Shown piece after piece: positions 1 to 64,000 of a stretch of 64,000 nt of DNA. Below the pieces are notes generated by a model that worked only from the letters and a program-made list of their open reading frames with translations, was not told the DNA's origin and did no database searches. Position numbers and translations under genes: made by a program. Numbering within the stretch: the first letter of the stretch is position 1; the number at the start of each line of letters is the position of its first letter. The stretch lies in contig CANJBX010000011.1 of the NCBI GenBank assembly GCA_947472885.1, forward strand, positions 1 to 64,000. Direction: 5' to 3'. This stretch comes from Hyphomicrobiaceae bacterium (lineage in GTDB: Bacteria; Pseudomonadota; Alphaproteobacteria; Rhizobiales; Xanthobacteraceae).

Positions 1-64
1 ACGTGTAGTTCATGGCGTTGTCGCTTTTAGGAGCTTCGGGAGACGAATCAGATTGTAGGCCGCC

Positions 65-526
65 ATGGCGAAGGTGAAGGCCCATCGCACACGTGGCAGG
101 CCCCGAAATCGCGTCTTCCTTTGCCCTGCGACCGTCTTTGTCCAGCCGCTGGTCGGATTGTGGATTCAGATCCTGCGCATTCCTTACGGCGTGATGTTCC
201 CGCTGATCCTCATCTTCTGCGTCATCGGCGTTTACGGCACGGTTGGTTCGCCGTTTCACCTCGGTCTGATGCTGATCTTCGGCGTGCTGGGCTATCTGCT
301 GCGGCGAACCGGGCATGATCTTGCGCCGATGATCCTCGGCTTTGTGCTCGGGCCGCTCTTGGAAGTAAATGTCCGGCGCAGCCTGATCGCGAGCGATGGC
401 GACTGGGGCTTTCTGCTCACGCGTCCCATCGGGCTCACTTGCGTGGGTCTGGCGGCGCTCATTCTCATTATTTCCGTTGTTCCCGCGATCCGCGCCAAAC
501 GCGCCGTGCTGAAGACAGAAGACTGA
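65..526 (+). pseudogene. C-terminal remnant of a TctA-family tripartite tricarboxylate transporter permease
   Basis: The 153-residue frame matches only the last quarter of TctA, the large membrane subunit of tripartite tricarboxylate transporters, which is normally about 500 residues. The recognisable part starts around residue 28 (PLVGLW, then RIPYGVMFP) and includes the conserved GVLGYLLRR and LGFVLGPLLE stretches and three hydrophobic segments. The first 25 residues do not resemble the family. All three forward frames have stops within the first 58 bases (6-8, 28-30, 56-58), so the missing N-terminal part cannot simply continue upstream in another frame. I read this as a decayed gene rather than a short functional protein. 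A later insertion or deletion outside the window could also explain it. No TctB or intact TctA lies nearby. Confidence 0.7.
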
Positions 527-531
527 CACCG

Positions 532-1995
532 ATGGCCCAAAGCAATCGCAGCATGGATTTCCAGTTCCGCCCGTGGCGTGGGCCGCCCAAGGTGCGCTCA
601 CTCTGGATGGACAATGCGCTGGCGCGGGAAGGTGGCGGCGCGCCTCGCGCGTTCGCGGGTGATGCAACGTATGACGTCTGCATCGTCGGCGGCGGCTTTA
701 CCGGACTGTGGACGGCGATCCGCCTGCGTGAGTTCGATGCGTCGATGCGGATTGCCATCGTCGAGGCGGACCTGTGCGGGGCAGGGGCGAGCGGCCGCAA
801 CAGCGGCGGCACAGGACACTGGTGGTCCAAGCTGCCGACGCTGCTCAAGGCGCTTGGCAAGGAAGACGCGACGTTTCTTCTTAACAAGAGTGTCTCCATC
901 CTCGACGACATGGCCGATTTCGTCGCGCAGAACGATATCCAGTGCGATTTGCGGCGCGGGTCTTCGACATGGACCGCGACGTCCCCGGCGCAACTTGGTG
1001 CCTGGAATGGCATGTTGAAGACCGCGGAGAAGATGGGTATCGAGGCGCCCTATACGTACCTCACGAAAGAGCAACTGCGCGAGCAGTTCGGCAGCGGCCC
1101 TTATTATGCAGGCATTGTCGAAGGCGGCGCGATGCGCGTGCAACCGGCCTTCCTGGCGCGCGGGCTGCGGAAGATTGCGCTCTCTCGCAACATCGATATT
1201 TTCGAGAATACGCCGGTGACGCGCATTCGCAGCGATGCCGCGGGCGTGACCGTTGAAACCGCGCAGGGGCGGATTAGCGCGCAGCAGGTCGTGTTGGCGG
1301 CCAATGCCTGGATGGCGCACCTGCCGGAATTCCGCTCGTCCGTGATGGTGGTGTCGAGCGACATCATCATTACCGGTCCGATCCCGGAAATCCTGCAAGA
1401 GCGGGGTCTTGCCAACCGGCCCGGAAGCCGAAATTCGCGGCTAATGCTCAACTACGGCGGCAAGACGCCGGATGGCCGCGTCTACTTGGGGCGTGGCGGC
1501 GGCACCATTGCCTACGACGCGCATATTGGTCCCGAGTTCGATTATTCGCCGAAACAGGCGAAGGAGATCGAGGCAGACTTCCGTTATCTCTATCCCGAAT
1601 TACGGGACGTTCCGATCACGCGCGGCTGGGGCGGACCCATCGACCGTTCGACCATTGGGCTGCCATGGTTCGGCCAGCTTTCGGATGATCGCATTCACTA
1701 TGCCATCGGTTTTGCCGGGCATGGCGTGTCGGCAACAGCCGTTGCCGGGCGGGCCATTGCTGCGCGGATCATGCAACGAACCGACGACTGGACCGCTACG
1801 GCGGATTGTCTGTGGCGTGCGCGGCAAGGCAGCTTTCCGCCGGAACCGATCCGCTACATTGGCGGGCATTTCGTGCGGGCTGCAGTGCTGCGGAAGGAAC
1901 TTGCCGAGAATGCGGGCCGCAAACCTTCGGCGGTGGATACCAAGCTGGCTTCCCTTGCGCCGGCGACTGTGACCGACATCGCGACGCGTGAGTGA
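532..1995 (+). CDS. FAD-dependent amine oxidoreductase (DAO/OrdL/PuuB-like)
   Basis: The 487-residue protein has the FAD-binding dinucleotide motif VGGGFTG at residues 52-58 and the ASGRNSGG segment typical of the D-amino-acid oxidase fold, and ends with a GFAGHGVSATAVAGR segment that completes the FAD site. The length fits the OrdL/gamma-glutamylputrescine oxidase group, which oxidises secondary or primary amines with oxygen and releases an aldehyde or keto acid plus peroxide. The start at 532, five bases after the stop of the preceding remnant, is preferred because the frame reads into family-like sequence only from there. A cupin pseudogene follows at once, a pairing often seen with this oxidase group. 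The substrate cannot be read from the sequence. Confidence 0.88.
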   Translation: MAQSNRSMDFQFRPWRGPPKVRSLWMDNALAREGGGAPRAFAGDATYDVCIVGGGFTGLWTAIRLREFDASMRIAIVEADLCGAGASGRNSGGTGHWWSKLPTLLKALGKEDATFLLNKSVSILDDMADFVAQNDIQCDLRRGSSTWTATSPAQLGAWNGMLKTAEKMGIEAPYTYLTKEQLREQFGSGPYYAGIVEGGAMRVQPAFLARGLRKIALSRNIDIFENTPVTRIRSDAAGVTVETAQGRISAQQVVLAANAWMAHLPEFRSSVMVVSSDIIITGPIPEILQERGLANRPGSRNSRLMLNYGGKTPDGRVYLGRGGGTIAYDAHIGPEFDYSPKQAKEIEADFRYLYPELRDVPITRGWGGPIDRSTIGLPWFGQLSDDRIHYAIGFAGHGVSATAVAGRAIAARIMQRTDDWTATADCLWRARQGSFPPEPIRYIGGHFVRAAVLRKELAENAGRKPSAVDTKLASLAPATVTDIATRE

Positions 1996-2018
1996 AAACA
2001 TAACCGGGAGAATCTGAA

Positions 2019-2362
2019 ATGGACGAGAGAGCAAACCTGACACCAGCGAAAAACAGTTGGGCGCCAGCGGGCGCAGACCCCGGTGCAAAGACCGCCCGTG
2101 CCTTCAGTGCGCGCATCCCGACGGGACGCGAACAACACCGCATCGAGTAGCGACGTGGCGCGGCATCCCCGGTAGCTATGATCGCCCGACGGGAATGCCA
2201 TGGTCCGAAACGTTTGTCGTTTACACCGGCACAGGTTCGATTCAGTTCGCCGATGAGACCGTAGAGCTTGCGCCAGGCACTATTGTAAACCTACGCAAGG
2301 GCGTGCCTTACGTCATGCAGATTGTAACAACCCTCGAGAAAATGGCAGTCATCACAGATTAG
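2019..2362 (+). pseudogene. frameshifted small cupin-domain protein
   Basis: An ATG at 2019, preceded by a good ribosome site (GGGAGA), opens a frame that stops at about 2150 after 43 codons. The rest of a small cupin (segments ETFVVYTGTG, DETVELAPGT and LRKGVPY, a beta-barrel turn pattern) continues in another forward frame up to the TAG at 2362. Joining the two with a one-base shift near 2140-2160 would give a protein of about 114 residues, a normal size for a single-domain cupin. The usual metal-binding histidines are not evident. It sits 23 bases after the oxidoreductase stop and was probably its partner gene. A sequencing error is an alternative explanation. Confidence 0.6.
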
Positions 2363-2453
2363 TCAGCCTCTCAGAATTGAGTATCTCAGAGTTGGCCCTT
2401 TTTCCATGCCTGCTCGACGCAATCGTTGATATGCGCATTAAATATCCACTGGA

Positions 2454-3249
2454 TTACGGCGAAGGTGATTGCGGTTCTTCATCAAAAATGGCGACCGCTC
2501 GCGTCCAACCTGCCGAGCCGCCTTTAATTTTCACGGGAAAGCACGCTACCCGAAAGCCTGTTGGTGGCAGCTGATCGAGATTGTGAAGCTTCTCAATATG
2601 GCAATATGGTATTTCTCTGCCTGCGCGATGTCCTGACCAAATTACATTTGCATCGTGTGTCTCTAAAAAATTTCTTTTGCATCGCGTAAAACGGTGGGTC
2701 CCACGACCAGGCGTCAGTACCTGCCACCCTTATTCCTTGTTTGGTTAAGTGAAGTGTGGCGTCGCGGCCAAATCCACAGCCTGATCGCGTATAATCCTCG
2801 AAGCCGTAACGAGCGCCGGCAGCAGTGTTGAACAGAACAATATCGTTCGGTTTAAGCGTATGATTTGCGGCGAACAGCGCATCGTCGATATCGCGCGGGG
2901 TCGCCTCCGTGCCATGCGCCAGATGTTTCAGGTCCAGTTTCACTCCCGACCCATAAAACCATTCGAGCGGAATTTCGTCGATTGTGGCGGTAGGCATGCC
3001 GTTTTTCATTGTCGAGGAGTAGTGCCACGGCGCATCTACGTGAGTGCCGTTGTGTGTCGACAACTGAATATCTTCGGTCGCAAATGCCTCGCCTCCGATA
3101 TCCTCGGATTTGAGATTCTCGTACCGCGAGAGCCAAAGATGAGCGGTTTCCTTATGAGGAACGTAAGAAATCTTGAACCCATATCCCGGCGGATCTGACG
3201 GGACCCCATTTTCAAGCGGGACTGAAATATCGACGATTCTTGCGACCAT
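2454..3249 (-). pseudogene. cyclase / kynurenine formamidase-like hydrolase, one-base frameshift in an A6 run
   Basis: The N-terminal 190 residues are a clear cyclase-family (Pfam Cyclase) protein with the metal-site motif HNGTHVDAPWH near residue 68. The open frame leaves the family sequence at the homopolymer A6 (2665-2670) and stops at 2593. Removing one base from this run restores DANVIW, GHRAGREIPYC, EKLHNLDQLP and VKIKGGSAGWTRAVAIF and gives a natural stop at 2454-2456, for about 264 residues in all, the usual family length. The family hydrolyses cyclic or amide bonds such as N-formylkynurenine. The lesion is either a real inactivating mutation or a base-calling error. The gene is divergent from the Bug/FAH pair. 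Confidence 0.85.
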
Positions 3250-3369
3250 CTGTATGTCCTGGTGAGTAGCTGTACGTCTAAATCCGCACGCCTTGTTTTG
3301 TTGTCAACCCGTTCTGCCGTGCGTAGTCTCTGCCTAAAGAAGAACCAAAATCGCCACCTGGGGGAACCA

Positions 3370-4338
3370 GTGACAAGATTAAAGTATTCATTCGCGTTTG
3401 TATGCGTTTTCGCAATGTGGTCCACGGCTGCGTTCGCACAAAGCGTTTGGCCGGATCGAACAGTGCGTATCATTGTTCCATACTCGGCAGGTGGAACCCT
3501 CGACATCACCGTAAGGATGATGGCGCAGAAGCTCTCGGAAATGTGGGGGCAAACCGTAGTTGTTGAAAATCGCCCGGGTGCGGCGGGGCTAATTGGCGCA
3601 GATGCCGTCGTAAAATCTCCGCCCGACGGGAACTTGCTGGGCGGCGGCGCGTCTCCGATTCACACAACAAATAAGCTCATGATTGCAAAGTTGCCGTTTG
3701 ATCCTGACTTGGACGTGACTCCGATCATGCTGATTGCGAAGAACCCGTTATTCCTAGTCGTCCATCCATCAGTTCCGGCAACTGATCTGCGCAGTTTCAT
3801 TGAGTATGCGAAGGCCAATCCCGGCAAGCTAAGTTACGGAAGCGTGGGATCTGGTTCTCCCCAACACCTCGCGTTTGAGACGCTTAAACAAAGAAGTAAA
3901 ATTGATGTGCTGCACGTACCGTACAAGGGTGCTGCTGCAGCGTTGCAAGATCTGGCGTCCGGCAATATTCAAGCGATGATTGACACTACCGCCATGCAGC
4001 AAGTACGTGGCGGAAAGCTGAAAGCGTTGGCGGTGCTCGGCGACGAACGCTTTGTCGACGAGCCCGGTCTTCCATCGTTTGCAGAGCAAGGGTTTCCCGG
4101 AATGAATTTTTCGGGATGGTTCTCTTTGTTCGGTCCCAAAGATATGCCCGCCGCATTGGTTCAGAAGATCAACGCTGATGCGAACAAAGCCATTATGATG
4201 CCCGACATTAGGGCCAACTTGGCGGGAGTGATTGCTGTTCCTGTTGGGGGCTCTTCCGCAGACTTCAAACGTTTCATTGGGCAGCAAATGCAGATGCTCA
4301 CTGAAGCTGTGCGTGCGGCAAACATCAAGCCCGAGTAG
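3370..4338 (+). CDS. Bug-family periplasmic solute-binding protein (tripartite tricarboxylate transporter type)
   Basis: The 322-residue protein starts at a GTG with a strong GGGGGA ribosome site, giving a signal peptide cut after residue 23 (AAFA/Q). A longer open frame upstream does not look like export signal. The mature protein carries Bug hallmarks: VRIIVPYSAGGTLD, VVENRPGAAG, SPPDGNLL and HVPYKGAAAA. Such proteins bind carboxylates or aromatic acids for TctAB permeases, but no TctAB lies next to it. It is followed eight bases later by a fumarylacetoacetase-fold hydrolase, so the two are probably co-transcribed. Base composition is clearly more AT-rich than in the neighbouring oxidoreductase and core genes, which suggests separate acquisition. 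Confidence 0.9.
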   Translation: MTRLKYSFAFVCVFAMWSTAAFAQSVWPDRTVRIIVPYSAGGTLDITVRMMAQKLSEMWGQTVVVENRPGAAGLIGADAVVKSPPDGNLLGGGASPIHTTNKLMIAKLPFDPDLDVTPIMLIAKNPLFLVVHPSVPATDLRSFIEYAKANPGKLSYGSVGSGSPQHLAFETLKQRSKIDVLHVPYKGAAAALQDLASGNIQAMIDTTAMQQVRGGKLKALAVLGDERFVDEPGLPSFAEQGFPGMNFSGWFSLFGPKDMPAALVQKINADANKAIMMPDIRANLAGVIAVPVGGSSADFKRFIGQQMQMLTEAVRAANIKPE

Positions 4339-4345
4339 GTGCGCT

Positions 4346-5284
4346 GTGAAGTTGGCCACAATCGCTGATGGCGGTGAGAAAGTACTGTGTGTCGTTGATC
4401 AAGAAGCGGGCCGCTTGCTCAAGCTTGGATTGGCATCAACAACTCTCGAACCGGGAGCAGCGCACCCTTTTTTGAGCATGATTGATCTGTTGGATGGAGG
4501 AGATCGTGCCTTAGATACAGCACGATTACTCGTTGAGAAGTGGCCGGAAGTAGCCAGCCAAGCTTTGAGCGGGGCGAAGCTTCTATCCCCACTCCCAGTT
4601 CCGAGACAGATTCGAGATTGCCTAGTTTTCGAACAGCATCTTTTAAATGCCATGGCGCAATGGGAAAAAATGACGGGGAAGCCTTCGTCACCGATTTCTC
4701 CTGCATGGTACCAACGCCCAACGTACTACAAAGGGAACATCTACAGTGTGGTTGGTCCAGAGGAGGACGTCATCTGGCCACCTTATTCGGAACAGATGGA
4801 CTACGAGCTTGAACTTGCCTGCGTCGTGGGAAAGCCCAGCAAAGATGTTTCGGTCGAACAGGCAGCTGCTAATATATTCGGATACACGATTTTCAATGAT
4901 TTTTCGTCCCGAGATATGCAGGTTGTGGAGCGTCCGTTCGGAATGGGTCCGATGAAAAGTAAGGACTTTGATACGGGCAACGTGCTTGGCCCTTGGATCG
5001 TTACGGCAGACGAAATTGGCGACCCGCAAAAATTGAATATGGAAGTGCGCGTGAATGGTGAGAGGCGTGGCGGTGGAAATTCCGCTGACATGCATCACCG
5101 CTTTGATCAGATCCTTTCGTTTATGTCTGTGTCTGAAACTGTTCATCCCGGCACTGTGGTGGCGAGCGGTACAGTAGGGACGGGATGCGGGCTGGAGTCT
5201 GGCGAGTTTTTACGCCCTATGGACGTGGTGGAGCTCGAAATAGAGCGAATCGGTGTGCTGCGGAATCGCATCATTCGTCCGTGA
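4346..5284 (+). CDS. fumarylacetoacetate hydrolase (FAH)-family protein
   Basis: The 312-residue protein begins at a GTG (MKLATIADGG) seven bases after the Bug gene. It has an N-terminal small domain and a C-terminal FAH fold with metal ligands in DYELEL (E154, E156) and FNDFSSRD (D185/D190), followed by KSKDFDTGNVLGPW and the closing GTVASGT/GCGLE-like segment. Family members hydrolyse or decarboxylate beta-diketo acids and 2-keto-enoates late in aromatic breakdown, for example fumarylpyruvate or oxaloacetate. The preceding binding protein suggests import of its precursor, but this is inference. The gene shares the AT-rich composition of that partner. Confidence 0.88.
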   Translation: MKLATIADGGEKVLCVVDQEAGRLLKLGLASTTLEPGAAHPFLSMIDLLDGGDRALDTARLLVEKWPEVASQALSGAKLLSPLPVPRQIRDCLVFEQHLLNAMAQWEKMTGKPSSPISPAWYQRPTYYKGNIYSVVGPEEDVIWPPYSEQMDYELELACVVGKPSKDVSVEQAAANIFGYTIFNDFSSRDMQVVERPFGMGPMKSKDFDTGNVLGPWIVTADEIGDPQKLNMEVRVNGERRGGGNSADMHHRFDQILSFMSVSETVHPGTVVASGTVGTGCGLESGEFLRPMDVVELEIERIGVLRNRIIRP

Positions 5285-5756
5285 TGTTTTGGCGCAAATG
5301 TTTCATGCGTCCTAACAAACCGTCCAAGCGAGCGGTTGCGCCCAATTGTATTACTTGGTGCAAGATGATTGCTCTGTCACGACTGGTGCGACTGAGGTGA
5401 ATTTACGTCTTTTGCAATGAGTCATAAACTGGGAGCGGATCCGTTCGGTATGGGGCGTAATCGGGGAGGCCTGCGTTGTGCCGTTGTTGAAGCAGGCTCC
5501 GCCCCGCTCGACTTCCCATTCGCTTCCCGGCCTACGAACAATCATAAGCCGTTAGCCGTAAATCATTCTGAAAGTGTTGGTTTCAGGTACTCCAACATAT
5601 GATGGTTCAACAGGTGGTGCTGCAATCGATCAGGTGGCGTTGAAGATTGTTGAGCTCATGCTTGTCTAGAGAGAAGGGCCACCGGGACGCCGGCAGGCGG
5701 TCAAGGCATCCGGGAGAAGGTGTTTTATCGGAACGCTAGCCCAGAACTTCTGCGAG
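5285..5756. other. intergenic region, possible gene remnants
   Basis: No convincing complete gene is present. A short forward frame ending at the TAG near 5670 reads VLVSGTPTYDGSTGG and then AAIDQVALKIVELM, which looks protein-like but has no start and is preceded by a TAA. It may be the tail of a lost gene; I do not recognise the family. The region separates two convergent transcription units. No poly-T hairpin terminator was seen. Confidence 0.35.
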
Positions 5757-6737
5757 TTACTCCGGCTTGATACCCGCCGCCTCGATGGCGTTCTTCCAGC
5801 GCAAGCCTTCCTTCTTCAGGAAATCGCCGAACTGTTCCGGCGTCCAAGCCGGAATGTCGCCCGCGCCCTGCTTGGCATAGATATCCTTGAGATCCGGCGA
5901 AGCGATCGCCTTGATGATTTCGGCGTTGAGCTTTTGCACGACGGCCTTCGGCGTCGCGGCGGGGACGAAAATGCCCTGCCACGCCACGGCTTCATATTCG
6001 GGCACGCCGGCTTCGACCATGGTCGGCACGTCCGGCAAGGTCGACGCGCGCGTGTTTGAAGTGATCGCGAGCGCGCGCAACTGGCCTCCCTGCACGTAAG
6101 CGAGTGCCGTCGGAATGTCGTTATCGAGCAGATCGACGTGGTGACCGAGTGTTGCTGTGAGCGATGGCGCTGCGCCGGTGAATGGTACGGCGGTAATTTC
6201 GGTCTTGGTCAGCGCCTTGAATAGTTCGACGGCAAGATGCGGGAACGAGCCATGACCGCCATGGCCGTAGTTGAGCTGGCCCGGCTTTGCCTTGGCGAGC
6301 GCGATCAATTCCTTGATCGATTTCACCGGCACGTCGGGATGCACCAGAAACAGCGTCGGCACGATATTGATGATGGCGACCGGCGCAAGGTCCTTTGCCG
6401 CGTTATACGGCATCGCTTTCTGTAGACCGGGATTGATGCTGATGTTGGTGTTGCCGAGCAGGATCGTGTAGCCGTCCGCAGGCGCGCTGACCACGGCGCG
6501 CGTGCCGATCATGGTAGCGCCACCCGGACGATTCTCGACGACGACAGTCTGTCCCATGCTTTTGCCGATGCGGTCCGCGATGAGACGCGCCAGCGCATCG
6601 ACAAGTCCGCCGGCAGGGTAGGGCACCACGAATGTCATGGTGCGATTGGGATAATCCTGCGCGCGTGTGGGCGCGATAGCGATTAGCGTGAAGGCTGTCA
6701 GTGCGAAACCGGCAAGTGCGCGACGTAAAGTTTTCAT
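5757..6737 (-). CDS. Bug-family periplasmic solute-binding protein
   Basis: The 326-residue protein has a clear signal peptide ending near residue 26 (PTRA/Q), then the Bug motifs MTFVVPYPAGGLVDAL, VVENRPGGATMIG and SAPADGYTILLG and a C-terminal AAGIKPE. It is the last gene of a reverse-strand run: alpha/beta hydrolase, luciferase-like monooxygenase and this gene, with gaps of 32 and 16 bases, so it is probably co-transcribed. No TctA or TctB partner is adjacent. The ligand is unknown, but the enzyme neighbours suggest an organic or aromatic acid or ester. Confidence 0.92.
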   Translation of the reverse strand: MKTLRRALAGFALTAFTLIAIAPTRAQDYPNRTMTFVVPYPAGGLVDALARLIADRIGKSMGQTVVVENRPGGATMIGTRAVVSAPADGYTILLGNTNISINPGLQKAMPYNAAKDLAPVAIINIVPTLFLVHPDVPVKSIKELIALAKAKPGQLNYGHGGHGSFPHLAVELFKALTKTEITAVPFTGAAPSLTATLGHHVDLLDNDIPTALAYVQGGQLRALAITSNTRASTLPDVPTMVEAGVPEYEAVAWQGIFVPAATPKAVVQKLNAEIIKAIASPDLKDIYAKQGAGDIPAWTPEQFGDFLKKEGLRWKNAIEAAGIKPE

Positions 6738-6753
6738 TGTCGTTGTCCCAGGC

Positions 6754-7803
6754 TTATCGAAAATGCGGAATTACTTTTTCCGCCAGCGTGCGCATCACGC
6801 GGCGAACGACCTCGGTCGGCATGCCGCCGAAACCGAGGTTAAAGTCGATTTCGGCGAAACCTACCACGTCGCGCAGGTAGGTGATCTTGTCGATGGCGGC
6901 TTTCGCGTCGCCGAAGATCGAAAATCCGGCGTAGGTCGCATAATCGAATTCCGCGCCGAGCCCGCGGTCGCGCTGATATTGTTCCGAGCGATAGTGATCG
7001 TAGCTCGCGCCAACCGGCGGCTTGCTCACCGCGCCTGCGAACAAGCGCTGGAATTCCCGCGCGTATTTTTCTGCAAGTTCCTCGGCCTCTTTCTGGTTTT
7101 CCAGTACGCATGCCTGACGGCCAATTCGGGTGCGGTCGCCCGATACTGGTAGCCCGGCGCTGCGGCGCGCGGCCTTGAAGGCTTCAACCTGCTGGCGGCA
7201 GGTGTCGAGGTTGTCGGCAAAATTCTTGATGTAGCCGTAATCACCCTTGCCGATTTTTTCGAGCGAATGAAAGCTTACGCCTGCGATCCAGATCGGCGGA
7301 TGAGGCATTTGCCACGGCTTTGGATTGACGCTGATCGGCTCGGCATTCTTGTAGTAGCGCCCGTCATAGGTGAAAGCGTCAGGGCCCCAGGCTTTCTTGA
7401 CGATGTCGAGGTATTCGTCGAAGCGTTCGGCAGAATCTTCCATCGGCACGTTGTAGCCTTCGAACGCGCGGCGCTGATAGCCGCGGCCGATGCCCAGCGA
7501 CAGCCGACCTTCGCTCAGGACGTCGAGCAAAGCGGCGCGTTCGGCAAATTGAATCGGATGGTGCAGCGGCAGCACCGCCACCGCCGAGCAGAATTGCAAC
7601 TTCTTCGTCTTGGCGGCGACATAGGTAAAAAGCTGAAGCGAGTCGGGATTCACTACATACGGCGTGAAGTGCTGTTCCGCGGCGTGATAGCCGTCGAAGC
7701 CGAGTTCCTCGGCGTATTGACATATTTCGACAACGCGATGCAGCGCTTCGCTCGCGGAAACGCCCGGCGCAGCCGCAGTTGCAATGCTTATCCCGAAATA
7801 CAT
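6754..7803 (-). CDS. luciferase-like (LLM) flavin-dependent monooxygenase
   Basis: The 349-residue protein is a bacterial-luciferase fold oxidoreductase: the N-terminal strand MYFGISI, YHAAEQHF near residue 40, the flavin-binding VLPLHHPIQFAERAALLDVLSEGRLSLGIGRG region (residues about 78-109) and PPIWIAGVS. These enzymes use FMNH2 or F420H2 to insert oxygen beside carbonyl, amine or sulfonate groups. It sits between an alpha/beta hydrolase and a Bug binding protein on the same strand. The hydrolase-monooxygenase-transport set fits uptake and oxidative cleavage of one compound. The substrate cannot be assigned. Confidence 0.9.
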   Translation of the reverse strand: MYFGISIATAAAPGVSASEALHRVVEICQYAEELGFDGYHAAEQHFTPYVVNPDSLQLFTYVAAKTKKLQFCSAVAVLPLHHPIQFAERAALLDVLSEGRLSLGIGRGYQRRAFEGYNVPMEDSAERFDEYLDIVKKAWGPDAFTYDGRYYKNAEPISVNPKPWQMPHPPIWIAGVSFHSLEKIGKGDYGYIKNFADNLDTCRQQVEAFKAARRSAGLPVSGDRTRIGRQACVLENQKEAEELAEKYAREFQRLFAGAVSKPPVGASYDHYRSEQYQRDRGLGAEFDYATYAGFSIFGDAKAAIDKITYLRDVVGFAEIDFNLGFGGMPTEVVRRVMRTLAEKVIPHFR

Positions 7804-7835
7804 CGTTCCTCCCAGTTTGGTCTTTCCTTGTCGCG

Positions 7836-8744
7836 CTAGGCGGCAAGAAAACCAAGCATGAGTTTTGCAAGGCGCTCCCGCGTCCAGTGCAGATGAACGG
7901 CGTGGCCGGCGTTCGGAATGATCGCATAGAGTTTTTCGTCGGTCGCAAGCCCCGCGAAATACTGCGCAATCGCAGCCGATTGCCGTAATTGGAAATCCTG
8001 TGCGCCGTAAACGACCATGGCTGGCATCGTCAGCTTTGTTGGGTCAGAAAGTGGCATGCGGGTCTGAAAGTCTTTCACAACGCCGTTCGGCCCTCTGGAG
8101 TCCCAGCGATCACCCTCGGCAAGCCAGGATTCCAGCACCTTTGGTTCGGTGAGTTTCGGTTGCAGTGTTTGCACCGAAGACTCGCGCGAATTGTCGATGT
8201 AGTCGGTATCGATCGGAACTGCGAGCGGGCCTCCATCGGCGGGATTTAGCCGAGTAACGCGACCGCCGTAGAGCACCAACTTGCGCACGCGCGGGATATT
8301 AGCTTCAGCGTAAACGGCGGCCGTCGTTGCGCCCCACGACCAGCCGAGGAGGTCGAGTTGCGCGACGGCTCGCAGCTTGCAGATATATTCGACGGCGGCG
8401 CTGATGTCGGATGCTGCAATTTCAGTAGTCACCTTAAGGCCGGAAGGGTGATGATCCGAGCGGCCATAGCATTGAATGTCCAGCGAGAAGACATCGTAGC
8501 CTGACTGTGCCAGCGCATCCATAAACGAGAAGGTAAATTCGCCTTGTGACAGTGGCACCGGAAGATCGAACGCCACGCGTCCCGAGCGACGCGATCCATG
8601 AATCAGCAGTATGACTTTGCCAGAGCGGCAATACACTTCGGCGTCGGCATCTTGCCGCTTTTCCCAAAGATACAGCTTCAACGGCTGGCCGTCGTGAGCG
8701 GAGCTACTTTGAATCCGGTGCTCTAAACCGATGGGCTTCGGCAT
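7836..8744 (-). CDS. alpha/beta hydrolase
   Basis: The 302-residue protein shows the alpha/beta hydrolase fold: the oxyanion-side VILLIHGSRRSG near residues 44-55, the nucleophile elbow GWSWG with Ser136, the acid region VYGAQDFQLR, and a closing histidine in NAGHAVHLHW. It heads the reverse-strand run of hydrolase, LLM monooxygenase and Bug protein. No signal peptide is evident, so it is probably cytoplasmic. It may hydrolyse an ester or C-C bond in the same pathway as its neighbours, which is inference from position. Confidence 0.88.
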   Translation of the reverse strand: MPKPIGLEHRIQSSSAHDGQPLKLYLWEKRQDADAEVYCRSGKVILLIHGSRRSGRVAFDLPVPLSQGEFTFSFMDALAQSGYDVFSLDIQCYGRSDHHPSGLKVTTEIAASDISAAVEYICKLRAVAQLDLLGWSWGATTAAVYAEANIPRVRKLVLYGGRVTRLNPADGGPLAVPIDTDYIDNSRESSVQTLQPKLTEPKVLESWLAEGDRWDSRGPNGVVKDFQTRMPLSDPTKLTMPAMVVYGAQDFQLRQSAAIAQYFAGLATDEKLYAIIPNAGHAVHLHWTRERLAKLMLGFLAA

Positions 8745-9191
8745 TCATAACCGTCTTTCTCTCGTTTTCCCATGCGATCGAACACTTAGGCTCTACGTGG
8801 ATGCGTCCATCGAGACGGTCTGACGAGTTGGCTAACATACGACCTGCGATCGTCTATCTATCTAACTATACGGCATCGTTGTCAGTGTGTCCCGAAAACC
8901 GGGGTCAATTAAGCGCAGATATCGGAGCGCTCCAATTGATAGAAAATGCTGAATAATGCTTGGCCTGCCCCCAGTTCGGTTGACATCGGCATAAGCCAAT
9001 CCAGCTTGCTAATCGAACTCCATGCGACGCAAATAGCCCGATCGAGGTTCGTCGCTTCGGATTATAGAAGCGCTCGATGCAGTCGCCGTGTAAGATGGCC
9101 GGCAAGTGCCTCGGTGGAAACACCGGGGCATTTTGTCTAACGGCGCGTGTTCCCAACAGGGCATTTGACGTCAGCCGGAAGGCTAACAACC
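8745..9191. other. intergenic region containing the IS3 scrap
   Basis: Apart from the IS3-family remnant at about 8886-9085, nothing coding is recognisable. The part from 8745 to 8885 would hold the promoter of the reverse-strand hydrolase unit; I could not pick a -35/-10 pair with confidence. Confidence 0.4.
8886..9085 (-). mobile_element. IS3-family transposase C-terminal scrap with putative terminal repeat
   Basis: Read on the reverse strand, the segment near 9040-9080 gives DCIERFYNPKRR, the characteristic C-terminal signature of IS3-family OrfB integrases (usually YIERFYNPKRRHS), and, after a frame change, GYLRRMEFD, corresponding to GYLSPMEFE. Only the last 40 or so residues survive and at least one shift and one stop break them. 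About 100 bases beyond the end lies TGTCCCGAAAACCGGGG (from 8888), the kind of sequence found at IS3-family ends. No OrfA or catalytic DDE part is visible. It marks past insertion in this intergenic gap. Confidence 0.55.
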
Positions 9192-9344
9192 ATGGCGTCA
9201 GAGAATGAAAATCTTCGCGACAAGATACGAAATCTAGGGTTGGCGGCCGCAACTAAAATCCCAGACTACGATAAGGACCCAGTCGTCATTCGGCGGGTCG
9301 GAGAAATAGTCGGAAAAGCTATGACAAAGGAAGCGAAGAGATAG
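9192..9344 (+). CDS. small hypothetical protein (50 aa)
   Basis: A 50-codon frame starts at an ATG with a GGAAGG ribosome site eight bases upstream. The protein is charged (ENENLRDKIRN, KDPVVIRRVGEIVGKAMTKEAKR) and looks helical, without a signal peptide or a domain that I recognise. It stands alone between an IS remnant and a non-coding stretch. It could be a small regulator or chance coding; confidence rests only on the ribosome site and the non-random amino-acid pattern. Confidence 0.35.
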   Translation: MASENENLRDKIRNLGLAAATKIPDYDKDPVVIRRVGEIVGKAMTKEAKR

Positions 9345-9889
9345 CGCGCGCGACCTAGCCGTGGATCGGTGCGGTGCAAACGGCGCAGGTGGCCTATTAA
9401 TATCCTTAATCCAGCCTGGCAGTTCCCCGGCGCTACTTACGATGCGGATTTTTGCTGCAGGGAATGCCGGTCCGCAGCCGAGGAGGAACAAGGCCGCGGG
9501 GGAAGGCACATCAACAGCCAGATCATGTGCGAATAGGGGCGGTGTGGGTCACTCTAATTTCATCCCGATTTGTTCCCCATCGTGAACCGGCGAGATTGAG
9601 CAACGTAACCGCTCAAAGTGCAGGCGTCGTATTTTCCGGTGTGTAGTTGCATCCCCCGGCAACCTCCGAGGCGCAGCTCATGATTTGAGCCGGGGCAGTA
9701 TCGGCGCGGATCAAGGCAGCAATCGGCGCTGAGTGTGAAGGATCGGATGGAACCTAACAGCTAAAAGCGTCCGGCGAATTTTGAACATGCAGGCTGAAAT
9801 ACCTAGCCCCGGTGATGCCGGTAGGCCTGTAAAAGAAACTTAGGCGATGATAGACGGAGGGGTAATCCACTCCACTCAAAGAATGCAAA
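9345..9889. other. non-coding stretch with a structured segment upstream of the LLM gene
   Basis: No open frame here looks like a protein. The segment from about 9650 to 9880 is purine-rich with many short self-complementary pieces, including CCTA-gcc-CCGG (from about 9801), loop TGATG and CCGG-TAGG, an eight-pair stem with a three-base bulge. It ends just before the ATG at 9890. It could be a structured leader, a small RNA or a fragment of a ribozyme-type mobile intron. I cannot decide by reading. Confidence 0.4.
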
Positions 9890-10978
9890 ATGCCGCCGAG
9901 AACTCAGCCGCGATTTGGAGTCTGGACGCCCGTGTACGGTACCTGGGCATCTCTTCGGCATCCTGATGACCCCGTCGACGCGTCGTGGGAGCGAAGCAAG
10001 CGCCTAATCCTGGAAGCCGAAGAACTAGGATATGAGTCGACGCTTGTCGCGCAGCACACCATCAATCCTTTTGGCGATAATTTCGCTCAACTGGAGGCTG
10101 TGACAGCGACGGCTGCGCTAGGCGCACTCACGAAACGTGTCGAGCTGATCGTTGCGATCAAGCCCGCGCTTGTCCACCCTGTGATTTTCGCCAAGCAGGC
10201 TCTTCAGATTGAAGAGATTAGCGGCGGCAGAATGTCGATCAATCTCGTGAATGGCTGGTTCAAGCCTGAGATCGAGCGCGCGGGCATACCGTTGCTCGAG
10301 CACGATGAACGTTATGTCTACGGACAGGAGTGGATTGATCTGGTGGAGCGTTTGCTCACGGGCGAGAGAGTCTCGCATTCGGGCAAATACTTCCACGTCG
10401 ATGAGTATACCTTGCGGCCTTTGTCGAGGTTCAGGGCTCGTCCGATTATCTATATCGGAGGCGAGTCCGAGCCGGCCCGCAATCTAGCGGTCAAGAGCGC
10501 AGACGTTTGGTTTCTCAATGCGCAGCCATGTCAGCAAGTCACCGAGATGATTGCCGCGGTTGCAGCCCGGGAGAGAACCAGGCCGCCGCTTAAATATGCG
10601 ATGCCGGCATTCGTGATCACTCGAGAGACTGATGAGGAAGCGCAAGTGGCGCTCGAGGCCGCTTGGGATCTTGCAAATCGAGATGAAGTAGAAAAACAGG
10701 CGTTACGGGCAGGCATTGATAAGAACGTAGTTATGATGGAGAGCGCCCAACGCAGACCACACATCGGAACCAATGGTGGAACTTCAGCAGGCCTGGTCGG
10801 TAGCTACGAGACTGTCGCGAAGCGAATATTGGACTTCACGGAAGCCGGTGTGGAAACGTTCATGCTGCAGTTCCAGCCGTTGGAAGCGGAGATGCGGCGC
10901 TTCGCCAAGGAGGTCATGCCGCGTGTTCGTTCCTTGTGCGAAGGCCGGTCGACTTTGGCAACTCATCATGGGCTCTGA
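9890..10978 (+). CDS. luciferase-like flavin monooxygenase, alkanesulfonate monooxygenase (SsuD)-like
   Basis: The 362-residue protein belongs to the luciferase-like fold and is closest in pattern to the SsuD/nitrilotriacetate group: FGVWTPVYG at the N-terminus, STLVAQHT near residue 45, the flavin-site region AIKPALVHPVIFAKQALQIEEISGGRMSINLVNGW (about residues 85-119) and a central LEHDERY. Such enzymes work with a separate flavin reductase, which is not seen here. A branched-chain-type binding protein gene follows 77 bases later on the same strand and may supply the substrate. The ribosome site before 9890 is weak, so the start is less certain than the frame. Confidence 0.88.
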   Translation: MPPRTQPRFGVWTPVYGTWASLRHPDDPVDASWERSKRLILEAEELGYESTLVAQHTINPFGDNFAQLEAVTATAALGALTKRVELIVAIKPALVHPVIFAKQALQIEEISGGRMSINLVNGWFKPEIERAGIPLLEHDERYVYGQEWIDLVERLLTGERVSHSGKYFHVDEYTLRPLSRFRARPIIYIGGESEPARNLAVKSADVWFLNAQPCQQVTEMIAAVAARERTRPPLKYAMPAFVITRETDEEAQVALEAAWDLANRDEVEKQALRAGIDKNVVMMESAQRRPHIGTNGGTSAGLVGSYETVAKRILDFTEAGVETFMLQFQPLEAEMRRFAKEVMPRVRSLCEGRSTLATHHGL

Positions 10979-11055
10979 ATGGCCGTCTCACGTACTTCCG
11001 AGATTGTTGAGTTGGCGCATTCTGTGTTATTGAGGGTTTTGCAAGGAGAACATGG

Positions 11056-12225
11056 ATGAAGACCCAGTCCGCGAGCGCTCTTGCTTTCATCGCCCTGCTG
11101 AGTGTGATGCCTGCGCGAGCGGCTGAGCCTGTCAAGATTGGCATGATTACCACGCTTTCCGGCCCTGGCGGCTACCTGGGCGAAGACGTACGCGACGGGT
11201 TTCAACTGGCGATCGATCAGGAGCAGGGAAAGCTCGGCGGCGTATCGGTTCGTGTCATCGTCGAGGATGACGGGCTAAAACCCGGAAACGCCAAGCAGAT
11301 TGCTAAAAAACTTCTCGACTCCGAGCAGGTGAAGATTTTTACGGGCATTATTTTCACCAACGTTGCGGTTGCCGTTGTGCCCGACATTCTCGATGGCTCC
11401 GCATTTTACATTGGTGCGAATGCGGCTCCTTCCAACTTTGCCGGCAAGGAGTGCGACAAGAATTATTTCGTCGTGAACTGGCAGAACGATGCGCTCCATG
11501 AGGCTGCCGGGCAGACTGCTACCGAACTAAGTTTTCAGAACGCGATCGCGGTCGTGCCAAATTATCAAGGCGGCCTAGACGCTTTGGCTGGGTTCAAGCG
11601 TCGCTTCAAGGGCCAGGTCATCAATGAGCTCTTCACCAAGCTTGATCAGACCGACTTCGCTGGCGAGATGGCTCAGATCCGGGCGGCGAAGCCTAACGTC
11701 GTGTACCAATTCCAGCCAGGTGGGCTCGGCGTTGCCTTCTTGAAGCAGTATGCGCAGGCGGGACTCAAGGAAACCATCCCGATGGTTGTCGCTGCGCCGT
11801 CTATGGATTACCGCACAATGACGGTAGTCGGCGAAGCAGCAACCGGGGTCACACTCGCGACTTTTTGGAATACCGACTTCGATAATCCCCAAAGCAAGCG
11901 CTTCGTCGCTGATTTCGAAGCGAAGTATCATCGGTTGCCGACCTTTTACGCAGCCCAAGGGTATGACGCCGCTCGCCTGACGGCCAGCGCTTTAAAGGCT
12001 GTCGACGGCGATATGGGTAAACCTGACGCTTTCCGCGCCGCAATGCGTAAAGCCAATTTTGATTCCGTTCGCGGCACTTTTCACTTCGGCCCCAATCAGC
12101 ATCCGGTCCAGGATTGGTATGCCGCGCGTGTCGAGACAGGAAGCGACGGTAAACTGGCCATCCGAACGCAAAAAAAGATTCTTGAAGATTACGGGGATAG
12201 TTATGCCGCAGCCTGCAAGATGTAA
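11056..12225 (+). CDS. ABC transporter substrate-binding protein, branched-chain amino acid (LivJ/LivK) type
   Basis: The 389-residue protein has a signal peptide ending at ARA/AEP near residue 22 and then the periplasmic type-I binding fold: VKIGMITTLSGPGGYLGEDVRDGFQLAIDQ, the VVPNYQGGLD hinge region and QGYDAARLTASAL near the end. An AGGAG-like ribosome site precedes the ATG. Many alphaproteobacterial members bind aromatic acids rather than amino acids. No permease or ATPase gene is directly attached; the nearest ABC set lies at 20.5-24.0 kb on the other strand, so this may be an additional receptor for it. The palindrome at 12383-12412 lies downstream. Confidence 0.9.
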   Translation: MKTQSASALAFIALLSVMPARAAEPVKIGMITTLSGPGGYLGEDVRDGFQLAIDQEQGKLGGVSVRVIVEDDGLKPGNAKQIAKKLLDSEQVKIFTGIIFTNVAVAVVPDILDGSAFYIGANAAPSNFAGKECDKNYFVVNWQNDALHEAAGQTATELSFQNAIAVVPNYQGGLDALAGFKRRFKGQVINELFTKLDQTDFAGEMAQIRAAKPNVVYQFQPGGLGVAFLKQYAQAGLKETIPMVVAAPSMDYRTMTVVGEAATGVTLATFWNTDFDNPQSKRFVADFEAKYHRLPTFYAAQGYDAARLTASALKAVDGDMGKPDAFRAAMRKANFDSVRGTFHFGPNQHPVQDWYAARVETGSDGKLAIRTQKKILEDYGDSYAAACKM

Positions 12226-12527
12226 GGGCTGTGCGAAAGAGCGCGCCTGATTACGCTACCCGCCTAACGCCGTTCCGATTTTTTGGGTAAGCCCGGCGGG
12301 CCGCTTCGGACCTAAGAGGGTGGTGCGACATACCCAATTTAAACGCGCCAATCGTTGCTGTAACTGGTCACGTCAACTGGTCAACTTCCGAGAATGCCGG
12401 TTCTCGGAAGTTGGTGCTGGGGATGGCTGGAGGCTGGTAGGCGGACAACAGTAATTGCGACCTCCGGATGCTGGACACCTTTGCCCGCTTCATCTATCTC
12501 ACCATTAAAATCTTTAGGGAGCGGAAT
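12226..12527. other. intergenic region with direct repeats and a perfect palindrome
   Basis: The gap contains two copies of AACTGGTCA (12362-12370 and 12375-12383) running directly into the palindrome at 12383-12412. No gene is recognisable. The ribosome site AGGGAG just before 12528 belongs to the next gene. Confidence 0.6.
12383..12412. repeat. 30-bp palindrome, left copy (12-bp arms, 6-base loop)
   Basis: The arms AACTTCCGAGAA and TTCTCGGAAGTT are perfect inverted repeats around a six-base loop (TGCCGG). The same arms with the same spacing occur at 25705-25734 with a different loop, and nowhere else that I noticed. No T-run follows, so it is not a classic intrinsic terminator. It could be a mobile-element end, a repeated extragenic palindrome or a protein-binding site. 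Confidence 0.85.
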
Positions 12528-13496
12528 ATGCGCAATTTGGCCAGGGGCGTCTGCTTTGCTCTGTGTATCTCCGCCGCTCCCATTTATTCGGCTCCAGCGA
12601 CGGCTCAGAATTGGCCGGGTTCACTCGTTAAAATCGTGGTGCCTTTTCCGCCGGGTGGTCCAACGGACGTAGTCGCCCGGCTGCTCTCCCAGAAGCTCGC
12701 GCAGCAAATCGGCAAAACTGTTATCGTTGAGAACAAGCCGGGCGCGGACGGAAACCTTGGCGCCATGTACGTCGCGCAGTCGCCGCCCGACGGCAATACG
12801 CTGCTCTTCGTCGTGCCCGCCATCATCACCAACAAGTTTTTCCAGAAGAACGCCGCTGACGTTTCCGGCGAACTGCAGCCGGTGATTGTGCTCAATCGCG
12901 TGCCGAACGTCCTTTTAGTCAAGCCCGGCCTGAACGTTTCTAGCGTCGAAGAACTGGCCAAGCTCGCCCAGTCGAAGGATGCCGATGTGAGTTGCGCATC
13001 GTCGGGCTCACTGCCGACCATGGGCTGCGAACTGTTCAAGGCGCGTACCAAGGCGAATATCATTATGGTGCGCTATAAGGGAAATGGCCCCGCACTTGCC
13101 GCGCTGTCGGGCGGCGAAGTATCCATGATCTTCGACGTTGCCAATACGGCCGCCGAAGCCGTCAAGACCGGACGCGCAAAAGCGCTGGCGACAACCAACA
13201 ACGAGCCGATGACTGGTACTTTCGCCAACCTCCCAATGATGAAAGACAAATACGAGGGTTTCGATCTCGTTTCCTGGCAGGGCCTGATGGTGCCGCGCGC
13301 GACTCCGGCTTCCGTCGTCGATGCTGCCAATGCTGCTCTTAACGAAGTGCTGAAGGATACGGAGATCAGGAAAGCTTTTGACAACGCATCGCTCATCCCG
13401 GTCGGTGGTCCCGCGGCACAATTCGCCAAGCTGATGGCCGACGACGACAAGAAATACTCGGCGGTAGTGAAAGACGCCGGGATTCAGCCGGAATAA
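12528..13496 (+). CDS. Bug-family periplasmic solute-binding protein
   Basis: The 322-residue protein starts at the ATG after AGGGAG and has a signal peptide cut near residue 26 (ATA/QNW). Bug motifs follow: LVKIVVPFPPGGPTDVVARLL, VIVENKPGADGNLG, QSPPDGNTLLF and MVRYKGNGPALAAL. It ends in AGIQPE like the other Bug proteins of this window. It converges with the IclR gene, whose stop lies 22 bases away. No TctAB genes are nearby. It lies inside the palindrome-bracketed block and may feed the UbiD/Rieske pathway. Confidence 0.92.
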   Translation: MRNLARGVCFALCISAAPIYSAPATAQNWPGSLVKIVVPFPPGGPTDVVARLLSQKLAQQIGKTVIVENKPGADGNLGAMYVAQSPPDGNTLLFVVPAIITNKFFQKNAADVSGELQPVIVLNRVPNVLLVKPGLNVSSVEELAKLAQSKDADVSCASSGSLPTMGCELFKARTKANIIMVRYKGNGPALAALSGGEVSMIFDVANTAAEAVKTGRAKALATTNNEPMTGTFANLPMMKDKYEGFDLVSWQGLMVPRATPASVVDAANAALNEVLKDTEIRKAFDNASLIPVGGPAAQFAKLMADDDKKYSAVVKDAGIQPE

Positions 13497-13518
13497 TGGA
13501 TCCGAATCTGTTGAGGTT

Positions 13519-14331
13519 TTACAGCGGGCGGCGCTTGCCTCTGGCGGGCGCACTTAAATGGCCGATGCCGCGTGAAATCTGCTGCGCCCCGGCAATGAGT
13601 TGTTTGACCATTGCGCCCTTCGGATCGCGATCGATTTGCGGGGCCAGTGCCACGAAGGTCAGCGCAGCAACCAGGCGATCGTCGTGGTCAAAAACAGCCG
13701 CAGACATCGCGGAAAAGCCCTGATTGAGCCGGCTCTCGCTCCAGGCGAAACCCTGCTGGCGAACCGATTTTGCAATTTCCACTGCGCGAAGTTTGAAGTC
13801 GCGGCGGCCGGCGATTTCCCTCTCAAGAATATGTTTCATTGGACCGTCACTGCCATAGGTCAGGAAGACGTTGCCCGTCGATGACCATAGCAGCGGCAGA
13901 ATGCTGCCAACACGCAACGTGTTTGGCATCGCCTGTTTCGGATCGAGTTTTTTGATGATCGACGGTCCTATATCGCCCCAGATCGTGAGGCAGACCGAAA
14001 CATCGAACTGCAGGAACAATTCATCCATCACCGATGCGCTTGCGGACGCAAGATCGAGTTGGGTGATTGCAGCGAGACCGACGTGCACCGCTTCCGGGCC
14101 AAGTCCATAGCGTAAGGTGCTTGGATCCTGGGCCACGAATCCGATCCGGCTAAAGGCCGCGAGATACAGATGGGCTTTGGTTGGCGTCATGCCGGCTTGT
14201 TCGGCGATTTCTTTCAAAGGCAATTTACGGGGCGCTCGCCGCAGCACGTCGATAAGTTGGAAGCCGATGCCGATTGACTGAATGTGCCGCTGTTCTTTGG
14301 CCGCCGGGCTTCGATTCACGGGAATCCCCAC
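13519..14331 (-). CDS. IclR-family transcriptional regulator
   Basis: The 270-residue protein has an N-terminal winged helix-turn-helix (IQSIGIGFQLIDVL, then PLKEIAEQAGMTPTKAHLYLAAF, residues about 17-62) and the C-terminal IclR effector domain with GFAWSESRLNQGFSAMSAAVFD. IclR proteins control aromatic and carboxylate catabolic genes and respond to pathway compounds. It lies 24 bases downstream of the UbiD-type gene on the same strand, so it is probably co-transcribed with it, and it may act at the divergent promoter region at 15868-15967. Confidence 0.9.
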   Translation of the reverse strand: MGIPVNRSPAAKEQRHIQSIGIGFQLIDVLRRAPRKLPLKEIAEQAGMTPTKAHLYLAAFSRIGFVAQDPSTLRYGLGPEAVHVGLAAITQLDLASASASVMDELFLQFDVSVCLTIWGDIGPSIIKKLDPKQAMPNTLRVGSILPLLWSSTGNVFLTYGSDGPMKHILEREIAGRRDFKLRAVEIAKSVRQQGFAWSESRLNQGFSAMSAAVFDHDDRLVAALTFVALAPQIDRDPKGAMVKQLIAGAQQISRGIGHLSAPARGKRRPL

Positions 14332-14355
14332 GAGGTGATGAGAGCAGACATGGGT

Positions 14356-15867
14356 CTAGACGTGCTTCCACTTGCCGTTTTCGGCGAGAGAAGCTTTGCC
14401 TACCTGTTGCAGCGCATAAAGTTCGGCGACGATCTCGCGGCCATCCCGGCTGCCGATCGCGCCCACTAGTTGCTCGAAGGTTTTCTCGCCGTCCTGCAAT
14501 GCAGCGGAAATAGAGGAAAAACGCGGATGGTCGTAATTCGGCGTCGCAGGAACGACGGATTCCACGCTGCCGCGATGCAGACCGGATTTGGTAAGGTCGA
14601 AGCCGGCCTTCGCGCCGGTTCTCGATCCGTCCAATGACGGGTCGAGCGGGATCGCCCGAAAGCCGCTTTGAATCACGAGATCGCGGTCGGCTTGGAAACG
14701 GGTGGCGAGGGCCCAATCCATTTGTTCATGCGAGTAGATGTCGATGTCGTCATCGACGACAAACACGTGTTTGACGTTGACGAGGCAACCGAAGGCAGTC
14801 GCAATCGCGTTCCGCGCTTCGCCTTGGGCAAACTGACGGAGTGCAATTCTCACATTGAACATGCCGCCGCTCGCGCCCGTCGCGTGAACCGCAACAACGC
14901 CTCGCACGGCGTGCTGCAGCGCGTTCCAGAGTACGACTTCCGTACGCAGCGAATTGAGTTGGGCTGTGTCGGTGTTTGCCATGTTCGCGCCTGCGATCGT
15001 CGAAGTCTGGAAAACCGCATCTTCGCGCCGAGTGATGGCTGTGACCTGAAAGCGCGGGTTCAATTTGACGCCGCCGTAGTAGCCGAGGAATTCGCCGAAC
15101 GGGCCTTCGGGGTACTTGTGACCTGCGGAATCGAGATAGCCTTCAATGACATATTCGGCGTCGGCCGGAATTCGCACGTCGTTGGAAATGCATTTGACCA
15201 CGGGCGCGGCCTGGCCACGAAGCGATGCTAGAAGCTCAAGTTCATCGCCAGGCGTGCGCATAGTCGCGGCAACATGGTCGATTGGATGCGAGCCAACGAC
15301 AAATGCGATCGGCAGATGGCGGTTCATCAATGCTGACTTCTCGTAGATCCTTTTAAGATCGCTCGGCGAGAACAGGCCTATGCCGGTCTGGTTCGGGCTA
15401 TGCAACATCAGGCGGCGCATGCCGATGTTCGACCAGCCATTGGACTCGTCAACACTCACGTCCATCGCCGATGAGATGAAAAGGCCGCCGTCCAGGCTGT
15501 GTTGCAAATGCACGGGAAGTTTAAAGAGGTTGATGTCGTCACCGGTTTGGACAACTTGCTGGACAGGTGCCTCGCGACGGGAAATCTCGGTGACTTTCCC
15601 GGGTGCCGCAAGGCGCTTCAAGACCTGCGGCAGCAGATCGTTAACGTCGGTTTCAAATGCTGTGGCCAGCCGGGCCCGGCTTCCGGCGACATTCGCGGCG
15701 AGCTTGGCCCCCTCTGGTCCGACCGATTCTAGTATCACCGCCTTGGAAGTTGCATCGACGATGGCGGCAACATCGGTCAGCGCCGTGGGTGCCGCGACAC
15801 GCAGCAGTTCGTTCTCGCTGAGGTTGTCGATGAAGGACTTGAGGCGGAATTCGTTCAATGCAGGCAT
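14356..15867 (-). CDS. UbiD-family prenylated-FMN-dependent decarboxylase
   Basis: The 503-residue protein has the UbiD layout: LPVHLQHSLDGGLFISSAMDV near residue 117, NIGMRRLML with the likely catalytic Arg151/152, and PEGPFGEFLGYYGG with Glu254 and Glu259, matching the Arg-Glu-Glu set that handles substrate and cofactor in UbiD enzymes. The C-terminal GFRAIPLDPSLDG segment also fits. Members reversibly decarboxylate aromatic or unsaturated acids using prenyl-FMN, which needs a UbiX partner not present here. The gene is divergent from an ABC binding protein, and the IclR gene follows. An aromatic acid substrate is likely but not shown. Confidence 0.9.
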   Translation of the reverse strand: MPALNEFRLKSFIDNLSENELLRVAAPTALTDVAAIVDATSKAVILESVGPEGAKLAANVAGSRARLATAFETDVNDLLPQVLKRLAAPGKVTEISRREAPVQQVVQTGDDINLFKLPVHLQHSLDGGLFISSAMDVSVDESNGWSNIGMRRLMLHSPNQTGIGLFSPSDLKRIYEKSALMNRHLPIAFVVGSHPIDHVAATMRTPGDELELLASLRGQAAPVVKCISNDVRIPADAEYVIEGYLDSAGHKYPEGPFGEFLGYYGGVKLNPRFQVTAITRREDAVFQTSTIAGANMANTDTAQLNSLRTEVVLWNALQHAVRGVVAVHATGASGGMFNVRIALRQFAQGEARNAIATAFGCLVNVKHVFVVDDDIDIYSHEQMDWALATRFQADRDLVIQSGFRAIPLDPSLDGSRTGAKAGFDLTKSGLHRGSVESVVPATPNYDHPRFSSISAALQDGEKTFEQLVGAIGSRDGREIVAELYALQQVGKASLAENGKWKHV

Positions 15868-15869
15868 GA

Positions 15870-15882
15870 CAAATCCGATTTG
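15870..15882. promoter_or_regulatory. candidate operator, CAAATC-C-GATTTG inverted repeat
   Basis: A perfect six-base inverted repeat around one base lies two bases before the ubiD-type start, within the divergent spacer to the binding protein gene. Its place fits autoregulation by the nearby IclR protein, but short palindromes also arise by chance. Confidence 0.25.
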
Positions 15883-15967
15883 ACTATCTTGAATTGGATT
15901 GTATCTTCCGTGCTGCGACCAAGGTCAACTGCAAGTATCGCAAAAATAAACACCCAGGGAGGGCACT

Positions 15968-17152
15968 ATGTCCACATCATTGAAAATCAGCCGCCGCGCG
16001 TTCTCCGCTGGCGCAGCGAGTGTTGCCGTGTTGGCCGGTACCGGCCGCGCCAAGGCCGCCAAGGATTTCACGATCGGTGTCGTAAATCCGCTCACGGGTT
16101 TCGGCGCGGACCTCGGCATCTGTGCCCAGCAGGCTCTGGAACTGGTTGTGGACGAACTCAACAAGGCGGGCGGCATTAACGGCGGCCAGATCAAGTTTGT
16201 TTTCCGCGATGATGAAAGTAATCCTCAGAAGGGCGTCGCCGCGGTGCAGGAATTGCTGCAGCGCCACAATGTCGATGTGATCGTTGGCGCCAACCTCACG
16301 AATATCGCAGTCGCCGTTGCACCAATCGTCAACCAGGCGAAGGTGCCGTTTATTCTGTTCGGCACGGGCTCCGCGCTGATCGATCCTGCGAAGTTTCCGT
16401 ATTTGTTCCGCACCAATTTCCACACAGACATGGAGTCGGCGCTGATCGCGGATTATTACTCACGCGTTTTGAAACTGAAATCACCGGGCATTGTCTCCGA
16501 CACATCGGCCTATGGCCAGACTGGCTCGAAGGCGCTGATCGCAGCCTTGTCCAAGGTCGGGATCACGCCGGCAGCTCAAGAGACGTTCAGCATGACCGAC
16601 ACTGACCTTTCCGGTCAGGTCCTGCGCCTTCAAAAGGCAAATGCCGACGCTATTCTTGGCTGGAGCCTCGGCACTTCCCTGGCTCAGGTTGCGCGCGCAG
16701 CACAGCGCTTGAACTTCAACGTGCCGGGCATCGGTGGCGCGGGTATCCATCAGGAAGGCTTTGTCGATCTCGCCGGCGCGGCAGGCAAGGATTGGTCCGG
16801 AACTTACTATCGGTCGTTTACGCGAACCGACAAGGAAGATGCGCCAGCGGATATCCGCACCTACCTGAAGAAAATGCAGGAGCGTCATGGGGCGAAGCTC
16901 AGTAAAACGATGTACATCGCAGCTTTATGGGACGACACCATCCGTCTGTTGGTCGAAGCGGCGAAGCGTGCCAAGAGCAGTGGCGGTGATGATGTCAAAG
17001 CGGCGCTCGAAACGGCCAACTTCAAAGGCATGGTCTCACAGTTCACGTTCAGTCCCACCAAGCACGACGGACTCGACCCCAAGGCACTGACCCTGGCTTA
17101 TGTGATCGGCACCGAGGCCCATGTCCGCTTGCGCGTCCCAGGTATGGACTGA
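15968..17152 (+). CDS. ABC transporter substrate-binding protein, LivJ/LivK type, with Tat-like signal
   Basis: The 394-residue protein starts with a twin-arginine-like signal (SRRAFSAG, residues 9-16, then a mild hydrophobic stretch ending near KAA), so export may use the Tat route. The mature part has the type-I binding fold: FTIGVVNPLTGFGADLG, DELNKAGGINGGQIKFVFRDDESNPQKGVAAVQELL and VAPIVNQAKVPFILF. The ATG follows AGGGAGGGC. It is divergent from the UbiD-type gene and 34 bases before an alpha/beta hydrolase. The permeases and ATPases at 20.5-24.0 kb are the probable partners. Confidence 0.9.
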   Translation: MSTSLKISRRAFSAGAASVAVLAGTGRAKAAKDFTIGVVNPLTGFGADLGICAQQALELVVDELNKAGGINGGQIKFVFRDDESNPQKGVAAVQELLQRHNVDVIVGANLTNIAVAVAPIVNQAKVPFILFGTGSALIDPAKFPYLFRTNFHTDMESALIADYYSRVLKLKSPGIVSDTSAYGQTGSKALIAALSKVGITPAAQETFSMTDTDLSGQVLRLQKANADAILGWSLGTSLAQVARAAQRLNFNVPGIGGAGIHQEGFVDLAGAAGKDWSGTYYRSFTRTDKEDAPADIRTYLKKMQERHGAKLSKTMYIAALWDDTIRLLVEAAKRAKSSGGDDVKAALETANFKGMVSQFTFSPTKHDGLDPKALTLAYVIGTEAHVRLRVPGMD

Positions 17153-17186
17153 ATCATCTTCCTTCCGAATGAGATAAGGCAAGTCG

Positions 17187-18047
17187 ATGCAAGAACGCGT
17201 TACGTTTCAATCCGGCGATGTAACCATCGTTGGCGAGCTTTCGATTCCGGAAAGCGGTAGCACCCGTAAACCCACCGTAATCGTGATGCATGGATTTGGT
17301 GGTCATCGCGATGGGCCGCAGCAGCGCTGGTCGCAGGCGTTCTATACAGGCCTCGGGTACGCGGTCCTGCGATTTGACTTCGAAGGCTGCGGAGAGAGCG
17401 GCGGAGAACGTGGATGGGTGCTGCCATTTCGTCAGGTAAAGAATGCCCTGAGTGCGTTGGATTATCTTTCGCAGCGTCCCGAGATTGACGCTGCGCGCAT
17501 TTGCATGAGCGGAACCAGCTTCGGCGCTTCCGTAGCGGTCTATTGCGCCGGCCTCGACAAGCGGGTTGCCGCCGTGATCGGGCAGGGTGGATGGGCGAGC
17601 GGAGAACAGATGTTCCGCAAGATTCATTCGACTACTGAGAAGTGGGACAAGTTCTGCGAGTTGCTCAAGAAGGGGCGGGCGCGTAAAGCGGTCGACCCGG
17701 TCATCATGGCGCATCGGTACGACTTGATCGTTATCCCGGAACGCCTGCGGCAAAATATCGACAAGCGCTCGATCATGGAATTCCCGCTTGAGATGGCGCT
17801 CGAAACCATGGCCTTCAATCCGGGCGACATGGCGGCGCGCATTGCGCCACGTCCGCTGCTGCTCATGCACAGCGCGCAAGACGAAGTGATCGCTGCCGAC
17901 GGATCAATGGAGCTGTTCAAGCAATCCGGCTATCACGGCGACCTGCACATTATGGGTGGCGTCGACCATTTCATGTTCGGTGAAGACGATACGCGCGTCG
18001 AAGACATCGTGCGGGTCTGGCTGAAGCGTTATTTCCCAGCGCAATAA
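17187..18047 (+). CDS. alpha/beta hydrolase (dienelactone hydrolase/acyl-peptidase-like)
   Basis: The 286-residue protein has VIVMHGFGGHRDGP near residue 31, FDFEGCGESGG, the nucleophile elbow GTSFGA (Ser about residue 112), the acid loop MHSAQDEVI and the histidine in VDHFMFG. It is probably co-transcribed with the preceding binding protein (34-base gap) and ends at the GC-rich terminator at 18068. No signal peptide. The family cleaves esters, amides or lactones; a role in ring-cleavage product or ester processing is inference from the cluster. Confidence 0.87.
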   Translation: MQERVTFQSGDVTIVGELSIPESGSTRKPTVIVMHGFGGHRDGPQQRWSQAFYTGLGYAVLRFDFEGCGESGGERGWVLPFRQVKNALSALDYLSQRPEIDAARICMSGTSFGASVAVYCAGLDKRVAAVIGQGGWASGEQMFRKIHSTTEKWDKFCELLKKGRARKAVDPVIMAHRYDLIVIPERLRQNIDKRSIMEFPLEMALETMAFNPGDMAARIAPRPLLLMHSAQDEVIAADGSMELFKQSGYHGDLHIMGGVDHFMFGEDDTRVEDIVRVWLKRYFPAQ

Positions 18048-18067
18048 TTCGCTGGACGCATAATTCG

Positions 18068-18100
18068 CGGCGGCGGAGCGATCCGCCGCCGTTTGCTTTT
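18068..18100 (+). terminator. intrinsic terminator, 10-bp stem with GCGA loop
   Basis: The arms at 18068-18077 (CGGCGGCGGA) and 18082-18091 are perfectly complementary around a GNRA-type loop and are followed by TTTGCTTTT. It lies 20 bases after the hydrolase stop and before the convergent molybdenum hydroxylase gene. Confidence 0.8.
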
Positions 18101-18102
18101 GC

Positions 18103-20493
18103 CTATGTGCCTTGCAAGTTTGCCTTGGCGGTTTGCAGCACCTCCCAGATAGCCGCCGGCGTGATCGGCATAGGCAGATCGGCAATGCCATATTCCGCCA
18201 GCGCGTCGCAGATTGCGCTCGTCACGGCCGCCGTTACTGGCGCTATGCCACCTTCTCCAGCGCCCTTGACCCGCAACGGATTGAGCGTGGTCGGTGCTTC
18301 CGCACGGTGCACGTTGAATGATGGCACGTCGCTCGCTCGCGCTATGCCGTAATCCATGAACGAGCCGGTGATGACCTGCGAATCCTGGAAACGCACGCCT
18401 TCGAACAATGCCTGTCCGATACCCTGGACGATTCCACCGTGTGTCTGGCCTTCGACAATCATGGGGTTCACGGCAAGGCCGACGTCGTCCACCGTCGAAT
18501 AGCGCTTGATCTCGATCTCACCGCTGGTGGGATCGATCTCGACCTCGCATACCGCACAGCCGCCCGGAAACGCCGGAATGCGGCCGAAGAAGTCTTTCGT
18601 CGCAGTGAGCGGCTGGCGGAGTTCTTCCGGCAAGTCGCCTGAGGCGCATGCGCGGGCGACTTCCAGGATGTTTACCGTGCGCTGCGTATCGCTCACCCGG
18701 AACATGCCGTTGTTGAACACCAGTTCTTCAGGCGCGCATTGCAGCAGTGCGGCGGCGGGCCTGCGCGCGTTGGCGAGAATCTCCGCTGCTGCCTGAACGA
18801 TCAGAGTGCCGGAAATGCGTAAAGAGCGGTCGGAGTGGGTGCCGCCCCCCAGCGTAACAAATGCGCTGTCGCCGAAACGGACGGCAACCTGATCCATCGG
18901 TACGCCGACCTGGTCCGCCATCACCTGCGCGAAGCTCGTCTCGTGGCCTTGGCCGGTGGACTGCGTACCGACGATGACATCGACCTTGCCGGTCGGCAGC
19001 ACGGAAACAATCACGCGCTCGATTGGCGCGCCTACAGGTCCCTCGAGGTGATTGGCAACGCCGATGCCCGCAAGCTTGCCGCGTTTCTTCGCCTCGCGCC
19101 GGCGCGTCTTGAAGCCAGTCCAATCGGCGCGGGAGAGGACTTGCTCCATGTTCCCGAGAAAGTCGCCGGCATCGTAAGTCAGGCCCATGGCGCTGCAAAA
19201 CGGCATATCATGGGGTTCTGCAATATTGCGACGGCGGATTTCAGCGCGATCCATGTTCAGTTCACGCGCGGCGAGATCGAACATGCGCTCAATAAAATGA
19301 TTGGCCTCTGGTCGGCCGGCGCCGCGATATGGCGCGGTCGGGGTCGCATTGGTGACAATGGCGTGGATCAGTCCGTGCGCGACGGGAATTTTATAGACGG
19401 TGGTAAGCATTCGCATTGCGTTTGCGGGCGTAACGTAAGCCACAGTTTGAGCGCCAATTGCGCCGTAGAATTCGACGCGAAGCGCGAGCGCCTTTCCGCG
19501 CTTGTTTAATGCGAGGGTTGCATGGGTGAGGTTGTCGCGGCCCTGGTAGTCGGTGAGGAATGCCTCCGAGCGTGTGCTGTTCCAGCGCACGGCGCGCCCG
19601 ATGCGCTTTGCCGCCCAGAGCACAATGACCTGCTCGGAATAGACGTAAGTCCTTGGACCGAAACCGCCCCCGACGTCGGGGCAAATCACGCGTAACTTGC
19701 TCTTGTCGACGCCGAGTGCCGGGGCGATGGACATTTGCAGCTTGGTGACGCCCTGGTTGCCGGAAATAAGGCAGTACTCACCGCTGGACTCATTGTAAGT
19801 GCCGATCGCCGCGCGCGGCTCAAGCTGACAATTGGCTATCCGGTTGGTGTCGAACGTGTGGCGCACGAGGTGCGGAGCCTTGGCGAACGCCTGGTCTACC
19901 GCAGCAGCGTCACCTGCGTCGTAAGTCAGGCAATTGTTGCGCGGGATGTCCGGCCAGATCTGGGGCGCGTCCTCCCTGATTGCTTCTGCAATCGAGGTCG
20001 CTGCCGTCAGCGGCGTATACTGAACATCGACTGCCTCGGCGGCATCATGCGCTTGCGCCATGGTCTTTGCGATTACGGCCGCAACCGGCTCACCGAGATA
20101 ACGTGCGGCGTCGATCGCCAGCGGCCAGTGCTTTTGTTCGCGGATCATACGATCGCCTTGCGGCGTAAAAGCGCGCTTTCGCACATCAATGGCGTCCGCG
20201 GGGTTCGGAACATGATCGATCGGCAGGCAACCGTCTTCCGAATAATCCTTACCGGTCAGAACAGTCATGACGCCGGGCATCGCGGATGCGGCCTCGCTGT
20301 CGATACCCATAATCCTGGCGTGCGAGTGCGGGGAGCGCACAAAGACGCAGTACACTTCACCGTCGATACGGGTATCGTCGGTGTACTTGCCCCGACCTGT
20401 GATAAAACGAAGGTCTTCAACACGAAGGATCGAGCGGCCGATATAAGGCTGCTGATTGGAGTCTGATGTGCCGGTATCCGCGTCTGGCATCAA
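18103..20493 (-). CDS. xanthine dehydrogenase/CoxL-family molybdopterin-binding large subunit (orphan)
   Basis: The 796-residue protein has the large-subunit layout: GRGKYTDDTRIDGEVYCVFVRSPHSHARI at the N-terminus, DVGGGFGPRTYVYSEQ for cofactor binding, PYRGAGRPEANHFIERM, which replaces the CO-dehydrogenase AYxCSFR loop, and the catalytic-glutamate segment KGAGEGGIAP near the end. The form-II loop argues for hydroxylation of an aromatic or heterocyclic carbon rather than CO oxidation. No small iron-sulfur or FAD subunit genes are adjacent, although this enzyme class normally needs both; they may be encoded elsewhere. It is the last gene after livF-livMG-livH on this strand, 19 bases after livH. 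Confidence 0.92.
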   Translation of the reverse strand: MMPDADTGTSDSNQQPYIGRSILRVEDLRFITGRGKYTDDTRIDGEVYCVFVRSPHSHARIMGIDSEAASAMPGVMTVLTGKDYSEDGCLPIDHVPNPADAIDVRKRAFTPQGDRMIREQKHWPLAIDAARYLGEPVAAVIAKTMAQAHDAAEAVDVQYTPLTAATSIAEAIREDAPQIWPDIPRNNCLTYDAGDAAAVDQAFAKAPHLVRHTFDTNRIANCQLEPRAAIGTYNESSGEYCLISGNQGVTKLQMSIAPALGVDKSKLRVICPDVGGGFGPRTYVYSEQVIVLWAAKRIGRAVRWNSTRSEAFLTDYQGRDNLTHATLALNKRGKALALRVEFYGAIGAQTVAYVTPANAMRMLTTVYKIPVAHGLIHAIVTNATPTAPYRGAGRPEANHFIERMFDLAARELNMDRAEIRRRNIAEPHDMPFCSAMGLTYDAGDFLGNMEQVLSRADWTGFKTRRREAKKRGKLAGIGVANHLEGPVGAPIERVIVSVLPTGKVDVIVGTQSTGQGHETSFAQVMADQVGVPMDQVAVRFGDSAFVTLGGGTHSDRSLRISGTLIVQAAAEILANARRPAAALLQCAPEELVFNNGMFRVSDTQRTVNILEVARACASGDLPEELRQPLTATKDFFGRIPAFPGGCAVCEVEIDPTSGEIEIKRYSTVDDVGLAVNPMIVEGQTHGGIVQGIGQALFEGVRFQDSQVITGSFMDYGIARASDVPSFNVHRAEAPTTLNPLRVKGAGEGGIAPVTAAVTSAICDALAEYGIADLPMPITPAAIWEVLQTAKANLQGT

Positions 20494-20512
20494 CGTACTT
20501 CCCGTGTTTGCG

Positions 20513-21388
20513 TCAGACTTTGACCACCTGTACTTCGCCGACCAGTCCGGTGGGGCGGAAGATCAGGATGAAGTAAAGGATCGAAAGTGTAATGAGATCC
20601 TTGAAATCTGAACTGAGGTAGGTGCTTGACAGCGTCTCAGCGAGGCCAAGCACAAGTCCGCCAATGACGGCGCCCCCAAGTGTCCCAAGTCCGCCGAGCG
20701 CAGCCGCCGCAAAGCCCTTGATACCCAGAGAAAAGCCGAAATTCGCGTTCACAAATGTAAGCGGGCCGATGAGGAAACTTGCCAGGGTCGCCATCAATCC
20801 GGCTATGGCGAAGGCTTCCGCAATATAGCGGCTGACTTGAATGCCCAGCATCATGGCCATGTCGGGGTCGCGAGCGGCCGCCTTCAGCGCCTTACCGTGC
20901 AGCGTCCGGTTAAGCACGAAGTGAAACAGCACCAGGAAAACTGCGGTGGCGCCGATTGCGGTGAGCTGGCTAGGATCGAGGCGCAGGCTGCCGAATTCGA
21001 CATGCGCGCTTTCAAACAGACTGGGAAAGGGCCGGGTTTCCGCGCCAAAAATAAGCTGTCCAGCGTTCGACGTGATGATCGCTACGGCAACAATGCTGAG
21101 TATCCACGCGATGTTCGATTCCTCACGCGGCAGTGGACGTACCGCGATGCGTTCGATCACGACCGCAAGCAGGGCGATCAAGATGACGGCGCCGGCAAGT
21201 CCCAGAAAGTAAGGCCAGTGCCAGGTCACGATCAATGAAACACTGAGCAGGCCCGCAAACATCACGAGATCGCCCTGGCCGAAGTTGACGACGCGACGAG
21301 CCGCGTAAACCACATTGATGGCGAGCGCGGTCAGCGCGTAAATGCTGCCGACGGCTAGTCCGGTAATTGCTACGGATAGTAGCTCCAC
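20513..21388 (-). CDS. livH: branched-chain-type ABC transporter permease LivH
   Basis: The 291-residue protein is a membrane permease with about eight hydrophobic segments and the LivH patterns GSIYALTALAINVVY, FGQGDLVMF and KGFAAAALGGLGTLGGAVIGGLVLG. It forms the inner-membrane channel with the LivM part of the fusion protein encoded just upstream (33-base gap). The order livF, livMG, livH, molybdenum hydroxylase on one strand indicates one transcript. Ligands of this importer class include aromatic acids, and the block suggests one here. Confidence 0.92.
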   Translation of the reverse strand: MELLSVAITGLAVGSIYALTALAINVVYAARRVVNFGQGDLVMFAGLLSVSLIVTWHWPYFLGLAGAVILIALLAVVIERIAVRPLPREESNIAWILSIVAVAIITSNAGQLIFGAETRPFPSLFESAHVEFGSLRLDPSQLTAIGATAVFLVLFHFVLNRTLHGKALKAAARDPDMAMMLGIQVSRYIAEAFAIAGLMATLASFLIGPLTFVNANFGFSLGIKGFAAAALGGLGTLGGAVIGGLVLGLAETLSSTYLSSDFKDLITLSILYFILIFRPTGLVGEVQVVKV

Positions 21389-21421
21389 GTTACCGGCCCT
21401 TCTGCATCTGCGCCGGAGGGA

Positions 21422-23266
21422 TCATGCCGCCGCTCCTGCAGCCTTACCGAGATAAGCTTCCTGCACCGCAGCGTTATTGCGAATTTCCTGCGGCGTTCCT
21501 TCGGCAAGCACAGAGCCCCGGTTGAGGACGGTGATGCGGTCGCAAACGCGCATCACGACGTCCATGTGGTGTTCGATCAGCAAGATGCCGAGACCCTTGG
21601 TGCGCAGGTTCTCCAGCAACGTACAGAGGCTCATGCTTTCCTCGTGAGACAGCCCGGCGGCAGGCTCATCGAGAATGAGAATTGAGGGATGCGAAGCAAG
21701 GGCACGGGCAATCTCGAGTTGCCGCTGATTGCCTTGGGAAAGATCACCGGCGCGCTGGCCTAATAACCCGGAAAAGCCGAGAGCCGTCGCCAACGAACCG
21801 CTCTCATTCGCCGCTGCGCCGTTGACGCGCGCGTTGCCGGGCGTTCCGAACATCGCGGAAACCAGGCTGCCGGGCCGATGATAAAACTGGCTGGCACTGA
21901 GGTTTTCTTCGACTGTAAGGTCAGAAAAAAGCCGTGGCGTCTGAAATGTCCGAACGATGCCTGCCTGTGCGATGGCCGCCGTCGATAATTTTTGGATTAC
22001 ACGATCGCCAAGTTTTACGGTTCCGGCATCGGGAACATAGAAGCCCGTCAGGACGTTGACCAGCGTGCTCTTTCCGGATCCGTTCGGACCGATCATCCCA
22101 CGTATCATGCCGGGGCGGACTTCAACCGCGGCATTCGATAATGCAACAACGCCGCCGAACTTCTTGACGATATTGGTCGCCGATAAAGTTGGGTGTTCGT
22201 CGCCACCTGTCCGTGTGAGCGACGGCAGATTGAGCGATTGAGGTGCGGCTGCAGACTGGACAGGGGGGTGAGCACTCAACTTCTTCCGCCGCCAGCGAGC
22301 GAAAATGTCCTGCGGCTGTGTCAGTCCTTTCGGCATTTGCGTGATGGCGACCAGCAAAATCCCTCCAAGCACCAGCAGGTGATATTTCTGGAAATCGCTG
22401 AGCATTTGCGGGACGATGGTGAGAACGCACGCGCCGACCAACGGTCCCCACAACGTGCCGATGCCACCGAGAACAAGCATCAGGACCAGCACGAAGGAAG
22501 CAAGGATACCGCTGATGTCCGGGCTGATATAATTTGTTGAATGCGCATAAAGGCCGCCGGCCAGACCCATCATTAGTGACGAGACAAAAAAGATCGCTAT
22601 CTTTAGCCCGACCGTATTTATGCCAAGGCTTTTCGCAGCGAGTTCGCTGTCTCGCATCGCAATCGCGGCGCGGCCCCATTGCGAGTTACGAAACGATGCC
22701 GTGCAGTAGATCGCGAGCACGGCGCAGGCTGCGATGAGCGCCAGCATCTGTGTCTCGCTTAGTGAATAGCTGCCGATGGTGATAGGCGGGATGGCGGGGA
22801 GGCCGACCGGCCCGCCTGTGATGTTGCCGCCCAGTATTAACACCTGCTCGGCGACAACATTGAACGCGATCGAGACCATGGCAAGATATGAACCGGCCAG
22901 CCGCAAGGCCGGCAATGCCGAGAGAATGCCGACCAGGCCAGCCAGCAGGGCACCGAGCGGCCATGCGATCAGGAACGGAATGCCGAAATGCATAACGCCG
23001 ACTGCGGAGCCGTAAGCGCCAACGGCGAAAATCGCGGCTGCGGCAATCGAAGCCTGGCCAGCGTATCCCAACAGGATATTGAGTGCGTATACGACGATGA
23101 TATTGAGCAGCGTCAGCCGCGCTAAATAAGTGACATATCGATCCTGCACCAGCAGGCTCACGGCAACTGCGGCACCCATCGCGATCGCGAGGACGATGTA
23201 ACGGCGCCGCGCGGCGCGGACGGCATGTTCGATGCCGTTTTTTGCAAGCGGATCAGACGACGGCAT
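21422..23266 (-). CDS. fused ABC transporter permease-ATPase (LivM-LivG)
   Basis: The 614-residue protein joins a LivM permease (residues about 25-335, around ten hydrophobic segments, NILLGYAGQASIAAAAIFAVGAYG) to a LivG ATPase. The ATPase part has Walker A GPNGSGKSTL, signature LSQGNQRQLEIARAL and Walker B ILILDEPAAGLS, and ends with EAYLGKAA. The start at 23266 is chosen because it overlaps the livF stop by 14 bases and begins MPSSDPLAKNG; longer starts would intrude far into livF. LivM-LivG fusions occur in proteobacterial aromatic-acid importers. The overlap suggests coupled translation. Confidence 0.92.
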   Translation of the reverse strand: MPSSDPLAKNGIEHAVRAARRRYIVLAIAMGAAVAVSLLVQDRYVTYLARLTLLNIIVVYALNILLGYAGQASIAAAAIFAVGAYGSAVGVMHFGIPFLIAWPLGALLAGLVGILSALPALRLAGSYLAMVSIAFNVVAEQVLILGGNITGGPVGLPAIPPITIGSYSLSETQMLALIAACAVLAIYCTASFRNSQWGRAAIAMRDSELAAKSLGINTVGLKIAIFFVSSLMMGLAGGLYAHSTNYISPDISGILASFVLVLMLVLGGIGTLWGPLVGACVLTIVPQMLSDFQKYHLLVLGGILLVAITQMPKGLTQPQDIFARWRRKKLSAHPPVQSAAAPQSLNLPSLTRTGGDEHPTLSATNIVKKFGGVVALSNAAVEVRPGMIRGMIGPNGSGKSTLVNVLTGFYVPDAGTVKLGDRVIQKLSTAAIAQAGIVRTFQTPRLFSDLTVEENLSASQFYHRPGSLVSAMFGTPGNARVNGAAANESGSLATALGFSGLLGQRAGDLSQGNQRQLEIARALASHPSILILDEPAAGLSHEESMSLCTLLENLRTKGLGILLIEHHMDVVMRVCDRITVLNRGSVLAEGTPQEIRNNAAVQEAYLGKAAGAAA

Positions 23267-24005
23267 CGGCTTGCGTTCCAAGGTATGCGCGCTGAATGCC
23301 TGCCTGCTCGATAAGGGTCTTGCCGTCGCCTTGCATGACGATGGCGCCCTGATTGAGAACGTAGCCACGATCGGCAATCGAGAGTGCTTTGTAGGCAAGC
23401 TGCTCGACGAGCAGGATGGTCATTCCCTTGCGCCGTTCTTCGGCGAGCGTCTCGAATACCTGTTCGGTCACGGCGGGTGCAAGACCAACGCTTGGTTCGT
23501 CCAGCATCAGGAGCTTCGGTTTTCCGATCAACGCGCGGGCGATGGCAAGCATTTGCTGTTCGCCTCCTGAGAGGACGCCGGCCAGGCTTTTGCGACGCTC
23601 GCCCAGATTGGGAAATCGCTCGAAATACGATTCCATCTCAGTGCGGATGGTTTTTCGTTCGTCAGTGCCCGCGCGCATGTACGCACCCAGTAACAAATTG
23701 TCTTCGGTCGTCTGGTCGGGAAACACATGCCGGTTTTCAGGAACATGAAGAACGCCTAGCTTTGCGACTTCAGGGGCGGTCAGCCGATCGATGCGCACGC
23801 CATTGTGGCGAATTTCGCCGGCCATCGGAATGATGAGGCTGGAAATAGTGCGCAGCAGCGTTGTCTTGCCCGCGCCGTTTGCGCCGACGACGGCGACCAG
23901 CTCGCCCGCGCCAACCGTCAGGTTGATGTCGCGGAGGACCTGAGAGTGCCCATAGCCGGCAACAAGTCCCGAGATGTGGAGGACAGGCGGTGGGGCGAGG
24001 GCCAT
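23253..24005 (-). CDS. livF: ABC transporter ATP-binding protein LivF
   Basis: The 250-residue ATPase has Walker A GANGAGKTTLL (residues about 36-46), the LivF-typical HVPENRHVFPDQTTEDNLLLGAY, signature LSGGEQQMLAIARAL and Walker B LLMLDEPSVGLAP. It pairs with the ATPase half of the LivM-LivG fusion to energise import. It is the first gene of the reverse-strand transport operon, divergent from the Rieske oxygenase gene, so the 309-base spacer between them should carry both promoters. Confidence 0.93.
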   Translation of the reverse strand: MALAPPPVLHISGLVAGYGHSQVLRDINLTVGAGELVAVVGANGAGKTTLLRTISSLIIPMAGEIRHNGVRIDRLTAPEVAKLGVLHVPENRHVFPDQTTEDNLLLGAYMRAGTDERKTIRTEMESYFERFPNLGERRKSLAGVLSGGEQQMLAIARALIGKPKLLMLDEPSVGLAPAVTEQVFETLAEERRKGMTILLVEQLAYKALSIADRGYVLNQGAIVMQGDGKTLIEQAGIQRAYLGTQADAVV

Positions 24006-24314
24006 ATGGCGGGTTAGCTTTGCTTGTTAACGTCCCAGCTTGATACTGTCTTGGGGATGGGCGATCAATGCTGCGGGCCTGCGCTTTACTGCCGCCCGGA
24101 GTTCACGGATGCATGGCTCAGAGCGGTCGCTGTTTTTTGCCGAACGGGTTGTATGCGATAGTGACTAAACGCAGCGGTGCAGTGCATGTCCGGCGCGCTC
24201 TCATGCTGGACAAACGCTGGGCTGGAGTGCCATTTTCAAGGACTGGCACGCAATTCGAGTGCGCATGAGAGTGCGGCGCAACAATCGCGACGCGTGTCTA
24301 TCAGGAGGATCCTA
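24006..24314. other. divergent promoter region between livF and the Rieske oxygenase
   Basis: No gene is recognisable. The right half carries the nested inverted repeats at 24194-24275 and the AGGAGG ribosome site at 24303-24308. No confident -35/-10 pair could be chosen. Confidence 0.5.
24194..24275 (+). promoter_or_regulatory. nested hairpin leader or operator before the Rieske oxygenase
   Basis: An outer 13-pair stem (24194-24206 with 24263-24275, core CTCTCATGC/GCATGAGAG, one G-T pair) encloses an inner perfect stem (GTGCCA 24227-24232, TGGCAC 24244-24249). The whole lies 40 bases before the ATG at 24315. It could fold in the mRNA as a leader or serve as a two-part operator. It matches no riboswitch that I can name. 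Confidence 0.45.
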
Positions 24315-25631
24315 ATGATCACCGCAGAACAGAACCGTCTACTCACCCAGGTAGGGCCGGGTACCGCGATGGGCGGGATGATGCGGCGCTTCTGGTTGCC
24401 AGTTTGCACGTCGGCACAACTTCCGAAGCCTGACTGCCCGCCTTTGCATGTCCGTTTGCTTGGCGAGAATTTCGTGGCTTTCAGGATTAGCAGCGGCGAA
24501 GTCGGCATGCTCGAGGAATACTGCATGCACCGGCGCGCCTCGCTGGTACTCGGCCGCGTCGAAGACAACGGTATCCGCTGTCTTTACCACGGCTGGAAGT
24601 TCGGCGTGGACGGTACCGTGCAGGAAACGCCGAACCACTGCGACGATCGATTCAAGGCCAGCATTCGCGCGCCGGCTTATCCGGCGCGGGAGGCGGGTGG
24701 CTTGGTCTGGGCCTATATCGGTCCACAGGAACTTCAACCCCCGTTCCAGCCCTATGCTTTCTTCGATGGCCACGATGCCAACCGGTGCATCTTCCGTGTC
24801 AATACGCCGGCGAATTACCTGCAGCTTTACGAAGGCGGAACGGATTCCTCACACGTAGGCATCCTGCACTGCAATCTCGCCAACCCTGACTGGAAGGACA
24901 AGGCGTCGTTTGTGCCAGACGCAAGCGATTATTCATCCGTGGCGATGGCCGTCGGCGACAATGCCCCGGATATCGACCTTGAGAATACGCCGTATGGATT
25001 TCACTACGCAGCCCGGCGCGATGGGCCGGTGCTTGACGATGGCACGACTACCGACAGCGTGCGCGTCACCGCCGTGATCCTGCCGACTGGGCGCATCATT
25101 CCGATTGCGCAATATCAGTTTTTCATCTTCGAAGTACCGCAGGACGATTTCAAGACCAGCACGTACATTGTCGCGCACGGCCCCAAGCCGTTTGATCGCG
25201 CTAAGATGCGCGTCGTGCTTGGACTGAATAACGAAAAGCTGTGGACCGAGCGCGACAGCGAATATCTTGCGACTCCTGAAAATCGATTTGGCCAGGATGT
25301 AAGTCGGATGGGCGAAACTTGGTCCGGCCTGGAAGGGCTGGTGCCGGAAGATGCAAGTATCGGCGTATCGATGGGGCCAATCGTCGAACGGCACAAGGAA
25401 ATGCTCGTTGCCGCCGATTCCGCGGTAGTGCGTCTTCGCAATCGATTGTTGGATTCGCTGAAACTGCACGGCGCCGGAAAGAATCCGCTTGGACTTTCGA
25501 TTACGGATTATTCGAAGGTTCGCAGTCTTGCCGATACGAATGTTGCCAAGGGCAAGCGCTGGCAGGAACTTTTGCCCGACAATCTGGGCAATACGCAGGA
25601 TATCAAGACCAAAGAGTTGGCCGGCATCTAA
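24315..25631 (+). CDS. Rieske-type aromatic ring-hydroxylating oxygenase alpha subunit (phthalate dioxygenase-like)
   Basis: The 438-residue protein starts at an ATG with a perfect AGGAGG. The Rieske [2Fe-2S] site is C70, H72 (CMH) and C89, H92 (CLYHGWKF). The catalytic domain has GGTDSSHVGILHC, typical of the phthalate 4,5-dioxygenase group, whose histidines bind the mononuclear iron. Such enzymes hydroxylate or O-demethylate aromatic acids with electrons from a separate reductase, which is not encoded here. It is divergent from livF and sits at the right end of the palindrome-bracketed block, whose second palindrome follows 73 bases after its stop. Confidence 0.92.
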   Translation: MITAEQNRLLTQVGPGTAMGGMMRRFWLPVCTSAQLPKPDCPPLHVRLLGENFVAFRISSGEVGMLEEYCMHRRASLVLGRVEDNGIRCLYHGWKFGVDGTVQETPNHCDDRFKASIRAPAYPAREAGGLVWAYIGPQELQPPFQPYAFFDGHDANRCIFRVNTPANYLQLYEGGTDSSHVGILHCNLANPDWKDKASFVPDASDYSSVAMAVGDNAPDIDLENTPYGFHYAARRDGPVLDDGTTTDSVRVTAVILPTGRIIPIAQYQFFIFEVPQDDFKTSTYIVAHGPKPFDRAKMRVVLGLNNEKLWTERDSEYLATPENRFGQDVSRMGETWSGLEGLVPEDASIGVSMGPIVERHKEMLVAADSAVVRLRNRLLDSLKLHGAGKNPLGLSITDYSKVRSLADTNVAKGKRWQELLPDNLGNTQDIKTKELAGI

Positions 25632-25704
25632 CAACGGAAAGGCCGCGATCTGGGCTTGGGCCAGGGCGCCTGCGTGCAGGGTTGCGGTCGGCACCTTTCG
25701 ACAG

Positions 25705-25734
25705 AACTTCCGAGAATCCCCCTTCTCGGAAGTT
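25705..25734. repeat. 30-bp palindrome, right copy (12-bp arms, 6-base loop)
   Basis: The arms are identical to the copy at 12383-12412, and the loop (TCCCCC) differs. Conserved arms with a varied loop point to selection on, or copying of, the hairpin itself. The two copies enclose 13.3 kb of transport and aromatic-catabolism genes. Confidence 0.85.
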
Positions 25735-26010
25735 AGACAGCGCACCAGGGCTCCGGCCCTTTAGCCAAATATCTAACGCTGATCGATGCAACGGGTGGCA
25801 TTTCCACCTTTCCTAAGAAGCGTCCTTTATTCCGCTTCCCATGTGCTTCCCGCCTGAGATCAGCTCCGATCAAGGCCCAAGCTAGTTTAATGATATCTTT
25901 GGCACCTTTTTGCTTGGCGAGATGTGATTGTTGATCACGTGATGCCGTGTACATTCGATCACGGGTCAATTAGTGCAGCCGGTCTGTTGGTGGGAAAGTC
26001 TGTCTGCGTG

Positions 26011-26072
26011 TGGGGTTCAAACCCCGACATTCGCTTTACAAAAGTGCTGCTCCACCGCTGAGCTAAGCGGCT
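26011..26072 (-). pseudogene. decayed tRNA-Thr(TGT)-like sequence lacking a proper 3' end
   Basis: On the reverse strand the sequence has an acceptor-like AGCCGCT, a D arm (GCTC, loop, GAGC), an anticodon arm with loop TTTGTAA (anticodon TGT), and a T loop TTTGAAC in place of TTCGAAT. The anticodon stem has mismatches, the T stem keeps only three pairs and the 3' acceptor strand does not match the 5' strand. The 3' end faces the catabolic block, as expected when an element enters at a tRNA 3' end. Confidence 0.55.
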
Positions 26073-26164
26073 ACGGCGCGCCCGGCTCCGCGCAACACGC
26101 CTGCGCGCGATGCGACACCGCGCGCGGAGGATCTGGAAGCGGACGATTAGGGTTCCACGGTCAT

Positions 26165-26202
26165 GATTGCTTCGTCGCCGTCCCGGCTCCTCGCAATGAC
26201 GG
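26165..26202. repeat. half copy of the GCAATGACGG palindromic repeat
   Basis: The sequence starts ATTGCTTCGTCGCCG and ends CTCGCAATGACGG, matching the right arm of the complete palindrome at 54080-54163. It lies just downstream of the lexA stop. Confidence 0.75.
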
Positions 26203-26211
26203 AAACTAAAC

Positions 26212-26940
26212 TCAATACTTCCGCATCAACCCGACGAGCTTGCCCTGAATCCGCACGCGGTTCGGCGGCAGGATGCGGACTTCGTAGGCCGTGTTGGCCG
26301 GTTCGAGCGCAATCGACGCGCCCTTGCGGCGGAAACGCTTGAGGGTGGCTTCCTCGTCGTCGATCAGCGCCACCACGATATCGCCGGTGTCGGCGGTGTC
26401 GGTCTTTTTGATAAGCGCGGTATCGCCATCGAGAATGCCGGCCTCGATCATCGAGTCGCCGCGCACTTCGAGCGCGAAGTGTTCGCCGGTGCCCAGCATG
26501 CTCGGCGGCATGCTGATGGTGTCGGTGCGGGTCTGGATTGCCTCGATTGGCGTGCCCGCCGCGATACGGCCCATCATCGGAATGACGACCGGACGGTTCT
26601 GGCTGTTGCTATCGTCCTCAGATCCAGCGGAGGAGGCCGAAACCTGCCGGCGTCCAAGATTTCCTTCAATGACGCTTGGTGTGAAGCCACGCGAACGTCC
26701 GTTCGATCCAATGCCGCTGCCCATGGCGTCCGGCAGCTTGATGACCTCGATGGCGCGGGCCCGATTCGCCAACCGGCGGATGAAGCCGCGCTCTTCCAGC
26801 GCCGTGATGAGCCGGTGGATGCCGGACTTTGAACGCAGGTCCAGCGCGTCCTTCATTTCGTCGAACGAAGGCGGAACACCGCTTTCCTTGAGGCGCTCGT
26901 GGACGAAACGAAGAAGCTCGAGCTGTTTGCGCGTCAACAT
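26212..26940 (-). CDS. lexA: SOS repressor LexA
   Basis: The 242-residue protein has the N-terminal winged helix ([39 protein letters not shown]) and the C-terminal self-cleaving domain: the Ala-Gly cleavage bond in [10 protein letters not shown], the catalytic serine in [10 protein letters not shown] and lysine in EATLKRF. It represses DNA-damage genes until RecA promotes self-cleavage. An SOS box lies upstream at 27012-27026, so it is self-controlled. It is the last gene of the ppiD-trpEGDC-moaC-moeA strand run but has its own promoter region. Confidence 0.97.
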
Positions 26941-27011
26941 CCCGGAAGTTCCTTGGGCTGGGGGTAGCGTATCCCCGCCACCCCAAACAAATCATGAACG
27001 GGACACTATCT

Positions 27012-27026
27012 GTTCGATATGTGTTC
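27012..27026. promoter_or_regulatory. LexA (SOS) box, GTTC-N7-GTTC
   Basis: The two GTTC direct repeats separated by seven bases match the alphaproteobacterial SOS operator exactly and lie 72 bases upstream of the lexA start. Confidence 0.85.
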
Positions 27027-27065
27027 CGCAACTGTTTAATATGGCGTGAAAGTTTTGAAGGTTGC

Positions 27066-28292
27066 CTACAACGGCAGCTTTACGATGCTGACAGTGCTGC
27101 CTTTGGATACCGCGGGTTCGTTTGCGGGCCTTACAATGAGGCAGTCGGAGCGCGACAGCCGCCCCATGGTCGATGAATCCTGGATCTGGAACGGGGTCGC
27201 AACGGGTAGCCCGTGTGGCCCCGATTCGCTTGGGGTGAGGGTCGCGCGGACGTAATCCGCCCGCTCGTCGTTCGCCGCCATGTCGGTCCCCAGTAACGCC
27301 TTCGCACTATCCACGGCGGTATCCGTGCGGCCTGCCAAGGCGCGCAGCAGCGGCACGGCAAACAGTAGCGCGCACACGTAGGACGACACCGGATTGCCGG
27401 GCAGGCCGAGGACGTGCATCGGCCCGAGCCGCCCGTTCATCAATGGCCGACCCGGACGCATGGCGATCTTCCAGAATGCCAGTGTCATGCCTTCCGATGA
27501 GAACGCCGACTGCACGAGGTCGTAGTCGCCAACCGATGCGCCGCCGGTCGTCACCAGCACATCGGCGTCGATCTCACGCGCGCGCCGCACGGCAGCGACG
27601 GTGTCTTCGAGCCTGTCGGCGACAATACCGAGATCGACGACATCGGCGCCTTCGGCGCGCAGCATCGCCATCAGCGCAAAGCCGTTGGAATAGACGATCT
27701 GGCCGGGGCCGGGCGTCGAGCCTGGCGGCACCAGTTCGTCGCCGGTCGCGAAGATCGCGACCTTGGGCCTGCGGTGCACCGGCGCAGCCGGATGGTTCAT
27801 AGCGGCGACCAGCGCGAGGTCGCGCGAGGTGAGGCGATGGCCCTTCGTGAACAGGACGTCGCCTTCCTTGAAGTCGAGGCCCTTGGGGCGGATGTTCTTG
27901 CCGGTGGCGATGGTGTTGCGCAGCGTGACGTTATCGCCGTCGCGGGTCGCGTGTTCCTGGATCGCCACGGCGTCCGCGCCTTGCGGCACCACGCCGCCGG
28001 TGAAGATGCGCGCGCTCTCGCCCGTCTTGATCGCGCGGTCGAACGGCTTTCCGGCGGCGACTTCGCCGATGACCTTCAACGTCGCGGGCGCTTTCGCGAG
28101 ATCGCTCGCCAGCACTGCATAGCCGTCCATGGCGGAAACCGCATCCGGCGGCTGGGTGCGGCGCGCGGCAAGATCAGATGCCAGCACACGCCCATGGGCC
28201 TCCACCAGCGGGACTTCGACGGCAGGTAACGGCGCTGCGTCCGCCAGCACGCGGGCCAGCGCATCGGCGATGCTGAGCAGCGGTGTCGCCAT
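27066..28292 (-). CDS. moeA: molybdopterin molybdotransferase MoeA
   Basis: The 408-residue protein has MoeA motifs: VSAMDGYAV, GEVAAGKPFD, IFTGGVVPQGADAV, the ATGDELVPPG segment and TTGGASVGDYD for molybdopterin binding, and LPGNPVSSYV near the end. It inserts molybdate into adenylylated molybdopterin. The start at 28292 follows the moaC stop by one base (TGAgATG), which implies coupled translation. The cofactor would serve enzymes such as the molybdenum hydroxylase at 18-20 kb. Confidence 0.96.
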   Translation of the reverse strand: MATPLLSIADALARVLADAAPLPAVEVPLVEAHGRVLASDLAARRTQPPDAVSAMDGYAVLASDLAKAPATLKVIGEVAAGKPFDRAIKTGESARIFTGGVVPQGADAVAIQEHATRDGDNVTLRNTIATGKNIRPKGLDFKEGDVLFTKGHRLTSRDLALVAAMNHPAAPVHRRPKVAIFATGDELVPPGSTPGPGQIVYSNGFALMAMLRAEGADVVDLGIVADRLEDTVAAVRRAREIDADVLVTTGGASVGDYDLVQSAFSSEGMTLAFWKIAMRPGRPLMNGRLGPMHVLGLPGNPVSSYVCALLFAVPLLRALAGRTDTAVDSAKALLGTDMAANDERADYVRATLTPSESGPHGLPVATPFQIQDSSTMGRLSRSDCLIVRPANEPAVSKGSTVSIVKLPL

Positions 28293-28293
28293 C

Positions 28294-28779
28294 TCAGGCG
28301 TCTGCCTTGAACACGCCGGATTTGCCGCCGCGTTTTTCAATCAGGCGAATGCCCTCGATCCGCATCTCGCGTTCGACCGCCTTGATCATGTCATAGATCG
28401 TCAGGCACGCGACCGAGACGGCGGTGAGTGCTTCCATTTCCACGCCGGTCTTGCCGGAAACCTTGACCGTCGCGCGGACCTTGAGGCCGGGTAGCTTTGG
28501 GTCCGGCTCGATATCGACCTCGACCTTCTGGATCGCCAGCGGATGACAGAGCGGGATGAGTTCGTGGGTGCGCTTGGCCGCCATGATGCCGGCCACACGC
28601 GCCACGCCCAGCACATCGCCCTTCTTGGCGTCGCCAGCCAATACAAGTTTGAGCGTCGACTTGCGCATCACGACGCGGCCTTCGGCGACCGCGATGCGCT
28701 CCGTCGGTTTCTTCTGCGAGACATCGACCATGCGGGCTTCGCCGCGCCGGCCGATATGGGTGAGCCGGCGGGTGGTCAT
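28294..28779 (-). CDS. moaC: cyclic pyranopterin monophosphate synthase MoaC
   Basis: The 161-residue protein contains [31 protein letters not shown] and [13 protein letters not shown], the conserved active-site segments of MoaC, which completes cyclic pyranopterin formation in molybdenum cofactor synthesis. The start at 28779 lies four bases after the trpC stop. The pairing of moaC and moeA downstream of trp genes is common in this bacterial group. Confidence 0.96.
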
Positions 28780-28783
28780 GGCG

Positions 28784-29596
28784 TTACTCCGCCGCCGCTT
28801 GCGCGCCGCGCGCGAGGAGTGCGCGGGTGGCCGCCGCAACGTCCTGCTGGCGCATCAGGCTTTCGCCGACAAGGAAAGTGGAGATGTTCACTTTCGAGAG
28901 CCGCGCCAGATCCGCCGGCGTGAAGATGCCGCTTTCGCCGACAATGATCTTGTCACGCGGAACCATCGGTGCGAGGCGCTCGCTGGCCGCCAGCGTCGTC
29001 TCGAAGGTCTTGAGGTTGCGGTTGTTGATGCCGAGGAGCCGCGACTTGAGTTTCAGCGCGCGCTTGAGTTCGTCCGCGTCGTGGACTTCGACCAGCACGT
29101 CCATGCCGAAAGACAGCGCGGCAGCTTCGAGTTCGGCGGCATCTGCGTCACTTAGCGATGCCATGATGAGCAGGATGCAATCGGCGCCCCAGGCGCGCGC
29201 TTCCGCGATCTGATAGGTGTCGAACATGAAATCCTTGCGCAGCGCGGGAAGCGATGTCGCGGCGCGTGCGGCGGTGAGAAACTCAGGCGCGCCCTGGAAC
29301 GATGGCGCATCGGTCAGCACCGAGAGACATACTGCGCCGCCCGCCTCATACGCTTTCGCCAGCGAAGGCGGATCGAAGTCGGCGCGAATGAGGCCTTTCG
29401 AGGGACTGGCTTTTTTTACCTCGGCGATCAGTGCGTAGTCGCCGCCGGCGATTTTCTTTTCAATGGCGGCGATGAACCCACGTGGCGCGGATGCAGCCTT
29501 GGCCGCAGCCTCGACGTCGCGCAGCGGACGCGCGGCCTTGGCGTCGGCGATTTCCCGGCGCTTGTAGGTCTCGATTTTGGCAAGAATGTCGCTCAT
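28784..29596 (-). CDS. trpC: indole-3-glycerol phosphate synthase TrpC
   Basis: The 270-residue TIM-barrel enzyme has [16 protein letters not shown] near the N-terminus, [32 protein letters not shown] and [12 protein letters not shown]. It closes the indole ring from carboxyphenylaminodeoxyribulose phosphate. Its ATG overlaps the trpD stop by four bases (ATGA), showing coupled translation. Confidence 0.97.
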
Positions 29597-30606
29597 GCGT
29601 GCGACACCGCGATAAGTTTTTCCAGCCGCTTGAATGCTTCGCCGTTGTCGATCGACTTCTGCGCCGTAACAACGCCCGCCTTCATGTCCGCAGCGACGCC
29701 CGCCACCACCAGCGCGGCGGCGGCATTCATCACGGCAACATCGCGGAACGGGTTTTTAGTGCCTTGCAGCACCATCCGCAGCGCCTTGGCGTTGAGGTCG
29801 GCATCGCCGCCCTTGAGCGCATCCGGCGCGACGCGCGGAAGGCCAACTTCCTCCGGGGTGATCTCGAAGGTCTTGACCGCGCCATTCTCCAGCGCGGCGA
29901 TGAAGGTCGAACCGGAAGTCGTGATTTCGTCGAGCCCATCGGCGCCATGCACGACATAGGCGCGTTCGGCGCCAAGGTTCTTCAGCACCTGCGCTAGCGG
30001 TTCGACCCATTGCCGCGAGAACACGCCGACCATCTGGCGCTTCACGCCGGCCGGATTGGACAGCGGTCCGAGGAGATTGAAGATCGTGCGGGTGCCGAGT
30101 TCGACGCGCGTCGGGCCGACGTGCTTCATCGCCGGGTGATGCGCTGGCGCGAACATGAAACCGATGCCAGCCTGATTGATGCAACGCGAAATCTCGTCGG
30201 GTGTGAGATCGATCTTGACCCCAAGCGCGCCGAGAACGTCGGCTGCGCCCGAGCGTGACGACAGCGCGCGGTTGCCGTGTTTGGCGACCGGGACGCCGGC
30301 GCCAGCGACGATGAACGCCGCGCAGGTCGAGATATTGTAGGAACCCGAAGCGTCGCCGCCGGTGCCGACCACATCGACGGCATCGGCGGGCGCCTTCACG
30401 GTCAGCATCTTGGAGCGCATCGCGGTGACGGCGCCGGTGATTTCATCGACGGTTTCGCCGCGCACGCGCAGCGCCATCAGCAATCCGCCCATCTGCGAGG
30501 GCGTGGCTTCGCCCGACATCATGCTGTCGAACGCATCCGACGCCTGTTGCCGCGATAATTCCGCGCCGGAGGCAACCTGAGCGATGAGCGCCTTGAGTTC
30601 GGCCAT
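29593..30606 (-). CDS. trpD: anthranilate phosphoribosyltransferase TrpD
   Basis: The 337-residue enzyme has the PRPP-binding [36 protein letters not shown] and the [12 protein letters not shown] segment. It transfers phosphoribose to anthranilate. It lies between trpG and trpC on the same strand and shares the ATGA overlap with trpC. Confidence 0.97.
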
Positions 30607-30620
30607 ACGTTCCCCCAGCC

Positions 30621-31250
30621 CTAAACCGTTGCCGCTGTTTTTTGCCGGTGTGTGAAGCTACGTCCGGTCGCGGCATTCCATTGCGCGGCGATGTCGAGAA
30701 AATTCTTCAGCATCAGGTGCCCGTGCTCGGACGCGATGCTTTCAGGATGAAACTGCACGCCATGCACCGGCAGGCTCTTGTGTGCCGCCCCCATGATGAG
30801 CCTGTCGCCGGTTTCGGCGGTGACCGCCAGTGTGTCGGGCAGGGTGGCGCGATCGACGATCAGTGAGTGATAGCGTGTCGCCTTGAACGGGCCGTTGATG
30901 CCGCGGAACACGCTTTGACCGGCGTGCGTGATGTCCGCGAGTTTGCCGTGGACCGGCACCGGCGCGCGCACGATCTTGCCACCGAATGCCTGGCCGATGG
31001 CCTGATGGCCGAGACAGACGCCGAGCATCGGAACCGTGGACGATGCCGTGGCAATGAGGTCGAGGCAGATGCCGGCTTCGTTCGGCGTGCAGGGCCCGGG
31101 CGACAGTACAATAGCTTCCGGCTCAAGCGCCATGATTTCGGTGACGCTGATCTTGTTGTTGCGATGGACAACGACGTCCGCCCCCAGTCCACCGAGGTAG
31201 TGGACGAGGTTGAAGGTGAAACTGTCGTAGTTGTCGATCAACAGGATCAT
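30621..31250 (-). CDS. trpG: anthranilate synthase glutamine amidotransferase subunit TrpG
   Basis: The 209-residue amidotransferase has [26 protein letters not shown], the catalytic cysteine in [15 protein letters not shown], and the His-Glu pair in [15 protein letters not shown]. It supplies ammonia to TrpE. Here it is separate from trpE, unlike the TrpEG fusion known in some rhizobia. The gap to trpE is 108 bases. Confidence 0.97.
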
Positions 31251-31358
31251 GTGGGGTCTTTAAGGCGCAACGGAGGGGTTAGGCAAGGGCGGGTCGCCTG
31301 CGGCAAGTCTTTACAGACTATCGCCAATTTAGCTTTGCCGCCATGGCAGTTGCGTCCT

Positions 31359-32873
31359 TCATTGGCCGCGTCCCGCGGCGCTGGCGAACCGGCGCGCTTC
31401 CTCGGCGGCGCGAAACAGCGCCTTGGCCTTGTTGATGCATTCCTGCTGCTCGGAGGCCGGATCGCTGTCGGCAACAATGCCGGCGCCGGCCTGCACATAC
31501 ATCTTGCCGTCCTTCACCAGCGCCGTGCGCAGTACGATACAGCTGTCCATTTCGCCCGCTGCCGAAAAGTAGCCAACGCAGCCCGCGTAGATGCCGCGCT
31601 TTTCCTTCTCGAGTTCGTCGATGATCTCCATCGCGCGCACCTTCGGCGCGCCGGACGTCGTGCCGGCGGGAAAGCCCGCGGCCAGCGCATCGAGCGCGTC
31701 GTATTTCGGATCGAGCTTGCCCTCGACGTTGGAGACGATGTGCATGACCTGGCTGAAGCGTTCGATGAAGAACTGGTCGGTGACTTTCACGGTGCCGATG
31801 GCCGCGACGCGGCCGACATCGTTGCGTCCGAGATCGAGCAGCATGAGATGTTCCGCGCGCTCTTTCGGATCGGCGAGCAATTCTTCTTCCAGCGCCTTGT
31901 CTTCATGCGGTGTCGCGCCGCGCGGACGCGTACCGGCGAGCGGGCGGATGGTGACGACGTCTTCGCGCGCACGCACCAGAATTTCCGGGCTGGAGCCCGC
32001 AATGGCAAACTGCCCGTAGTCGAGGAAAAACAGGAACGGCGCAGGGTTCACGCGGCGCAGCGCGCGATAAAGCGCGAACGGCGGCAGAGTGAACGGCGTC
32101 TCGAACCGTTGCGCCAGCACGACCTGGAACACGTCGCCGGCGGCGATGTATTCCTTGCCCTTGAGCACCATGGCGCGGAATTCCTCCGGCGTGGTGTTCG
32201 ACACCGGCAGGGTCTGCGGCAGCGCATCGGGCTGCGCGGCAGATTCTTTCGTTAGCGGACGGTCGAGCGCATCGACAATTGCAGTCAGCCGTTCGACCGC
32301 GCGCGCCATCGCGACTTCGGCGCTGACGGATTTCGACGGCCACACCGGCGTGACGACGGTGATCGTGTCCTTCACCGCATCGAACACGATGACGATGGTC
32401 GGCCGCACCAGAATAGCGTCGGGAATGCCAATCGGGTCCGGGTTCGGCGCGGGCAATTCTTCCATCAGCCGGACCATGTCGTAACCGAGATAGCCGAATA
32501 CGCCCGCCGCCATCGGCGGCAGTTCTTCCGGCAGGCCGATTTTGCTTTCGGCGATCAGGCTGCGCAGCGCCGTCAGCGGTGCTTCCGTACACGGTGCAAA
32601 ACCCTTGCCGCTCGCCGGCGCGCGGTCGATTTCGGCGCGCATGTCTTGCGTGCGCCACACCACATCGGGATCGAGTCCGATGATTGAATAGCGCCCGCGC
32701 ACGGCGCCGCCCTCGACGGACTCCAGCAGGAAACTCATCGGGCGTCCGCCCGCGACTTTCATGAATGCCGAGACGGGCGTTTCGAGGTCGGCGACGAGCG
32801 CCGTCCAGACGACCTGGGGCGCGCCTTCCGCATAGACCTTCGCGAATGCGCCGGCGGCCGGTTCGATCTGCAT
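31359..32873 (-). CDS. trpE: anthranilate synthase component I TrpE
   Basis: The 504-residue chorismate-binding enzyme has RYSIIGLDPD near the N-terminus, ERFETPFTLPPFALYRALRRVNPAPFLFFLD, SSPEILVRAREDVVTIRPLAGTRPRG, LDLGRNDVGRVA and PAGTTSGAPKVRAMEIIDELE. It makes anthranilate from chorismate with TrpG. The start MQIEPAAG lies seven bases after the upstream ppiD-like stop; a start 11 codons earlier would overlap that gene. I saw no clear tryptophan leader peptide. Confidence 0.97.
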   Translation of the reverse strand: MQIEPAAGAFAKVYAEGAPQVVWTALVADLETPVSAFMKVAGGRPMSFLLESVEGGAVRGRYSIIGLDPDVVWRTQDMRAEIDRAPASGKGFAPCTEAPLTALRSLIAESKIGLPEELPPMAAGVFGYLGYDMVRLMEELPAPNPDPIGIPDAILVRPTIVIVFDAVKDTITVVTPVWPSKSVSAEVAMARAVERLTAIVDALDRPLTKESAAQPDALPQTLPVSNTTPEEFRAMVLKGKEYIAAGDVFQVVLAQRFETPFTLPPFALYRALRRVNPAPFLFFLDYGQFAIAGSSPEILVRAREDVVTIRPLAGTRPRGATPHEDKALEEELLADPKERAEHLMLLDLGRNDVGRVAAIGTVKVTDQFFIERFSQVMHIVSNVEGKLDPKYDALDALAAGFPAGTTSGAPKVRAMEIIDELEKEKRGIYAGCVGYFSAAGEMDSCIVLRTALVKDGKMYVQAGAGIVADSDPASEQQECINKAKALFRAAEEARRFASAAGRGQ

Positions 32874-32880
32874 GACAGCG

Positions 32881-34797
32881 TCAGTTTCCGGTGTTGCCGC
32901 CGCCACCGCTCGCGTTGAGCGCCTGGGTCAGCGCGGTGCGGTTGATGGTGGTGCCAAGGTCTGACTGGATACGTGCGACGTATTGCGTGAGCAATTCATC
33001 GGCGATGGCGTTCTTGAGCGTGTCATTGACCTGTTTGGCTTCGGGCGACGCGGCATCGAATGCCGGCGTTGTAATGTCAGTGACGCGGAACACGACGCGC
33101 TCAACCGGATCCTTGGCTTCGCTTGAACCCGCAGCATCCTTCGCAAGCTTGAAGACTTCCATGACGGCAAACTGCGGCAGCGGCTCGGTGCTGTTGCGCT
33201 TGAGGCCCGTTACGGTTTCGACCTTGAGCTTGTCGGCTTCCGCAAGCGCGGCCAGCGTCGCGCCACCCTTGAGCTTCTCGACCATTTCGGCGGCCTTGAC
33301 CTTCAGGCGCGTGACGACTTCGTCGTCGCGCCAGCTTTTCTCGACACGGTCGCGGACTTCTTCCAGCGTGCGGTCGCGCGGCGCAGTGATGGCGGCCACT
33401 TCGTACCAGGCGTAGCCGCCGGTGATCTGTACCGGATCGCTTTCAACGCCGACAGCGGTCGAAAATGCATTGGAAAGAACATCGACGCCTGCGGGCATGT
33501 TCGCGGGATTGCCATCCGGCGCGCGGCCCGAACGATCGACGGCATCGACGACGCGTGCCGCGATTCCGGTCTTCTGCGCCACTTCATCGAGCTTGGCACC
33601 GCCCGCAAGTTCGTCCTCGATCTTGTCACGGAGGGTTGCGACTTGCTGCTTGGCGCGTTCGTTGGCCAGCGTAGTCTTGATGTCGGCGGCCACTTCTTCG
33701 TAGGTGCTGGTGTGTTCGGCTTCGATCTTGTTGACGCGCAGCAGCGCAATGCCGAAACGGCCCACGACAGGTCCGCTGACTTCGCCGGCCTTGAGCGCGA
33801 AGGCTGCATCCGCGATGGCCTTGTCGGCGATGGCCGACCTGGCAATGACACCAAGGTTGATGTCGGTCAGTTTCAGGCCGCGTTCGCTGGCAATCAGTTC
33901 AAACCAGGTGCCGGCGGCGACCTTGGCCGCAGCCACCTTGGCTTCTTCCTCGTTCGGGAAAACGATCTGGGCGATTTCACGCTTCTCGGGCGTCGAATAT
34001 TGTGCCTTGCGGGTTTCGTAGATCGCCTTGGCGTCGTCGTCCGATATCTGGATCGACTTGGCGATTTCATCAGCCGACAGCATCAGGATCGTCAGCTTGC
34101 GATATTCTGGCGCGCGGAACGTGACCTTGCGGTCGTTGAAATACTTTTCGAGCGCTTCCGCAGCCGGGGCGGGGATTTCACCTGCCACGGCGCGCGTCAC
34201 CGTCACGTAATCGACGTTGCGCTGTTCGTTCTGGTAGCGATTGACGGTCTCGGTTTCCGCAGCCGACACAGCGGCGCCGCTGGTGATCGCGCCTGCGAGC
34301 TGGCGGCGCAGCGAAACCTTGCGCTGTTCGGCGACGTAGCGCTGTTCGGTGTAGCCGGCCTGACGGATCACCTGTTCAAAGCGCGTCTGATCGAACCCGC
34401 CGGAGAGCCCGCGGAACGACGGGTCCTGCATGATGCGCTTGCTGATGTCGTCGTTGGCGACGCCGAGCTTGAGCTTGCGCGTCTGCTCGTCGAGCGCTGC
34501 TTCCGCCACCAGCTGTCCGAGCAACTGCTGGTCGAAGCCGAAGGCCCGCGCCTGTGCGGGCGTCACCGGACGGCCGACCTGACGGCTCAGCTGCTGGAGG
34601 CGGTCGTTGTAGATCTGCCGGAACTGTTCGCCGGAGATTTCGGTCGAGCCGACGGTCGCAACCGTCTGGCGGCTGCCGCCGCGGAAAATGTCCCCGATGC
34701 CCCAGATGACAAAGCTGATGACCAGAAAGCCGACGACGACGGCCATGATGGCTTTGCCGACGAAGCCCGAAGAAGCCTTGCGCATACCGCGAAGCAT
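32881..34797 (-). CDS. membrane-anchored periplasmic peptidyl-prolyl isomerase, PpiD/SurA-N type
   Basis: The 638-residue protein starts MLRGMRKASSGF and has one N-terminal membrane anchor (AIMAVVVGFLVISFVIWG, residues about 16-33), a SurA/PpiD chaperone domain (residues about 45-240), and a parvulin-like domain around residues 265-400 with EKREIAQIVFPNEEEA and VSGPVVGRFGIALLRV. It is thought to help fold exported proteins at the inner membrane. Long coiled-helix stretches follow. It heads the strand run with trpE, an arrangement typical of the order. Confidence 0.93.
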   Translation of the reverse strand: MLRGMRKASSGFVGKAIMAVVVGFLVISFVIWGIGDIFRGGSRQTVATVGSTEISGEQFRQIYNDRLQQLSRQVGRPVTPAQARAFGFDQQLLGQLVAEAALDEQTRKLKLGVANDDISKRIMQDPSFRGLSGGFDQTRFEQVIRQAGYTEQRYVAEQRKVSLRRQLAGAITSGAAVSAAETETVNRYQNEQRNVDYVTVTRAVAGEIPAPAAEALEKYFNDRKVTFRAPEYRKLTILMLSADEIAKSIQISDDDAKAIYETRKAQYSTPEKREIAQIVFPNEEEAKVAAAKVAAGTWFELIASERGLKLTDINLGVIARSAIADKAIADAAFALKAGEVSGPVVGRFGIALLRVNKIEAEHTSTYEEVAADIKTTLANERAKQQVATLRDKIEDELAGGAKLDEVAQKTGIAARVVDAVDRSGRAPDGNPANMPAGVDVLSNAFSTAVGVESDPVQITGGYAWYEVAAITAPRDRTLEEVRDRVEKSWRDDEVVTRLKVKAAEMVEKLKGGATLAALAEADKLKVETVTGLKRNSTEPLPQFAVMEVFKLAKDAAGSSEAKDPVERVVFRVTDITTPAFDAASPEAKQVNDTLKNAIADELLTQYVARIQSDLGTTINRTALTQALNASGGGGNTGN

Positions 34798-35011
34798 GAA
34801 TGACCAACCCGTTGATATATTTTTGGAAACGGCGCGTTTGCCGGGTCCGTAAGGGCGCGCATCATAGGGATGGAGCGCCTGCGCCGCAACTCGCGGCCGG
34901 TAGGGCGGCAAGTCGCACCGCAGACTGGGCTAAGGACAACCGGGATATGGCCCCTACCGTTGACGCCCGGCCTTTGCTAACGCGTCAGGCCACAACACGG
35001 GATGGGCGACA

Positions 35012-35767
35012 ATGGCGACGACACGGCAGCCGCTGGTGGCAGGCAACTGGAAGATGAACGGTTTCGCGGTTTCGGTGAGCGAGCTTGCGGGGATCATCGA
35101 GGGCGCAGCATCGCTCAACGGCAAGGCCGGGATGATGGTGTGCCCGCCGGCAACGCTGGTGGCGGCGTTTGCCGGGCGCGCCAAGGGCACGGTGCTGGCC
35201 ATCGGCGGGCAGGATTGTCACGCCAAGGAAAATGGCGCGTTCACGGGCGATATTTCGGCCGAGATGCTGCGCGATGCCGGGGCGAGTGCTGTCATCGTCG
35301 GTCATTCCGAGCGCCGCCAGTATCACGCAGAAACCGACGCCGACGTATCCGCCAAGGCGCAGGCGGCGTGGCGGGCCGGGCTGATGGCGATTGTCTGCGT
35401 CGGCGAGACCAGGGACGAGCGCGTCAGCGGCAAGGCGCTCGACGTGGTGGGCACGCAGCTCGCAGGCTCGCTGCCGGATGGCTGCACCACCGCCAACCTG
35501 GTGGTCGCCTATGAGCCGGTGTGGGCCATCGGCACCGGCCTGACGCCGACGGCCCAGGATGTGGCCGAAATGCACAATTTCATCCGTCAGCAGTTGGTGG
35601 CGCGTTTTCCGGCGGCCGGCGAGGGTGTCCGTATCCTCTATGGCGGCTCGGTGAAGCCCGCCAATGCCAAGGAACTGATGGGAGTTCCCAACGTGGACGG
35701 CGCGCTGGTCGGCGGTGCCAGCCTGAAAGCCGCAGATTTCATGGGAATTGCGGGCGTTTACCGCTAA
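35012..35767 (+). CDS. tpiA: triosephosphate isomerase
   Basis: The 251-residue enzyme has GNWKMNG with the catalytic lysine near residue 13, VGHSERRQ with the catalytic histidine, [11 protein letters not shown] with the catalytic glutamate, and [12 protein letters not shown] for phosphate binding. It interconverts dihydroxyacetone phosphate and glyceraldehyde 3-phosphate. It is divergent from the ppiD-like gene and followed by a perfect hairpin at 35781-35800 and then secG. Confidence 0.97.
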
Positions 35768-35780
35768 ACCGCTGCTGTGA

Positions 35781-35800
35781 CCCTTTGGGCACCCAAAGGG
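35781..35800 (+). terminator. hairpin after tpiA (9-bp perfect stem)
   Basis: CCCTTTGGG and CCCAAAGGG face each other around CA, 13 bases after the tpiA stop. No T-run follows, so it may be a processing or stability hairpin or a weak terminator. Confidence 0.45.
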
Positions 35801-35933
35801 CTATACCTCCGGTGGCAATACCGGGCGGGATCGTGTAGACACCGCCCCGAATTCCTATATGTCGCCTGTACGCCGGAATGGCCGCGCAGGCTGTTGCCAA
35901 ACAGGCTGTTGTTTTGTCGATGGAAAAGTCCTG

Positions 35934-36344
35934 ATGCAGACCGTCCTAATCATGATCCACCTGATGGTGGTCATTGCCCTGATCGGCTTCGTGCTGTTGC
36001 AGCGTTCCGAAGGCGGCGGACTTGGCTCCGGCGGATCGAGTGGCGGCGCAGGCTTCCTGTCCAGCCGCGGCACCGCCAACGTGCTGACGCGCACCACGGC
36101 ATTTCTTGCGCTCGCGTTCTTTGCCAGCAGCCTGATCCTGTCGGCCATCGCCGGCATGGACCGCAAGCCGGCGTCGATCCTCAAGGGCGCATCGGGCACC
36201 TCCGCTCCCATTTCGGGCGGGCAGACGCCGGAAGCGCCGCTGTCAGGCGGTGGCGGATTGCTCGATACGCTGCGTGGCGGCGCACCCGCACAACCGCCGG
36301 CCAGCCCGGCGCCGTCGGGTCCGCAGGTTCCGCAATCTCGCTAG
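35934..36344 (+). CDS. secG: preprotein translocase subunit SecG
   Basis: The 136-residue protein has the two membrane segments of SecG (residues about 5-22 and 55-73) with LLQRSEGGGLGSGGSSGG and the conserved RTTAFLA between them, then a Pro/Ala/Gly-rich cytoplasmic tail common in this group. It assists SecYE-driven export. The order tpiA-secG-pyrG is conserved in the order. Confidence 0.95.
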   Translation: MQTVLIMIHLMVVIALIGFVLLQRSEGGGLGSGGSSGGAGFLSSRGTANVLTRTTAFLALAFFASSLILSAIAGMDRKPASILKGASGTSAPISGGQTPEAPLSGGGGLLDTLRGGAPAQPPASPAPSGPQVPQSR

Positions 36345-36484
36345 TTCAACACGATGGGCGGATGCCGCCCGTCGATTTTGGGAAATGTCATGCGAATAGC
36401 GAATGGCGGGTTCGCCCGCCGCACGAAAAACCTGTGCCAACTCGCTGTCGCACAACGACTAAACCCCGCCACCCTACATCCTGA

Positions 36485-38182
<1,698 letters not shown>

Positions 38183-38224
38183 GAAACGTCCCGCATTGCC
38201 GTTGTCGAATGACGACGCATCTTG

Positions 38225-39025
38225 CTAGCGGACGGTCAATTCCTTGAGCCATGCCACCATCGCCTCGCGGCCAGCCGCCGGCGTGCCCATGTGATTGGCT
38301 TCAACGCTTACAAAGCGGTTGAGCGGATTTGCCGGGGCCGCATTGAAGATCGCATGCGCGCGGCGCTGGGTCTGGTCCTGGGTGCCGGAAATCAGCAGCA
38401 GGGGCGCTTTCAGCTTTGCTGCATTGAGCGGCATCACGCCGGGCGAGTCCGGCGCAAAGAAACTGAGATAGGTTTTTGGCGTCACGTTCACGGTGAAGTC
38501 GATGTTCGATGTGCCGGGGCCGGTGTTGACATCGCTGAAGACCATGGGCGTATCACCTTTGCCTTCGGCGACGGCCGCGTGTGCTTTTGCCAGACTTTCG
38601 GAAATATCCGGCCGCCGGCTGATGAACTCAGGCGCGTGCGCTGGCGCAAAGGCAACGATGCCTTTGAGACCGTCGTGCCGTGCGCCATAGCCCAGCACGC
38701 CGTTGCCGCCGAGGCTCATGCCGACGATGACGACATCGGTCGCGCCGCGTGAGCGCAGGCGCGCAATCGCACCGTCGATCTCGCCGATGCAGTCGAGATA
38801 GGGCCTGTCGTAGATGCGCTGGCGCGACCAGCACATTTCCGGCCGCTCGGTGAGGTAGCTCAGACCCTCAAGCCCCTCGGACATGCGCACGAACTGGCCG
38901 GGCATCCCTTGCTTGCCGTGGATCAGGACAATGCCCAATACCGGCGTCGCGTTTTGCGCCTGCGCGGGCATCAGCCATGCCATCAACGAAACCAGGGCGC
39001 AAAAGCCGGCGTTTGGGGTTTTCAT
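38225..39025 (-). CDS. secreted alpha/beta hydrolase-like protein
   Basis: The 266-residue protein has a signal peptide ending near residue 23 (AQA/QN). It shows LGIVLIHGKQG for the oxyanion side, the nucleophile elbow GMSLGGNG, ISGTQDQTQ for the acid and an EANHMGTPAAGR segment with the likely catalytic histidine. It appears to be a periplasmic esterase or peptidase-like enzyme. It lies convergent to pyrG and divergent from kdsA, so it forms its own unit. The substrate is unknown. Confidence 0.8.
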   Translation of the reverse strand: MKTPNAGFCALVSLMAWLMPAQAQNATPVLGIVLIHGKQGMPGQFVRMSEGLEGLSYLTERPEMCWSRQRIYDRPYLDCIGEIDGAIARLRSRGATDVVIVGMSLGGNGVLGYGARHDGLKGIVAFAPAHAPEFISRRPDISESLAKAHAAVAEGKGDTPMVFSDVNTGPGTSNIDFTVNVTPKTYLSFFAPDSPGVMPLNAAKLKAPLLLISGTQDQTQRRAHAIFNAAPANPLNRFVSVEANHMGTPAAGREAMVAWLKELTVR

Positions 39026-39141
39026 TCAGTCAGTTTAGCCCTGTGAACGGCCGGTCTGCCATGGGGCAGCAGGGCGTTGACCCCGGCCGTCCCGACCGTC
39101 ATGGTCGCGCGATTCCCATGGAATTTTGCGGGTTTTAGCCC

Positions 39142-39990
39142 TTGGCCATCACCACCGAACCCAAGCCCAATGCCATTGTCACTGTCGGCGCCGCGCGCTT
39201 CGGCAATACGCTGCCGTTCGCGCTGATTGCCGGGCCGTGCCAGTTGGAAAGCCGCGACCACGCCTTTGAAATGGCGAGCGCGCTCAAGGAACTGACGGCG
39301 AAACTTGGCATCGGCCTCGTCTACAAGACCTCCTACGACAAGGCCAACCGCACCTCGGCAAAAAGCGCGCGCGGCCTTGGCCTCGACAAGTCGCTGCCGA
39401 TCTTCGCGGAGCTGCGCGAGAAGCTCGGCGTGCCGGTACTCACCGACGTGCACGACGCCGCGCAATGCGCGGAAGTCGCGAAGGCGGTGGACGTATTGCA
39501 GATCCCGGCGTTCCTGTGCCGCCAGACGGACCTGCTGATCGCGGCCGCGCAGACCGGCAAGGTCGTCAACGTCAAGAAGGGCCAGTTCCTCGCGCCCTGG
39601 GACATGGCAAATGTCGCCGCCAAAATCACGGCGGCCGGCAACAAGAATGTGCTTATCACCGAGCGCGGCGCATCCTTCGGCTACAACACGTTGGTCTCGG
39701 ACATGCGTTCGCTGCCGATCATGGCGCGCACGACCGGCGCGCCGGTGATCTTCGACGCCACCCATTCGGTGCAGCAGCCCGGCGGGCAGGGCACCACCTC
39801 GGGCGGCGAACGCGAGTTCGTGCCGGTGCTGGCGCGTGCGGCGATTGCCGTCGGTGTCGCCGGCGTGTTCATCGAAACCCATCAGGATCCCGACAAGGCG
39901 CCTTCCGACGGTCCCAACATGGTGCCGTTCAGGGAGATGGAATCCTTGCTGCGCACCCTCATTGCCTTCGACAAAATCGCCAAGGCGTAG
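39142..39990 (+). CDS. kdsA: 3-deoxy-8-phosphooctulonate (KDO-8-P) synthase
   Basis: The 282-residue enzyme has [70 protein letters not shown] and [11 protein letters not shown]. It makes KDO-8-phosphate for lipopolysaccharide. The only start in frame before the conserved part is a TTG at 39142, two codons after an in-frame TAG (39136-39138), so a TTG start is likely. The MFS gene follows 13 bases later. Confidence 0.96.
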
Positions 39991-40003
39991 GCGGGCCGGG
40001 CGC

Positions 40004-41224
40004 ATGAGTGTCACACCGCCCGATGCGCCAACGCCTGACGCGCCTGCACCAGTGGTGCGGCTTCCCCCGGCGCGCATCCTCACGACGGTCTGGCTCGCGG
40101 TGTTCTCGACCAGCCTGTTCTTTCGCGCGGTCGATCCGATCATTCCGCAGATTGCCGCCGACCTGAAAGAACCCGTCACCAGCGTGGCGCTGCTCGCGAC
40201 CGCCTTCGCGCTGCCCTACGCACTGATGCAGCCGGCCCTCGGCGCACTCGCCGACGTCATCGGCAAGACGCGCATATTGTTCGCCTGTCTGGTGCTGGTG
40301 ACGATTGCGACCTTCGCGGGCGCATTCGCGACGACGCTGACACAACTGATGTGGACGCGCATCATCGCCGGCATTGTCGCTGGCGGGCTTTTCCCGATTT
40401 CACTCGCGCTCGTCGCCGATGTGGTGCCGGTGGCGCAGCGTCAGGTCGCGGTCAGCCGCCTGCTGGCGGGCGCCATGCTGGGCAATCTGCTGGGCGCGAC
40501 GACTTCCGGCGTGGTGACGGATTTTTTCAGCTGGCACGGCGTTTTTCTGGTCGATGGCTTCATGGCGCTTGCTGCAACGGTTGCGGCATTCATCGGATTT
40601 GGCGGGCCGGGGCGGAAGCCGCCGACCAGCGTGGACCTGCGCCAGATTCCGGCGAACTATCGCGCGATTTTCTCAAATCCGCTGGCGAAGTTCTGTTTCG
40701 GCGGCGTGTTCATCGAGGGTGTCTTCCTGCTTGGCATCTATCCGTTCGTTGCGCCGCTGCTGCATGACACCGGCGAGACCCGTGCCTCGATTGCCGGCAT
40801 TGTCATCGCGGGCTTCGGCGTCGGCGGCATCATCTATTCCATGATCATCGGCACGATTCTGCCGCGCCTTGGCCAGCGCAACCTGATGATCCTCGGCGGT
40901 TTCCTGCAGGGCGCGGGGATCATGGCAATGTCGCTGCAGCCGGTGTGGCAGGTGCAGCTCGCGATCTTCGTGATGTTCGGCTGCGCCTTTTATCTGCTGC
41001 ACGGCGCGATCCAGATTTATGTCACCGAACTGGCACCCAGCGCGCGTTCCTCGGCAACGGCCGCGCATTCGACGTTCTTTTTCATCGGACAGTCGCTGGG
41101 ACCGATTTTCTATCGCTACGGCTTTGCCGATGTAGGCATGGTGGCGAGCCTGATCGTAGGCGGCGTGATCCTGATGATCAATGGCGTTGTCGCCGCAACC
41201 TTCCTGCGTCAGCGGCCGCGGTAG
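40004..41224 (+). CDS. major facilitator superfamily transporter
   Basis: The 406-residue protein has about twelve hydrophobic segments, the MFS A-like motif [13 protein letters not shown] near residue 78 and a proline-rich cytoplasmic N-terminus. It follows kdsA closely and may be co-transcribed. The pattern fits drug or metabolite exporters, but the substrate is unknown. Its 3' end overlaps the convergent queF by 16 bases. Confidence 0.88.
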
Positions 41225-41682
41225 CGCTCGACGCCCTGGTCGGGCGCCCAGACGTTAGCCGGCAGTTTTCCGGCCTGCCAGAACACGTCGATGGGCATGC
41301 CGCCGCGGGGATAGAAATACCCGCCGATGCGCAGCCAGCGGGGCCCTAGCAATTTCACCAGCCGCTTGCCAATCGACACCGTGCAGTCCTCGTGGAACGA
41401 GCCGACGTTGCGGAAGCTGTTGAGGTAGAGCTTGAGCGTCTTGGACTCGACCAGAAACCTGTTCGGCACGTAGTCGATCACGATGATCGCGAAGTCCGGC
41501 TGGCCCGTGACCGGGCAGATCGAGGTGAATTCCGGCATCGTGAAGCGGGCGACGTAGTTTGTGTCCGGGTGCGGGTTCGGCACGCGGTCGAGTACCGCCT
41601 TGTCGGGCGAGGACGGCAGCCCGACCGGCCTGCCCAGTTGCAGCTTGCTACCTTTGGTCGTCGGGCGAGGGCTCACGGACAT
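41209..41682 (-). CDS. queF: NADPH-dependent 7-cyano-7-deazaguanine reductase QueF
   Basis: The 157-residue unimodular QueF has [13 protein letters not shown] with the thioimide-forming cysteine and the NADPH-binding [14 protein letters not shown], then GSFHEDC with the substrate-binding histidine and glutamate. It reduces preQ0 to preQ1 in queuosine synthesis. No other que genes are nearby. Confidence 0.97.
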
Positions 41683-41808
41683 AACCTTGGATTTGAGGAA
41701 AAACCGCTACGGCATTGGCCACATCGGGCTTTCCCGTGCAAGCCTTTACCGCCGTCCACGCTTTTGTGACTATCGGCTAAGCCGATCTGCCTTGTTGCGC
41801 GGAGCGAT

Positions 41809-43785
41809 ATGATATCATGCGTGAATCTTGATGCAGATGCACGCGCTGCGACCACGGAAGGCAAGGGGGTTCAATTGTTTCCACCACGCCATAGTCCTGC
41901 TGTCACCACAGCTTTACGGCTGATTGCCGGTACGCTCCTCGGTTTCTCCCTTTCCGTCGCAACCGCACGCGCCCAAACTGCCGCGAATACCTGCGAGGAC
42001 GCCGCCGAACTCGCGGTCCTGCCGTCGCCGGCCGCGCCGTGGAAGGGCGCGCCGCTGCGCGTCGTATTCGCCGGAGAGAAGCCGCTTGAGGGCGAGCTTT
42101 CGCTCATCGCACCCGATGGCAGCGTCGCCGCCAGGTCGCGGCAGCGCCACGGCGGGCCGCCGTATTTCTGGTACGCCGAGGTCGCGTCGCCTGCCGCCGG
42201 AACGTGGCGCGCGCAGCTCGTGCGCGATAATGCGCCTGCGGCATGCAACACCATCATCCGCGACATCGCGGTGCGTGCGGAACAACCGCCGCGGCCAAGT
42301 GCGACGCCGGGCAGCGTCTGGCCCGTCAACAATGCGTGGAATCGCTCGACCGAGAATCTCTATTCCGCATGGATCGAAAAGCTCTTCGACGCCCCGCTCG
42401 ATGCGCCGCCTTCGTGGGGCGCTTTGCACGAAGTGCTGCGCAATCAGTCGCGCAACGTGCTGTTTAATCATCTGGGCCTCGGCGAGGACGAGACCGGCCT
42501 CGTCATGAAGCCGGATTGCGCCGACATGCCGTATTTCCTGCGCGCCTATTTCGCCTTCAAGCTGGGCCTGCCATTTGGCTATTCGAATTGCTCACGCGGC
42601 AGCGGTGGCGGCGCGCCGCGATGCCATCAATGGTTCAACGTGCAAAACCTCGAGGCGCCGCGTTCATCTGCGACGGGGCAGACGCCGGCGCCAAACGCAA
42701 CAGCATCGCGGCCATCGGGACTCGCTGCCTCGTTCGCAAAATACATTGCGGTGATTGGCGACACGGTTCACTCGGGGTCGTCGCGCACGCTCGCGAACGA
42801 CGACAACACCGATTATTACCCCGTGGCCCTGACGCAGGAAGCCCTGCGTCCGGGCACGATCTACGCCGATCCGTTCGGTCACATCCTGATGCTCACAAGG
42901 CGCGTGGCGCAGACGGACGGCGCGGCAGGCGTGTTCTTTGCGGCCGATGCCCAGCCCGACGGGACGGTCGCGATCAAGCGCTTCTGGCGCGGCAACTTCC
43001 TGTACGCGCAGGATTCCACGCTTGGAAGCCCCGGGTTCAAACGTTTCAGACCGATCATGCGCGACAAGAGCGGCGCGTTGCGGCGTCTGACCAACGATGA
43101 AATCGCGAAAAACGACTACTACGGGAATTACGCGCTGGAGCCGTCGAAACTCGCCGTCGAGGCTTTCTACGACCGGATGGACGATGTGATGTCGCCGGAA
43201 CCGCTCGATCCGATGCGCGCCATGAAGGAGGTCATCACGGCGCTCGACGAGCAGGTCAAGGCGCGTGTGACGTCGGTCGAGAACGGCCGGAAATTCCAGA
43301 ACAGCGGGCGCGGCGAGGCGACCATGCCGGATGGCCCTGCGATCTTCGAGACGACCGGCGCGTGGGAAGACTTCGCGACGCCGTCGCGCGACCTGCGCCT
43401 GCTGATCGCGATTGACGTGGTGCGCGGATTTCCGGATCGCGTGGCGCGGCGGCCGGAGCGGTATGCCATGCCGAAGGGGAGGAGCGTCGCGGACGTGAAG
43501 GCCGAATTGCAGAACGTGCTGGCGTCAGAACTCTCGTCGCGCAAGTTCTCCTATACGCGCAGCGACGGCTCGCCATGGACGCTCGCGGTCAAGGATGTGG
43601 TGGACCGGGTGAGCTTGCTTGAGATGGCCTACAACGTGAACGACTGCGTGGAGCTGCGCTGGGGCGCGCCGGAAAAGAGCGATGAGGCCGCGACCTGCAA
43701 GCGCCATGCGCCGGGGGCGCAGCGTGCCAAGATGTCCAAATACCGGGCGTGGTTCAGCGAGCGGCGGCGGCCACCGCGCGCCTAG
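41809..43785 (+). CDS. large secreted protein of unknown function with papain-like Cys/His layout
   Basis: The 658-residue protein has a signal-type hydrophobic stretch at residues about 34-54 ending ATARA/Q. An ATG with GGAG at 41809 gives this length; a TTG at 41875 after AGGGGG would place the signal at the very N-terminus and is a fair alternative. The centre holds PDCADMPYFLRAYFAFKLGLPFGYSNCSRG (around residues 235-260), where Cys-Ala-Asp at a helix start resembles transglutaminase or NlpC-type enzymes, and later IYADPFGHILMLTRR, which could supply the histidine. I do not recognise a named family. It stands alone between queF and eno. Confidence 0.75.
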   Translation: MISCVNLDADARAATTEGKGVQLFPPRHSPAVTTALRLIAGTLLGFSLSVATARAQTAANTCEDAAELAVLPSPAAPWKGAPLRVVFAGEKPLEGELSLIAPDGSVAARSRQRHGGPPYFWYAEVASPAAGTWRAQLVRDNAPAACNTIIRDIAVRAEQPPRPSATPGSVWPVNNAWNRSTENLYSAWIEKLFDAPLDAPPSWGALHEVLRNQSRNVLFNHLGLGEDETGLVMKPDCADMPYFLRAYFAFKLGLPFGYSNCSRGSGGGAPRCHQWFNVQNLEAPRSSATGQTPAPNATASRPSGLAASFAKYIAVIGDTVHSGSSRTLANDDNTDYYPVALTQEALRPGTIYADPFGHILMLTRRVAQTDGAAGVFFAADAQPDGTVAIKRFWRGNFLYAQDSTLGSPGFKRFRPIMRDKSGALRRLTNDEIAKNDYYGNYALEPSKLAVEAFYDRMDDVMSPEPLDPMRAMKEVITALDEQVKARVTSVENGRKFQNSGRGEATMPDGPAIFETTGAWEDFATPSRDLRLLIAIDVVRGFPDRVARRPERYAMPKGRSVADVKAELQNVLASELSSRKFSYTRSDGSPWTLAVKDVVDRVSLLEMAYNVNDCVELRWGAPEKSDEAATCKRHAPGAQRAKMSKYRAWFSERRRPPRA

Positions 43786-43870
43786 GGTGCAATAGCCGCC
43801 GGAGCCCGGCCCGGGTTGGCTGGTATTCCACTCCGCTGACGGGTTTCCACTTGAGCCTGAAATGCTCTAG

Positions 43871-45187
<1,317 letters not shown>

Positions 45188-45205
45188 ACGGTAGCAAAAT
45201 ACAAA

Positions 45206-45230
45206 AGCGGTGCTTGAGAACCGCTATTTT
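45206..45230 (+). terminator. probable intrinsic terminator after eno
   Basis: AGCGGT and ACCGCT form a six-pair stem around GCTTGAGA, followed by ATTTTG and preceded by AAAA, 18 bases after the eno stop. Confidence 0.5.
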
Positions 45231-45357
45231 GCGGCGTTCCGAAAACGCGCGTCTGATTCAGATTTCCGAGGGAACGAATGCCACACTTTCGCCGTTGGCG
45301 GCGCGAGTGTGGTGCAGGGCTGGGCTGAAAATCCCCCGTTTCTTCGAAGGTGTTTCA

Positions 45358-45684
45358 ATGGTTGATCGTTGGTCTGAATGGAAAAGTTTTCCCGCCCGCC
45401 ACCTTGGCGAGTTCCTGAATGCGCCGGTCGGTCCGGGTCTCTATGAACTGCGCCACCGCCACACCGGCGAGCTGCTGGGCTTCGGTCATTCCGCAAACGT
45501 CGCGTCTGCACTGACGTCGCACTTCGAGCCGAACCTGTGGTCGCGCCTCCTGAAGAAGTCGGCGCCGGAACATCACAATCACGTCGAGTATCGCACCATG
45601 AGCGCGTCGAGCGTGCGTCACGCCCGCGATCAGGAAGCCGCGATTGCCTGGCGCCGTAACGCGTTCTGGGGCAGGGCCGCTTAA
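45358..45684 (+). CDS. small GIY-YIG-like protein of unknown function
   Basis: The 108-residue protein starts at an ATG after GAAGG. The pattern GPGLYELRHRHTGELLGFGHSANVASALTSHF recalls the GIY...YIG core (here GLY and GFG), and a C-terminal HARDQEAAIAWRRN could supply acidic and polar residues. The usual catalytic arginine and glutamate cannot be assigned with certainty, so nuclease activity is not shown. No signal peptide. It sits between eno and the ftsB-like gene. Confidence 0.7.
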   Translation: MVDRWSEWKSFPARHLGEFLNAPVGPGLYELRHRHTGELLGFGHSANVASALTSHFEPNLWSRLLKKSAPEHHNHVEYRTMSASSVRHARDQEAAIAWRRNAFWGRAA

Positions 45685-45743
45685 TCGGCTCGCGGCACGC
45701 ACAGCGTTAACGCCGCGTTTACAGCCGTCCGTCACTTTACGGC

Positions 45744-46076
45744 ATGGTCACACGCCGAATGGTCACGCGCCCGCGCCTGCGGTCGTTCCTGTCAGCTCTC
45801 GCCCTCTACACGATGGCGGCGCTGCTGATCGGCTATTTCGGCATCAACGCCTATACCGGCAACCACGGCCTCAAGGCGCGCCACGAAATCGACGCCCAGA
45901 TTGCCAGCCTGATCGCCGAGCGCGATGCGGCGCGGGCCGAGCGGACCCGCTGGCAACGCCGGGTTGCATTGCTCAACGCCAATGGCATCGATCCCGACAT
46001 GCTCGACGAACGGGCACGAAGCCTCCTTGAGTGGGTCGATGCGCGCGATCTTATCATGATCGAGCGCAAGCCCTGA
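45744..46076 (+). CDS. FtsB/DivIC-type septum formation initiator
   Basis: The 110-residue protein has a short cytoplasmic N-terminus, one membrane segment (about residues 17-36), a periplasmic coiled coil (ARHEIDAQIASLIAERDAARAERTRWQRRV) and the closing DPDMLDERARSLLEWVDARDLIMIE typical of the family. It belongs to the division complex with FtsL and FtsQ. An ATG five codons later is also possible. The place between eno and pdhA is conserved in the order. Confidence 0.92.
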   Translation: MVTRRMVTRPRLRSFLSALALYTMAALLIGYFGINAYTGNHGLKARHEIDAQIASLIAERDAARAERTRWQRRVALLNANGIDPDMLDERARSLLEWVDARDLIMIERKP

Positions 46077-46237
46077 CGGCGTTGCCGCAGGGATACCCGC
46101 CATCCCATCTAGATTGCTGATCCTGCTTGCTTTTGCATCGCTGTACCTGTTGATGAGGGCTCTGCGCCTTGCTTCCGTGCCGGGCCAGATTAGGTTATGG
46201 ACAAGCAGTTTAGCCGTTAGTCGCTCTCGAGGAACCC

Positions 46238-47383
46238 ATGGCTGTGGCCAAGAAGAAACCGGCGGCATCCGCCGCACGCGGCAGCGCGCCGCAAAAATCC
46301 AGCGCCACCAAACCTGTATCCAAATCCGCAGCCAAACCCCCGTCAAAACCAGCCGCTGCCAAACCGGCAGCCGCAAATTCGGGTTCCGCCAAATCGAATG
46401 GCGTGACAGCCGGCCTGCTCCCGGCACTCTCCAGGGAACAAGAACTCGCCGCCTACAAGCAGATGCTGCTGATTCGGCGGTTCGAGGAAAAAGCCGGCCA
46501 GATGTACGGCATGGGCCTCATCGGCGGTTTCTGCCATCTCTACATCGGTCAGGAAGCCGTCGTCGTCGGCATGCAGATGGCGCTTGAGGATGGCGATCAG
46601 GTCATCACCGGCTACCGCGACCATGGCCACATGATCGCCTGCGACATGGATCCCAAGGGCGTGATGGCCGAACTCACCGGCCGCCGCGGCGGATATTCCA
46701 AGGGCAAGGGCGGCTCGATGCACATGTTCAGCGTCGAGAAAGGTTTTTACGGCGGCCACGGTATCGTCGGCGCGCAGGTGTCGCTCGGCACCGGCCTCGC
46801 GCTCGCCAATCGCTATCGCGGCAATGATCGCGTCTCGCTCGCCTATTTCGGCGACGGTGCTGCCAATCAGGGCCAGGTCTACGAGAGCTTCAACATGGCG
46901 GAGCTGTGGAAGCTGCCGGTGATCTACATCATCGAGAACAACCGCTACGCCATGGGCACGTCGGTGACGCGTTCGTCGGCGCAGACCGATTTCTCCAAGC
47001 GTGGCATCTCGTTCAACATTCCCGGCGAGAAAGTCGATGGCATGGATGTCCGCGCGGTGAAGGATGCCGGCGAACGCGCCGTGAAATGGTGCCGCGAGGG
47101 CAATGGCCCGTTCATCCTTGAAATGATGACCTACCGCTACCGCGGCCACTCGATGTCGGACCCGGCCAAGTACCGGACCCGCGAGGAAGTCGAAAAAGTA
47201 CGCGGCGAGCAGGACCCGATCGAGCAGGTGCGCCTGCGCCTGATCGAGACCAAGCGCGCCACCGAGGACGACCTCAAGAAGATCGACGCGCAGGTCCGCG
47301 CCGTCGTCAACGATGCCGCCGAATTCGCAACCAACGATCCCGAGCCCGATCCGTCGGAGCTGTGGACCGACGTGGTACGCTGA
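46238..47383 (+). CDS. pdhA: pyruvate dehydrogenase E1 component, alpha subunit
   Basis: The 381-residue protein has an Ala/Lys/Pro-rich leader (residues 1-60) before the catalytic part: [30 protein letters not shown], the thiamine diphosphate motif [31 protein letters not shown] and [14 protein letters not shown]. It decarboxylates pyruvate with PdhB. The low-complexity leader is longer than in many homologues. pdhB follows 25 bases later. Confidence 0.97.
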
Positions 47384-47408
47384 GCAGCCATCAGTCACGA
47401 GTGAAACG

Positions 47409-48776
47409 ATGCCAATTCAAATTCTGATGCCCGCGCTGTCGCCCACGATGGAAAAGGGCAACCTTGCCAAGTGGCTCAAGCACGAGGGCGACAAGGTGAA
47501 GTCGGGCGATATCCTCGCGGAAATCGAAACCGACAAGGCGACGATGGAGTTCGAAGCGACCGATGACGGTACGCTCGGCAAGATCCTCGTGCAGGAAGGC
47601 ACCGCGGACGTTGCGGTCAACACACCCATCGCCGTGATCCTGTCGGACGGCGAAAGCTCCTCCGACATCAAGGCCAGCGCACTGGCGGCTGCGAAGGCCG
47701 AAGCGCCTGCCGTGTCGCATGATGCGCCTGCCGCCGCGACGGCTGCGCCGGTGATACACGTCGCCGCTGAAACCGATGTGCCGGAAGGCACCGAGATGGT
47801 GATTATGACCGTGCGCGAAGCCCTGCGCGACGCCATGGCTGAGGAAATGCGCTCCGACAAGGACATCTTCGTCATGGGCGAAGAAGTTGCCGAGTATCAG
47901 GGCGCCTACAAGGTTACGCAGGGCCTTCTGCAGGAGTTCGGCGCGCAACGCGTCATCGACACGCCGATCACCGAGCATGGCTTTGCCGGTCTGGGCGTCG
48001 GCGCCGCGCTCGCGGGTCTCAAGCCCATCGTCGAATTCATGACCTTCAACTTCGCCATGCAGGCGATGGACCAGATCATCAACTCCGCCGCCAAGACGCT
48101 CTATATGTCCGGCGGCCAGATGGGCTGCTCGATTGTGTTCCGTGGTCCGAACGGCGCTGCTGCGCGCGTCGCCGCCCAGCACAGCCAGGATTATTCTTCG
48201 TGGTTCTCGAATATTCCGGGCCTGACGGTGATCTCGCCTTACAGCGCCGCCGACGCCAAGGGATTGCTCAAGTCGGCGATCCGCTATCCGAACCCGGTGA
48301 TCTTCCTCGAAAACGAAATCCTCTACGGCCAGTCGTTTCCAGTGCCGAAGCTCGACGACTACACCGTGCCGATCGGCAAGGCGAAGATCGCGCGGGCAGG
48401 CGACACTGTCACGCTCGTCTCGTGGTCCATGGGCATGTCCTATGCGCTCAAGGCTGCCGACGAACTCGCCAAGGAAGGTATTTCGGCCGAAGTGATCGAT
48501 CTGCGCACCTTGCGTCCGATGGATACCGAAACCGTCGTCAATTCCGTGATGAAGACCGGCCGCTGCGTGGTCGTCGAAGAGGGCTGGCAGCAGTCGGGTG
48601 TCGCGGCGGAAGTCGCCGCGCGCATCATGGAACATGCTTTCGATTATCTCGATGCTCCGGTCGGCCGCGTGTCGCAGAAGGATGTGCCGATGCCATACGC
48701 TGCTAACCTCGAAAAGCTCACGCTGCCGTCGGTGGCTGATGTCGTCGCGGCGGTGAAGGCCGTCTGTTATCGGTAA
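47409..48776 (+). CDS. pdhB: pyruvate dehydrogenase E1 component, beta subunit with N-terminal lipoyl domain
   Basis: The 455-residue protein begins with a lipoyl domain (residues 1-80; the modified lysine lies in [13 protein letters not shown]) joined by an Ala-rich linker to the E1-beta part ([60 protein letters not shown]). A lipoylated E1-beta is known in alphaproteobacteria. It works with PdhA, PdhC and Lpd encoded nearby. Confidence 0.97.
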
Positions 48777-48782
48777 TTTGTG

Positions 48783-49187
48783 ATGTCCGATGAAAGCAAA
48801 AACACGTACTACGCGCTGGCGCTGCCGGAAGATGCGCTGAACAATGGCGGCGTCGAAATCCTGCGTGCAGGACTGATCGATCAGCGGCTTTACGTTACCG
48901 CGATGCGGGCGTTCGACCAACCGGCTCCCTGGGGCGATGTGCTGGCGGATGTGGCGCGGCGGATCGCGCAGCTGTTTGCCGCTGAAGACAAGTCGCTCAC
49001 GGAACAGGAAATACTGGTCCAGATCGGACAAGCCTTCGTGATTGATCTCGGCGTTCCGGTCGTCAAGGACAAGCCCGCGAAGCGGAAAACTGCGAAGGCG
49101 AGCAGGAAACCTGCGGCGAAAAAAGCTGCCAAAAAGTCCGTGAAAAAAGCTGCTGCAAAAAAGACTGCAAAGCGCAACAAGCGCTGA
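48783..49187 (+). CDS. DUF5076-type protein with Ala/Lys-rich tail
   Basis: The 134-residue protein has a compact N-terminal part (ALALPEDALNNGGVEILRAGL, YVTAMRAFDQPAPWGDVLADVARRIAQLF) matching what I know as DUF5076, and a tail from about residue 96 made of Lys/Ala repeats that looks histone-H1-like. A GTG one codon earlier is also possible; the ATG at 48783 is preferred. It sits six bases after pdhB and 54 bases before pdhC, so it is surely in their transcript. Its role in the complex is unknown. Confidence 0.88.
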   Translation: MSDESKNTYYALALPEDALNNGGVEILRAGLIDQRLYVTAMRAFDQPAPWGDVLADVARRIAQLFAAEDKSLTEQEILVQIGQAFVIDLGVPVVKDKPAKRKTAKASRKPAAKKAAKKSVKKAAAKKTAKRNKR

Positions 49188-49241
49188 AGCCCGAAATTTC
49201 AGAACACCAAACGCGTCATACGAAAACCCCTGAGAGCCACC

Positions 49242-50579
49242 ATGCCGATCAACATTCTCATGCCGGCGCTGTCGCCCACGATGGAAAAGGGCAACCTTGC
49301 CAAGTGGCTCAAGAAAGAGGGCGACAAGGTCAAGCCCGGCGACGTGCTGGCTGAAATCGAAACTGACAAGGCGACGATGGAATACGAGGCCGTGGACGAG
49401 GGCACGCTTGCGAAAATCGTTGTCCCGGAAGGCTCCGCCGATGTGCCGGTCAATCAGTTGATCGCGGTCATCGCCAGCGACGGCGAGGATGTGAAGGCTG
49501 CTGCTTCGAGCGCGGGCGCTGCAAAGCCGGCACAAACGAAAACGGCTGGTGCAGTTGCTTCCGCTTCTGTACCAGCCGCGCAACCAGCGCCCCCGCCGGC
49601 AGCACTAACACTAGCCCGCGCGCCTGCGCCTGCCGCTGCGGCAAACGGTCATGCGGCAACAGGTGCGCGCGTGTTTGCGTCACCGCTGGCGAAACGTCTT
49701 GCCAGGGAATCCGGTATCGATATTTCGCGCATCAACGGCTCAGGTCCGCATGGCCGCGTCGTTGCCCATGACGTCGCGCAGGCGAAGGCCGGCGGCGGTC
49801 TGCGCGCGCCGGCATCGGCCTCCGCGGGCATCGCTCCGATGGCGGACGACAAGATCCGCGCGCTCTACAAGGACGGTACCTACGAGATCGTCCCGCATGA
49901 CTCGATGCGCAAGACCATCGCGCGCCGTCTGGTCGAGGCCAAGGCGACGATCCCGCATTTTTACCTCACAGTATCCTGCAACATCGACCGCCTGATGGCC
50001 GCACGCGAAGACATCAACATGGTCGCGCCCAAGGGCGACGACGGCAAACCGGCCTGGAAGGTTTCGGTCAACGACTTCGTCATCAAGGCGCTGGCGATGT
50101 CGCTGATGAAGATTCCCGCTGCCAACGTCACCTGGACCGAAGGCGGCATGTTGCAGCATCACGAGGCCGACGTCGGCGTCGCGGTGTCGATCCCCGGCGG
50201 CCTCATCACCCCGGTGATCCGCAGCGCGCAGGGCAAGAAGATCACCGACATTTCCAACGAGATGCGCGATCTTGCCGGCCGTGCGCGCAACAAGAAGCTC
50301 AAGCCGAGCGAATACGAAGGTGGCACCACGGCGGTGTCGAACCTCGGCATGTTCGGCATTCACGAATTCTCCGCCGTCATCAACCCGCCGCAGGCGACGA
50401 TCCTCGCCGTCGGCGTCGGCGAACAGCGGCCGATCGTGAAGGACGGCAAGATCGAGATCGCGACCATGATGACCGTCACGCTGTCGTGCGATCATCGCGC
50501 GGTCGATGGCGCGCTCGGCGCGGAATTTCTGGGTGCCTTCAAGACATTCATCGAGAATCCCGTCGGCATGGTGATGTAG
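49242..50579 (+). CDS. pdhC: dihydrolipoamide acetyltransferase, E2 of pyruvate dehydrogenase
   Basis: The 445-residue protein has one lipoyl domain (lysine in [13 protein letters not shown]), an Ala/Pro linker, a peripheral-subunit-binding domain ([33 protein letters not shown], residues about 145-180) and the catalytic domain ending in [17 protein letters not shown] with the active histidine and aspartate. It moves the acetyl group to CoA. The first 50 residues are nearly identical to the lipoyl domain of PdhB. Confidence 0.97.
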
Positions 50580-50652
50580 TGCCGGGCAAAAATTTGCGGA
50601 TTAACTTGCGGATTCCTGGGGAATTGCTGCCGACAGATCGGGGAGACCTTCG

Positions 50653-51582
50653 ATGACCGCCACTGACGAACGCCGCGCGCAGGCTGCCGCACAGGAAGCG
50701 TTGAACCGGATTGCCGACGATGTGATCGCCGGCCGTATCGATGCCAACGCGCATCGTGAAGCGCCCGCGCAGCCTTACGTTCCTGATCCTTATGCGCCGC
50801 CGCAATATGCCGAAGCGCAGCCCGCACAGCCCTACGAGCAGCAGGCCTACGCGCCGGTCGAGCATTATGCGCCCGAACACTACGCCCAGCCGCAGGAGCC
50901 AAATCCCTACGCCCAGCCCTATACGCATGAGCAGGCCGCCGCTGATGCCTACGCCGCGCAGTTTGCCGCGGGCATCGGGCAGGCCGCGGTCGCGTCTGCT
51001 GCCCAGCCGCAGTATGCGCCGCAAGTTCAGGCAGTGCCTGCCGTGGCGGAAGCCGCGACGCCTGCTGCTACCGTCGTTGTGAAGGAAAAATCCGGCTCCG
51101 GCCTCCTGACCTACTTCACCGTCATGGTGGCGCTGTTGTCGCTCTGCCTGTCGCTCTATCAGGGCTATCTGTTTCACCGCTCCATCGAGCTGATGGAAAA
51201 GAACGTCGCGCGCGGCGAATTCATCCGCACCTGCCGCGATGCCATCGGTACCTACTTCGAGATCAAGCAGAAGGTCGGCGCGATGATGCCGGCCGCGGAT
51301 CGCGGCAATGTCGCGGGCGCATCGCGCATCAACGAAAGCAACCGGCTGGAGGCGCAGGCCGCCATCGCCAGGTTCGGCGGGCTTGGCACGTATCTGGCCA
51401 ACTTCCAGGACGTCTCGACGCGCGTGCGCTACACCGAACTGACCAAGACGCTCAACGGCATCATGGACATTGCGCGCACCACGCCGCTGACCGACATCGA
51501 CCGCGTATTCACGCCGGCCGACAAGCTGTTTGCCGACATGAACAACGATTGCGTGAGCCTGTCGCAGAAGATGCGCATGTAA
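50653..51582 (+). CDS. Tyr/Pro/Gln-rich single-pass membrane protein of unknown function
   Basis: The 309-residue protein has an acidic start (MTATDERRAQAAAQEALNRIADDVIAGRIDANAHR), a low-complexity Pro-Tyr-Ala-Gln stretch (residues about 35-130), one membrane segment (LLTYFTVMVALLSLCLSLYQGYLF, about residues 150-173) and a soluble helical C-terminal part with a CRDAIGTYFEIKQKV segment. I do not recognise a family. It lies between pdhC and lpdA on the same strand and has a GGGGAG ribosome site. A structural or sensing role is only a guess. Confidence 0.85.
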   Translation: MTATDERRAQAAAQEALNRIADDVIAGRIDANAHREAPAQPYVPDPYAPPQYAEAQPAQPYEQQAYAPVEHYAPEHYAQPQEPNPYAQPYTHEQAAADAYAAQFAAGIGQAAVASAAQPQYAPQVQAVPAVAEAATPAATVVVKEKSGSGLLTYFTVMVALLSLCLSLYQGYLFHRSIELMEKNVARGEFIRTCRDAIGTYFEIKQKVGAMMPAADRGNVAGASRINESNRLEAQAAIARFGGLGTYLANFQDVSTRVRYTELTKTLNGIMDIARTTPLTDIDRVFTPADKLFADMNNDCVSLSQKMRM

Positions 51583-51636
51583 TCTGGCGGCTGTAGTGCG
51601 CGCGCTGTAAGCGTCGCACGAAAATTGGAGATTTCC

Positions 51637-53055
51637 GTGGCTGAATCCTTCGACGTTATCATCATCGGCTCCGGCCCCGGCGGCTACGTCACCGCGATCC
51701 GCGCGGCGCAGCTCGGTTTCAAGGTCGCCATCGTCGAAAAGCAGTATCTCGGCGGCATCTGCCTCAACTGGGGCTGCATTCCGACCAAGGCGCTGCTGCG
51801 CTCGGCCGACGTGTTTCACCTGATGCAGCACGCCAAGGACTACGGCCTGTCGGCGGAGAAGGTGTCGTTCGATCCCAAGGCTGTCGTCGCGCGCTCGCGC
51901 GGCGTCGCCAAGCGGCTGTCGGACGGCGTCGCCTTCCTGATGAAGAAGAACAAGGTCCAGATCATCTGGGGCGAGGCGGTGATCGACGCGCCCGGCAAGG
52001 TGACGGTGAAGGCATCGAAGGTTGAACCGCTCAAGGGTTCGCTCGGTGCGGACACCTACACCGCCAAGCACATCATCGTCGCGACCGGCGCGCGGCCGCG
52101 GGCGCTGCCGGGCCTTGAGGGTGACGGCAAACTGGTGTGGACCTATTTCGAAGCGATGAACCCGGACAAGATGCCGAAGTCGCTGCTGGTCGTCGGCTCC
52201 GGCGCCATCGGCATCGAGTTTGCCTCGTTCTATCGCACCATGGGCGTCGATGTGACGGTCGTCGAAGTGCTGCCGCAGATTCTCCCCGTGGAGGACGCCG
52301 AAATCCAGACCTTCGCGCGCAAGGCGTTCGAGAAGCAGGGCATGAAGATCATGACCGGCGCGAAAGTGACCAAGCTCGAAAAGAAGACCGACAGCGTCAT
52401 TTGCCATATCGACGACGGCAAGGGCGGCACCCAGAAGCTTGAAGTCGATCGCGTGATTTCCGCCGTCGGCGTCGTCGGCAATGTCGAAGGACTCGGCCTC
52501 GAAAAGCTCGGCGTCAAGATGGACCGCGGCACCATCGCCATCGACGGCATGTGCAAGACCAACGTGCCGGGCATCTACGCCATCGGCGATGTCGCCGGCG
52601 CGCCGATGCTGGCGCACAAGGCGGAGCATGAAGGCGTCATCTGCATCGAGGCGATCAAGGGCCTCAAGCCGCACGCCATGGACAAGCGCATGATCCCGGG
52701 CTGCACCTATTGCACGCCGCAGATCGCCTCGGTCGGGTTGACCGAAGCCAAGGCGAAGGAAATGAAATACGACATTCGCGTCGGCCGCTTCCCGTTCATG
52801 GGCAACGGCAAGGCGATTGCGCTCGGTGAGGATCAGGGTCTGGTGAAGGTGATCTTCGACAAGAAGACCGGCCAGATGCTGGGCGCGCACATGGTTGGCG
52901 CGGAAGTCACCGAACTGATCCAGGGCTATATCGTCGGCATGAACCTCGAAACCACCGAGGAAGAGCTGATGCACACGATCTTCCCGCATCCGACCCTGTC
53001 GGAAATGATGAAGGAAGCCGTGCTCGACGCCTACGGGCGCGTCTTGAATATGTAG
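51637..53055 (+). CDS. lpdA: dihydrolipoamide dehydrogenase, E3
   Basis: The 472-residue flavoprotein has FAD-binding IIIGSGPGGYVTAIRAAQLG, the redox-active pair in GGICLNWGCIPTKALLRS, NAD-binding VVGSGAIGIEFASFY, IYAIGDVAGAPMLAHKAEHEG and the catalytic HPHPTLSE-type end (FPHPTLSEMMKEA). The GTG at 51637, after GGAG, is the probable start; a TTG four codons earlier overlaps that site. It reoxidises the lipoyl groups of PdhB and PdhC. Confidence 0.97.
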   Translation: MAESFDVIIIGSGPGGYVTAIRAAQLGFKVAIVEKQYLGGICLNWGCIPTKALLRSADVFHLMQHAKDYGLSAEKVSFDPKAVVARSRGVAKRLSDGVAFLMKKNKVQIIWGEAVIDAPGKVTVKASKVEPLKGSLGADTYTAKHIIVATGARPRALPGLEGDGKLVWTYFEAMNPDKMPKSLLVVGSGAIGIEFASFYRTMGVDVTVVEVLPQILPVEDAEIQTFARKAFEKQGMKIMTGAKVTKLEKKTDSVICHIDDGKGGTQKLEVDRVISAVGVVGNVEGLGLEKLGVKMDRGTIAIDGMCKTNVPGIYAIGDVAGAPMLAHKAEHEGVICIEAIKGLKPHAMDKRMIPGCTYCTPQIASVGLTEAKAKEMKYDIRVGRFPFMGNGKAIALGEDQGLVKVIFDKKTGQMLGAHMVGAEVTELIQGYIVGMNLETTEEELMHTIFPHPTLSEMMKEAVLDAYGRVLNM

Positions 53056-53109
53056 GACCGCCTTGCGGCAGGCATTTCCGGTGCGTAGATAGGCACCAGA
53101 GGATTATCC

Positions 53110-54072
53110 ATGGCCGTCGTGCTCGACCTCGTAAATAACCCGCGCCCGCGCCACCCGGAAAAGGCGCATCGCCCGGACACGCCGCTTGCCAAGAAGCCGG
53201 ACTGGATTCGCGTCAAGGCGCCGGTATCCGCCGGCTACAACGCCACGCGCGAGATCATGCGCGTCAACGGCCTCAAGACCGTCTGCGAAGAGGCCGGCTG
53301 CCCCAACATCGGCGAGTGCTGGGAGAAGAAGCATGCCACCTTCCTCATCATGGGCGACACCTGCACGCGCGCCTGCGCGTTCTGCAATGTGAAAACCGGC
53401 CGCCCCGAAGCACTCGATCCCAACGAACCGCACCATGTCGCCGAAGCCACCGCCAAGCTCGGCCTCGCGCATATCGTCGTCACCTCGGTTGACCGCGACG
53501 ACCTCGACGACGGCGGCGCGCGGCACTTCGCCGAGGTCATTCTGGCAATCCGCGACAAGTGCCCGGCGACGACGATTGAAGTTTTGACGCCGGATTTCCT
53601 GCGCAAGGAAAATGCAAACGCGCTCGAAACCTTGGTGCGTGCCAGGCCGGATGTGTTCAACCACAACCTCGAAACCGTGCCGTCGCTGTACCTGACCGTG
53701 CGGCCCGGCGCGCGCTATTTCCATTCCATCCGGCTGCTGCAGCAGGTCAAGGAAATCGACCCGGCGATGTTCACCAAGTCCGGCATCATGGCGGGTCTCG
53801 GTGAAACCCGGAACGAAGTGCTGCAGGTGATGGACGACCTGCGCTCGGCCAACGTCGATTTCCTCACCATCGGGCAATACCTGCAACCGACCCGCAAGCA
53901 CCACGAGGTCAAGAGCTTCATCACCCCGGAAGAGTTCAAGGCCTACGAGACGGTCGCCTATGCCAAGGGATTCCTGATGGTGTCGTCGTCGCCGCTGACG
54001 CGCTCGTCGCATCACGCCGGCGAGGATTTTGCGCGCATGAAGGCCGCGCGCGGCGCGGCGCAGGGCAAGTGA
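53110..54072 (+). CDS. lipA: lipoyl synthase
   Basis: The 320-residue radical-SAM enzyme has the N-terminal cluster motif [12 protein letters not shown], the radical-SAM motif [25 protein letters not shown] and the C-terminal [11 protein letters not shown]. It adds sulfur to octanoyl groups to form lipoate, which the pyruvate dehydrogenase genes upstream need. A palindromic repeat follows at 54080. Confidence 0.98.
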
Positions 54073-54079
54073 TCTTGTT

Positions 54080-54163
54080 GTCATTGCGAGCGAAGCGAAG
54101 CAATCCCGGTCAGGTGCGCACCCCTGACCGGGATTGCTTCGTCGCTGTGCTCCTCGCAATGAC
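54080..54163. repeat. complete GCAATGACG palindromic repeat (REP/MITE-like)
   Basis: The left arm (54080-54114, GTCATTGCGAGCGAAGCG and on) and right arm (54123-54163, ending CTCGCAATGAC) are inverted copies around TGCGCACC, with a few extra bases in the right arm. The same sequence type is common in Bradyrhizobium and Rhodopseudomonas relatives. A half copy lies at 26165-26202. It ends 12 bases before the coq10-like start. Confidence 0.85.
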
Positions 54164-54175
54164 GGTGAGATAGCC

Positions 54176-54634
54176 GTGCCCAGCTTCACCACCAAACGGT
54201 CCGTCCGCCATTCGGCCAGCGACATGTTCGATCTCGTCGCCGATGTCGATCAGTATCCGCAATTCGTGCCGCTGTGTTCGGCGCTGAAAGTGCGCAAGCG
54301 CACGGCGGGCGAGGGCGGCACCGAAGTCCTGATCGCCGACATGACGGTCGCCTACAAGTTCGTGCGCGAGACCTTCACCAGCCGCGTCACGCTCGACAGG
54401 CCGGACCTGAAAATCCTCGTCACCTACCTCGACGGCCCGTTCAGCAAAATGGAAAACCGCTGGACCTTCAAGCCCACAGGCGAGAAGTCCTGCGAGGTCG
54501 AGTTCGCCATCGACTACGAGTTCAAGAGCCGCACGCTTGGTATGCTGATGGGCGCGATGTTCGAGACCGCGTTCCGGCGCTTTTCGGCGGCCTTCGAGGC
54601 GCGGGCCGACAAGGTTTATGGCCGCACGGCCTGA
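54176..54634 (+). CDS. Coq10/RatA-type START-domain ubiquinone-binding protein
   Basis: The 152-residue protein has the START-like fold pattern: MPSFTTKRSVRHSASDMFDLVADVDQYPQFVPLC, a YKFVRETFTSRVTL strand pair and FKSRTLGMLMGAMFETAFRRFSAAFEARA at the C-terminal helix. It probably carries or positions ubiquinone for respiration. The GTG at 54176 is chosen because upstream codons lie in the palindromic repeat. A diverged copy of its last 110 bases lies at 55510-55615. Confidence 0.9.
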   Translation: MPSFTTKRSVRHSASDMFDLVADVDQYPQFVPLCSALKVRKRTAGEGGTEVLIADMTVAYKFVRETFTSRVTLDRPDLKILVTYLDGPFSKMENRWTFKPTGEKSCEVEFAIDYEFKSRTLGMLMGAMFETAFRRFSAAFEARADKVYGRTA

Positions 54635-54701
54635 AGTCCTCCACAGTCACAATATCTCAACGTGCGGCGGTGCTAGGAACTGCAAAGCCGCCGAAGGTTC
54701 G

Positions 54702-55385
54702 TTACGGGCAGGTCTGACCTGGCACCATCATGCCCATCACGACGGCCTGGCAAGGAGTTCCGGCTGGGAGATGCGGCGGAGGAAACGGACCGACTCTCGT
54801 GCCCTGAAAAGTGCAGCAGAAAGGTGCGGCCGCGCCAGGACCGGGGCCGGGTGAACCTCCATACACAGACTCGGCAAACGCCGGTGGCCGGTTGGCGCAG
54901 GCCAGGGTCATGTTCCAGAAAACCGCGCCGCTTCCGAATAGATTTGCGTACACGTTCTGGCTCGCGTGAAATTGTCCCACGGCAGCTTCCTGAGGCGGAG
55001 AAATCTTTCCGTCGCTGCGCATTTTTCGAAGGCCTTCGCAGTTTGCGCCAAGCTCACTTTGCGGCTGCGAAGTGAATCTGGTTCCAAACCGTGCATGCGC
55101 GCATTCATGATAAAACAGATATTCAACGGCGATTGGTAACTGTTGAGCTATCGGCAGCACCTTGCTCGGATCAAACGTGATGTAGGGGAGTCCGTTTGGA
55201 CCAAACTGCGTATATCCCGCAAAGCCGTTCGCGAAACCACTTTGTTCGGGCACAACGTAGGGGCCGTTCGCCGTTTGCACCGTGCAGTTAACGTGATCGC
55301 CGTTTGACATCACGAACGCATTTGCGGATGGCACACTGAAAAAGAAGATCAGCGAAATAAACGCGGTCAAGCGGATCGAATTCAT
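54702..55385 (-). CDS. secreted protein with HExxH (HECAH) motif, unknown function
   Basis: The 227-residue protein has a signal peptide cut near residue 23 (ANA/F) and several cysteines, a FYHECAHARFG segment near residue 92 that fits the HExxH zinc-peptidase motif, and a downstream ELGANCEGLRKM that could supply the third ligand. The C-terminal part is Pro/Gly/Cys-rich (GGSPGPGPGAAAPFCC). No named family comes to mind. It is transcribed against its neighbours, and its base use is less GC-rich than theirs. It lies between two copies of the coq10 3' end and looks inserted. Confidence 0.75.
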   Translation of the reverse strand: MNSIRLTAFISLIFFFSVPSANAFVMSNGDHVNCTVQTANGPYVVPEQSGFANGFAGYTQFGPNGLPYITFDPSKVLPIAQQLPIAVEYLFYHECAHARFGTRFTSQPQSELGANCEGLRKMRSDGKISPPQEAAVGQFHASQNVYANLFGSGAVFWNMTLACANRPPAFAESVYGGSPGPGPGAAAPFCCTFQGTRVGPFPPPHLPAGTPCQAVVMGMMVPGQTCP

Positions 55386-55464
55386 CGATTACTCCCCCGA
55401 ATGAACCTCTTGAGTGCTTTAGGTAATATACCACAATAACACGTTCAGGTTGTATTTCGGCAAG

Positions 55465-55483
55465 GCCCATCGGGCGGTTTTTT
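55465..55483 (+). terminator. short intrinsic-terminator-like hairpin
   Basis: GCCC and GGGC pair around ATC and are followed by GG and a T6 run. No forward gene lies directly before it except coq10, 830 bases upstream. Confidence 0.4.
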
Positions 55484-55509
55484 CTAACCAGTCATGGCGC
55501 AGCTATCCG

Positions 55510-55615
55510 GGAGCCGTACCCTTGCCATGCTGATGAACGTAGTGTTCGAGACCGCATTCCGGCGGCCTTCGAGAGACCCGCGCCGACAAGGTTTATGGCC
55601 GCACGGCTTGAGGTT
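55510..55615 (+). repeat. diverged copy of the coq10 3' end
   Basis: The segment matches 54527-54635, from GAGCCG through ATGCTGATG, TTCGAGACCGC and GACAAGGTTTATGGCCGCAC to the stop (GGCTTGAGG versus GGCCTGAAG), with scattered substitutions, a loss of about ten bases and a small insertion. It has no start of its own. Confidence 0.85.
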
Positions 55616-55682
55616 TTGCCCCGTAACCGCGGCTTAATACTGTCCCCCTAGGCTGCCCAAAACCTGACATTCCGGGCCGGCC

Positions 55683-57932
55683 ATGACTGCCATCGACCCT
55701 TCCGCGTTGAACAGTCCGATGTCGTCGACGCTACGGCTTGCGCCGGCGCTATATGCCGTCACTTTGTTTGGCTCCGCGCTGCTGCTGTTCCTGCTGCAAC
55801 CGATGCTCGCCCGCATGGTGCTGCCGCGGCTTGGCGGTTCGCCGTCGGTGTGGTGGGTCGCCATGGTGTTCTTCCAGACCGCGCTGCTGGCCGGTTATGG
55901 CTACGCACATATTCTCAACCGGGTGTTGTCCCCGCCGCACGCGGCCCTCGTGCATTTCGCCGTGCTGGCGTGCGCGGCCATCACGCTCCCCATCGGTATC
56001 GCTACAGGCTACGACGCGCCGCCTTCATCGGGCCTTGGTCCGTGGCTGTTCGGGCTGTTCGCCATTTCCATCGGGTTGCCGTTCATGGCATTGTCGGTGA
56101 GCGCGCCGATGCTGCAGCGCTGGTTCGTCGCCAGCGGCCATCCGCAGGCAGGTAATCCCTACGTGCTTTATGCCGCCTCGAACATCGGCTCGTTCGTGGC
56201 GCTGATGGCTTATCCGTTCGTGATCGAGCCGCTGCTGCCGCTGCGCGGTCAGGCCATGCTGTGGTCGTTCGGCTTTGCCGCGCTTGCCATGTTCATCGCC
56301 TTCGCCGGTTTGGTGGTGGCGCGCGAAGCCGCGCCCAAATGCAGCGAAGCTGTTGCCACCTCCGAAACACCCGCGTTCAGCGACCGCTTGTTGTGGATCG
56401 TGCTGTCGGGAATCCCGTCCGGCCTCGTCATCGCGGTGACAGCGTTCATCTCGACCGACATCGCTGCCGCGCCGTTCATGTGGGTCATCCCGCTCGCGCT
56501 GTTCCTGTTGACCTTCGTCGTCGTGTTCCGCGACCGGCCGATGTTCGATCACGCGCTGCTGCTGCGCCTTGCGCCGCTCGCCGCCGCGCCGGTTGCCGTC
56601 ACCATGCTCGGCATCCTCAAGCCGCACTGGCTGGTGGCGATGTCGTTCAACCTGCTGCTGTTCGTGCTGCTGACGCTGATCTGTCACGGCGAACTCTATC
56701 GCCGCAGGCCAGCGCCGGCGCGGCTGACGGAGTTTTACTTCTTCTCCTCGCTTGGCGGCGTCATCGGCGGCGCATTCGCGGGCCTGCTCGCGCCGTACAT
56801 CTTTAACAACACCTACGAGTATCCGGTGCTGATCGTCGCAGCATTGCTCGTTGCGCCCGGACTTTATGCTGCCGGAGCAGGGGCGGCGTTGCGGCAGGCA
56901 TGGCCCGCACTTGCCGCCATCGCCGCAGTCCTGTTTGCGCGCTTTGTCCTCGACATTCGCCTTGCGGAATCCGCGGCGCTCGTCTTCAAGCTCGCGGCAG
57001 TTGCCATCGTCATCGCCATCTTTGTGTGGCGTTCAAAGCCCGCTGTCGCGGCGGCGCTGACGGTGCTGGCATTTGTGCTGACCGGCGCATGGACGCCCGG
57101 CCTCAATCGTATCGAGATCGCGCGCAGCTTCTTTGGCGTGTATCAGGTGATCGACACCGTGGACGGCGGCTACCGTCTGCTGTTCCACGGCACCACGATC
57201 CATGGCGCAACGAAATTGCGCGACAAGAATGGCATTGCCATCACCGGACGACCTGAGCCTACGGCCTATTATTATTTCGGCGGGCCGATCGCGGAAGGCA
57301 TTGCCATGGCCCGCGAGGCGCACGGCATCAACAATGTCGCTATCGTTGGGCTCGGCGCCGGCAGTCTTGCATGCCATCGCAAGGACAACGAACGCTGGAC
57401 GTTCTACGAAATTGATCCCGAAGTCGTGCGGATCGCGCAGGACGCCAGCCTGTTCCGTTTTATGTCGGAATGTGCGCCCAAGGCGCCGGTTGTGATCGGC
57501 GATGCGCGGCTGACCATCACGCGGGCTGTAACGCCCTACGACCTGATCGTGCTTGATGCATTCTCGTCGGATTCCATTCCGGTGCACTTGCTGACGCGCG
57601 AGGCTTTGCAAATCTATCTGGCGAAGCTCGCGCCGGGCGGCCAGATCGTCGCGCACATTTCAAACCGCCATCTCGATCTTGCGCCAACCCTTGCGGCAGC
57701 GGCGAATGCGGCAGGCTTGACCACCTACCTAAAGGAAAAGGCCGTCGCGGATTTCATCGGCTCCGGGTACACGTCGAGTTCTTCCGTCATGCTGTTGACG
57801 CGCGATCCCGCGGACCTCGGCGAGCGGCCCACGAAGCAGGGTTGGCGAAAAATCGAAGCGCCGGTTGACGTTGCGTGGACCGACGACTTCTCGAATATCC
57901 TTGGCGCGATGTTGCGCCAGGCAATGAGATAA
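55683..57932 (+). CDS. membrane protein fused to spermidine synthase-like domain
   Basis: The 749-residue protein has about a dozen hydrophobic segments in residues 15-470 (FGSALLLFLLQPMLARMVLPRLGGSPSVWWVAMVFFQ) and a C-terminal Rossmann domain of the spermidine-synthase type (VAIVGLGAGSLACHRKDNERWTFYEIDPEVVRIAQD, then YDLIVLDAFSSDSIPVHLLTREALQ). The fusion is widespread in proteobacteria, but its function is not established. Key polyamine-site residues could not be confirmed, so polyamine synthesis is not claimed. Confidence 0.9.
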   Translation: MTAIDPSALNSPMSSTLRLAPALYAVTLFGSALLLFLLQPMLARMVLPRLGGSPSVWWVAMVFFQTALLAGYGYAHILNRVLSPPHAALVHFAVLACAAITLPIGIATGYDAPPSSGLGPWLFGLFAISIGLPFMALSVSAPMLQRWFVASGHPQAGNPYVLYAASNIGSFVALMAYPFVIEPLLPLRGQAMLWSFGFAALAMFIAFAGLVVAREAAPKCSEAVATSETPAFSDRLLWIVLSGIPSGLVIAVTAFISTDIAAAPFMWVIPLALFLLTFVVVFRDRPMFDHALLLRLAPLAAAPVAVTMLGILKPHWLVAMSFNLLLFVLLTLICHGELYRRRPAPARLTEFYFFSSLGGVIGGAFAGLLAPYIFNNTYEYPVLIVAALLVAPGLYAAGAGAALRQAWPALAAIAAVLFARFVLDIRLAESAALVFKLAAVAIVIAIFVWRSKPAVAAALTVLAFVLTGAWTPGLNRIEIARSFFGVYQVIDTVDGGYRLLFHGTTIHGATKLRDKNGIAITGRPEPTAYYYFGGPIAEGIAMAREAHGINNVAIVGLGAGSLACHRKDNERWTFYEIDPEVVRIAQDASLFRFMSECAPKAPVVIGDARLTITRAVTPYDLIVLDAFSSDSIPVHLLTREALQIYLAKLAPGGQIVAHISNRHLDLAPTLAAAANAAGLTTYLKEKAVADFIGSGYTSSSSVMLLTRDPADLGERPTKQGWRKIEAPVDVAWTDDFSNILGAMLRQAMR

Positions 57933-58388
57933 CTACGGCAGCTTCCTGAGCGTTTCCCAACGCTGGTCGGCGCGCTGGATAAGCTGCGTGGCCTTGCGCG
58001 TAAACAGCTTAACGTCGCGCGGAAAGCGAAACACGTAGAGCTTCTCGTCGATGATGGTCCAGTACCTCGGATCGGCCTCGATGCGTTCGCCGCCCGAAAC
58101 CGTAAATGCGCAGTAGCCGTTGTAGCGCGGCGCGTAATGCGCGGGGTCGGAGTTGAACATGTCGCGATGCGCGGCGCTTGTGAACAGGTAGGTCGTGCCG
58201 TCAACCGTGACCGTGAAGTCCTGCGAACCCTTCTTCGGTTCGTCGTTCTCGAAATAGGAAATCGGGTCATAGCCCTGCAGCGCGATGCGCGCCGGCTTCG
58301 GAGCCGTCTGGGCCATCGCCGGCAATCCATCGAGGGCGAGGACGGCGGAGGCAAGCGCGGCGGTCAGCAGGGTGCGTTTGGTGATCAC
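57933..58388 (-). CDS. secreted YHS-domain protein
   Basis: The 151-residue protein starts at a GTG (MITKRTLLTAALASAVLA), giving a signal peptide cut near residue 26 (AMA/Q). The YHS-like domain has ALQGYDPISYFENDEPKKGSQDFTVTVDGTTYLFTSAAHRDMFNSDPAHYAPRYNGYCAF. YHS domains are thought to bind metal or act in copper or redox handling. A longer N-terminus is open but would lack an export signal. It converges with the membrane/spermidine-synthase gene; the stops abut. Confidence 0.85.
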   Translation of the reverse strand: MITKRTLLTAALASAVLALDGLPAMAQTAPKPARIALQGYDPISYFENDEPKKGSQDFTVTVDGTTYLFTSAAHRDMFNSDPAHYAPRYNGYCAFTVSGGERIEADPRYWTIIDEKLYVFRFPRDVKLFTRKATQLIQRADQRWETLRKLP

Positions 58389-58529
58389 GGCCGAGGTCTT
58401 TCGGAAATGCGATGAAACTGCTTCAGCGAAGAACGGCGGTATATTACAGTCACATGACAGTCTTGCGACATTTACCGCTGTCCGCAATCCGCGCGCTTTC
58501 AAATGCTTTCCGACATGCGGCAATCGGCT

Positions 58530-59649
58530 TTATGCCGCGGTCTGTTTGATCGTCGGGACACGGATGGTGAGGTTGGCGCGCAGGCCCGCTGGCTGGTAGT
58601 CGAGTTCGACTTCGCCTCACGATTGCTGGTTGATCAGCCGGTCGAGCAGCAGGGAGCCAAAGCCCTTGTGCTGCGGCGCTGACACCGGCGGACCGCCAAT
58701 CTCCACCCAATGCAGCACCAGTTCCGTCCCGGTATCGAATTCCTCGATCTTCCATGAAATCTCGATATTGCCGTTCGGTACGGACAGCGCGCCGTACTTC
58801 GAGGCATTCGTCATCAGTTCGTGGATGCACATGCCAAGCGACACCGCGATATCCGAGGGCAACGATACATTCGGCCCGTCGAGCGCGATGCGGCTTTCCT
58901 GGTTGTGCAGCGCAAGTTCGGTCGTCAGCAGGTCGTTGAGCGAAGTCGAGACCCATTGCTGGTCGATCAGCAACGTGTGGGTATTCGCAAGCGACATGAT
59001 GCGCGCGCGGATGCTGTCGCCGAACTGCGCGAGGCTTCCTGCCGTCTTCAGGCTGAGAAAGATGATCGACTGCACGACCGCGAGCGTATTCTTGACCCGG
59101 TGATGCAATTCGCTGATCAGCAACTTTTGCTGCCGTTCCGCCTCGCGCCGCTGGACAATCTCGCCGCGCAGCGCGATCTGGTCCATCACCAGCGAAGCCA
59201 GATCGCTCAATGTGGCAATGTCGTCAGCCGACCAGTCACGCGGCTTGCCGTCGATGGCGCACAGCGAACCGATCACGCTTCCGTTCGGCAATTTCAGCGG
59301 CACGCCAAGATAGGCAACGACGGCGAGGTCACGCACCGCAAGGTTGTCACTGACGCGGGTATCGGAGCGCGCATCGGTGACAACGAGCGTCTCCTGCGTG
59401 ATGACGACGTGCTGGCAGAATGAGTGCGACAACGGTGTTTCGCGGACCTTGTCAAAGGGACTCGGCAGGCCAAGCTGGCTTTTAAAAAAATTGCCGGTCG
59501 CTATCGACAAGCGAAACCAGCGCCACCGGCGCACCGATGACCTTGCCGACCAGCCGGGTGATGCGGTCAAAAGCTTCTTCGGGGGCGCTGTCGAGCAAGC
59601 CTGTGGCCCGCAAGGACGACAGGCGCTCGGGATCTGTGGTGGTGGTCAT
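58530..59649 (-). pseudogene. GAF-HWE-type histidine kinase broken by a frameshift and an in-frame stop
   Basis: The gene starts MTTTTDPERLSSLRATGLLDSAPEEAFDRITRLV (59649) and encodes a GAF domain, then the phosphoacceptor box ELHHRVKNTLAVVQSI and an ATP-binding region with HELMTNASKYGAL. Two lesions break it: one extra base in an A7 run (59484-59490) shifts frame right after DRQFF, and a TGA at 58617-58619 replaces a conserved glycine before the last 29 codons, which still read GEVELDYQPAGL to a natural TAA at 58530. Repaired, it would be about 372 residues. Such kinases sense redox or light-like signals and feed stress responses. Confidence 0.88.
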
Positions 59650-59726
59650 TTTTCTTCTTGCCGGTTTACGCAAGCCAACTGTTTCAGGCGCTTCCGGTTC
59701 AGGCCAGAGACAATCACACGTGATCG

Positions 59727-60236
59727 TTAATCGCCGGAGGCCAGTGCTTCCAGCATGGCCAGCGCCGTCAGCACCGAACGGTAGCGGATTACGCTGCGGC
59801 CGGGGTCGCCAAAGCGTTCCTCGCGCGCAATCTCGCGGCCGTTGCGCCGCGCCGCCGCAAACTGTACCAGCCCGACGGGTTTTGCATCCGAGCCGCCGCC
59901 CGGGCCGGCAATGCCCGTGATGGCGACGGAAAGTTCCGCCGGCGAGTTTTTCAGCGCGCCTTGCGCCATGGCGAGCGCCGTCTCCGGGCTGACCGCGCCA
60001 AATGTTTCCAGCGTTGCGGCCGGCACACCCAGCATGCGCTGCTTGGCTTCGTTGGAGTAAGTGATGAAGCCGCACAGCACGGCGGCGGATGACCCGGCAA
60101 TTTCGGTGAGCGCGCCAGCGACGAGACCGCCGGTGCAGGACTCGGCAGTCGCGATGGTCAGCTTGCGCTCTGCGCACATGCGGATGATGCGTTGCGCGGT
60201 GGCGAAGGTCTCATAGTCGAACATGGCGCGCGTCAT
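59727..60236 (-). CDS. CinA C-terminal domain protein, nicotinamide-nucleotide amidase (PncC)
   Basis: The 169-residue protein has [35 protein letters not shown] and [20 protein letters not shown], the CinA C-terminal domain that hydrolyses nicotinamide mononucleotide amide. Its ATG overlaps the ispDF stop by four bases (ATGA). Confidence 0.94.
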
Positions 60237-61420
60237 GATGTGCTGAAATCCTGCCATGGCAGGCGAATGGTGGCTGTTGCGGAAGCTGTCAGTCCTTCGC
60301 CACGCCCGGTGAAGCCCATCTTCTCGCTGGTCGTCGCCTTGATGGCGACGCGGTCGAGCGAGACGCCAGCGATTTCGGCGATGCGTGCGCGGATCGCTTC
60401 GCGGTACGGGCCGACCCGCGGCGCTTCGCAGACGACCGTCACATCGAGATGCCCGATCATGCCGCCGCGCTGACGCACGCGCTCGGCGGCAAACGCAAGG
60501 AAGCGGTCGGAGCTTGCGCCACGCCATTGCGGATCGCTTGGCGGGAAGTGCACGCCGATATCGCCGTCGGCCAGCGCACCCAGGATGGCATCGACCAGTG
60601 CATGCAGCGCGACATCGGCATCCGAATGACCGACCACGCCGCGCGTGTAGGGAATGCGCACGCCACCAAGCATGATGTGGTCGCCGTCGCCAAACGCATG
60701 CACGTCATAGCCGGAGCCGACGCGCACATCGCCAAGAGTTGAAAATTTTGCAGCCATTGCCGTTGCTTCGGCGCGAATGAAATCGTCGGGCGTGGTCAGT
60801 TTGATGTTCTCCGGGTCGCCTTGAAACACGTTCACTTGTGCGCCCGCCCATTCGGCAAGCGAAGCATCGTCGGGAAAGTCGCTGCGGCCTGCGCTCGCCG
60901 CCTTGCGGTGCGCGGCGAGCAGCAGGTCGAACCTGAATGCCTGTGGTGTCTGGATCGTGCGCAATACATTGCGGTCGAGCGTCGCGGTGACGACGCCGCC
61001 ATCGACGATCTTCACCGTGTCGGTAATCGCGAGCGCGGGAACGCCTGCACCTTTCTCACCGGCCGTGATGGCGCGCGCGATCAGGGCCGGCGACACGAAC
61101 GGCCGCGCGGCGTCGTGCACGAGCACCACATCGGGCTTGTGAGGGACGAGGGCTTCGAGACCGGCGAGGACCGACGCTTGCCGGGTCGCGCCGCCTACGA
61201 CCGGCGGCTGCATTGCTATTCCGTCGCAGGCAGCGCGGAAAAGCGGCACGGCATCGGCATGCACGACAGGTTGGATGGTGGAGAAGGCCCCGGCACGCAC
61301 CAGATTATGCAGTACCAGACGGATAACCGGAATGCCGCCGACGGTGCGATATTGCTTGGGCACGCCGCCACCCGCGCGCTCGCCACGTCCGGCCGCCACC
61401 ACGACTGCTGCCACATTCAT
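60233..61420 (-). CDS. ispDF: bifunctional IspD-IspF of the non-mevalonate isoprenoid pathway
   Basis: The 395-residue protein has the IspD cytidylyltransferase domain ([29 protein letters not shown]; residues 1-225) and the IspF cyclase domain ([51 protein letters not shown]; residues about 235-395). It makes CDP-methylerythritol and then the cyclodiphosphate. The fusion is common in alphaproteobacteria. Start at 61420 chosen as the first codon of the conserved [11 protein letters not shown]. Confidence 0.96.
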
Positions 61421-61622
61421 CGGAACACTCCGCAAAACCTGTGCCTCCGCTTTAGCCTGCCGGGAATGCGGCGCAAATGGCTGATTTTGCCGGAGTTTGG
61501 CGGCTGAAACGGGAATCTGCGGGGTTCTTGTCCATAACCGTTCTTTTTGCAGTGCAGCACTTGCAGGAGCCGTCAAAATGGCTAAACTCTATGCAGAATT
61601 TGATTGGGCTAAATTATAGGCA

Positions 61623-62669
61623 ATGGCGCCAAACCCCACCATAGTTTCCAATACCGGCGAGCCGCGCCTGACCATAGGCGCTATCGCTCTGGCAAACCGG
61701 GCGATTTTGGCACCCATGTCGGGCATCACCGACGCGCCCCATCGCCGTCAGGTCGCCTCCCTTGGTGCCGGTCTCGTCGTATCCGAAATGACTGCCTGTG
61801 CGGCACTGGTCCGCAGCAACCCGATGGCGGTCCTGCGTGTGGAACGCCAGGGCGCCGGCACGCATGTCGTGCAGATCGCCGGCTGCGAAGCCCGATGGAT
61901 GGCGGAAGGCGCTCATATCGCTGAGAATTCCGGCGCGCAGATCATCGACATCAACATGGGCTGCCCGGCCCGCAACGTCACCAACGGACAGTCAGGTTCC
62001 GCGCTGATGCGCGATCTCGATCACGCCGTCAGCCTGATCGAGGCGACGATTGCCGCCGTAAAAGTTCCCGTGACGTTGAAGATGCGACTGGGCTGGGACG
62101 ACAACAGCCACAACGCGCCCGAACTGGCGCGCCGTGCGCAAGCCGCCGGCGTCAAGCTCGTTACCGTGCATGGCCGCACGCGCTGCCAGTTCTATACGGG
62201 CAATGCGAACTGGTCCGCCGTGCGCGCGGTGAAGGATGCGGTTTCAATTCCCGTCGTCGTCAACGGCGATATCAGGAGCTTCGAAGATGCCGATGCCGCA
62301 CTTGCAGCTTCTGGCGCTGACGCGGTGATGGTCGGACGCGGCGTGCAGGGCAGGCCGTGGTTCATCGGTCAGCTTGGACATTACCTCTCGACCGGCGTGC
62401 GCCATCCTGATCCGGCGCTGGAACGTCAACTCGCGCTGCTGTGCGAACTCTACGACGGCATGCTTTCCCATTACGGACGCGGCACCGGCCTGCGCCATGC
62501 GCGCAAGCACCTGAGTTGGGGTCTCGATGTTGCCGCAGCGACCGCGGGCGCGTCGCCCGCGGTCCTGAAGGAATGGCGCGGCAAGGTGCTTACCGCAAAC
62601 GAACCTGCCGTCGTGCTGCGCGGACTGGCGCAGTCGTTTGAATCCTTCGCATGGCAGGTCGCGGCATGA
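61623..62669 (+). CDS. dusB: tRNA-dihydrouridine synthase DusB (NifR3-like)
   Basis: The 348-residue flavoenzyme has [19 protein letters not shown] near residue 22, [51 protein letters not shown] and [12 protein letters not shown]. It reduces uridine in the tRNA D loop. The upstream position and ATGA overlap with ntrB match the nifR3-ntrB-ntrC operon known in this group. Confidence 0.97.
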
Positions 62670-63796
62670 GCGTGATGGAATCCACACCGTCCGCACTCGT
62701 CCGCGCCGCCGAAGCGGTGCTGAACGCACTGCCGCATCCGGTCATCGTGGTCAGTCCCGATGGCAAGATCGCGGAAGCAAATTCTGCCGCTGAAAGTTTC
62801 TTCGAAGTCTCCGCCCGCATGCTGCGCCGTAATGCGTTGCGCGACATTGTGCCGTTCGGCAGCCCGCTGCTTGCGCTCGTTGAGCAGGTTCGCCAGCGCA
62901 GCGCGCCGGTCAATGAATACAAGGTCGATCTCTCGACGCCGCGCACGCCGGGCGACCGCATCGTCGATCTTCATGTTGCGCCGCTGACAGAAAAGCCCGG
63001 CCACATTGTCGTGATGCTCCAGGAGCGCACCATGGCCGACAAGATGGACCGTCAGTTGACCCATCGCGGCGCGGCGCGTTCGGTGACGGCGCTGGCGTCC
63101 ATGCTGGCGCATGAAATCAAGAATCCGCTGTCAGGCATTCGTGGCGCGGCGCAGCTGATCGAACAGTCCGCCACCGCCGACGACCGCGCGCTGACCCGGC
63201 TGATCTGCGATGAGACCGACCGTATCGTGAAGCTCGTCGACCGCATGGAAGTGTTCGCCGACGAACGTCCGGTCGAGTGTGTGCCAGTCAATATCCACGC
63301 TGTGCTGGAACATGTGAAACGGCTCGCGCAGTCCGGCTTCGCGCGTAACATCCGCATCGTCGAGGAATACGACCCGTCGTTGCCGATGGTCTACGCCAAC
63401 CGCGATCATCTTATTCAGGTGTTTCTCAATCTTGTGAAAAACGCCGCGGAATCCATCGGTGAACATGCCCATGATGGTGAAATCCAGCTGACCACCGCGT
63501 TCCGCCCTGGCGTGCGCCTGTCGTTACCCGGCTCAAAGGCGCGCGTATCGCTGCCGCTGGAGTTCTGCGTGAAGGACAATGGTCCGGGCGTGCCGGACGA
63601 CCTGATGCCCCACCTTTTCGATCCTTTCGTGACCACGAAAGTATCGGGTAGTGGCCTTGGACTTGCTTTGGTTGCCAAGATCGTTGGCGACCATGGCGGT
63701 ATCATCGAATGTGAATCTCAACCACGACGAACAGTATTTCGCGTACTTATGCCCATGTTTACGGGTGACGACGCCTTGCCGGGTGGCGCTACCTAA
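62666..63796 (+). CDS. ntrB: nitrogen regulation sensor kinase NtrB
   Basis: The 376-residue kinase has a PAS-like domain (residues about 12-115), the phosphoacceptor box [21 protein letters not shown] and the ATPase part with [31 protein letters not shown] and [12 protein letters not shown]. It phosphorylates NtrC when nitrogen is short. Its start overlaps the dusB stop (ATGA). Confidence 0.97.
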
Positions 63797-63807
63797 AGAG
63801 GACTAAG

Positions 63808-64000
63808 ATGCCCGCGGGAAGTATCCTTGTTGCTGACGACGACGCTGCGATACGGACGGTGTTGAACCAGGCGCTGTCGCGCGCCGGCTACGAAGTCCGT
63901 TCCACCGGCAATGCCGCCACGCTGTGGCGCTGGGTCAGTCAGGGCGACGGCGATCTCGTCATCACCGACGTGGTGATGCCCGACGAGAACGCCTTTGATC
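63808..64000 (+). CDS. ntrC: nitrogen regulation response regulator NtrC (partial, runs off the window)
   Basis: The first 64 codons encode a receiver domain: [35 protein letters not shown] and [16 protein letters not shown], with the phosphorylated aspartate in TDVVMPD. The gene starts 12 bases after ntrB with a GAGGAC ribosome site. The sigma54-activator and DNA-binding domains lie beyond the window. Confidence 0.93.

Follow-up and report, generated by a model that had tools for sequence, protein, structure and literature searches.

The 3' end of a coq10/RatA-like gene is present twice on this contig of a Hyphomicrobiaceae bacterium, and the two copies enclose a single gene, here called HECAH after its motif. 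DNA was very probably inserted at this point, and the native end of coq10 was displaced by it. The further reading that the locus is an old insertion scar of ~985 bp at the coq10 3' end, made by site-specific recombination of the att type, is tentative, and we hold it with somewhat less than even confidence. The features discussed below are collected in Table 1; the term "window" refers to the whole analyzed stretch of 64,000 nucleotides.

Table 1. Features of the coq10 locus and its surroundings (positions in the window).
Feature	Position	Strand	Basis or remark
lipA, native left-hand neighbor	53110..54072	+	Relative loci
coq10/RatA-like gene, complete, 152 aa, GTG start	54176..54634	+	Pfam Polyketide_cyc, E 1e-33, profile 1-126 of 126
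Repeat copy 1, functional coq10 3' end	54526..54634	+	Weak similarity continues to ~54650
26-bp identical block, possible crossover core (weak, p 0.035)	54605..54630	+	Equals 55582-55607 in copy 2
Unique cargo segment, 860 bases	54651..55510	.	GC about 55%
HECAH gene, 227 aa	54702..55385	-	Hydrophobic N terminus (by eye), HExxH and later invariant E, Cys-containing C-terminal extension
Repeat copy 2, decayed coq10 3' end, two frameshifting indels; probable displaced native end	55511..55611	+	
Fused membrane / spermidine-synthase-like gene, probable native right-hand neighbor of coq10	55683..57932	+	NCBIfam NF037959, 47.5 bits (cut-off 40)

The preliminary description had claimed a diverged second copy of the last ~110 bases of coq10, and this was borne out: the last 109 bases of the gene recur in decayed form, and the full alignment extends over 54526-54650 and 55511-55627. 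The local alignment score of 62 compares with 15 at most when the sequence was shuffled 500 times in blocks of 20 bases; blastn aligned the copies with 76.3% identity over 114 columns (E 2.3e-19, 86.9 bits). The 5' edge of the repeat is sharp and lies within coq10 (just 4 of the 15 preceding bases are equal), while beyond the stop codon 9 of 16 bases are equal and the similarity then fades. Copy 2 ends in a TGA at 55609-55611 and contains two indels that shift the frame, a 2-bp insertion and a 10-bp deletion that is flanked on both sides by CGGCG (by eye). The upstream gene is complete, i.e., its open reading frame has a full-length Polyketide_cyc match; direct repeats of the gene end stand at both borders of the cargo, as in integrative elements that use the 3' end of a gene. 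It should be noted that the identical block contains none of the differences between the copies (0/26, compared to 13/78 before it), which is weakly unusual by Fisher's test and too weak as evidence for a crossover core.

To describe the decay, we compared both copies with 43 distinct sequences of relatives (duplicate loci were counted once, and L028 was omitted, as the motif was not found by the script). Before the tail, the copies differ at 13 of 78 aligned positions. Judged by the majority among these relatives, copy 2 has the derived letter at 9 of the 13, and four of these copy-2 changes affect first or second codon positions; there, 35 to 43 of the 43 relatives match copy 1. At the remaining four, the derived letter seems to be that of copy 1, the functional copy; at one of these sites, neither copy has the letter that is commonest among relatives. 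Because the derived changes concentrate in copy 2, some of them at conserved sites, we take copy 2, on its sequence, to be a decaying fragment. The final 30 bases of the two copies are equal at 29 positions, compared to 25 of 30 for the best of 44 relatives. The coq10 tail varies among relatives, and among the 50 loci examined the ending GRTA was found in this locus only; the tail pattern was not found in the genome_contigs and viral_contigs collections. The two copies most likely separated after the lineage had left the sampled genera.

Gene order in relatives suggests which copy may be the native one. Downstream of coq10, in 44 distinct relative loci (of 49 loci, duplicates counted once), cinA was found within 150 bp in 23 cases, the spermidine-synthase-like gene in three, and neither in 18, some of which have little sequence. 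The three loci in which coq10 directly precedes the spermidine-synthase-like gene (L062, L063 and L064) all belong to other genera. Their coq10 stop codons lie about 39, 23 and 72 bp, respectively, before residue 1 of that gene (extrapolated distances), and in the window the TGA of copy 2 lies 71 bp before its ATG at 55683. The window order is coq10, HECAH, copy 2, the spermidine-synthase-like gene, two minus-strand genes (57933-58523 and 58617-59570) and cinA; if HECAH and one repeat are removed, coq10 is followed by the spermidine-synthase-like gene as in L062-L064. Since both spacing and order match these loci, copy 2 appears to occupy the position of the native coq10 end and is probably that end, displaced. 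Direct adjacency of the two genes, which had been suggested as a check, was thus recovered in 3/44 relative loci but not in the others, and an empty site was seen only in other genera, the genus itself being represented in the comparison by this genome alone. On the left-hand side, a lipA match was present in the same locus as coq10 in 27/29 and 20/20 relative loci in two sets, with adjacency that was not always direct.

Sequence comparison of the flanks gave no further resolution. When the flanks of the copies were compared with the spacers behind coq10 in L062, L063 and L064, the best p value was 0.065 (copy 2 and L064), and the other five ranged from 0.23 to 0.45. When all flanks were scanned, each copy accounted for five of the ten lowest p values; the native copy was not told apart. 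A foreign origin of the 3' part of coq10 was not apparent either: identity in the 3' and 5' parts differed on average by 0.048 for this gene and by 0.047 for all pairs. We considered L049, the closest relative in the 3' part, as a sign of such an origin (identity of 0.892 in the 3' part and 0.761 in the 5' part) and rejected it as unconvincing, as a gap of this size is reached by 3.7% of all pairs.

Other cargo at this site was a further check suggested earlier, and the interval behind coq10 does vary. In L049, L055, L056 and L060, the interval between coq10 and cinA holds differing genes, with no integrases obvious by eye. These genes are ordinary-looking (by eye) and without coq10 repeats, and the variable content was therefore rejected as support for an att site.

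Several observations concern coq10 and its surroundings. The match of its product to the NCBIfam RatA toxin model (85 bits) is far under the 258-bit cut-off, and in terms of such matches the toxin name should not be transferred to this gene. A 19-bp perfect inverted repeat (54096-54114 and 54123-54141) lies between lipA and coq10; it overlaps a stretch from ~54130 to 54165 with similar sequence many times in the same and related genomes, and 54096-54165 is apparently a dispersed palindromic element. There is no tRNA in the window, and Rfam, promoter and terminator scans found nothing.

According to our reading of the list of open reading frames, HECAH is the sole gene-like frame between the copies. 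The preliminary description of the cargo as one secreted gene on the opposite strand with different base use held in part. The frame is alone and on the minus strand, and its GC3 of 0.60 is below that of the neighbors (coq10 frame, with its start taken at 54134, 0.83; lipA, 0.85; downstream gene, 0.78). However, GC is just as low or lower in 8.4% of the 870-bp stretches of the window, and frames at 2593-5284 have a GC3 of 0.54-0.57; because such low-GC stretches occur elsewhere in the window, the base use of HECAH is odd for its neighborhood and not for the window. The region 2593-12225 as a whole has mostly lower GC3 (0.54-0.74) and contains putative cyclase, TctC receptor, FAA hydrolase, luciferase-like and periplasmic binding protein genes.

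The HECAH protein had no match in Pfam, NCBIfam or PHROGs at the limits used, and it has one copy in its own genome. Relatives are rare: at E <= 0.001, matches were found in 2 other of 391 family genomes and in 4 other of 397 order genomes (one of them over 41 residues only), and none in the plasmids, phages, viral contigs and genome contigs searched. In six aligned sequences, HECAH and E111 are invariant, and cysteines at three positions outside the motif (C34, C116 and C163) are shared; for L032 we used a frame with a start codon that is probably too far upstream, and L072 (in G620), which has no frame with HExxH, was left out. An HExxH motif with a later conserved acidic residue is the arrangement of HExxH metallopeptidases, and the product is putatively a secreted zinc-metallopeptidase-like protein in which E111 would bind the metal. 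Single-sequence fold prediction was poor and unusable (mean pLDDT 40). The Cys-containing C-terminal extension (54705-54878, minus strand) is absent from the aligned relatives and has short weak matches, i.e., 46% over 41 aa in G620 and two of 60 other genomes at E of about 0.008-0.009; it may represent a small mobile domain. None of the frames around five HECAH relatives starts like an integrase (by eye).

We propose the following sequence of events. The incoming DNA would have carried the HECAH gene together with a coq10 3' end of its own (~110-120 bases), and would have recombined inside the 3' end of the resident coq10. The incoming end would have made the gene complete again, and the native end, shifted to a place in front of the downstream gene, would be decaying there. 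The most likely agent would be a tyrosine recombinase acting on an att-type site and either supplied in trans or since lost, which would leave a CIME-like relic. The earlier remark that no integrase is left agrees with domain searches: of the nine matches to the tyrosine recombinase domain PF00589 in the genome, none is on the 77-kb contig (C11), and the single resolvase match (PF00239) is on another contig (C18). It should be noted that a one-gene cargo is too small for an autonomous element, which counts against the proposed events. The claim of site-specific integration at coq10 stands in its first part, an insertion with a displaced 3' end in accord with the order and spacing in L062-L064, but not in its mechanism, for which neither an integrase domain on the contig nor a second occupied site was found; site-specific recombination is a possible mechanism that we favor with reserve.

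Other occupied sites were sought by querying genomes with the last 45 residues of the coq10 product, at an E limit of 0.01. In the family, 379 of 391 genomes matched, with two matches each in G000, G140, G289 and G295; the pairs in G140, G289 and G295 are on different contigs. In the class, 191 of 289 genomes matched, with two matches in G000 only. Thus, two coq10 ends on one contig were found in no other genome among those searched. As a control, the query recovered the decayed copy of its own locus at E 0.0044, close to the limit; similarly decayed scars could easily be missed, more so in the class, and an intact second coq10 in the family should be detectable. We also searched each of 49 relative loci with its own coq10 end and found nothing convincing downstream, where many of the loci spanned ~1.5 kb or less; the same search of the locus studied here gave E 5e-21, and forward matches downstream of coq10 in relatives had at most 23 bases and E of 0.01 or more. 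The two strongest extra matches in relatives were rejected: one in L051 (76% over 50 bases, E 6e-5) lies 5.8 kb upstream of coq10, and one in L011 (37 bases, E 8e-4) is inverted and on coq10 itself. The sample shows no visible integration hotspot at coq10 but is still compatible with one. In a thin literature search, from which we claim no absence, the word coq10 did not occur among the matches listed.

A plausible, although less favored, alternative is that no dedicated recombinase took part, i.e., that a circle with a coq10 3' fragment was integrated by a single crossover, or that such a fragment was captured during repair of a filled-in staggered break. The end product would be the same, a long direct repeat around cargo with an intact upstream coq10, and this alternative would account for two negative findings, namely that the contig has no integrase and that no other occupied sites were detected. 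Selection for a working coq10 would, in addition, favor a break past the stop codon. Conversely, this alternative states no cause for a crossover or break at exactly this spot, and the layout fits a known att scar, icd/e14/icdC. It is improbable that coq10, whole or in its 3' part, was duplicated in tandem, that one copy decayed and that HECAH arrived separately within it. The lineage-specific tail common to both copies and the decay of copy 2 are what such a history would produce; however, it needs two events, and neither blastx nor blastn found coq10-like sequence above noise in 54635-54705 or 55386-55515. Tandem coq10 genes in relatives had been named as the observation that would overturn the preliminary description: none were found on one contig in the 391 family and 289 class genomes, where an intact second gene should show, but the sensitivity to decayed copies is limited. 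Chance similarity or an assembly artefact has a negligible probability: the genome is a 128-contig assembly, but the copies are too unlike for a collapsed or doubled repeat, and chance is excluded by the shuffles and the E value (62 vs. 15; 2e-19).

If insertion by site-specific recombination is confirmed, coq10 would join the protein genes used as integration targets, possibly as a new target, and the locus would show cleanly how an insert can shrink to one gene and still leave its scar at the gene end. For now, the locus is one decayed example of a known process. A broader hypothesis, which we consider unlikely, is that the 3' ends of coq10/ratA-like genes are an unrecognized attachment site for small integrase-less cassettes mobilized in trans, here with a secreted putative metallopeptidase as cargo.

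A known layout in E. coli K-12 served as a control; in its annotation, e14 lies between icd and the pseudogene icdC. The alignment of icd and icdC begins abruptly 165 bases short of the icd end, and the similarity continues past the stop (188 of 216 letters equal). The coq10 locus has the same layout: in both systems the element is inside a housekeeping protein gene, at its 3' end, the gene is complete, a gene-end fragment stands at the far border, and the repeat has mismatches, a sharp 5' edge and similarity past the stop. The coq10 repeat has about two thirds of the length of the icd repeat and is more decayed, and its displaced end is frameshifted, unlike that of icd; e14 is annotated with ~15 kb, intE and xisE, whereas the coq10 locus has ~1 kb, one gene and no integrase. 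CIMEs are described as elements that lost their integration and transfer genes and kept attL and attR (PMC5704250). The coq10 locus resembles them as cargo between two repeats, and differs in that no related complete element was found and the repeats are candidate att sites. SGI1-type islands carry an integrase. Their target is the 3' end of trmE, and they are mobilized by plasmids (PMC8409611). They differ from the coq10 locus in the target gene, in having an integrase and in plasmid mobilization; what they have in common with it is a target at the 3' end of a protein gene. More generally, many att sites are reported to lie within protein-coding genes, which islands often rebuild (PMC12884075).
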